Part shown: piece by piece, positions 1 to 31,453 of the stretch
Position numbering within the stretch: position 1 is the stretch's first letter
How the letters are laid out: every line of letters starts with the position of its first letter
IMG/VR virus record: IMGVR_UViG_3300010885_015540
Location: 1 to 31,453 of that record
Source of the DNA: a virus
Reading direction: 5' to 3' (one strand)
Length of the DNA stretch: 31,453 nt
The notes under the pieces: model-generated
Seen by the model: the letters and a program-made list of their open reading frames with translations, nothing else
Databases searched by the model: none
Told to the model about the DNA's origin: nothing
Made by a program: the position numbers and the translations under genes

Positions 1-1
1 A

Positions 2-1939
2 TCCTCAAAAGATAAACAAGAAAAATTTAATACTTTCCAAGATATCCTTAACCGTAGTAAGATGGTTATAGGGCATAACTTAAAGTTTGATATGACTTGG
101 TTGTATGAGTGTGGATTTAAGTATGATGGCTTGATGTATGACACTATGATATTTGCTTACATTAAAGCTCACGGACTTAAGAAACCGTTAAATTTGAAGC
201 ACTTATCTAAAGAGCTTGGACTAGCTGAGAAGCTAGATATATTAGAAAAATACTGTGGAGAGCAGGGATTAAATGTTGATGAAGTACCAGTTAATGACCT
301 TACTACTTATGGTATGGCTGATGTGGAAGCAACATGGGCTTTGTTTAAATCACAGAGAGAAGAAATACGTACAGACAAGCTAGTAAAGTCCACTCAGCCT
401 GTAATCAAGCTAATGAATGAGTTTCTTCCAGTGCTTATTGATGTTGAACGCAGTGGCATTAAGATTGATATGGAAGCATTAGACTCTGTAGATCAGGACT
501 TCCAACAACAGCATAAAGTATTGGAAACCAAACTAAAATCCATTGTAGCTGATGTGATGGGGCATACACCAATTAATCTCAGTAGTCCTGAGCAAATGTC
601 ATGGGTACTATACTCTCGTAAAGTTAAAGATAAGGATTTGTGGAAGACTACGTTTAATCTGGGCACAGAAGAACGTAATGGAGTTCGTAAGGCTAAATAT
701 GTAACTAAGATGACTTATGAAGAGTTTAAAGGAGTTATAAAGGCACAAACTGAAAAGGTATATAAGACTCAGGCTAAGCAGTGCTCTAATTGTGACGGTA
801 AAGGCTATATACAATTGTTTAAAAAAGATGGTGACCCACGTAAGAAAATGAATGTATGTCATCCATGTAAACGTACAGGCATTATATATGAACAACTTAC
901 CGATTTGGCTGGATTTAATATTGCTCCTATTAGCAGTGAGTACGCTTCTGATGGTGGCTTTAGCTCTTCTAAAGATGTTCTTGACGATTTGTTGGCAACT
1001 GGTATTAAAGGCCAAGCGAAAGATTTTGTTGAGTCTCTAAAAGAATATAATGCTATCTCAACATATTTAAGTTCCTTTGTTGAAGGGATTAGAAAGGCTG
1101 TTAGAGAAAATGGGTTACTCCATACTAACTTTAATCAATGTGTTACTTCCACTGGTCGTCTTAGTTCTACTAGACCAAACTTGCAGAATCAACCACGGGA
1201 ATCAACCTTCCCAATTAGAAAAGTATTTATTAGTCGCTTTGTTGGTGGTGAACTTCTCAACGCTGATTTTAAGCAATTAGAGTTCAGGGTAGCTGCCGCG
1301 TTATCTGGGTGCCCTAATGCTATAAAAGACATTATTGATGAAATTGATGTACACCAACAAACTTCTAATTGGTTAGGAGAAGCTGGTGAACCTACAGATA
1401 GACAGAACTCAAAGAAATATACGTTTAGGCCTTTGTTTGGGGGAAATTCTGGTACTCCAGCACAGCAAACATATATTGCATATTTCTTTAAAAAATATTT
1501 TGGTATAAGTGATTGGCATGATACGCTGTTAACTAAAGCCGTAAATGAAAAATATATACAATCTCCTAGTGGACGTATTTATGATTTTCCTCATGCAGCA
1601 AGACGCCATAACGGTAGTGTAAGTTTTCATACACAAATTAAAAACTATCTAGTTCAGGGGTTTGCTACAGGGGATATATTACCTGTAGTAATGATTGATA
1701 TTTGCAGATTAATGAAACAATATAAGGTTAAATCTTTGTTAGTTTTAACTGTGCATGATTCTATAGTAACAGATGTATACCCTGGGGAAAAAGATATAAT
1801 GATTAATATATATAAAGAGGCTTTTGGCAATTTACCTAAGCAACTTAAAGAAAGATTCAACTTTGAAACACCAGTCCCTTTAGATTTTGATTTAGATTCT
1901 GGACCTAACCTGCTTAATAAAACTAAGATAAAACTTTAA
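2..1939 (+). CDS. DNA polymerase, family A, with DnaJ-type zinc insertion (5' partial)
   Basis: Replicative DNA polymerase of the phage, with a 3'-5' proofreading domain and a Pol I-type polymerase domain. The frame is open to the left edge; the first in-window ATG (62) lies just before exonuclease motif II, so the true start and exo motif I are outside. Residue numbers are from that ATG. Exo II is N6..FD10 and Exo III is Y83..D87. Thumb motif INLSSPEQ is near 171. A DnaJ-like zinc insert follows, with C241-x2-C244-x-G-x-G and C266-x2-C269. Then GRLSS..PNLQNQP (365-378), motif A D402..E407, motif B R447-x3-K451-x3-F455, and motif C H565-D566-S567. The Pol I position 762 equivalent is Phe455, common in virulent phages. 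Motif C normally reads HDE; here the third residue is Ser. The zinc insert is the known hallmark of HMO-2011-type podoviruses. Function is secure. Confidence 0.95.
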   Translation, partial: SSKDKQEKFNTFQDILNRSKMVIGHNLKFDMTWLYECGFKYDGLMYDTMIFAYIKAHGLKKPLNLKHLSKELGLAEKLDILEKYCGEQGLNVDEVPVNDLTTYGMADVEATWALFKSQREEIRTDKLVKSTQPVIKLMNEFLPVLIDVERSGIKIDMEALDSVDQDFQQQHKVLETKLKSIVADVMGHTPINLSSPEQMSWVLYSRKVKDKDLWKTTFNLGTEERNGVRKAKYVTKMTYEEFKGVIKAQTEKVYKTQAKQCSNCDGKGYIQLFKKDGDPRKKMNVCHPCKRTGIIYEQLTDLAGFNIAPISSEYASDGGFSSSKDVLDDLLATGIKGQAKDFVESLKEYNAISTYLSSFVEGIRKAVRENGLLHTNFNQCVTSTGRLSSTRPNLQNQPRESTFPIRKVFISRFVGGELLNADFKQLEFRVAAALSGCPNAIKDIIDEIDVHQQTSNWLGEAGEPTDRQNSKKYTFRPLFGGNSGTPAQQTYIAYFFKKYFGISDWHDTLLTKAVNEKYIQSPSGRIYDFPHAARRHNGSVSFHTQIKNYLVQGFATGDILPVVMIDICRLMKQYKVKSLLVLTVHDSIVTDVYPGEKDIMINIYKEAFGNLPKQLKERFNFETPVPLDFDLDSGPNLLNKTKIKL

Positions 1940-1954
1940 TACCTACATTGGAGG

Positions 1955-1983
1955 TTGACAAGTTGTTATAAATATGCTAAACA
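1955..1983 (+). promoter_or_regulatory. Possible sigma-70 promoter, weak
   Basis: A perfect -35 box TTGACA (1955-1960) is followed after 17 nt by TAAACA (1978-1983), preceded by TG at the extended -10 position. The -10 matches consensus at only three of six positions. It lies in the gap after the polymerase stop and would form a tandem pair with the much better promoter at 2040-2068. Treated as a candidate only. Confidence 0.3.
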
Positions 1984-2039
1984 AGATATGAGTAATGACG
2001 TATTCATTAATTTATTAAAAGAAATATCTAAAATTAAAC

Positions 2040-2068
2040 TTGACTAATTAATAAAATAAGACTATAAT
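2040..2068 (+). promoter_or_regulatory. Strong sigma-70-type promoter
   Basis: -35 TTGACT (2040-2045), 17-nt spacer, -10 TATAAT (2063-2068, perfect). Expected transcription start is near 2075, giving a leader of about 20 nt that carries AAAGGA (2081-2086) before the ATG at 2095. It would drive the rightward genes from 2095 onward. The -35 and the first spacer bases, TTGACTAATTAATA, nearly match the promoter on the other strand at 21106-21134. Confidence 0.75.
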
Positions 2069-2094
2069 TTGCTCAATAAGAAAGGAATAAAATA

Positions 2095-2562
2095 ATGCCT
2101 TATATTAATACAAATAATCTTACATTATATGATTTACTAGAATTATGCTCTGAATATAATTCTTTTCCAGAAGCAGATAAAATTGTAACTTTTGGTGTAT
2201 CTAAAGCTGAATGGCGTGATTTAATTATGCTTAAAGAGTTAAATTATAGAGGTATTGGTGGAAATTTAGTTATAACAGATGAAGTTAGTGGCAAAGCTAG
2301 TTATAAAAATATTCCAGTATATTTTACTGGTAATGAAGAATTTAAACTTAATCAAAGTAATATTCGTGATACCATAAATTATTATAAGCGTCTTATTGAT
2401 GATTTACGTCATCAAACACGATCTTTACGTGGACGTGCTGGTTTTAATTGGGATACAACAAATATGGCGGTAAGAGGTAGCTCACCAATAAATGGTACAT
2501 CAATTTTACCTGAATTGCCTATTGTAGCTCAAGATGAGTATATGAATAACATTAATTTTTAA
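2095..2562 (+). CDS. Hypothetical protein, first gene after the promoter
   Basis: A 155-residue soluble protein that I do not recognise. The start is supported by AAAGGA 8 nt upstream of the ATG. No signal peptide or membrane segment is visible. The N-terminal half is mixed helix/strand in character. A basic stretch near residues 95-115 (YYKRLIDDLRHQTRSLRGR) could bind nucleic acid. The C-terminus is rich in Pro, Asn and Ser and looks flexible. It is the first gene of the rightward unit and sits directly before the SSB gene, so a role in replication or early takeover is plausible, but this is inference from position only. Confidence 0.75.
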   Translation: MPYINTNNLTLYDLLELCSEYNSFPEADKIVTFGVSKAEWRDLIMLKELNYRGIGGNLVITDEVSGKASYKNIPVYFTGNEEFKLNQSNIRDTINYYKRLIDDLRHQTRSLRGRAGFNWDTTNMAVRGSSPINGTSILPELPIVAQDEYMNNINF

Positions 2563-2585
2563 ATGACATAAACTTGGAGTATTTA

Positions 2586-3419
2586 ATGACTAAAGCTAAA
2601 AAAATTGAAAAAGAAGAGTCTAAAGCACTTGTAGTATTGACGCCTGAAGAACAGGCGTATTTAGATTCTATTAAACAGACTTCTATAAGTAATGCTAATC
2701 AATTGAATAAACTTATTATTAATACTACATCAAAAGATGAAAATGGTATTAAACGTATTATTGGTGCGTGGCATATTACAGGTACTGATAAGTATTTTGA
2801 TGGTGTTGTAAAGTTTCGCCCTATTCGGTATATGAATAAATTAATTGCGTATGAACAGGATGCTGCTAAGAAATGGAATCTTGCCGGTGAAAGTATTTAC
2901 TTTAAAGATTTTCAAGAGCAAATTTTTGATACTAAAGGTGGTTTAGCTTTAGGTCGTTTATTTGGTCGTAACTATTCTGACGAAGAAAAAGCTTCGACTA
3001 AAGAAAATGCAGATGTATATCTTGATATCTTTGGTCTAGTGCAAATGGGTGACGATGAATGGCATTCAGTATTATACCGTGTACGTGGTTCTAAACTCAT
3101 GAAGATGATTAATGTCTTTAAAGCTATACCTAAAGATAAAGCATTTAGCGAGTTTGCTTACGATATTGAGACCTTTCAACCAGAGGGTAAGGTATATTGG
3201 GATATCAATGTATCCCCTGATTTATCCACTAAGCTACGAATCAGTGATATTATTGCATTTGATAAAGAAATTCAAGCATATATATCAGATTCTAACCGCT
3301 CTATTATGACTGCTCACATGCGCTATCGTAATACTAGCGTTGCTAACAATTTTGCAGAAGCAGCCAGCAAAGCTATTATAATTAATGATGTAGAACTAGA
3401 TGATGAATTACCATTTTAA
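2586..3419 (+). CDS. ssb: Single-stranded DNA-binding protein
   Basis: A 277-residue protein that most likely coats single-stranded DNA during replication and recruits partners. The best evidence is its C-terminal tail, DDVELDDELPF-like with final residues DDELPF, which matches the acidic tip of bacterial and phage SSBs (E. coli ends DDDIPF). A mixed-charge N-terminus (about residues 1-20) precedes a core with many aromatic and basic residues suited to an OB fold. The start is the ATG at 2586, with TGGAG 6 nt upstream; an in-frame TTG at 2574 overlaps that ribosome-binding site and is rejected. Location between the polymerase and a nuclease fits a T7-like replication module. The sequence is not obviously close to E. 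coli SSB, so the call rests on tail and context. Confidence 0.75.
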   Translation: MTKAKKIEKEESKALVVLTPEEQAYLDSIKQTSISNANQLNKLIINTTSKDENGIKRIIGAWHITGTDKYFDGVVKFRPIRYMNKLIAYEQDAAKKWNLAGESIYFKDFQEQIFDTKGGLALGRLFGRNYSDEEKASTKENADVYLDIFGLVQMGDDEWHSVLYRVRGSKLMKMINVFKAIPKDKAFSEFAYDIETFQPEGKVYWDINVSPDLSTKLRISDIIAFDKEIQAYISDSNRSIMTAHMRYRNTSVANNFAEAASKAIIINDVELDDELPF

Positions 3420-3433
3420 TTTAAGGATATCAA

Positions 3434-3703
3434 ATGAATAGAACAAAAAAAGTACCAACTATTAATTTAAAATCAGAGAATAATAATGCTTTACCTAGTA
3501 TCACTAATATTTTGTTGGGTGCTACTGAGCCTATGTTAAAAGCTATCTCTGTTTTAGCTGCTGCTGAAATGTTAAAACAACCTCAGTTTGCATTACAAGT
3601 AAATCAGGCTGGTATTATAGAATTATCTGACATATTATTTAGGTACATTTCAGGAACAATTACAATTGCTCCACCTCAACCTACTGAACCCACTTTTGGA
3701 TAA
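3434..3703 (+). CDS. Hypothetical protein, small
   Basis: An 89-residue protein with no family I recognise. AAGGA lies 6 nt before the ATG. The middle (residues 25-75) is hydrophobic and helical in character, with an Ala-rich helix around LAAAEML, but it is not a clear membrane segment. The C-terminus is Pro/Thr-rich (IAPPQPTEPTFG). It lies between the SSB and the Cas4-like nuclease, 14 nt after the SSB stop and 6 nt before the nuclease, so it is co-expressed with them. No function is assigned. Confidence 0.65.
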   Translation: MNRTKKVPTINLKSENNNALPSITNILLGATEPMLKAISVLAAAEMLKQPQFALQVNQAGIIELSDILFRYISGTITIAPPQPTEPTFG

Positions 3704-3709
3704 TTAATT

Positions 3710-4612
3710 ATGCACAAAATCGAACAAGCTATTCAGGTATTCCTAGAGAATATTGATAAGGTTGATGTCATTAAACTAGAACCAATCATTGAAGAGTTTG
3801 GCGAAGATTGCAAAAAAGCATTGAAAGAGTGCTTACTCTTAGAGCGAGGCGAGGAACCGTTCAGATTACGAATGAGTAATATCGGAAGACCGCTTCGTTC
3901 TCTAATGCTAGAACAAAAGTATGGCGCTACTAAGTTTGACCCGCAACAAAAACTTCGTGCTACTTACGGTTATATCTGGGAATCATTCCTATTTTTTTTA
4001 TTGAAAGCTTCCGGTTTAGATATAGAAACCCAGAAACAAGTATCTCTTGATATATCAGTAGATGATAAGAAAGAGTATAAAGTCAATGGCACATTGGATT
4101 GTATTATTGACGGGGAAATTTATGACGTTAAATCAGCTAGTCCTTGGTCTTATAATAATAAATTCATTAGCCTTGAGACCCTCAAAGAAGATGACCCATT
4201 TGGGTACGTGGGACAAGCACTCGGTTATAGCATAGCTGATAAGTGTCATTTTGGTGGTTGGATTGTTATTGATAAGTCTGATGGGCGCATTAAAGTAGTT
4301 CCTATTCCTAAAGAAGGTTATAAAGAATTAGCTAGGGAATACTTGAATGATTTTAAGAACAAAGTCAGACGTTTATTCTTTACCAAAGATGCTGAGATGC
4401 CTTCTTGTGATGGAGTTATCGAAGAGACATTCAATAAGAAAAAGACTGGTCATAAGATACTTAAGAAGACTTGTGAGTTCTGTGCACATAAGTATATTTG
4501 TCATCCGAAATTACAAGTTAAAGAGTGCCTAACTAGTCAAGCACAAAATAAACCTTGGAAACATTACACACATATAGAAAGTCCAAATGTCGAACTTGAA
4601 GAAACAACCTAA
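3710..4612 (+). CDS. PD-(D/E)XK nuclease, Cas4/AddB-like
   Basis: A 300-residue nuclease probably acting on phage or host DNA. The core motifs are visible: E91 in the first helix, GTLD with D130, DVK with D139 and K141, and a Q-x-x-G-Y motif at Q169. The C-terminus carries C255-x2-C258-x5-C264, the spacing of the 4Fe-4S ligands in Cas4 and AddB nucleases. The fourth ligand could be C34 or C41 near the N-terminus, as in Cas4, or C273. Other members of this fold are recombination exonucleases. It fills the position where T7-like phages place an endonuclease after their SSB. Its last 26 nt overlap the nrdA start. No CRISPR array is present, so a CRISPR role is not suggested. Confidence 0.8.
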   Translation: MHKIEQAIQVFLENIDKVDVIKLEPIIEEFGEDCKKALKECLLLERGEEPFRLRMSNIGRPLRSLMLEQKYGATKFDPQQKLRATYGYIWESFLFFLLKASGLDIETQKQVSLDISVDDKKEYKVNGTLDCIIDGEIYDVKSASPWSYNNKFISLETLKEDDPFGYVGQALGYSIADKCHFGGWIVIDKSDGRIKVVPIPKEGYKELAREYLNDFKNKVRRLFFTKDAEMPSCDGVIEETFNKKKTGHKILKKTCEFCAHKYICHPKLQVKECLTSQAQNKPWKHYTHIESPNVELEETT

Positions 4613-6509
4613 GACAACAATTGACATTGATTACTCACGTGATGAGTTGTTAGATCCATACGCTATCAGTATCTTAAAAGATCGTTATTTGATTGAAGGT
4701 GAGACTTCACCTCAGGATGCTTTTGCACGAGCTTCATTAGCTTTCAGTGATGACATTGAACATGCTCAACGTCTGTATGATTACGTTAGCAAGCTCTGGT
4801 TTATGTACGCTACACCTGTATTAGCTAATGGCGGCAGTAAGCGTGGCCTACCTATATCATGCTTTTTGAATTATGTCGCAGATAGCAGAGCAGCCATCAA
4901 CGATCACTACTCAGAGAACAATACTCTAGCTAGTTGCGGAGGTGGATTAGGCGGGTACTGGGGGGATTTACGTACCTCTGGTACTAAGACCTCGTCTGGT
5001 GGAGAGTCTACTGGTATGGTTCCATTCCTTAAAAGTGTGGACTCCAATACTATGGCTTTCCGTCAAGGCGGTACTCGTCGTGCTGCTTACGCTGCATATT
5101 TAGATATTTCACATCCAGAGATTGTGGAATTTATTAATATTCGTAAGCCTACTGGAGGAGATGTCAATCGTAAGTGCCTTAATTTACATCATGGTGTAAA
5201 TATCACTAATAACTTTATGCAACTTGTTGAAAAAGCAACTACTATCCTTAATTTCAATGATTCATGGGAGCTTAAAGATCCTCACACTGGTGAAGTTAAA
5301 CAAGTAGTATCAGCTAAAGAACTATGGCAAAGTATACTTGAAACTCGTATTCAGACTGGTGAACCATATATTCATTTTGTTGATACTAGTAATGCAGCTT
5401 TACCTTTGGCTCAAAAGATCCTAGGATTAAAAATTCATGGTTCTAACTTATGTTCTGAAATAGTATTACCAACGTCAGAAGATCGCACAGCAGTGTGCTG
5501 TCTATCCTCAGTTAACATTGAAAAATACGACGAATGGGAGCATAACGAACAGTTTATCTCTGATTTGATTCGTATGCTTGATAATGTATTAGACGCGTTT
5601 ATTGAAATGCCTAATATGAAGACAGAGGATGCTAACTTTATTTGGAAAGCACGTAATTCTGCTCAACGTGAACGTAGCCTTGGTTTAGGGGCTATGGGCT
5701 TTCACGCCTATCTTCAGAGTAAGATGATTCCGTTTGAGTCAGGTGCAGCTAAAATCATTAACGACCGTATCTTCAGTGCTATTAAGGCTTCTGCTCAGAT
5801 GGCTAGCTATGATATTGCCCGTGTTAAGGGTGTTGCTCCAGACTATTTGGAAGCAGCCAAGATTATGCAGCGTCAAGGGTTAACTTTCCTTAAGACTAAC
5901 ATGCGTCGTAATATGCACCTATTAGCTATTGCTCCAAATGCTTCTAGTTCTATTATATGTGGTAATACTAGTGCATCTATTGAGCCTTTCAATGGCAATG
6001 CCTACAGTCAAAAAACAGAGAATGGTACCAACATTCATAAGAATAAATACCTAGAGGCGCTACTTGATTCTAAGGGTTTATCTGTGCATGAAAAAGCTGG
6101 TGTATGGTCACAAGTACTTCAGCATCAAGGTTCAGTACAATCCCTTAAGTGCTTGACAGACGAAGAGAAAAACGTCTTTAAGACTGCTTTTGAAATTGAC
6201 CAAAGCTGGATTATTAAACATGCTGCTGATCGTCAAAAGTATATTGACCAAGCTCAAAGCGTTAATCTTTTCTTTAAAAATCCTGTTGACATCAATGATG
6301 TACATGTGCTACACTTAGATGCTTGGAAAAAAGGATTAAAGACTTTATATTATTCTCGTTCTATGAAATCAAATAGGATCGAAGATATTGGCCTTAAATT
6401 TGATCGTAAGACTATTAAGGAAGCTAAACAAGAACAATTTGTACAGACTAAGTTTAAGACTGTATTACCTAATGGTATGGAGATTGATTGTGTGGGGTGC
6501 GAGGGATAG
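4587..6509 (+). CDS. nrdA: Ribonucleoside-diphosphate reductase alpha subunit, class I
   Basis: Catalytic subunit that reduces ribonucleotides to deoxyribonucleotides for phage DNA synthesis, working with the NrdB at 7121. At 640 residues it is shorter than E. coli NrdA (761) because it lacks the N-terminal ATP cone, so it should not be switched off by dATP at that site. Active-site redox pair: C92 (ISC) and C304 (VCCLS). Radical site: N287-x-C289-x-E291. Radical relay: Y588-Y589. C-terminal shuttle cysteines: C635 and C638 (DCVGCEG). The start overlaps the nuclease gene by 26 nt. The last 18 nt, coding for VGCEG and the stop, recur 170 bp downstream. No thioredoxin or glutaredoxin gene is in the window. 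Confidence 0.97.
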   Translation: MSNLKKQPKTTIDIDYSRDELLDPYAISILKDRYLIEGETSPQDAFARASLAFSDDIEHAQRLYDYVSKLWFMYATPVLANGGSKRGLPISCFLNYVADSRAAINDHYSENNTLASCGGGLGGYWGDLRTSGTKTSSGGESTGMVPFLKSVDSNTMAFRQGGTRRAAYAAYLDISHPEIVEFINIRKPTGGDVNRKCLNLHHGVNITNNFMQLVEKATTILNFNDSWELKDPHTGEVKQVVSAKELWQSILETRIQTGEPYIHFVDTSNAALPLAQKILGLKIHGSNLCSEIVLPTSEDRTAVCCLSSVNIEKYDEWEHNEQFISDLIRMLDNVLDAFIEMPNMKTEDANFIWKARNSAQRERSLGLGAMGFHAYLQSKMIPFESGAAKIINDRIFSAIKASAQMASYDIARVKGVAPDYLEAAKIMQRQGLTFLKTNMRRNMHLLAIAPNASSSIICGNTSASIEPFNGNAYSQKTENGTNIHKNKYLEALLDSKGLSVHEKAGVWSQVLQHQGSVQSLKCLTDEEKNVFKTAFEIDQSWIIKHAADRQKYIDQAQSVNLFFKNPVDINDVHVLHLDAWKKGLKTLYYSRSMKSNRIEDIGLKFDRKTIKEAKQEQFVQTKFKTVLPNGMEIDCVGCEG

Positions 6510-6657
6510 TAATTCAATTCTAAACGTAATTGGTTGTTGTGGAAGTGAAAATAATTGTATAGTAGTTAAACCCACAAATACAGGTTTTATAGCTGTTGCC
6601 GGAGTTTTTGAAACTAAAGAACTTGCTAAAGAATGGGTAATTAAAAATGCAAACTAA
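6490..6657 (+). CDS. Small hypothetical protein overlapping the end of nrdA
   Basis: A 55-residue frame, plus one relative to nrdA. The chosen start is GTG at 6490, because GGAG at 6479-6482 lies 7 nt upstream; alternatives are ATG at 6472 or 6388 deep in nrdA. After an N-terminus dictated by overlap with nrdA it reads as a compact protein with CCGSENNC (two cysteines plus one) and a region like VAGVFETKELAKEWV, which looks like a small alpha/beta domain. It ends in NAN, as does the next gene, and the DNA around both ends is duplicated. I do not recognise a family. The start is uncertain but the downstream part looks like a real protein. Confidence 0.5.
   Translation: MWGARDSNSILNVIGCCGSENNCIVVKPTNTGFIAVAGVFETKELAKEWVIKNAN
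6492..6509 (+). repeat. Short direct repeat, copy 1 (nrdA C-terminal codons)
   Basis: GTGGGGTGCGAGGGATAG encodes VGCEG and the stop of nrdA. A copy with 16 of 18 identical bases lies at 6662-6679 and again reads VGCEG-stop, but after a tiny start MQTKK. In the second copy GAGGG serves as the ribosome-binding site for the gene at 6682. Confidence 0.7.
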
Positions 6658-6661
6658 AAAA
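6646..6661 (+). repeat. Short direct repeat pair around a duplicated gene boundary
   Basis: AATGCAAACTAAAAAA at 6646-6661 matches AATGCAAACTAAGAAA at 6883-6898 (15 of 16). In both places the bases close one gene with Asn-Ala-Asn-stop and at the same time spell ATG CAA ACT AA(A/G) AAA, the start MQTKK. At 6884 this is the real start of a gene; at 6647 it opens only a ten-codon frame. Confidence 0.65.
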
Positions 6662-6679
6662 GTGGGATGCGAGGGCTAG
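6662..6679 (+). repeat. Short direct repeat, copy 2 (VGCEG-stop)
   Basis: GTGGGATGCGAGGGCTAG, second copy of the nrdA terminal codons at 6492-6509, differing at two bases that are both silent with respect to VGCEG. It is not attached to a reductase gene here. Confidence 0.7.
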
Positions 6680-6681
6680 AC

Positions 6682-6894
6682 ATGCAAGCTAATGAGTTTA
6701 CGTTTGTACTTACTGCTACTAGTATAGAAGGCGAAATTAAAGTAAGTATAGAAAATACTATGCGGATTGATTTAACAAATAAAGATAACTTATTAGCTTT
6801 AGATTTGTTATTATATAAAGTTCGTGATACAATTTTAGATAAGCTAGGTATTGACGCATACCAATTAGCAAAGAGGTTAAATAATGCAAACTAA
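6682..6894 (+). CDS. Hypothetical protein, small
   Basis: A 70-residue soluble protein. The start at 6682 is preferred over an in-frame ATG at 6667, because GAGGG (6671-6675) sits 6 nt upstream. The N-terminal half looks like beta strands (FTFVLTATSIEGEIKVSI), the rest like helices with Leu-rich faces, giving a small alpha/beta protein. No family recognised. It lies between nrdA and the membrane-protein gene and its stop overlaps the ATG of the next gene, so it is translated with the RNR genes. Confidence 0.65.
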   Translation: MQANEFTFVLTATSIEGEIKVSIENTMRIDLTNKDNLLALDLLLYKVRDTILDKLGIDAYQLAKRLNNAN

Positions 6895-7120
6895 GAAACG
6901 AAGTATGATTGAGACTATTGTTAATACAGCAGTAGGTCTTGTAATTAACATTACAGCACAACGAGTTATATTCCCTATGTTTGATATGTATGTATCAGTA
7001 CACGAGAATATGTTGATTGCAGCTATCTTTACAGTAATTAGCATTATGCGTTCATACGTTATGCGTAGATTATTTAACGCTTGGGAAGTACATATTCACT
7101 CTAAGAAAGTAGTAGCATAA
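6884..7120 (+). CDS. Small two-helix membrane protein, DUF7220-like
   Basis: A 78-residue protein with two predicted membrane segments, about residues 9-30 and 40-62, followed by the motif IMRSYVMRRLFN and a short hydrophilic tail. The pattern IET..N...G..IN..A...I.P.F......EN..I...FT.IS..RSY..RRLFN matches a family of phage membrane proteins that I recall as DUF7220, whose role is unknown. Ribosome-binding site AAGAGG (6871-6876) is 7 nt before the ATG. The gene overlaps the previous one by 11 nt and its stop abuts the nrdB start. Why a membrane protein sits between nrdA and nrdB is not clear; inner-membrane location is expected. Confidence 0.75.
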   Translation: MQTKKRSMIETIVNTAVGLVINITAQRVIFPMFDMYVSVHENMLIAAIFTVISIMRSYVMRRLFNAWEVHIHSKKVVA

Positions 7121-8080
7121 ATGAGCTTAACAACACGCAGAACTAACTATAAGCCATTCAAATATCCCTTCGCATATGAGGGCTATAAGACTCAGGCTAA
7201 GATGCACTGGATTCCTGAAGAAGTACCACTACATGAAGATGTAGCTGATTGGAAGAACAAGTTAAATGATTCTGAAAAGAATTTGCTAACTCAGATTTTT
7301 CGGTTTTTTACTCAGGCTGATGTTGATGTGGCGCAAGGCTATTTAACTCATTTCATTCCTATTTTTAAGGGCAATCCTGAAGTAGCTATGATGTTATCAA
7401 CTTTTGCTTCAATGGAGGCTGTGCATGTGGATGCTTATAGCTTACTATTGGATACCGTTGGTATGCCTGAAGTTGAATATCAAGCATTTGCCAAGTATAA
7501 GCAAATGTCTGACAAGCATAACTTTTTTGAAAGCATTAGTCATAGTTCTCCCGAAGATGTTGCAAGAGCACTAGCCATTTACTCAGGTTTTGGAGAAGGA
7601 CTACAGTTATTCTCTTCGTTTGCTATCCTATTGAATTTTACTCGTTTTGGTAAGATGAAAGGCATGGGACAGATTGTTACTTGGAGTATCCTTGATGAAT
7701 CTGTACACACCAAATACATGTTGGAACTGTTTAGTACTTATGTAAGTGAAAACTATGTTATTTGGACTGATGAGTTTCGTGGTAAACTTTACACAGCCTG
7801 TAATCAAATGGTTGAGCTAGAGGATGCCTTTGTTGATTTAGCCTTTGAACAAGGTGATGTAGAAGGTTTGACTAAGGATGAAGTTAAGCAGTATGTACGT
7901 TATATTGCTGATCGTAGACTACGTCAACTAAGTCTTAAGCCTATATTTGGTGTTAAGAAGAATCCTTTGCCTTGGTTAGAGGAAATGCTTAACGCTGTAG
8001 AACACGCCAACTTCTTTGAGACTCGCGTAACTGAATATGAAAAAGCCCCTACTGTGGGGCAAATTAAGTGGGCTAGCTAA
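7121..8080 (+). CDS. nrdB: Ribonucleoside-diphosphate reductase beta subunit, class I
   Basis: Radical-generating di-metal subunit that partners NrdA (4587). 319 residues, a ferritin-like helical bundle. Ligands can be read: D67 (probable), E99, H102, E159, E193 and H196, in the contexts MEAVH, GFGEG and DESVH. The radical-bearing tyrosine is Y106, seven residues after E99 as in E. coli (E115/Y122), so this is a tyrosyl-radical enzyme and not one of the types lacking that Tyr. The ATG follows directly after the preceding stop, and its own stop overlaps the next ATG (TAATG). The C-terminal residues probably dock into NrdA. Confidence 0.96.
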   Translation: MSLTTRRTNYKPFKYPFAYEGYKTQAKMHWIPEEVPLHEDVADWKNKLNDSEKNLLTQIFRFFTQADVDVAQGYLTHFIPIFKGNPEVAMMLSTFASMEAVHVDAYSLLLDTVGMPEVEYQAFAKYKQMSDKHNFFESISHSSPEDVARALAIYSGFGEGLQLFSSFAILLNFTRFGKMKGMGQIVTWSILDESVHTKYMLELFSTYVSENYVIWTDEFRGKLYTACNQMVELEDAFVDLAFEQGDVEGLTKDEVKQYVRYIADRRLRQLSLKPIFGVKKNPLPWLEEMLNAVEHANFFETRVTEYEKAPTVGQIKWAS

Positions 8081-8259
8081 TGTCAATTGTACATATTATA
8101 TTTGAAGATAAAGATGATAACACTGTCAATGTAAAATTTATATCTAACCAACCTGTTTCTGAAAATATAGAGGAATGGACTACAGCGGAGTTAATGGCTA
8201 AACAAATTTCAGATATTGTGACTACAATTATGCAAGAAGGACAAATTAATGCCGAGTAA
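8080..8259 (+). CDS. Small acidic hypothetical protein
   Basis: A 59-residue frame starting at the TAATG overlap with nrdB. It begins MSIVHIIFEDKDDN, continues with strand-like VNVKFISNQPVS and ends in a helix (ELMAKQISDIVTTIMQEG). No family recognised. Its last 11 nt overlap the next gene, and the sequence AAGAAGGA near its end serves as the ribosome-binding site for it. Coding is supported by tight packing on both sides and by amino-acid composition; function unknown. Confidence 0.65.
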   Translation: MSIVHIIFEDKDDNTVNVKFISNQPVSENIEEWTTAELMAKQISDIVTTIMQEGQINAE

Positions 8260-8398
8260 AAGTGATAAACAAAAACACCTAATGGATGCTGTAGCAGCAA
8301 ATGCTGATTTTGCTAAGAAAGTTGGCATACCTCAAAAAGTAGGTAAAGACTTTGTCGCAGCAGATAAGAAAAAATCTAAAGTAAAGAAAAAGAAATAA
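8249..8398 (+). CDS. Small basic conserved phage protein
   Basis: A 49-residue lysine-rich protein, MPSKSDKQKHLM....ADFAKKVGIPQKVGKDFVAADK..., ending in a run of lysines. The pattern FAKKVGIPQ.VGK.F..ADK is one I recall from many phages as an uncharacterised small protein. AAGAAGGA (8234-8241) precedes the ATG by 7 nt. It overlaps the previous gene by 11 nt and ends in a TAATG overlap with the next nuclease. The charge suggests nucleic-acid binding, but this is inference. Confidence 0.7.
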   Translation: MPSKSDKQKHLMDAVAANADFAKKVGIPQKVGKDFVAADKKKSKVKKKK

Positions 8399-8736
8399 TG
8401 AAAACATCCTCAGCTAAGGCAAAAGGCAGACTACTACAGCAATTGGTGGTCAAGAAGTTATTGGAAACATTCCCTCAGCTTGAGCCTGATGACGTTCAAA
8501 ATAGAGCTATGGGTAGCCAAGGCACTGATGTAATGTTATCACCAGTAGCTAAGAAGTTAGCTCCTATTGCTGTAGAATGCAAAAATCAAGAATCTGTTAA
8601 CGTATGGGCTTCATTTGAACAAGCTAAAGCTAACTCAGATAAACTGAATCCTGTATTAATTATTAAACGCAATCGCACTCAACCTTTAGCAGTGGTTGGC
8701 CTAGACTATTTTTTAACTTTACTTAAAGGTAAGTAG
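8398..8736 (+). CDS. PD-(D/E)XK nuclease, small resolvase-like
   Basis: A 112-residue nuclease-fold protein. A basic N-terminus (AKAKGRLLQQLV) is followed by the core G-T-D44 ... E60-C-K62, i.e. D-x15-E-x-K, typical of PD-(D/E)XK proteins. A QAK helix near residues 74-77 and a strand PVLIIKRNR follow. Small phage proteins with this layout are usually called putative Holliday-junction resolvases or restriction-endonuclease-like. It is translationally coupled at both ends (TAATG before; next ATG directly after its stop) and lies next to a DEDD exonuclease, so a role in recombination or processing of replication intermediates fits. The substrate is not known. Confidence 0.75.
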   Translation: MKTSSAKAKGRLLQQLVVKKLLETFPQLEPDDVQNRAMGSQGTDVMLSPVAKKLAPIAVECKNQESVNVWASFEQAKANSDKLNPVLIIKRNRTQPLAVVGLDYFLTLLKGK

Positions 8737-9513
8737 ATGACTAAAGAGCCACGTATTCTAGTGTGGGATATAGAATCTAGCTTAAACAAAGGATATTTCT
8801 TCCAGTTGTTTAAAGAGATTTTAAACCCAAATCAAATATTCAGGGAACGTCATATTATTTCTATAGCCTATAAATGGTTAGGAGATAAGAAGGGCAAAGT
8901 CATATCTATAGCCGATTTTCCTGAGTATTCCAAAAATCCTAGTTCTGATAAAAGTCTATTAGAAGCTTTTTTACCTATTTGGGAACAAGCAGATTATGCT
9001 ATTGCTCATTATGGTGATGGGTTTGATGTTAAATTTGTGGCAGGTAGACTATTACTTAATGGTTTACCTCCTCTTCCTATAGTACCAACTATTGATACTT
9101 ATAAATTAGCTAAAAAGTATTTCTTGTTAAATTCTAATAAGTTAGACTATCTAGCTAAAAAGCTTGGCCTTGAAGGTAAGCACGAAATGGGTATGGCTGA
9201 TTGGATTGCTATTGAAGAAGGTACTATAGCAGAACGTAAAGCTGCTGTTAAGAAAATGGCCCTATATAATCTGAATGATGTTGATGTACTAGAAGCAGTA
9301 TGGAACATTATGAAGAACTATACTGAATCTAAGATTAACCGTAACTTATTTCGCAAAAAAGGTGAAGAGCGTGTTTGCCCTGTCTGTGGTGCCAAAGGTA
9401 ATACACAAGAAAAACGTGGAACTGTAGCTAATAAGTTGACATTATTACAGCGTATGTTCTGCAAAACTCATAAAGGTTGGTATACAGTTCGTATAGCTAA
9501 AGAGGATAAATAA
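8737..9513 (+). CDS. DEDDy 3'-5' exonuclease with C-terminal zinc motif
   Basis: A 258-residue RNase H-like exonuclease, probably acting on DNA or RNA ends. Exo I is WD11IE13S; Exo II is HYGDGFD with D97; Exo III is Y177-N-L-N-D181, so the enzyme is of the DEDDy type. After the nuclease domain (about 1-200) a small zinc-binding tail has C214-x2-C217 and C242-x2-H245. Similar stand-alone exonucleases occur in many T7-like and HMO-type phages. It is separate from the polymerase, which has its own proofreading domain. The gene begins right after the preceding stop and ends in a TAATG overlap. Confidence 0.85.
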   Translation: MTKEPRILVWDIESSLNKGYFFQLFKEILNPNQIFRERHIISIAYKWLGDKKGKVISIADFPEYSKNPSSDKSLLEAFLPIWEQADYAIAHYGDGFDVKFVAGRLLLNGLPPLPIVPTIDTYKLAKKYFLLNSNKLDYLAKKLGLEGKHEMGMADWIAIEEGTIAERKAAVKKMALYNLNDVDVLEAVWNIMKNYTESKINRNLFRKKGEERVCPVCGAKGNTQEKRGTVANKLTLLQRMFCKTHKGWYTVRIAKEDK

Positions 9514-9686
9514 TGGCTAATTTCAAACTTATTGGCGCTAATTTGGCTCAACATGGCGTATTGGGGAATAGATATAGATTCACTACATATAAAGATTTCA
9601 ATCATTATACTGAATGGGAGCTGACAATGAGTGAATATATGGAGTGCAGACAAGGATATGAAACCTATTTTAACGAGGACAAATAA
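9513..9686 (+). CDS. Small hypothetical protein
   Basis: A 57-residue frame with AGAGGA upstream and TAATG overlaps at both ends, which supports it being a gene. It contains several aromatic residues (NRYRFTTYKDFNHYTEWEL) and ends in an acidic tail. No family recognised and no membrane segment. Confidence 0.6.
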   Translation: MANFKLIGANLAQHGVLGNRYRFTTYKDFNHYTEWELTMSEYMECRQGYETYFNEDK

Positions 9687-9865
9687 TGGATACGTATCAA
9701 GCTACTCCTGAATTACGTTGGTTAGTAATTAGTAAATATGGGTCTGTTAAAGCCCTACAACAAAAATGGGTTTATTATGAGCCTTTAGACGGGTGTGAAG
9801 TAAAAGAACACGTAGAATGGCGAGATGTACCATATGTCGAAAAAACGCAAGCGAAGAGTACTTAA
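9686..9865 (+). CDS. Small hypothetical protein
   Basis: A 59-residue frame. AACGAGGA lies a few bases upstream of the ATG and the start overlaps the previous stop (TAATG). It is rich in Trp and Tyr (four Trp among 59 residues), with the pattern LQQKWVYYEPLDG and VEWRDVP, a layout seen in small phage proteins of unknown role. Its last 32 nt overlap the next small gene in another frame. Confidence 0.55.
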   Translation: MDTYQATPELRWLVISKYGSVKALQQKWVYYEPLDGCEVKEHVEWRDVPYVEKTQAKST

Positions 9866-9974
9866 GAATAGAAACCCTATTGCTAAAGTAGTAACTACGC
9901 TTGTGCCTAAAGTAATACCTAACAAAAAGAAATATAAAAGAATAAGAAAGGTTATAAATGAGCTTGATACATAA
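9834..9974 (+). CDS. Very basic small protein
   Basis: A 46-residue protein in which about 40 percent of residues are Lys or Arg: MSKKRKRRVLKNRNPIAK and later NKKKYKRIRKV. The RNPIAK segment and the terminal KKKYKRK-like block resemble small basic proteins found in many phages (I recall a DUF7230-like pattern). It overlaps the previous gene by 32 nt and the AdoMetDC-like gene by 17 nt. The ribosome-binding site is weak. DNA or RNA binding is likely from charge alone. Confidence 0.55.
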   Translation: MSKKRKRRVLKNRNPIAKVVTTLVPKVIPNKKKYKRIRKVINELDT

Positions 9975-10404
9975 ACATGTGCTAATTAATCTTAAAGTAG
10001 CTAAGCCTCCTCGTGATGGCGAAGAAGTAGAGTTCTTTCTGGCTTTCCTTATTAAACGTGTCAATATGACTATTGCTCGTGCTGATACCATTGCCAAGAA
10101 CCCTCAGGGCTATTACTGTGACACTTTAGGTAATCAAGGTGCTACTGGTACAGGTATATTAGAAACAAGTCATACAGCCCTACATACATGGGATGCTGAC
10201 CATCCAGCTAAATTTGACTTTGATTTATACTCTTGTAGTGATTTTGATGTACAAAATATCTTGACATTATGTCAATGTTTTGATATAATTAGCGGTAATT
10301 ACGTTATCTTTGATAGAGGAGATAGAATTACTCTAATTGAAGAAGGTGATGTAGGCGAAGACGGAATTATATTAACCAATCAACCAGTTAAGAAAGTAGC
10401 ATAA
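9958..10404 (+). CDS. S-adenosylmethionine decarboxylase-like pyruvoyl enzyme
   Basis: A 148-residue homologue of bacterial AdoMet decarboxylase proenzyme (SpeD/SpeH), which makes decarboxylated AdoMet for spermidine synthesis. Core region GTGILETSHTALHTW contains the expected self-cleaving Ser (S71) and the proton-transfer His (H76, +5 as in Thermotoga S63/H68). FDFDLYSCSDFD provides the catalytic Cys (C93). The residue before S71 is Thr, where many bacterial enzymes have Glu (ESH). Homologues with altered specificity towards ornithine or arginine are known, so the substrate is open. GAAAGG is 6 nt upstream of the ATG. No spermidine synthase gene is in the window. It lies among nucleotide-metabolism genes and is coupled to the next gene by TAATG. 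Confidence 0.75.
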   Translation: MSLIHKHVLINLKVAKPPRDGEEVEFFLAFLIKRVNMTIARADTIAKNPQGYYCDTLGNQGATGTGILETSHTALHTWDADHPAKFDFDLYSCSDFDVQNILTLCQCFDIISGNYVIFDRGDRITLIEEGDVGEDGIILTNQPVKKVA

Positions 10405-10718
10405 TGGAAAAAACAACAATGGATTTTAAAGAAGAAATGTTTAAGCCCGCAATGGATTTTAAAGAAGAGATGTTTAGCAATAGTCGTATTGACACAGCAC
10501 AACCTAAAATTACAGCATATGTAGGTACATTTATTGTATTTGATACACAGCAAGTAAAAGGTCTTCGCATTAATCTTGATAAGATTCGTACTTATGCCAT
10601 GAATGGGTTAGACTCTATTCAAGTATCATATGATGGTGCTGGCAACGCTATTCTTAAGTTTGCTACTGAACAACAAGCTCAAGACGCATTAGCTCGTTTA
10701 GATAGTTTCTGTCTGTAG
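10404..10718 (+). CDS. Hypothetical protein with N-terminal MDFKEEMF repeat
   Basis: A 104-residue protein. Its N-terminus has a perfect eight-residue tandem repeat, MDFKEEMF at residues 6-13 and 17-24, separated by KPA; the DNA units (24 nt) differ at one base. After a short linker comes a folded part of about 70 residues with strands (ITAYVGTFIVFDT, IQVSYDG, AILKFAT) and a final helix (EQQAQDALARLDSF). No family recognised. The acidic, aromatic repeat resembles a short peptide ligand shown twice. Start overlaps the AdoMetDC-like stop. Confidence 0.7.
   Translation: MEKTTMDFKEEMFKPAMDFKEEMFSNSRIDTAQPKITAYVGTFIVFDTQQVKGLRINLDKIRTYAMNGLDSIQVSYDGAGNAILKFATEQQAQDALARLDSFCL
10419..10475 (+). repeat. 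24-nt direct repeat within a gene
   Basis: Two 24-nt units at 10419-10442 and 10452-10475 coding for MDFKEEMF, separated by 9 nt. One silent base differs (GAA/GAG), so the duplication is recent or held under constraint. Confidence 0.85.
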
Positions 10719-10726
10719 GAGGTTAG

Positions 10727-11083
10727 ATGAAACCTGATGAAGTAAAATATGGAAATATGCTAATGAATGCTGAAACAGGGTTCACAAAGTTTGATGCCGG
10801 AAAAATTAAGTACAGCGTATTCCCTAATTCTGTGTTAGAGGATGTAATTAGAGTCATGATGTTTGGTGCTAATAAGTATGGCATGGACAACTGGAAACTC
10901 TGTGAAGACCCTACTAGATACTATGATGCAGGGCGTAGACATGAGGAAAGCTGGAAATCAGGTGAAAAATTTGACCCTGAATCTGGCCTTCCACATTTAG
11001 CTCATGCTATCTGTAACTGGGTATTTGCACACTATATTGATTCACAAGAAAGAAAAGAAAATGGGTTTGTATCTCATAAGTAA
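10727..11083 (+). CDS. dATP/dGTP diphosphohydrolase-like protein (MazG fold)
   Basis: A 118-residue protein that resembles the family named dATP/dGTP diphosphohydrolase, N-terminal (former DUF5664). The diagnostic order is visible: KFDAGKIKYSVFP, then EDVIRVMMFGANKYG, DNWK, RYYDAGRRHEESW and DPESGLPHLAHA. Members remove pyrophosphate from purine deoxynucleotides; one relative is MazZ of cyanophage S-2L. Ribosome-binding site AGGAGG (10717-10722) is the strongest in this arm. It overlaps the next MazG-like gene by 23 nt. It may clean or bias the nucleotide pool next to the RNR genes; the exact substrate is not shown by the sequence. Confidence 0.85.
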   Translation: MKPDEVKYGNMLMNAETGFTKFDAGKIKYSVFPNSVLEDVIRVMMFGANKYGMDNWKLCEDPTRYYDAGRRHEESWKSGEKFDPESGLPHLAHAICNWVFAHYIDSQERKENGFVSHK

Positions 11084-11645
11084 TAAAGAAGAGCCTAAGA
11101 CTGTGCTTATTACTGGTATTGATAGCATCATGGAGTCACAAAACGAATTTCATGATTGCTTTGCTATACCGACTAATGAGGCCACACAGGACTTATATGT
11201 TACATTAGTAGATGAAGAGCATGAAGAATGGATTGAAGAGTTTTATAGCCCAGAAGCTAAAGACTATGATGAGTTAAAAGAATTAACTGACTTATTATAT
11301 GTTACTGCTGGTCTGGCATATCAATTAGGTTATAGTTTAACAGAGTTGAGTGAAGGCCGAGCAATACCTAAAGGAACGCACCCTGATGACAGTATTACTG
11401 ACTTTGTTGTTGATGTTGTCACTGGTGATATTAGTGTATATGCCATTACCTCCTTATTAGTAGCTATTTTAGCTTATGCTGAATTACGCAAGTGGGATTT
11501 ATTAGAGGCATACAGACGAGTTCATAAATCTAATATGAGCAAGTTAGATGACAATAAAAAACCTATTCGTCGTGAAGATGGTAAAATTCTTAAAGGCCCT
11601 AATTATGCACCACCAGATTTAAAGGATTTAACCAATGGCGATTAA
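11061..11645 (+). CDS. MazG-like nucleotide pyrophosphohydrolase
   Basis: A 194-residue protein of the MazG/PRA-PH type, hydrolysing NTPs or dNTPs to monophosphates. The EExxE...ExxD core is visible in EEHEEWIEEF and DELKELTDLLYV, and the phage-type C-terminal block HKSNMSKLDDNKKPIRREDGK followed by GPNYAPPDL is typical. The start is unclear: ATG 11061 follows a purine-rich stretch and overlaps the upstream gene by 23 nt, while ATG 11130 begins close to where the conserved domain usually starts but has no ribosome-binding site. An ATG at 11004 lies too deep in the preceding gene. Phage MazG proteins are thought to influence nucleotide or alarmone levels; this is family knowledge only. Confidence 0.85.
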   Translation: MGLYLISNKEEPKTVLITGIDSIMESQNEFHDCFAIPTNEATQDLYVTLVDEEHEEWIEEFYSPEAKDYDELKELTDLLYVTAGLAYQLGYSLTELSEGRAIPKGTHPDDSITDFVVDVVTGDISVYAITSLLVAILAYAELRKWDLLEAYRRVHKSNMSKLDDNKKPIRREDGKILKGPNYAPPDLKDLTNGD

Positions 11646-11793
11646 ATTAAAAATAGAATTAACTGAACATAGCTTAAAAAAAATGGTACTTAAGAATTTA
11701 ATCTCAAGTACCATAAATGAAGAGGACTATGAAGGGTATTTCTATTTAGACCAACTAGGTTGTCCAGTGTTCGTAGTGGAAAGTAAAGATTAA
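11635..11793 (+). CDS. Small hypothetical protein, last gene of the rightward arm
   Basis: A 52-residue frame with AAAGGA (11621-11626) upstream and an 11-nt overlap with the MazG-like gene. Sequence begins MAIKLKIELTEHSLKKMVL and ends in strand-like GCPVFVVESKD. No family recognised. Its stop codon overlaps the stop of the converging minus-strand gene. A terminator for leftward transcripts lies inside it (11676-11714), so it is also covered by antisense RNA. Confidence 0.6.
   Translation: MAIKLKIELTEHSLKKMVLKNLISSTINEEDYEGYFYLDQLGCPVFVVESKD
11676..11714 (-). terminator. Intrinsic terminator for leftward transcripts
   Basis: Read on the minus strand: ATGGTACTT, a 14-nt loop, AAGTACCAT (9 bp perfect stem), then seven T. 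On the plus strand the stem is at 11683-11691 and 11706-11714, with the A run at 11676-11682. It would end the structural and lysis transcript about 80-115 nt beyond the convergent stop codons, inside the last plus-strand gene. Confidence 0.7.
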
Positions 11794-12065
11794 CAATCCC
11801 ACTTGCGTAAAGATTTATTAATACGTGAGTTAGGGTTATTTGCTGTTTTACTAGACGTATTTTGCTTTTTCATGCCCTCCATTCTGGCACAAAACGATTT
11901 ACGTCTAGCAGCAGATTTAGGTGATTTAGAAGCTTCTTCTTTTGATACAGGAGCCTTTAAATTGCCTCCAGTAGATTTATTATAAGAGGCACGTCCTTTA
12001 GCATTTAAGCCGCCTTCTGGGTTCTTGCCTTCTTTACGTGTCCATGCTGGAGTTTTCTTTGCCAT
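11790..12065 (-). CDS. Conserved small phage protein, DUF6321-like
   Basis: A 91-residue basic protein with the pattern KTPAWTRKEGKNPEGGLNAKGRASYN, then GGNLKAPVSKEEASKSP, RRKSFCARMEGM and a C-terminal SLRKWDC. This layout is widespread in phages and I recall it as DUF6321; its role is not established. It is the last gene of the minus-strand arm, and its stop overlaps that of the converging plus-strand gene. The leader contains a terminator on the opposite strand. Confidence 0.8.
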   Translation of the reverse strand: MAKKTPAWTRKEGKNPEGGLNAKGRASYNKSTGGNLKAPVSKEEASKSPKSAARRKSFCARMEGMKKQNTSSKTANNPNSRINKSLRKWDC

Positions 12066-12097
12066 AATATATTACCTTATCTCTGCGTAGCGGGGAG

Positions 12098-12132
12098 CCC
12101 CCTTAGGTGTAAAAACCTTTGGGGGTTTTTTT
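12098..12132 (+). terminator. Intrinsic terminator for rightward transcripts
   Basis: CCCCC (12098-12102) pairs with GGGGG (12121-12125), and AGGT pairs with ACCT inside, separated by a TT/TT internal loop; seven T follow (12126-12132). It acts on the plus strand only. It lies in the leader of the minus-strand gene ending at 12065, so rightward transcripts would pass antisense through that whole gene before stopping. Confidence 0.8.
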
Positions 12133-12144
12133 ATTGCCCAAAAT

Positions 12145-12309
12145 CTACTTGGTCTTTTTTGGTGCTTTCATGGACTTTGCCATACTCTTATCCATTTTAA
12201 CTTCTTTTTTGCTGCCTTCTTTCATTCCAGGCATTTTCTTGTCTGCCTTTTTATCAGCAGCACTTTTTTCAAACATTTTGTAATTAAATTTAGCTGGTTT
12301 CTTAGCCAT
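12145..12309 (-). CDS. Small lysine/methionine-rich protein
   Basis: A 54-residue protein starting MAKKPAKFNYKMFEKSAADKK and ending KAPKKTK, with many Lys and Met and almost no hydrophobic core. AAGGA lies about 10 nt upstream, and the ATG overlaps the stop of the outer-membrane spanin gene (TAATG). Small KKPAKFN-type basic proteins at the end of structural arms occur in many T7-like marine phages; the function is unknown. Confidence 0.65.
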   Translation of the reverse strand: MAKKPAKFNYKMFEKSAADKKADKKMPGMKEGSKKEVKMDKSMAKSMKAPKKTK

Positions 12310-12509
12310 TAGTTAGTATCCTTATTAGTTTGGTTAGTATTACTACACGAATCATACAGACGCATCAAGCTACCTGTATAACTTACTAAATCACCATTAG
12401 TCCTTCCTATAAAAGGCTCTCTAGCTGGACAAGTAGATATAATTTTACTTGAGCAACCGGAGAGCGTCAGCAGGGATATCAGTGTTAAAGCAAGTATCTT
12501 TTTTGGCAT
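12309..12509 (-). CDS. Outer-membrane spanin lipoprotein (Rz1-like)
   Basis: A 66-residue lipoprotein with signal peptide MPKKILALTLISLLTLSGC: basic start, hydrophobic core and lipobox L16-S17-G18-C19. Ser after the Cys favours outer-membrane sorting. The mature part is only 48 residues, with Cys and Asn/Thr-rich sequence. It begins inside the inner-membrane spanin gene in another frame (65-nt overlap), the classic Rz/Rz1 arrangement. The pair fuses inner and outer membranes in the last step of Gram-negative lysis, so the host is Gram-negative. The identification rests on lipobox, size and overlap. Confidence 0.8.
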   Translation of the reverse strand: MPKKILALTLISLLTLSGCSSKIISTCPAREPFIGRTNGDLVSYTGSLMRLYDSCSNTNQTNKDTN

Positions 12510-12699
12510 TTGTATTACCTAAATCTTGTTGAAATTTTATTATCGCAGCAGGAGCTTTTTGAGCCTGGTCTAGTTGACTAGTTCTAGTAGCTAACTCCTC
12601 AGCATCTAAGAACTTATTATGCACATGTATAGTCATTAAAATTGTAAATGCAGTGTATACAGCAAGTCCTATTAGCTTAGATTGTAAACTAAGAATCAT
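12445..12699 (-). CDS. Inner-membrane spanin (Rz-like)
   Basis: An 84-residue protein with one N-terminal membrane segment (about residues 6-26), then a helical periplasmic part likely to form a coiled coil (LDAEELATRTSQLDQAQ) and a C-terminus DTCFNTDIPADALRLLK of the kind seen in Rz proteins. The ATG at 12699 is chosen because GGAG lies 7 nt upstream; the frame extends to a GTG at 12705. It overlaps the candidate holin by 11 nt and contains the start of the lipoprotein spanin. Together they span the periplasm. Confidence 0.8.
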   Translation of the reverse strand: MILSLQSKLIGLAVYTAFTILMTIHVHNKFLDAEELATRTSQLDQAQKAPAAIIKFQQDLGNTNAKKDTCFNTDIPADALRLLK

Positions 12700-12943
12700 T
12701 ACCACTCTCCGTAAAATTTTTAGCAGCTACAGCGCTACCTCCAAAACCTATGTACTGACCAAAGCCTGATATCCAGTCATTAGCATGAGTTAAGAAGATA
12801 GCATCTGGACTTAAATAAGAATCACGTAACGTAAGTGCTATATATAATATTGCACCAAGTATAAATAATACACGTACAGGACATATACTTTTCCCATTCT
12901 TTTCAGTAAAAGCATCCTTGACGTATTTATTAATCTTAGACAT
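12689..12943 (-). CDS. Candidate holin
   Basis: An 84-residue membrane protein. A charged N-terminus (MSKINKYVKDAFTEKNGK) leads to a hydrophobic segment at about residues 23-39, and a second weaker Gly-rich one at about 57-74; the C-terminus is polar. Position immediately after the GH108 lysozyme domain and before the spanin pair makes holin the best guess. The sequence alone does not prove pore formation. The ATG lies within the last codons of the 1686-residue gene (8-nt overlap). Confidence 0.6.
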   Translation of the reverse strand: MSKINKYVKDAFTEKNGKSICPVRVLFILGAILYIALTLRDSYLSPDAIFLTHANDWISGFGQYIGFGGSAVAAKNFTESGNDS

Positions 12944-13469
12944 CAGATGTATCTGTTGGCATTGGGGATATTGAACTAAGTCGCATCATCCAACCTTTTT
13001 TAAATTTACTTTGACTGGGATCATTTTTGATTATTGTACTATATAATGATTCACGACGTTTGATTATAGCGGTGCGTAAAATATCTTCTGGTATACGATG
13101 AATAGCGTTTAACGTACCAGTTCCGATATGACCATCAACAGGTATTTTTTCACCTAAATCATTAAGTGCACGCTGAATAACTTTAGACATTCCTGGTATG
13201 CCATGATTGATATTACCATCAAATACAAGATCTTGTATTGTACGAGGCATTTCATCTACTTTACCATCAATCCAATATAATTTATCAAATATAGAAATGG
13301 CATCTTCTTTGGTGAGGTTTTTAATATCATTAATTGTTGCATCTGGATTAACTAGTTTAAGAGTATTAAGTGTAATACCATGATTAGTGGCACCACCTTT
13401 ATCAGAAGAATCATTAACAAACCCACCCTCTAATTTAAGGGTACGAGCAAACACTTTATCTTTATACAT
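12936..13469 (-). CDS. Possible free GH108 endolysin from an internal start
   Basis: In-frame internal start within the 1686-residue gene. ATG at 13469 (residue 1510) has AAGGA 9 nt upstream (13479-13483 on the plus strand). It would give a 177-residue protein, MYKDKVFARTLKLEGGF..., which is the full length of a typical stand-alone GH108 lysozyme. No other endolysin gene is seen in the window although holin and spanin genes follow directly. A second ATG at 13478 abuts the AAGGA and is a poorer start. The call is inference from the motif, length and context. Confidence 0.45.
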   Translation of the reverse strand: MYKDKVFARTLKLEGGFVNDSSDKGGATNHGITLNTLKLVNPDATINDIKNLTKEDAISIFDKLYWIDGKVDEMPRTIQDLVFDGNINHGIPGMSKVIQRALNDLGEKIPVDGHIGTGTLNAIHRIPEDILRTAIIKRRESLYSTIIKNDPSQSKFKKGWMMRLSSISPMPTDTSDV

Positions 13470-16400
13470 ATTATCCATTCCTTGATTAATATTAGGTAGT
13501 ATCTTTTTAAAAAACCCCTCTTTTTCCTGGGGTTTATTACTATTATCAGTAGCTACCTTTTGAAAAAATGTTTGAGCCATAGGCTCTACAACTGTTACAG
13601 TATGACTATCCATTGGCGCCTTTTTATCGCCATTATACATGGAATTTACATCATTGTCAACCTTTTTATCTGGTACAATATCTTCAACAATTTTAGTTAA
13701 ACCACTACGAGTTTGACGCTCGTACCATAAATTATCTGAATTAGGGTCTAGTTTGACTTTTTCAATGAATGAACGCATCATATCAATGTTATTCATCCGG
13801 TATTGATTCATGGCTTTACGTTTTTCGGGATCACCTAATAGTTCAGTTTCAGGTGTTTGCGTACCCTGTAATTGATCTTTAGGGGCTTTAGCAACTAATA
13901 AAGAGCTTTTTCTATTAGGTACAGTAGCTTTACTGATAGCTTTCCAGTCCTCATAATAGGCTAATTCTGGTGCATTATCAATTTCAAACTGGCTTAAGTC
14001 GTTGTAAGCGTTGGCATCAATAGCAGTACGGTTAATGATAGCTGTATGTTCTGCGTCAATACTTTTAAGATATTTACCCATATTACTAAATTGAGTTTCA
14101 ATACCTTCACGAGGTACATCAGAAGTATTGCCAGTTACTATGCTCGCAAATGGAATAGAACGATTCTCAATACGTGGGGCTTCAGTTCCAGTAACCGCAC
14201 CATATACCATATCAGCAGCAGCTAATGTGTACGTGGAAGCACTTGAGAACATTGAATTAAGTAGATATTGTGATACAGCAGGACTTAGATTTATTCCATG
14301 TTTATCTAAGTTAAAACTAAAATCAACTAATACAGTTGGAGTAGTATCATTATATTGTGCCCATGATGAAGAATCCTTGAGATACTCAGGTATAATAGGC
14401 TTACCTTGAAAATCAGTATTAGTTGCAAGTGCCATAGCATCTGACGCAATTGGAGGTAATACTGAAGAAGGCTGAGCAATTCCAGTAACATAATCCATCC
14501 ATGCAGCTAATACATCTTTTGGATTAAGTTTCTTTGTTTCCTCATTACCATCAAGTATTTTAGGTATATCATTACTTATACCTTCATGTACTCTACTACC
14601 AATTTCTTGCATTAAATAAGACATGGTAGTCTCAATTTTAGGTAATGCACGACCATACACCCAACCTAAACGAAGTGGTACATAGTCGTTTACACTTTTA
14701 GAACCTGGGTAATAAATGGGTACAATGTCTTTTTTAATATTTGGGTCTAGTTTATCAATGTAAGGTACACCATCAGTATCAGTAAACTGTCTATTATATT
14801 GGCCTACAGTGGCATAAGCACCGTATAGCATCATTACATTACGCGATAAACGGAATGGCTCATAGCTAGCTAGCTGCACCATTCTATCTGTAGAGTTGAT
14901 AAATGACCGAGCAAATGGCACTACACGAAGTACTTTATCAAATTGTACTTGTGAACCACGTTGAGTGAAGTTAACACCTAAGTTACGAGCAGCAAATATA
15001 GCTGCTTCATGCGCCTGTTCTTCAGTATAACCTTGAGCTAAGCCATCTTTCATCATCCAGTCATATAATGTGACTCGTGGAGCCATATCAAATCTATTAG
15101 CAAATCCTTCTAAACCATGTTTTATATGCGATGACGCACTTTCTTTATACGTTCCTTCAGCTACATCTTTTGTTAATTTACCTAAACCATCCTCACGTAC
15201 TTTTTTAGTTACAGTATTGCCTTCAAAAGTAGGCATACTTACATCAATAAGATCCGACTTAACAATGCTAGGTAAATGCCAACCAAGAGTTTTATTATAT
15301 GGTATTATGGTGTTACGTTCGGATTTACCTGTTAAATTTTTACCTCTATCAGAGCCATAACCAATGTTGTTAGTTATATTATCGTATAATTCAGGGTTTA
15401 ACTCTTTGGCAAATAGGTTCTTTACGTTAGATGCAGGATATTTTAACTTTTGCCAAAAGCTAGTTTTAGCTGATACCATAGCATCCATTGTCTCACGCTG
15501 GAAATTCCGCATAGAGAACTCAGGGTTAAGTACAATGAAGTTACGTTTAAAGTTAGTAAATTGTACTAGCTTTTCATAAGCAGAAGTAGTCCCTTCCCAC
15601 ATACGAGATTGTGAGAACTCTTGGAATACTTGGGGGTCAGTTATGGTAAGTTGGAGTTTACCGCCGTTAATGTCAAATACAATATTTCCTACCTTCTGAA
15701 CACGATCCTCAACAAGTGGAGTAATATCAGAAGCAGCCCAACGTCGTTTGCCACCATTGTTAATTTCCTCAATAGCTTTCATTACATCTGCTTTTTTTTC
15801 TCTGAATAATACTTGAAAATCAGCATCAGTAGCTTTACTTAAAACACTCATAAGAGTACCAGTACGGTACTGAGTTTGTTCAACTTTACGTATAGTATTA
15901 ACAATATTTTGGGTAGTAGTTACTAGTGGGTCTTTTAATTCACCTGTGCTACTAATTTTACGGAATTTAAATGGCTCAGTTACACCGCCTGAATTATGAA
16001 CTTCAACATTAGCATAAGTAAAATCATCAACTTCACGCCAAGCAGGAGTGTAGTTAGGGTGAGCAGCACGTATTGCATCAGCTTCAGTTTGAGATATTTT
16101 ACCTGAATTAACAAGTGCATTTAATAATTTGCCGTTAATGGCATTTTTATTATTTAAGAAATATTGGGCAGCAGGGCCAATCCTATTATCACCATTATTA
16201 GTGTATTTGGCTATATTTGCAGCAACTTCTTCACGGGTCATGAAAGATGATTTATCTTCCATTTCTTTGAGTACACCATTCCAGTAGGCTTTGTCATCTG
16301 CTGTGATAGTAGGTATAGCTAGTTGTTCTTTAGCCTGAGCAGTTATTCTATCTATATTAGCGTAGTCATCATACGCGTTATACGTATGCATAATTTCACG

Positions 16401-17996
16401 CATTTCATCTGCGTCTAACCCCATTTGACGGGCTTTTACCATAGAAGCATTGAAATTATCAATAGAAGTATCAGCCACTAGCTTAGAACCAGTGCCTTCA
16501 TTCCAGAGTATACCTACATCTTGCCCATTAGGATTACCTACAATGGATTTCCACCATACGTTACCACGTTGACTGAGGTTTCTAGCCCAAGTCCAATCAC
16601 TATACTCACGTAATGAACGAGTACCAGTTTCAATGCCCATTCTATCTGCAAACTGTTTAGCTACCAAAGATAGCATATTAGTTGCATCAGCTAACTTACT
16701 ACGAATTTGGCCTTCAAGAGTAATAGGTTCGTGCTCAATAGCTGAAGGAGTTAATATAGAGCCATCATCAGGTGTGCTAACATCCATTACAGCACGAGTG
16801 GTTTCAGGGCTATGCCCAGTAGCATCACTTACTTCTTTAGCAAAATCATCAGCTTCTTTATACGCTTCTGGTATGGCTCGCTGTATTAATTCGGCTCTAT
16901 GGTCTGCATTTGCTATATTTTGAGGTAAATGAGTTTCTAGCCGTTGAGTTACCTCTTCTACGCTAGCCCCTGCATCTAACGCGTTACGCACAGGCCATGC
17001 TATATTAGTTTCAAATTGAACATCATTTACTTTAGCACCACCGCTAGCTTTAACTAAATCACGTTCACGTTTCGCAGCAGCACTTGGGTCAAGTATATCA
17101 GATTTTTCTTGTTGAAGTTGAGCTAAGCGTTCTTTGGCACCTGGAGCAGCAGTATCTTTAGCTACTTGATTAATCTCTGCTTGTACTTCATCTACAGTAC
17201 GAATAGCAGGTTTAGCGGCTAAGGCAGCTTCTTGCTGTTCAGCAGTCATTGTAAATGGATTTTTAGCTCCTATATCTACCTGAGCTAATGCTTCATTTTT
17301 AGTTTTAAGAGTTTCTGAATCAAGAAAAGCATTATGTTTAGCTTCTAATTCTGAATCAAATATAGGCTGTTTAGCTGCGTTTATACCAGTTTTAGGGGCT
17401 ACTTCTTCAGCTACTTGAGCAGGTTTAGTAGCTAATTTAGCTGCATTACCAGTTTCACCTATAGGAAGCATAGTTAACCCCGCGGTGAGAAGCTCACCAC
17501 CTTGGTCTACCAGCTTATCTTTATCTTCTTGTGTCAAATCACCCATAGTATTATTAACTATAGGTCGGTAAATTTGTCGTACTACTGTTTCCAATGGGGC
17601 TTGAACTTGTCCTAAAGTGCCACCAACAACACCTAGACCTGCCCTAACTTTATTACTTACATCAAGTAACGGGCTACCTGAAGGTGTAAAATCAGTATTC
17701 ATAGCGTCAGACGTCATTTTTGAATACTTATTACGTATATCAATAGTGTCTTTACCTATTTGTTTAATGCCATCAACAAAAGTATTACCTATAGCACTAG
17801 CACCAGCTTTAATTTTGCTCATGATACCAGTAGGTTTGTCTTCAGATGTTAGAAATTGCTCCACAGTTTGAGTAGGCTTATCTTCAGACATAAGAAATTG
17901 ATCCACATCCTGTTCTGAAGATTGCGGAGTGGGTGTAGTTGGCTTAGAGGTATCAGCATCAAGCCATGCGTCTAAATCAACATCAGTATTATTCAT
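12936..17996 (-). CDS. Giant internal virion (ejection) protein with C-terminal GH108 lysozyme
   Basis: A 1686-residue protein, the counterpart of T7 gp16-type ejection proteins. Residues 1-60 are low complexity, with a 14-residue tandem repeat (DQFLMSEDKPT / EQFLTSEDKPT). Residues about 60-440 are Ala/Gln/Glu-rich helices. The long middle (about 440-1260) includes a region near 800-1150 resembling large polyvalent protein domain LPD38 (NFKRNFIVLNPEFSMRNF, then ARNLGVNFTQRG and PFARSFINS). Residues about 1510-1680 are a GH108 peptidoglycan hydrolase: catalytic E1523 in LEGGF, then DKGGATNHGIT and a C-terminal PG-binding-like part. In T7 the hydrolase sits at the N-terminus of gp16; here it is at the C-terminus, beside the lysis genes. 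The start is coupled by TAATG to the preceding gene. Confidence 0.85.
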   Translation of the reverse strand: MNNTDVDLDAWLDADTSKPTTPTPQSSEQDVDQFLMSEDKPTQTVEQFLTSEDKPTGIMSKIKAGASAIGNTFVDGIKQIGKDTIDIRNKYSKMTSDAMNTDFTPSGSPLLDVSNKVRAGLGVVGGTLGQVQAPLETVVRQIYRPIVNNTMGDLTQEDKDKLVDQGGELLTAGLTMLPIGETGNAAKLATKPAQVAEEVAPKTGINAAKQPIFDSELEAKHNAFLDSETLKTKNEALAQVDIGAKNPFTMTAEQQEAALAAKPAIRTVDEVQAEINQVAKDTAAPGAKERLAQLQQEKSDILDPSAAAKRERDLVKASGGAKVNDVQFETNIAWPVRNALDAGASVEEVTQRLETHLPQNIANADHRAELIQRAIPEAYKEADDFAKEVSDATGHSPETTRAVMDVSTPDDGSILTPSAIEHEPITLEGQIRSKLADATNMLSLVAKQFADRMGIETGTRSLREYSDWTWARNLSQRGNVWWKSIVGNPNGQDVGILWNEGTGSKLVADTSIDNFNASMVKARQMGLDADEMREIMHTYNAYDDYANIDRITAQAKEQLAIPTITADDKAYWNGVLKEMEDKSSFMTREEVAANIAKYTNNGDNRIGPAAQYFLNNKNAINGKLLNALVNSGKISQTEADAIRAAHPNYTPAWREVDDFTYANVEVHNSGGVTEPFKFRKISSTGELKDPLVTTTQNIVNTIRKVEQTQYRTGTLMSVLSKATDADFQVLFREKKADVMKAIEEINNGGKRRWAASDITPLVEDRVQKVGNIVFDINGGKLQLTITDPQVFQEFSQSRMWEGTTSAYEKLVQFTNFKRNFIVLNPEFSMRNFQRETMDAMVSAKTSFWQKLKYPASNVKNLFAKELNPELYDNITNNIGYGSDRGKNLTGKSERNTIIPYNKTLGWHLPSIVKSDLIDVSMPTFEGNTVTKKVREDGLGKLTKDVAEGTYKESASSHIKHGLEGFANRFDMAPRVTLYDWMMKDGLAQGYTEEQAHEAAIFAARNLGVNFTQRGSQVQFDKVLRVVPFARSFINSTDRMVQLASYEPFRLSRNVMMLYGAYATVGQYNRQFTDTDGVPYIDKLDPNIKKDIVPIYYPGSKSVNDYVPLRLGWVYGRALPKIETTMSYLMQEIGSRVHEGISNDIPKILDGNEETKKLNPKDVLAAWMDYVTGIAQPSSVLPPIASDAMALATNTDFQGKPIIPEYLKDSSSWAQYNDTTPTVLVDFSFNLDKHGINLSPAVSQYLLNSMFSSASTYTLAAADMVYGAVTGTEAPRIENRSIPFASIVTGNTSDVPREGIETQFSNMGKYLKSIDAEHTAIINRTAIDANAYNDLSQFEIDNAPELAYYEDWKAISKATVPNRKSSLLVAKAPKDQLQGTQTPETELLGDPEKRKAMNQYRMNNIDMMRSFIEKVKLDPNSDNLWYERQTRSGLTKIVEDIVPDKKVDNDVNSMYNGDKKAPMDSHTVTVVEPMAQTFFQKVATDNSNKPQEKEGFFKKILPNINQGMDNMYKDKVFARTLKLEGGFVNDSSDKGGATNHGITLNTLKLVNPDATINDIKNLTKEDAISIFDKLYWIDGKVDEMPRTIQDLVFDGNINHGIPGMSKVIQRALNDLGEKIPVDGHIGTGTLNAIHRIPEDILRTAIIKRRESLYSTIIKNDPSQSKFKKGWMMRLSSISPMPTDTSDV
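13509..13535 (-). promoter_or_regulatory. Terminator-like hairpin inside the giant virion gene
   Basis: On the minus strand AAACCCC, a 10-nt loop and GGGGTTT are followed by three more T (six T in all after GGGG). It lies about 40 nt upstream of the internal endolysin start, at the junction between virion part and lysozyme domain. The stem is short (4 GC pairs plus 3 AT pairs), so if it works it would be a partial attenuator. Confidence 0.35.
17831..17907 (-). repeat. 42-bp tandem repeat in the giant virion gene
   Basis: Two 35-nt stretches, 17831-17865 and 17873-17907, repeat with a 42-bp period and several base differences. They encode the 14-residue repeat QFL(M/T)SEDKPT near the N-terminus of the ejection protein. 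Confidence 0.6.
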
Positions 17997-19066
17997 TAAT
18001 TTCCTTGACGTAACAATCTTTGTGCTGTAGCCTTATCTATTTTACCAGACTTAAAGTCAGCCCTAATTTTCAATGCTTCTGGTGAACTTAAATCCATATG
18101 TTTAATAGGAGCAGCTGTTGGTGTAGACTGAGTTTCAGTAGGATGTAAATATGATTCTATTTTTTTACTAACATTAGATGTAAATACAGCTTTAAAATTA
18201 GGATCAGCAGCTACTTTAATTGGTAAAGTTGACATATAACTGTCAATATCAATTGCTGCTTGTTTTTTCATCTCTGGAGTGATACGCTTATCTGTTAAAT
18301 TAATTATATTTAAATTTTTAATAACAGAACTAGTCTCATCTTGAATTTTACTAGCAACTTCTGGTATACTTGTATCCATATTATCTCGTTTAACAGAGGC
18401 AACTGCTTGAGCTAATTCTTGATGTTGTATAGCTAATTTTTCATGTATAGGTTTTGCTGTTGGATTATTTACTAATATATTTAAATTATCAGGAAAATAC
18501 TCGGATATAGCGCCAGGATTTTTTAAATCTGAGTCAAGTTTTTTTTGTATACCTTCAACAATATTGACACCTTCAGACCCTACTACAGGCTTATTTCCTG
18601 TGGTATTTTGTGTTTTAAGATAATCTAACTGTTGCTTTTTACCATCTGCTAATGTACCTAAATAATCTGCGGCTTGTTTATTACCAGCAGCTTCTGCTTT
18701 AGCCTTAGCTTCAGTATACTTTTGTAAGTCAGCAAATACTGTTTCTATAGAATTTGTAACAGGAGAATTAGTTGAAGTAAACCCTTTAGTAGCTACATCT
18801 TGAGTACCAGTTGGTGCATCCTGTAAAGTTGGTGTACTGGGATTAAGGTAGTTTTTAATACCTTCAAAATTATTTTTTTGTTTTTGTTTATCTTGCTCTA
18901 GTTGAAGTTCATTTTCACGTCTTTTAACTTCAACAGTAGGATCAATTAACGCAATAGCTCTTTTACGAGCGTTATCAATCTCTTCTTGATCAGCTTTTTG
19001 TTTGAGAATTGTGCTAGCAGAGGTATTAAAGAACCCTTGTGCAAAACCTTCTAGGATTCCAGCCAT
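17996..19066 (-). CDS. Internal virion protein, helical
   Basis: A 356-residue, mostly helical and hydrophilic protein. The first 25 residues (MAGILEGFAQGFFNTSASTIL) look amphipathic, followed by a charged coiled-coil stretch (about 25-75) and a Thr/Pro-rich linker. The C-terminus, IRADFKSGKIDKATAQRLLRQG, is a helical motif often found at the end of phage internal virion proteins. It sits directly before the giant ejection protein, the place of T7 gp15. TAATG overlaps link it to both neighbours. Assigned to the ejection machinery by position and composition. Confidence 0.7.
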   Translation of the reverse strand: MAGILEGFAQGFFNTSASTILKQKADQEEIDNARKRAIALIDPTVEVKRRENELQLEQDKQKQKNNFEGIKNYLNPSTPTLQDAPTGTQDVATKGFTSTNSPVTNSIETVFADLQKYTEAKAKAEAAGNKQAADYLGTLADGKKQQLDYLKTQNTTGNKPVVGSEGVNIVEGIQKKLDSDLKNPGAISEYFPDNLNILVNNPTAKPIHEKLAIQHQELAQAVASVKRDNMDTSIPEVASKIQDETSSVIKNLNIINLTDKRITPEMKKQAAIDIDSYMSTLPIKVAADPNFKAVFTSNVSKKIESYLHPTETQSTPTAAPIKHMDLSSPEALKIRADFKSGKIDKATAQRLLRQGN

Positions 19067-19548
19067 TATTGTAAACCTCCAAGTATACCATTAAGTTTAG
19101 GGAGCGACGGAGTATTGATAGGAGCTTCTTCAGTTGTATCGGCAGAGTTGGTATCACCTTTACCAACAAACTGATCTAAGAAATCATTTTGACTTTTATC
19201 TACATTTAATATTTTTGGATTTTTAACGCCCGCATTAGAGGCAATAGCTATAATCATAGCCATAACAATACGGAGCATTAATAGCGCCATATCTGGAGTC
19301 CACTTACCAGTAGTAAATCCTTGAAATAATATTGAACGAGCAATAAACTCTACAGTATTACCATCTTTAAGCATAAGTACAAGACGTACTACCTGTTTTT
19401 TAGAGGACATTTTTTCAAGAAGAAACTCTAGTGCATCATCAATATTAGTATATTGAGGTGGGTGCTCAAATCTAGTAGAGCCTTTTTCTAAAGTTAACGA
19501 TTGTCCTGGAACTGGCGCATCGAATACTGAATTTGGATTAATGGGCAT
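19066..19548 (-). CDS. Conserved structural-module protein
   Basis: A 160-residue protein beginning MPINPNSVFDAPVPGQSLT, a proline-rich opening that I recall from proteins in the same position in marine podoviruses. The middle has a segment RLVLMLKDGNTVEFIARSILFQG and then a hydrophobic, Met/Ile/Ala-rich helix (MALLMLRIVMAMIIAIAS, about residues 86-103) that could insert in a membrane. The C-terminus is acidic and low complexity. Placement among internal virion genes suggests an ejected or head-internal protein. Confidence 0.65.
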   Translation of the reverse strand: MPINPNSVFDAPVPGQSLTLEKGSTRFEHPPQYTNIDDALEFLLEKMSSKKQVVRLVLMLKDGNTVEFIARSILFQGFTTGKWTPDMALLMLRIVMAMIIAIASNAGVKNPKILNVDKSQNDFLDQFVGKGDTNSADTTEEAPINTPSLPKLNGILGGLQ

Positions 19549-19565
19549 TTATATACCTAATATAG

Positions 19566-19868
19566 TTATTTACCAAGTTTAACGCTAGTACCAGTGTCTA
19601 AATTAGCAAATGTTTTCATACGTTGTAGCCATTTAGCTTCAGCAGTATCATAACTTTCTGATTCAATAGCTTTAGTTTTACCAGCAGTAGCATCAGAGTG
19701 ATCTACTGACATCATACGATCTTTGGCATTTGCCACTTGATTATAGTTAGTCATACCGCCTTGCCATGCTTTAGCACCAGCTTGTTTTAAACTAGTATCA
19801 AAAAACCCACTAACATCATTAGCATAACCTTGAAGTTCATCTAAAATGCCGCCAAAAAAATCAGTCAT
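19566..19868 (-). CDS. Small structural-module protein
   Basis: A 100-residue hydrophilic protein, MTDFFGGILDELQGYANDVSGFF..., with an amphipathic N-terminal helix and a helical, Lys/Glu-rich C-terminal half. No family recognised. It lies between two internal-virion genes with 8 nt and 17 nt gaps, so it is probably a minor virion component. Confidence 0.6.
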   Translation of the reverse strand: MTDFFGGILDELQGYANDVSGFFDTSLKQAGAKAWQGGMTNYNQVANAKDRMMSVDHSDATAGKTKAIESESYDTAEAKWLQRMKTFANLDTGTSVKLGK

Positions 19869-19876
19869 AGCTTACC

Positions 19877-21085
19877 TTAAAATAATAATGCAGATACAAA
19901 AGAGCCTACTGCTTGAGCAGAATTAAAGCTTGTATTAGTCGGTCTACCATTAGCTGCCATTACAATGTTATATTGTCTATTTTTAGCCGATTCAGATGCT
20001 TGAAATGACCAGGCAGCTTCATCACGCCATTGTTGCCAAAGATTGTTCTGTGCAGTTTGAGACATATTAAATCTATTTTGAGTATTAATTTGGTTAGCTG
20101 CGTTAATTGCTGCTGTATTAGCTGTATTTAAACTACGTCTCCATGTAACATTAGATTGTTCGACAGCAAAAGCTGCTTGAGCATTAAATTGATCTCTGGC
20201 ATATGACATTTGTGCATTAAATTGATCTGCTGCTGCTTTTTGAGTAGCAGTAAATTCTTGTGTATTAATGCTATTAGTTGCATTAGCTGAAGCAACTTGA
20301 TTTTCTTGACCTGTGTTAAATTGACTCATAGCAGTTAAGCGATCAGCATTTTGTTGCTGAATACTGCTCATTAATGTTGCTACAAATTGTTGAGTCTGAG
20401 ATTGACTTGACGCATTAAATTGATTTGCTGCATTAGTCACAGCTTGGTCGGATAGTAGTGATTGCTGTCTTACTTGAAGATTAGCTAATGAAGTTTGTTG
20501 TCTATTATCAAGATTCTTTAGATCCATTTGAAAATATGTAGAAGCATCTTGTGCAGCAATAGGTAAAGCTGAAGCTTGAATAGCAGCAGCAGTAGCAGCA
20601 ATACCTATGGTAGAATTGCCCATTCCACGAGAAGCCATTTGTTCATTGGCTTGTATTACTGCACCTCTAGCCCATTCCGGTATCATTCCAGGTTGAGATT
20701 CAGTATATAGTTTTTTTAACTGCTCTTGAACTAATGAATTTTGATTTACAGTACCTTGTTCCGCAGTAGCTTGAGGAGTTTGATCGCTTATTGTTTTAGC
20801 TTGATATGTTGCAGCAGTAGGATTAACTTGTGCAGCAATAGGTGCAGAATCTACTTGAGTTGCAGTACCTTTTGCAGCAGTTATTGTAGGGGTCACAATA
20901 GAAGTTGGATTAGCTACAGGAGTCTGTAAACCAATTTGATTATTTGGAGTACTCATCAACTGACCAGTAGCAGCTAAGGTATGGTCATCCGTTGCGTTAA
21001 GTGTTGGGCTAAAAGTAGTACTAGGAGTTAACTCCGGATTACTCACTTGATTAGCCGTATAATTTACTAAATTTGTACCAGTCAT
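19877..21085 (-). CDS. Internal virion protein, Gln/Asn/Ala-rich
   Basis: A 402-residue protein very rich in Ala, Gln, Asn, Ser and Thr. The N-terminal 130 residues are low complexity. From about 140 (RGMGNSTIGIAATAAAIQAS) onward it reads as a long helix with recurring NQFNA, DQFNAQ and EFTATQ units (about 210-330), suggesting a fibrous coiled coil. The C-terminus has NLWQQWRDEAAWSFQASES. Such proteins are the first internal-virion gene in HMO-type and related podoviruses, roughly where T7 has gp13/14. It is the first gene after the promoter at 21106-21134. Confidence 0.7.
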   Translation of the reverse strand: MTGTNLVNYTANQVSNPELTPSTTFSPTLNATDDHTLAATGQLMSTPNNQIGLQTPVANPTSIVTPTITAAKGTATQVDSAPIAAQVNPTAATYQAKTISDQTPQATAEQGTVNQNSLVQEQLKKLYTESQPGMIPEWARGAVIQANEQMASRGMGNSTIGIAATAAAIQASALPIAAQDASTYFQMDLKNLDNRQQTSLANLQVRQQSLLSDQAVTNAANQFNASSQSQTQQFVATLMSSIQQQNADRLTAMSQFNTGQENQVASANATNSINTQEFTATQKAAADQFNAQMSYARDQFNAQAAFAVEQSNVTWRRSLNTANTAAINAANQINTQNRFNMSQTAQNNLWQQWRDEAAWSFQASESAKNRQYNIVMAANGRPTNTSFNSAQAVGSFVSALLF

Positions 21086-21105
21086 AAATTCTTATCTTTT
21101 TATAT

Positions 21106-21134
21106 ATTTTAACATATATATATTAATTTGTCAA
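21106..21134 (-). promoter_or_regulatory. Strong sigma-70-type promoter for the ejection/lysis genes
   Basis: On the minus strand TTGACA (21129-21134), 17-nt spacer, TAAAAT (21106-21111). The -35 is perfect and the -10 matches five of six. Start expected near 21099, 14 nt before the ATG at 21085. The spacer is an AT repeat. The first 14 bases TTGACAAATTAATA match the plus-strand promoter at 2040 except for one base. Expected to drive 21085 down to 11790. Confidence 0.75.
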
Positions 21135-21141
21135 GTAATAT

Positions 21142-21405
21142 TTAATCACGTGGATTTTTCTTTTTAGCACTAGCGGTGCGAGGGTAAGAACGATTTTTAC
21201 TCTTATCTTGCACACCAAGATTAGACTTAGCATTATTAGTTGGATTACCAGATTTATGAATTACATCTTTACCATCTCCTTTATGCACTTTACCAGCTTT
21301 TTCCATTGCTGCACGAGCTGCATTACGAGAATCTCGACGTTTAATTTGTTCTTCTTTGCCTTGATAATTATCATATTCCAAACGATAGTTACGTTTTTTA
21401 GCCAT
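21142..21405 (-). CDS. Conserved small basic protein, possibly HNH-derived
   Basis: An 87-residue basic protein with EYDNYQGKEEQIKRRDSRNAARAAMEKAGKV-like character, then GDGKDVIHKSGNP, NNAKSNLGVQDKSKNRS and a tail of KKKNPRD. The middle has the spacing of an HNH finger (D-x-x-H-x-x-G-N ... N ... N) but appears degenerate, and I recall similar proteins in many phages as conserved hypotheticals. It overlaps the real HNH gene by 8 nt. DNA binding is likely from charge; nuclease activity is doubtful. Confidence 0.65.
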   Translation of the reverse strand: MAKKRNYRLEYDNYQGKEEQIKRRDSRNAARAAMEKAGKVHKGDGKDVIHKSGNPTNNAKSNLGVQDKSKNRSYPRTASAKKKNPRD

Positions 21406-21865
21406 TTAAAATTCTCCCACACCAAAACTTAAGTTGCTCTAAATTAAGTTGATGTTTCATAAAATTAACTTGAGCACATACTAATTGAACATTACCTATT
21501 TCATACGGTTTATTAGAGTCAATTCTATCCATAGATACATTTGTAGGTATTTGCCCACTGCCTTTAATATATGTCATAGGTATTTTAGTTAAAGCACATA
21601 ATCCTTCTTGTTTATTCCATAGATATTGTAAATAATTAAAGTTTATATTTACAGCGTGTTTACCCCTATTACTAGCCAATGAAAGTTTTTCTTTTAAGAA
21701 AAACTCTAAATTAGATGTTTGAGCAAACTGCCGTCTACGTTTTGCGTCATTAACTTTACCACAACAGCTTGTAGAACAGTATAATTTATTGCTATGACCT
21801 ATAAAATCCGTACCACAATGTCTACATATTTTAGCAGTAGGTTTAAAATTATAATCTCTAACCAT
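21398..21865 (-). CDS. HNH endonuclease (homing type)
   Basis: A 155-residue nuclease. The N-terminus is a zinc ribbon, C14-x2-C17 and C30-x3-C34 (CRHCGTDF ... YCSTSCC). The HNH region reads GLCALTKIPMTY, then SMDRIDSNKPYEIGNVQLVC and N-x-M-K, the form common in free-standing phage homing endonucleases. It lies between the fibre genes and the ejection genes without an intron visible here. Such genes promote gene conversion of flanking DNA, which fits the foreign-looking fibre cassette close by. Activity is not proven. Confidence 0.85.
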   Translation of the reverse strand: MVRDYNFKPTAKICRHCGTDFIGHSNKLYCSTSCCGKVNDAKRRRQFAQTSNLEFFLKEKLSLASNRGKHAVNINFNYLQYLWNKQEGLCALTKIPMTYIKGSGQIPTNVSMDRIDSNKPYEIGNVQLVCAQVNFMKHQLNLEQLKFWCGRILNG

Positions 21866-21872
21866 AATTAAC

Positions 21873-22169
21873 CTATTGTTTTAAATGACTAAATAATTCT
21901 ACAATTTTATGTGGTAGATTAGTAATATTATTACCAAGAACACGTATATCATCGCGCATTTCTTTTAGCACATTATCAGTAGCAGCTTTATCACGATGAT
22001 AATCTACTTTATCTAATTTTTCTTGTATTAAACGTTCTTTATCTTCCTCTAAAGCAGATATCCTAGTTGATAAGCTATTCATAATATAGGTTACTAATCC
22101 AGTAAAAATAACAAATAATAGCTCAAATAACCAGCTAAAAGATTGAATACTATTAAGTAATTGTTCCAT
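21873..22169 (-). CDS. Membrane-anchored coiled-coil protein
   Basis: A 98-residue protein with one membrane segment (about residues 11-31, FSWLFELLFVIFTGLVTYIM) and a charged helix (33-80), ending in an amphipathic helix. This resembles spanins and other one-pass phage proteins, but it is not in the lysis cassette, where a spanin pair already exists. AAGGA-like sequences upstream overlap the end of the fibre-assembly gene. Function unknown; a holin-like or lysis-timing role is possible. Confidence 0.65.
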   Translation of the reverse strand: MEQLLNSIQSFSWLFELLFVIFTGLVTYIMNSLSTRISALEEDKERLIQEKLDKVDYHRDKAATDNVLKEMRDDIRVLGNNITNLPHKIVELFSHLKQ

Positions 22170-22174
22170 GTCCT

Positions 22175-22540
22175 TTAAGTTCCTTCTGGATAATCTGGGC
22201 GTTGAGGGAGCTTTGAGCCTACGCCATTTGATAATTCACGTAGTGTATTTCTATATAATTTCCATGAAGACGGCACAGAAATTCCAGCGCTAATGCAGCG
22301 TAAAACTACGCTATCGCTTTGCACAAGTTCACTATATGCAGCGCTTTGCAGTGCTGCTTTCTTGTCTGCCATAGAAACAGCTGGAACGTCGAACGATTTT
22401 CCGTTCCATTTCATCCCTATTTCTGCTGACGAGTCCGTGTGAATGGCATGGCCATCTGGTGGCACCCAATCTGATTCCGCATCATATTCTATGATGTTAA
22501 CGACAGTATTTGTACTCGAATCTATAATTGCTGCCCGCAT
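22175..22540 (-). CDS. Tail fibre assembly-like protein
   Basis: A 121-residue protein starting MRAAIIDSSTNTVVNIIEYDAESDWVPP, followed by EIGMKWNGKSF and a helical C-terminal half, a layout typical of the phage tail-fibre assembly/chaperone or tip-associated proteins that follow fibre genes. AGGAG lies 8 nt before the ATG. Its G+C (about 48 percent in a counted 60-base line) is clearly above the arm average, as is the fibre tip next to it, suggesting they were gained together. Confidence 0.6.
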   Translation of the reverse strand: MRAAIIDSSTNTVVNIIEYDAESDWVPPDGHAIHTDSSAEIGMKWNGKSFDVPAVSMADKKAALQSAAYSELVQSDSVVLRCISAGISVPSSWKLYRNTLRELSNGVGSKLPQRPDYPEGT

Positions 22541-22568
22541 GAAGCAGTCTCCTTTATATGACTAATTA

Positions 22569-24254
22569 TTACAGCACCCATTCAACAATAACAGCCCCTT
22601 GGCCACCCGCTGCGCCCGAGTGAGCAGAGGCGCTATAACCACCACCACCACCCGCGCCAACCCCACCACTTTCACCAGCGCCTTGTGAGTTTATGGTACT
22701 TGCTCTACCGCCGCCGCCATAGATTGAGTTTCCGCCATTACCGCCATAAGCGGCATTCCCTTGAGAACAAGCTGGCAAGCCGCCACCTCCTTGAAAAATT
22801 GCATGTGCTGGTCCGCTAGCTGACCCAACAGTACCACCAATATTATTTTTCCCCGCTGGACCACCACCACCACCTGTTGCGGATACAGTCCCTGCTAAAA
22901 AAACAACGCTACTTGTGCCTCCAGCGTTACCTGCGGCGCCTGCGGCACCTGGAGAGCCACCCGCACCGATTGTTATCGCTGACGTTTGTCCTGCTGCGCG
23001 TCCAGTTTCATAGTACCAAGAAGTTCCAGCTGCACCACCGCCCGAACCACCATCATAGCCACCGCCCGAACCACCACCAGCGCCACCACCACCCGTGATT
23101 GTGAATTTAAAGACAGATGTCGATTTTGTCCCTGTTGGGTATGTGAATGTCCCACTTGATGTGAATATCTGGCGATTGATGTTTACATTAGGGAGATTTA
23201 GTAAAGTATTAGCTGTGGCATCAATAGTTTTATTAGTAAAGGTCTCTGTTCCGCTTAAAGTAGCTAAAGTACCAGTGGTAGGTAATGTTATAGACGTAGT
23301 ACCAGTTGCATTAAATGTACGTGAAAACGCACCTGTATGAGTTACATCACCCGCTAAAGTAATTGTATTGGAGTTAGCTACACCAGTACCACCGTTAGCT
23401 GGAGGAAGAACACCTGATATGTGAGTAGTTAACCCAATTTTACCATAAGAAGGAGCTACACCGGCACCACCACTAATCAGAGCGTTACCTGTAGCAACGT
23501 CAGCTAATTTAGATAAAGCAGTCGTAGTGCTTGCGTATAATATATCACCTACAGCATAAGATGTCTGACCTGTACCTCCTACAGTAGCTCCAATAGCAGT
23601 AGCATTCCATACACCAGTACCTATAGTTCCTACAGTTGTTAGGGAAGATGTGACAACAGTACTATTTAATATAGTTCCAGTTAAAGTACCAGCAGCAGCA
23701 GTAATAGTAATATCTGATGTACCATCAAATGATGTGCCATTAATAGATCGTGCTGTCAATAATTTAGTAGCTGTGGCAGCATTACCAGTAATGTTAATAC
23801 CAGCAGTACCAGCGGATATATTGGCAGCAGTTAAATTAGTTAAGTTAGCACCAGATACAGCACCAAATGACCCTGACCAAGTGCCAGTAGTTACCGTACC
23901 TACAGTTGTAATGGTGTTTTGCCCAACATAAGTTGAATCAATAGTAATAGTAGGATCAGCAGCAGCGCCAGAACCATTAGTTACGGTGATTTTACCCGCA
24001 GTACCAGTAATAGTCCTATTAGCCCAAGTGTTTGAACCTGTAGCAGCTACAATCCCAGCAGTAGTGCTAGTAAAACCTACAATACCAGCAGTAGGAATTT
24101 TAGCTCCGCCACCAGTTGTACCATCATGACTATGCCCCGTTGCAGAATCAGCAAAAGACTGAATTGCGTTATACTCATTATTAAAATGAGATGCTTGAAT
24201 GGTACCACCAGTAACGATAGAACCAGCAGATTGTCTTGTATAGCCTAGAGCCAT
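22569..24254 (-). CDS. Tail fibre with glycine-rich receptor-binding tip
   Basis: A 561-residue tail fibre. The N-terminus (TIQASHFNNEYNAIQSF, then GHSHDGTTGGG) is a typical virion-attachment segment of podovirus fibres. Residues about 60-350 are Thr/Gly/Ala repeats forming a shaft. From about 365 (FTSSGTFTYPTGT) the tip begins: FKFTITGGGGAGGG, many GGGG runs, ending GGQGAVIVEWVL. Such glycine-rich ends form polyglycine-helix adhesins in other phages. The tip DNA is about 60 percent G+C in places, against about 30 percent in the neighbouring nozzle gene. It binds the host receptor and determines host range. Confidence 0.85.
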   Translation of the reverse strand: MALGYTRQSAGSIVTGGTIQASHFNNEYNAIQSFADSATGHSHDGTTGGGAKIPTAGIVGFTSTTAGIVAATGSNTWANRTITGTAGKITVTNGSGAAADPTITIDSTYVGQNTITTVGTVTTGTWSGSFGAVSGANLTNLTAANISAGTAGINITGNAATATKLLTARSINGTSFDGTSDITITAAAGTLTGTILNSTVVTSSLTTVGTIGTGVWNATAIGATVGGTGQTSYAVGDILYASTTTALSKLADVATGNALISGGAGVAPSYGKIGLTTHISGVLPPANGGTGVANSNTITLAGDVTHTGAFSRTFNATGTTSITLPTTGTLATLSGTETFTNKTIDATANTLLNLPNVNINRQIFTSSGTFTYPTGTKSTSVFKFTITGGGGAGGGSGGGYDGGSGGGAAGTSWYYETGRAAGQTSAITIGAGGSPGAAGAAGNAGGTSSVVFLAGTVSATGGGGGPAGKNNIGGTVGSASGPAHAIFQGGGGLPACSQGNAAYGGNGGNSIYGGGGRASTINSQGAGESGGVGAGGGGGYSASAHSGAAGGQGAVIVEWVL

Positions 24255-25822
24255 TATCTACGACCTTTTACGCTGAATTGTACTTGAAATGAGTCTATTC
24301 TAAATGGGCCTGAATCATCAGTGCAAACAAATTGAAAAGCCCCAAAGAATCCTGAACCTATTAAATTTTTTTTAATTAATGGGTACACAAATACCCCATA
24401 TTTACTTGTATCATATACCGCAGATATAGCTCCATATTGAGCTGCTGCTTGTTGATTTGGTAGAGGTTGTGGAAGTGGTTGTATTATAGGTATTTGTCTA
24501 TCTAAAATTAATTGCACTGTAACAACTTTTAACTGACCTTCTATTTGTGAAAATATATCAAGTTTTTGAAATACCTTACGCAAAGTAGCATCATCAAAAG
24601 TTAAATCAGGAGTTTTATATATAGCTTCAATACTACGCCCATCAAAAGTATTACCGGATTCTAGTGTATATACATAACCAGAATTATATGCTCCAATAAC
24701 ACAAAGTTCATTATTATTATAAAATGCGCTATCAGCACAATAAGGTTTAATACCTTTCATTAATGCCCATTCATACTGGCCATGAGGAGTAATTGGAGTA
24801 TCTTGTAATTTGCCTATAACACCTAGGCAATCTGCTTCTGGTAAATTTGGGTTATTTACAAATAATCTAAACTGACTTTTGCGGCGCACACAACAAGTAG
24901 AGTATTGATATTCAGTAAATGAAGATTGTAAAATATCTTTAATAACTGGTTGTATAGATTTTGAAACTAATGATAATTCAATATCATTTAATCGTTCTGT
25001 ACCGGCGTAAGAGCGCAATCCATCAGTGGAACCATAGATTAAATCCCCTCCAACTTCTTGTATTGTATCAGAAGATATACAACCTACTCTATTAGTAACA
25101 TCCTGTATAACAAAGTTAGCTTTACTAGTTCCACTTAATTTTTTTATACTTCTTTGGCAGAATATAATAAGAGTCTCTCTAAATATACCAAAACCCATTA
25201 CAATATCGCCCACATTAATCTCAACAGCACCTAAGGTGCCATCAAAATTGGTGTCAGAATTAGGTACAGATATAGATATAAGAGAACCGGTACCATAACC
25301 AGATAAAATTAGGCTTGTACCAAATAGAATAGCATATTTAGGATTTGATGGAGCTCCAGTACCGTTAATGATAGTTTCTGTAGTTCCATTCCATTTCCAT
25401 GCAGGATTTACTCCATCAGTTTGTACAATAACAGGTGTAGTAATAGAGTAAGTAGTAAATCTAGCTTTATTTACTGACCCTGGACGTGTACTAGAATTTA
25501 ATTTAGTTGACCAACCAGAGCCGTTAGACATATAGATAGCATTATCATTTGTGCTATTATTTTTACGGCAAGCAAATACTCCACCAATTGCGCCAAAACC
25601 TACTTTAACACCTAATATAGGATTGCCAGAAGTACCTGGAACTTCTGTAGAATCGTATTTAGTATATCCATCTATACGACGATATCCACCAGCTACATCA
25701 GGCTCCATATTTTGAAGAATACGTGCTGTGCCAGGAAAATTTGTGCCTTGTAGTAGACTATCTGTGTCTAAAATAAGCCCACCCTGACAGCTAATAGGTT
25801 TTGATGTCCATCTATCAACCAT
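24254..25822 (-). CDS. Tail nozzle / tail tubular protein B-like
   Basis: A 522-residue beta-rich protein probably forming the tail nozzle through which DNA passes (T7 gp12 or P22 gp10 type). The opening GLILDTDSLLQGTNFPGTARILQNMEPDVAGGYRR is typical: removal of a start segment, then N-M-x-x-x-x-G-G-Y-R. Repeated strand motifs (SLILSGYGTGS, DLIYGSTDGLRSY, ELCVIGAYNSGYVY) fit a beta-propeller. Coupled by TAATG to the genes on both sides, between the adaptor and the fibre. Confidence 0.8.
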   Translation of the reverse strand: MVDRWTSKPISCQGGLILDTDSLLQGTNFPGTARILQNMEPDVAGGYRRIDGYTKYDSTEVPGTSGNPILGVKVGFGAIGGVFACRKNNSTNDNAIYMSNGSGWSTKLNSSTRPGSVNKARFTTYSITTPVIVQTDGVNPAWKWNGTTETIINGTGAPSNPKYAILFGTSLILSGYGTGSLISISVPNSDTNFDGTLGAVEINVGDIVMGFGIFRETLIIFCQRSIKKLSGTSKANFVIQDVTNRVGCISSDTIQEVGGDLIYGSTDGLRSYAGTERLNDIELSLVSKSIQPVIKDILQSSFTEYQYSTCCVRRKSQFRLFVNNPNLPEADCLGVIGKLQDTPITPHGQYEWALMKGIKPYCADSAFYNNNELCVIGAYNSGYVYTLESGNTFDGRSIEAIYKTPDLTFDDATLRKVFQKLDIFSQIEGQLKVVTVQLILDRQIPIIQPLPQPLPNQQAAAQYGAISAVYDTSKYGVFVYPLIKKNLIGSGFFGAFQFVCTDDSGPFRIDSFQVQFSVKGRR

Positions 25823-26724
25823 TAATTAACAATTCTCATAGTATCAGATTGAGGAATAAGAATACGAGCCATAGTCTCAATACTCTTATCATATACACTC
25901 TGGGATGTTCCAGCTTCTTCTACGTTATCTCTAAACATATAAATAGCGTATAGCGCTGCTTCAATAATTACTTCTTTGTGTGTAACAGGAATAATTGGTA
26001 CATCACTATACAAAACTAAATCTGATGGCATAATAAAAGATTCATACTGTATTGTATATACTCTATCAGGCTTAGGGCTAATAATAATGTTATTATCAGT
26101 TTTACGTACTGAAAAATAAGGCATTCCATATTGGTCAGTTTTATACGCGTTATTATCACGTGTCTGATATCCCTCTTGTCTATACGCGTCAAAAGAAATA
26201 CCTTTTAAGTATGTATTATTATATGGAGGATATACTACTATTGTGCCAGTTGCCGGAGTTATAGTATTACTATCTACAGAAAAAGTAAATGTAGTAGGTG
26301 AAATTACTGTAATATAAAATAAATCAACATAGTTACTTTGATCAGCCCCTGAAATATACACTAAATCATTAGAAAGTAAATTATGATTAGTAGATGTTGT
26401 AGCTATAGCTACTCCAGCAGATTGAGTTATGCTTGTTACAGATATCGGTTGTTTTACAATTTGAAATGAATCCCAGTCTACATTAAGAGCATTAGCAGCT
26501 TTAATATAAAGACTTGTACCAGCAGTAGTTTGAAATTGTAATTCTTGCCAATTAAATGGCCATTCATTGTTCTTCTTTTTACATATATCCGCTATACCAG
26601 CATTAATTGCTGATTTAAATTCATTATAGATACCATCTGCTGTGGCAAATGTGCTTGAATCCAATGGAACTTCATTGAATTTATAGCAAAGTCTATTAAC
26701 TAGATCTAAATAATTATAAACCAT
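25822..26724 (-). CDS. Tail adaptor / tail tubular protein A-like
   Basis: A 300-residue head-to-tail adaptor. The N-terminal helices (NYLDLVNRLCYKFNE, then AINAGIADICKKKNNEWPFNWQELQF) and the C-terminal helices (ALYAIYMFRDNVEEAG) match tail tubular A/adaptor proteins that sit under the portal. Residues about 95-150 form an inserted beta domain (IATTSTNHNLLSNDLVYISG..., FTFSVDS), an insertion common in this family. The gene lies just after a terminator and ends in a TAATG overlap. Confidence 0.8.
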   Translation of the reverse strand: MVYNYLDLVNRLCYKFNEVPLDSSTFATADGIYNEFKSAINAGIADICKKKNNEWPFNWQELQFQTTAGTSLYIKAANALNVDWDSFQIVKQPISVTSITQSAGVAIATTSTNHNLLSNDLVYISGADQSNYVDLFYITVISPTTFTFSVDSNTITPATGTIVVYPPYNNTYLKGISFDAYRQEGYQTRDNNAYKTDQYGMPYFSVRKTDNNIIISPKPDRVYTIQYESFIMPSDLVLYSDVPIIPVTHKEVIIEAALYAIYMFRDNVEEAGTSQSVYDKSIETMARILIPQSDTMRIVN

Positions 26725-26732
26725 AATATACC

Positions 26733-26768
26733 AAAAAAGAGAAAGGAGAGGGTTATTATACCCTCTCC
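26733..26768 (-). terminator. Intrinsic terminator after the head genes
   Basis: On the minus strand GGAGAGGGT (9 nt), loop of 6, ACCCTCTCC, then TTTCTCTTTTTT. A perfect 9-bp, GC-rich stem with a T-rich tail. It sits between the small head protein (ends 26776) and the tail adaptor (starts 26724), so it would give high capsid and lower tail mRNA levels. Confidence 0.85.
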
Positions 26769-26775
26769 CAGTAGA

Positions 26776-27237
26776 TTAGCTCTGTACAGTCATACGAGCT
26801 ATACGCGAAGTATCAGCTTGCTGCCATACAAAACGGATTTTACCCGTAGTAGAAGCCAGCGAACCACCAGTTACTTTCATACGAATTTCACTAGCAGAAG
26901 TATAAACTTCCGTAGCACCAATTTGGCTAGCAAGAGTTAAATCCGTACCAGTAGTCAGTGTCGAAGCATTACTTACAAATTGAGTTGCAGTAGTAGAATC
27001 ACCTACGTCAATACGTGCGCCAGAACCTAGAACAATAGTGTCTACGCATTCAATTTGAAGCATACGGAATGCTGTGTTAGCAGGTAAGGAAGCAACTACT
27101 ACATACTCCGTAGTTAATAGGCCAGCAGCAACAGCAACGGCGATGTCAATTTCGTGATGAACGATAACTGGCGAAAAGCCATTACCATTACTTACAGCAG
27201 TTGAACCACCTTTTTTGAGAGTCGAAATGTTAGTCAT
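26776..27237 (-). CDS. Small head protein, possible decoration protein
   Basis: A 153-residue, strand-rich protein of Val, Ala, Thr and Ser, with almost no charged clusters: a good fit for a beta-sandwich capsid protein. It follows the major capsid gene by 24 nt and shares its higher G+C and careful codon choice. The terminator comes right after it. No family recognised; a decoration or cement role is inferred from position and composition. Confidence 0.65.
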   Translation of the reverse strand: MTNISTLKKGGSTAVSNGNGFSPVIVHHEIDIAVAVAAGLLTTEYVVVASLPANTAFRMLQIECVDTIVLGSGARIDVGDSTTATQFVSNASTLTTGTDLTLASQIGATEVYTSASEIRMKVTGGSLASTTGKIRFVWQQADTSRIARMTVQS

Positions 27238-27261
27238 TGTATTTTTCTCCTAGTTTATAAA

Positions 27262-28176
27262 TTATACGTTACCAAGAGATACGAACGCTTTGGCAAGACC
27301 GTTAGTGCGAAGGGCCTTACGACCGTATACATGCACACCATCATATACTTTACCAAATGCGTTTTGATTCTCAAGAACACGCGATTTCAAGACTTGCGAT
27401 GCAGTAGCAACCGAGTCTACATGACCTGCCAGAACAATTGGCACAGAAGTCGAGAACGATGGCGTGTTGTTACTTTTAAAGCAAGTGAAACCAGCAAGCA
27501 TTTTGCTAGTTGCCAGCTTACGTTGGCGAATCATTGACTCAGAATCACCCATAACATTAGCTTCTACCAGTTTGCTATCTTCATCCGCAATCAGTTCCCA
27601 GAATGCAGGGGCAGCAACAACATAACGACCTTCATCCGGAATGTTTTGTTCATCCAGAAGACGAGCAAGACGGTTCAGAACGTTATAAGGGGTGTAGTTG
27701 TTACCAGTGCCGTAACCCACGGTTACAGGCGTACCGCTAGAACCAAGGGTAGTTACAGAAGATACTTGATTCGATATATAGGTAAGAACTTCTGAATCAT
27801 ATTGGTTATGCAGTGCGTAACCAGCAGCATCCGTGGTAGTATTTTCCCAGTCGATATGCGATTGTATTTGTTCGATATCTTCCAAAGCAAAGCGATAATA
27901 GTTACCTTGGTCAATAAGGAGGCTCAAGTCTTCATCGTAGATATCTTGGGTTTCAAGTTGTACACCACGAGCATAAGGACGAACAGTGACGATAGGCTGT
28001 TTAATTATTTTAACAGTATCACCTCTATCTTTAATCATGCCAGTGTAGTTATCGTTCGTAATTTCATCTACAATCGACGTAATTTTAAGGCTACGAAGAA
28101 CCTTATTATCATAAATTGTTGGTACGGCAGCACCCGTAGGCAAGTTACCATAGCCAGAAGCGGCTTGAAAAGTCAT
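27262..28176 (-). CDS. Major capsid protein
   Basis: A 304-residue HK97-fold capsid protein of the HMO-2011/podovirus type. The N-terminal region is short, followed by VLRSLKITSIVDEITNDNYTG and DTVKIIKQPIVTVRPY, typical of the extended strand and spine. The P-domain-like part includes NRLARLLDEQNIPDEGRYVVAAPAFWELI. The end, GRKALRTNGLAKAFVSLG, is the usual final strand. AAAGGA lies about 8 nt before the ATG. G+C is near 50 percent in parts, well above neighbours, as expected for the most highly expressed gene. It lies between scaffold and small head protein. Confidence 0.88.
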   Translation of the reverse strand: MTFQAASGYGNLPTGAAVPTIYDNKVLRSLKITSIVDEITNDNYTGMIKDRGDTVKIIKQPIVTVRPYARGVQLETQDIYDEDLSLLIDQGNYYRFALEDIEQIQSHIDWENTTTDAAGYALHNQYDSEVLTYISNQVSSVTTLGSSGTPVTVGYGTGNNYTPYNVLNRLARLLDEQNIPDEGRYVVAAPAFWELIADEDSKLVEANVMGDSESMIRQRKLATSKMLAGFTCFKSNNTPSFSTSVPIVLAGHVDSVATASQVLKSRVLENQNAFGKVYDGVHVYGRKALRTNGLAKAFVSLGNV

Positions 28177-28199
28177 TTTAAAATCCTTTAATTGTTAAG

Positions 28200-29096
28200 T
28201 TATTTAGTATTATCTACACGTCCTTCTCTACGGGCAAGGTCAATTTCCTCTCTATGTTTCTCCCATAAACGGAAGTTACTAGAAATAGCACTAATCTCCG
28301 AAAGAGCCCATATTTTCTTTGCTGGCTGAATTTCGGTAGCGCCGTGAATATTAACACCTAATGAAGCATCAATACGTTCTTGTTGAGCAGCTTTTTTAGT
28401 CTCTTTAGGATTATAGCCAAGGGCTTCTATCTTATACAGAGTCAATAATTTAATGACAGCTTTTACATCCGTACTATTAGCAAGAGTATCACGAATAGCA
28501 GTAGGTTGTTCATTAAACCATTTTGCAAACTCCACTGATTCCCGAATAGTTTTAGCATCTGGGTGTACAGTTAAAAGTTCGTTAAAAGCTTCCTTTTCTC
28601 GAATTTCTAATTGAGCTTTATTAACTACCTCTAATCTTTTATTAACTTCACCATCAAGTTCGTCTGCTGCGCTAAGTGCAATTGCACGAATCATAGCAAA
28701 TTCATCGGGATTAGTTTTTTTGAATGCTTCCAATTCTTCTATATTTTTTGGAAATTCAATCTTAGGGGCAGTAGCCTGAGATAAGGCATCTTCTAGTTTT
28801 GAAATCTTTTGGTCCCGCTCAAATAAAGATTTATCATGATGGGCCTTAAGATTTAGGTAATTCTCTTCAGAATACCTTGGGTTAGGTGCTGGGGTTTCAA
28901 TTGGCGTAGCTGGAACTACAGGTTCTACTGTAGACTCAGGTGCTGTGTTGAGAGTAGCCGGTACCTCTGTAATAGATTTTTCAACAATTACATTAGGTTG
29001 TTCTACAACTGCTGTAAATGATGCAGCTCTTTGACCTTTGGCTTTTAAGAGTGCCGCTAGTGCAGGAGAAGTTTCCTTAGTTTGTACTGATAACAT
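28200..29096 (-). CDS. Scaffolding protein
   Basis: A 298-residue hydrophilic protein that helps assemble the prohead. It has a disordered Ala/Pro/Thr-rich N-terminus (to about residue 90), a long coiled-coil middle (YLNLKAHHDKSLFERDQKISKL, then KRLEVVNKAQLEIREKEAF) and a C-terminal basic/helical end (FRLWEKHREEIDLARREGRV) that is characteristic of podovirus scaffolds. The start is the ATG at 29096, with GGAG 6 nt before; an in-frame TTG (29108) overlaps that site, the same layout as at the SSB gene. It lies 23 nt before the capsid gene. Confidence 0.82.
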   Translation of the reverse strand: MLSVQTKETSPALAALLKAKGQRAASFTAVVEQPNVIVEKSITEVPATLNTAPESTVEPVVPATPIETPAPNPRYSEENYLNLKAHHDKSLFERDQKISKLEDALSQATAPKIEFPKNIEELEAFKKTNPDEFAMIRAIALSAADELDGEVNKRLEVVNKAQLEIREKEAFNELLTVHPDAKTIRESVEFAKWFNEQPTAIRDTLANSTDVKAVIKLLTLYKIEALGYNPKETKKAAQQERIDASLGVNIHGATEIQPAKKIWALSEISAISSNFRLWEKHREEIDLARREGRVDNTK

Positions 29097-29139
29097 TGTA
29101 TACTCCAATAGGGGTTGTTTTCACAAGTAGCCTTTGAGT

Positions 29140-29167
29140 ATAATATAATTTACGTTTTATATTACAA
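29140..29167 (-). promoter_or_regulatory. Possible promoter before the scaffold/capsid genes
   Basis: On the minus strand TTGTAA (29162-29167), 16 nt, TATTAT (29140-29145). Match to consensus is moderate. It lies in the 100-nt gap before the scaffold gene, one of the longest gaps of this arm, where a capsid promoter would be expected. Confidence 0.4.
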
Positions 29168-29173
29168 TCGGGG

Positions 29174-29187
29174 TCCCCTTACGGGGA
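29174..29187 (-). other. GNRA-capped hairpin after the proline-rich gene
   Basis: TCCCC-GTAA-GGGGA on the minus strand, 5-bp stem with a GNRA tetraloop, placed about 10 nt after the stop codon at 29198. No T run follows, so it is not a standard terminator. It could stabilise the 3' end of an mRNA or mark a processing site. Confidence 0.45.
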
Positions 29188-29197
29188 GTGGCCGTAG

Positions 29198-29704
29198 TTA
29201 ACTAGGTGTCATCATTCCTTGTGGAGCTTGCGATGGAGCTATAGGTATCGGTGATGGTGCCATAGCTACCGGAGCGCCTTGAGGAGGTTGAGGAACGCCT
29301 TGAGGTGCAGATTGTGCTTGCTCTTGCAAGAATTTTTCTGCTATTTGCCTAGGAACAGGCACAAGTACCTTTTCTTTATCAGCAAATTGGTCTAAGTACT
29401 TAGCTACATCAGGACCACTAACGATTCCAATAGCACGTACAAATTCTGGGGTGAGATGGGCAGCTAAGTACCCTTTATCTTGTTCTGGTAATTTATTGAA
29501 ATAATTAGCAATTTCTTCTTCGGTAGGTGGAGCACCTGTAGTAGGATCAGCTAATACATCAGTAGGAACACCTTGAGGTGCAGATTGTGCTTGTGTATTT
29601 GTTAATTCTTGCAGTACAGGCGACATACCTTTAGTGGGAGCAGAATTACCTGCTGGAGCCATAGGAGCTTCTTGTACAGTAGTTTGTTGAGTTGGAGCTA
29701 GCAT
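29198..29704 (-). CDS. Proline/glutamine-rich virion-module protein
   Basis: A 168-residue protein with Pro/Gln/Ala-rich ends and a structured middle (about residues 58-125: PPTEEEIANYFNKLPEQDKGYLAAHL, then DVAKYLDQFADKEK). The motif QAQSAPQGVP occurs on each side of this middle part, encoded by a 30-nt direct repeat. It lies between the glycine-zipper protein and the scaffold and is coupled by TAATG to the former. No family recognised; a head-associated role is inferred from position. Confidence 0.65.
   Translation of the reverse strand: MLAPTQQTTVQEAPMAPAGNSAPTKGMSPVLQELTNTQAQSAPQGVPTDVLADPTTGAPPTEEEIANYFNKLPEQDKGYLAAHLTPEFVRAIGIVSGPDVAKYLDQFADKEKVLVPVPRQIAEKFLQEQAQSAPQGVPQPPQGAPVAMAPSPIPIAPSQAPQGMMTPS
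29291..29593 (-). repeat. 30-nt direct repeat pair, 29291-29320 and 29564-29593
   Basis: The two copies have 29 of 30 identical bases and are 273 bp apart, in frame, coding for the peptide QAQSAPQGVP at both ends of the folded middle of the 168-residue protein. The near identity suggests recent duplication or gene conversion. Confidence 0.85.
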
Positions 29705-30957
29705 TATTGACCTTTATATACTTGCATATAATCAGCGAAAGAACTTTTTTTATCTGGTATAGTTATATTAGGTGCTCCATTTTGTTCTGCTAGCTGACTA
29801 TTCTTAGCCTGTAAGCTATTTACATCAGCTCCAGATACACTTGCAGCGTATTTAAACGCATCATTATATGCTGATTGAATTGATTTTTGGTCTGCTGGGT
29901 CAAAATTAATTACTTTAGTTGTGTCATTACTTTGTTTAATACCTTGTAACCCACGATCACTGGAAAAATTAGGATCAGTAGAAAGTACAATAGTACCTGG
30001 AGAACCATAATATCCGGTATCAGTACCTACACGAACAGCAGTAATTCCTTTATAATTAACTCCATAGTTTTCACCCATAGCTTTAAGATAATTAGAAAAA
30101 TCATCTGACATAGTTCTAGCAGTATCGTCGCTAAGATGTTTAGAACCTACACCTAAATCTTTAATAGTACCATCGGGCTGAAGATTAAAACTCATACCCA
30201 TACTTGCTGGATGAGGCTTACCACCACCAAACATACCACCTAATAGAGAACCAGCTACAGCTCCAATTGCAGTACCAATACCAGGAACTACAGAACCAAG
30301 TTCTGCTCCCAAATACATGCCGCCTAAAGCACCACCCAATCCACCACCAATGGTAGAACCAGTAGTATTGCCACCAGTTAATTTTGACATGAAGTTACCT
30401 ATGGTTGCTCCTATACCAGCAGAACCTAGAGCCTCAGAAAAAGTTGAGCTACTACCTAAGAATCCTCCAGCATTAGCACCAGAAGATACTGCTTGTCCAG
30501 CAATGTTACCACTAGAAGAACCTAGCTGCATGGAAGAGGAGAAATTAGCAGGTAAAAAGCTGCCAGCATTACTGGCTGAGTTAATTCCAGTCATACCCAA
30601 ATTTTCAGCACCACTTGTAGTACCGAAGTCTGAAGCTAAAGTGGAGAATGGAGAGCTACCACTGTTAAAGCCTAAGTATTTAGAACCAAAAGCATCTACT
30701 TTATTTCCAAAGCTAGTTAGTTTATTTATATTGCCAGAAGGATCCTTAAAAAATTTACCTGCATTGCTAGCAATATTATTAGGAGACATAAAGTTTCCAC
30801 TATTATCAGTAGCCTGAAAACTTTGTTGTGGAGCATTTTGTTGCTGCTGTTGTAAGTATTGATTAGATACATATTGGATAGGTACGTTAGTTACATATCC
30901 CTGAGCAGCATTAGCAAATTGACTATTATTATTAGTTGATGGCGACATTAGCGGCAT
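29704..30957 (-). CDS. Glycine-zipper virion protein
   Basis: A 417-residue protein. Residues 1-45 are Asn/Gln-rich (a run of five Gln), 45-190 are Ser/Gly/Ala/Phe-rich. Residues about 190-245 form a glycine zipper (GGGLGGALGGMYLGAELG, then GTAIGAVAGSLLGGMFGGG) likely to insert in or cross a membrane. The rest (250-417) is a soluble domain with NFDPADQKSIQSAYNDAFKYA and similar. Located beside the portal, it could be an ejected, pore-forming protein. An ATG at 30948 is an alternative start; neither has a clear ribosome-binding site. It overlaps the previous gene by 26 nt. Confidence 0.65.
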   Translation of the reverse strand: MPLMSPSTNNNSQFANAAQGYVTNVPIQYVSNQYLQQQQQNAPQQSFQATDNSGNFMSPNNIASNAGKFFKDPSGNINKLTSFGNKVDAFGSKYLGFNSGSSPFSTLASDFGTTSGAENLGMTGINSASNAGSFLPANFSSSMQLGSSSGNIAGQAVSSGANAGGFLGSSSTFSEALGSAGIGATIGNFMSKLTGGNTTGSTIGGGLGGALGGMYLGAELGSVVPGIGTAIGAVAGSLLGGMFGGGKPHPASMGMSFNLQPDGTIKDLGVGSKHLSDDTARTMSDDFSNYLKAMGENYGVNYKGITAVRVGTDTGYYGSPGTIVLSTDPNFSSDRGLQGIKQSNDTTKVINFDPADQKSIQSAYNDAFKYAASVSGADVNSLQAKNSQLAEQNGAPNITIPDKKSSFADYMQVYKGQ

Positions 30958-31159
30958 TAGCTAACCCTTTAGGTAAATCTTTTAACCATAAGGCTAACTG
31001 AGCCTTGCCTTGACAACGATATAATTCATTACCTTCAGTTAAAGTACACTGTCTTTGATATTCTTCCATAAGTATTTGAGATAGAACTTCTATAGCTTTT
31101 ATGCCATCAGTAGTTCTAAAATAATTTAACTTAATAGCTATATCATTAGATATAAACAT
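30932..31159 (-). CDS. Small helical protein next to portal
   Basis: A 75-residue protein, two or three helices, with the motif YRCQGKAQLALWLKDLP, which recalls small proteins found after the portal gene in podoviruses (a Q-G-K-A-Q helix followed by a short Leu-rich helix). Its ATG lies 2 nt after the portal stop, and its end overlaps the glycine-zipper gene. Function unknown. Confidence 0.65.
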   Translation of the reverse strand: MFISNDIAIKLNYFRTTDGIKAIEVLSQILMEEYQRQCTLTEGNELYRCQGKAQLALWLKDLPKGLANAANVAIN

Positions 31160-31161
31160 TA

Positions 31162-31453
31162 CTAAACCTGAGGCATAGGAGGTACTTGACCACCATTAAT
31201 ATTTGCACCAGTACCACCACTTATATCTGGTGAGGGTGGAGCTTGACCAGCGTCTCCTTGAGGTGCTTGTTGAATATTATTAACTGTATTTGGCATAGTC
31301 TGACCCATAGACTGTGCAAATAAAATAGCTGTCGTAGGATCATTAACAAACTTTTCGCCATCAAGATCCATATTACGAACAATCTCTTTAACAATTTCAT
31401 CTACTTTAAGGAATGGTGCCACTACAGGATTTGCACCTATTTGTAATAAGGAT
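31162..31453 (-). CDS. Portal protein, C-terminal end (5' partial)
   Basis: The frame is open through the right edge; only about the last 96 residues are in the window. It reads LLQIGANPVVAPFLKVDEIV, then RNMDLDGEKFVNDP, the usual end of the podovirus portal clip/crown region, and finishes in a flexible Pro/Gly/Gln-rich tail (QQAPQGDAGQAPPSP ... GGQVPPMPQV). The portal is the dodecameric DNA gate at one capsid vertex. The GTG at 31422 is not the real start. Confidence 0.75.
   Translation of the reverse strand, partial: SLLQIGANPVVAPFLKVDEIVKEIVRNMDLDGEKFVNDPTTAILFAQSMGQTMPNTVNNIQQAPQGDAGQAPPSPDISGGTGANINGGQVPPMPQV

Follow-up and report, generated by a model that had tools for sequence, protein, structure and literature searches.

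A GH108 lysozyme at the end of a giant predicted phage ejection protein may also be made as a free endolysin from an internal start

The giant structural gene of the phage described here is proposed to be a fusion of an ejection-protein gene with an endolysin gene that has kept the endolysin's expression signals, one gene thereby supplying both the entry and the exit enzyme, a reading that is regarded as moderately probable. One gene probably makes both enzymes because the junction bears an apparent promoter, an apparent ribosome-binding site, and an apparent start codon. Tailed phages normally employ different proteins to pierce peptidoglycan at entry and to destroy it at exit. If the reading is correct, the long product would serve entry and the internally started product exit, which would illustrate a route from endolysin genes to virion lysozymes.

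The window, that is, the whole stretch of DNA that was analysed, is a viral record of 31,453 bases. On sequence grounds, its homologous tail and structural proteins and its gene order place the source phage among the HMO-2011-type (marine-type) podoviruses, which are reported to be dominant in the sea and to have a wide distribution there (PMC9038755). The tail protein at 24254-25822 shares approximately 30-38% identity with those of HMO-2011, CRP-13, HTVC033P, phiM6, and others over most of its length, and the gene order is of the HMO-2011 type, with the structural genes on one strand, the giant gene last, and a convergent replication half next. A strong hairpin with T-runs (11683-11714; 13 pairs, -17.8 kcal/mol) lies between the convergent gene blocks and is probably a bidirectional terminator. 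Since HMO-2011-type genomes mostly measure 53-56 kb, with some relatives larger, the record represents about 31 of 55 kb, roughly 57% of the genome, and about 24 kb is absent. The absent part is the terminase side, including most of the portal, of which a portal-like C-terminal fragment at 31162-31452 is the sole trace in the record. When IMG/VR was scanned with single sequences (the GH108 part, the giant protein, and the tail protein), no usable relatives were obtained, and the relatives discussed below were retrieved through profile scans.

The features of the locus, in window coordinates, are as follows.

12936..17996, minus strand: giant fused ORF of 1686 aa, predicted ejection protein with a C-terminal lysozyme (ORF and position)
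14148..14522, minus strand: LPD38 domain, residues 1159-1283 of the giant protein (Pfam PF18857, 5.7e-15)
13632..13660, minus strand: perfect sigma70-type promoter, TTGACA-N17-TATAAT, inside the giant ORF (motif scan)
13509..13535, minus strand: terminator-like hairpin, AAACCCC-(10 nt)-GGGGTTT with a T-tract, between the promoter and the internal ATG
13479..13483, minus strand: Shine-Dalgarno motif AAGGA of the internal start, 9 nt before ATG 13469
13467..13469, minus strand: internal in-frame ATG (MYKDKVF), with a Shine-Dalgarno motif and at the canonical enzyme start position
12936..13469, minus strand: GH108 plus PG_binding_3 enzyme of 177 aa, the proposed free endolysin (Pfam, predicted structure, fold match)
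12689..12943, minus strand: holin candidate of 84 aa (position and hydropathy only)
12445..12699, minus strand: Rz (inner-membrane spanin) candidate (position and N-terminal hydrophobic stretch)
12309..12509, minus strand: Rz1 spanin lipoprotein with lipobox LSGC (PHROG 456, Rz-like spanin, 1.7e-6)

HMO-2011-type phages have their giant gene, the last of the structural genes, at the position of this giant ORF, whose LPD38 domain is also present in HTVC033P gp52. When aligned by profile to the HTVC033P-like giants, the window's giant protein matches over residues 297-1499; the alignment ends approximately 45 residues short of their C-terminus, and its C-terminal part is weak. Because it nearly reaches the end of those proteins, the GH108 domain appears to have been added after the natural end of the giant. 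Matches of the giant to Bacillus phages comprise a single stretch with 25-28% identity.

The earlier note had described the last 177 of the 1686 residues as a complete GH108 lysozyme, and this description is borne out by Pfam matches above the curated cut-offs and by the fold. Glyco_hydro_108 (PF05838) matches residues 1517-1599 (1e-20; 74.4 bits against a cut-off of 21.2) and PG_binding_3 (PF09374) residues 1604-1673 (3.7e-13; 49.9 bits against 24.6). The structure predicted by AlphaFold2 has block pLDDT values mostly of 94-98 across the enzyme domain and of 69-81 in the 40 residues preceding it, and the best PDB folds for the domain are SagA (7dnp), TtsA (6v40), and NMB1012 (2ikb). With the Glu of the EGG motif invariant among 40 aligned GH108 sequences, the domain is assigned to the GH108 muramidase family and is predicted to cleave peptidoglycan. 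Such enzymes are usually separate proteins, as the same note had stated: all 80 of the closest GH108 loci are unfused to a giant protein. No GH108 domain was found in 45 HMO-type records by a search that recovers the window's own copy and has no positive control among those records, and searches for a close relative carrying the GH108 fusion, which would allow the internal start to be checked for conservation, found none.

At ATG 13469, the AAGGA motif has a 9-nt spacer and an energy of -5.8 kcal/mol. Counted from this ATG, the EGG Glu is residue 14, the commonest position among stand-alone GH108 enzymes (n = 76; range 13-21), so that the ATG proposed earlier as giving a stand-alone enzyme does sit where such enzymes begin. 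Shine-Dalgarno motifs of at least 5 nt precede 4 of 171 in-frame internal ATGs and 12 of 36 annotated starts in the window; at 13469, an in-frame start codon with such a motif coincides with a functional domain boundary. A further in-frame ATG, at 13478, was rejected, as the Shine-Dalgarno motif directly abuts its start codon.

The promoter, read 13660-13632 on the coding strand, lies 191 nt upstream of ATG 13469, and the order on that strand is promoter, hairpin, Shine-Dalgarno motif, and ATG, with promoter, hairpin, and ribosome-binding site inside about 195 nt. Two perfect sigma70 sites occur in the window, where 0.067 would be expected under a first-order Markov null. The second, at 10261-10289 (+), lies inside an S-adenosylmethionine decarboxylase-like gene (9958-10404), and 107 nt separate its predicted transcription start from the next gene. 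Across 1.21 Mb, comprising the window and HMO-type loci that partly overlap, 24 perfect sites were counted; because most of them (20) lie outside ORFs of at least 100 aa, perfect sites behave like real promoters in HMO-type phages. The giant-gene bodies of 42 relatives contain no sigma70 site at 11/12 or better, and HTVC103P, HTVC104P, HTVC115P, and L078 each have a perfect site at that gene's 3' end. In HTVC103P (L092, 26045, +), HTVC104P (L178, 7577, -), and HTVC115P (L177, 6861, -), the promoter overlaps the last bases of the giant gene, and an Hsp20 gene is next. From its position, the window's promoter would be a junction promoter of the same kind as those at the giant 3' ends of relatives, now lying within an ORF because the next gene has been fused in frame.

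The terminator-like hairpin reported just before the internal ATG is present as described. It extends from 13535 to 13512, with a T-tract to 13509, and has a folding energy of -9.9 kcal/mol, a value that 6 of 200 dinucleotide shuffles match. Within the giant gene, the sense strand carries just this one terminator-like element of the kind, where synonymous shuffles lead to an expectation of 0.025; such an element arises in 2.5% of shuffled genes and in 0 of 400 at the observed place. The joint occurrence of the signals was assessed against a null in which synonymous codons were shuffled within the giant gene (n = 4000). A Shine-Dalgarno motif of at least 5 nt at the ATG appeared in 7.5% of shuffles, the promoter in 3.1%, promoter and Shine-Dalgarno motif as strong as observed in 0.6%, and these two with the hairpin in 0 of 4000; as the signals had been seen before testing, these figures are post hoc and serve as guides rather than formal P values.

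Downstream, the ATG of the holin candidate overlaps the stop of the fused ORF (ATGTCTAA) and has no Shine-Dalgarno motif, and holin synthesis is therefore probably coupled to that of the GH108 enzyme. The earlier claim that a holin and both spanins follow the lysozyme is upheld for Rz1 by the PHROG match (its match to PF23793, 1.1e-4, is below the cut-off), while the holin and Rz stay candidates by position and hydropathy. The window ORFs scanned with Pfam, drawn from a record of about 57% of the genome, showed no second muralytic domain. Two small lysine-rich proteins are encoded immediately after the lysis genes, one of 54 aa (12145-12309) and one of 91 aa with a DUF6321 domain (11790-12065); DUF6321 homologues lie near the capsid gene in HTVC103P and HTVC115P.

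Directly behind the giant gene, relatives often have lysis genes that include a separate enzyme, and in most of those examined this slot contains an endolysin gene of its own. The enzyme is an amidase in HTVC033P, L026, L037, L049, L061, L066, L067, L072, L075, and L082, a T4-type lysozyme in L018, L023, and L046, and an SLT-type enzyme in L086 and L089. No recognised enzyme occurs among the post-giant lysis genes of L028, and none occupies the slot in HMO-2011, CRP-13, and L013; the endolysins of HMO-2011 and CRP-13, gp56 (lysozyme) and gp70 (putative endolysin) respectively, are encoded near the terminase, on the side absent from the window record. In the window, the GH108 domain fills the endolysin slot in frame, and the holin, Rz, and Rz1 candidates are next. 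DUF5675 genes were also observed in this slot beside holin, Rz, and Rz1 candidates (L010:16629-17048 and L012:17434-17824), suggesting a lysis role for a family without established function; the L010 gene starts, with a GGAG Shine-Dalgarno motif, inside the last 44 nt of the giant gene.

Under the proposed mechanism, a giant body of the HMO-2011 type (residues 1 to ~1500) would have been fused to the endolysin gene that lies directly downstream in relatives. The full-length 1686-aa protein would be packaged, and its C-terminal lysozyme would open peptidoglycan during DNA entry. At a late stage of infection, the endolysin would be produced as a free 177-aa protein through transcription from the internal promoter (13660), initiation at ATG 13469 on the long transcript, or both; the holin would be added by translational coupling where the reading frames overlap (ATGTCTAA), with Rz and Rz1 next. 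Lying between promoter and ATG, the hairpin may attenuate or delay the short transcript, and can be compared with the terminator that follows the lambda late promoter. It is suggested tentatively, as something that may well not hold, that the buried promoter and the attenuator-like hairpin time the release of the free endolysin, with one lysozyme gene serving entry and exit; on the same tentative reading, the recurrence in HMO-2011-type phages of ejection-protein lysozymes with different enzyme folds suggests that the adjacent endolysin gene was captured repeatedly.

The chief alternative is that the GH108 domain acts at entry only, as a virion lysozyme, with the endolysin gene in the absent part of the genome, the internal start unused, and the promoter, if active, serving only the holin and spanins; this is considered possible, though doubtful. 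It draws on the recurrence of C-terminal lysozymes on giants and other ejection proteins (HTVC103P, HTVC104P, L010, L038, L052, and L058), by which a free enzyme is not necessarily implied. In HTVC103P gp52 and HTVC104P gp54, the final ~170 residues of the giant are a T4-type lysozyme (PF00959). It is the sole match to that family in the two complete genomes, where searches for Amidase_2, SLT, and GH108 were likewise negative; a separate endolysin is thus not recognised by sequence among the families searched. The giants of both phages carry an ATGATG before the lysozyme domain with no Shine-Dalgarno motif, and no internal promoter, while SD-like motifs are found at 24 of 31 starts in HTVC103P. 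The C-terminal domain of the L010 giant resembles the phiKZ gp144 transglycosylase (7e-9), and L010 has its separate DUF5675 gene as well. In L052 (8552-10219), L058 (2397-4118), and L038 (3214-4812), a T4-type lysozyme ends another ejection protein of 533-573 aa, encoded just before the giant. A candidate transglycosylase end on the L012 giant was discarded, the PDB search being empty and the family-scan match below the cut-off. Hydrolase domains are known to be mobile among ejection proteins (PMC8954989).

Several observations thus count against a dual product: HTVC103P and HTVC104P share the architecture without an internal Shine-Dalgarno motif or promoter, L010 combines a transglycosylase-like giant end with a separate gene, the ~24 kb outside the record could hold an endolysin near the terminase, where HMO-2011 and CRP-13 have theirs, synthesis of the short transcript could be stopped by the hairpin, and the Shine-Dalgarno motif alone is a 7.5% event under synonymous shuffling. 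Against an entry-only role, however, the window's lysis cassette contains no further enzyme, in contrast to the cassettes of nearly all relatives whose lysis genes come after the giant, which include one (L028 being the exception), and promoter, hairpin, Shine-Dalgarno motif, and canonical ATG coincide. The earlier proposal that one gene provides both the entry lysozyme and the exit endolysin is accordingly sustained in part: the junction signals, the canonical start, and the separate endolysin in the relatives' slot favour it, but the C-terminal lysozymes of HTVC103P and HTVC104P, probable entry enzymes, lack internal-start signals.

Conversely, the fusion could be a tolerated stop-loss in which the lysozyme matters only as an internally started endolysin and has no entry role. 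This is improbable: the separate post-giant endolysin gene of HTVC033P-like relatives and the 80 unfused GH108 loci agree with it, but other ejection proteins of the family bear lysozymes, and the frame-0 codon signal, which is positive throughout the linker, suggests that the fused product is synthesised and maintained. An assembly artefact, in which a contig error removed a stop or shifted the frame between two genes, is more improbable still, for although the sequence comes from one metagenomic record and lacks confirmation from a close relative, isolates HTVC103P and HTVC104P have such fusions, and the frame-specific codon scores, which penalise stops in other frames so that only positive frame-0 values count, give no sign of a frameshift along the whole linker and leave a frameshift or assembly error in the giant ORF unsupported.

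The closest known systems differ from the proposed dual-product gene in the following respects. T7 gp16 has its hydrolase, a transglycosylase, in residues 1-156 at the N-terminus, in contrast to the C-terminal GH108 of the window's giant, and T7 has a separate lysis amidase. In lambda C/Nu3, M13 II/X, and phiX174 A/A*, the C-terminal part of a protein is also made through an internal start, although these are not lysis enzymes. Like T7 gp16, a giant ejection protein whose peptidoglycan hydrolase domain is used at entry (PMC8954989), the window's giant is a predicted ejection protein with a predicted peptidoglycan hydrolase domain. HTVC103P gp52 and HTVC104P gp54 resemble it more closely, with a lysozyme at the C-terminus of the giant, the last structural gene, but theirs is PF00959 rather than GH108, and the perfect promoter follows the whole gene instead of lying within it. 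Stand-alone phage GH108 endolysins share the domains, length, and start position of the window's enzyme but are separate genes. A virion protein that also yields an endolysin was not found in the literature (open-licence papers). CTP1L, LysIME-EF1, and mycobacteriophage Ms6 LysA each give two in-frame products, the shorter through an internal start (PMC4777826, PMC7098653, PMC6116005); in these, the long product is itself an endolysin, the shorter being a binding-domain subunit or isoform, whereas in the window's gene the long product is predicted to belong to the virion and the short form would be the complete enzyme.
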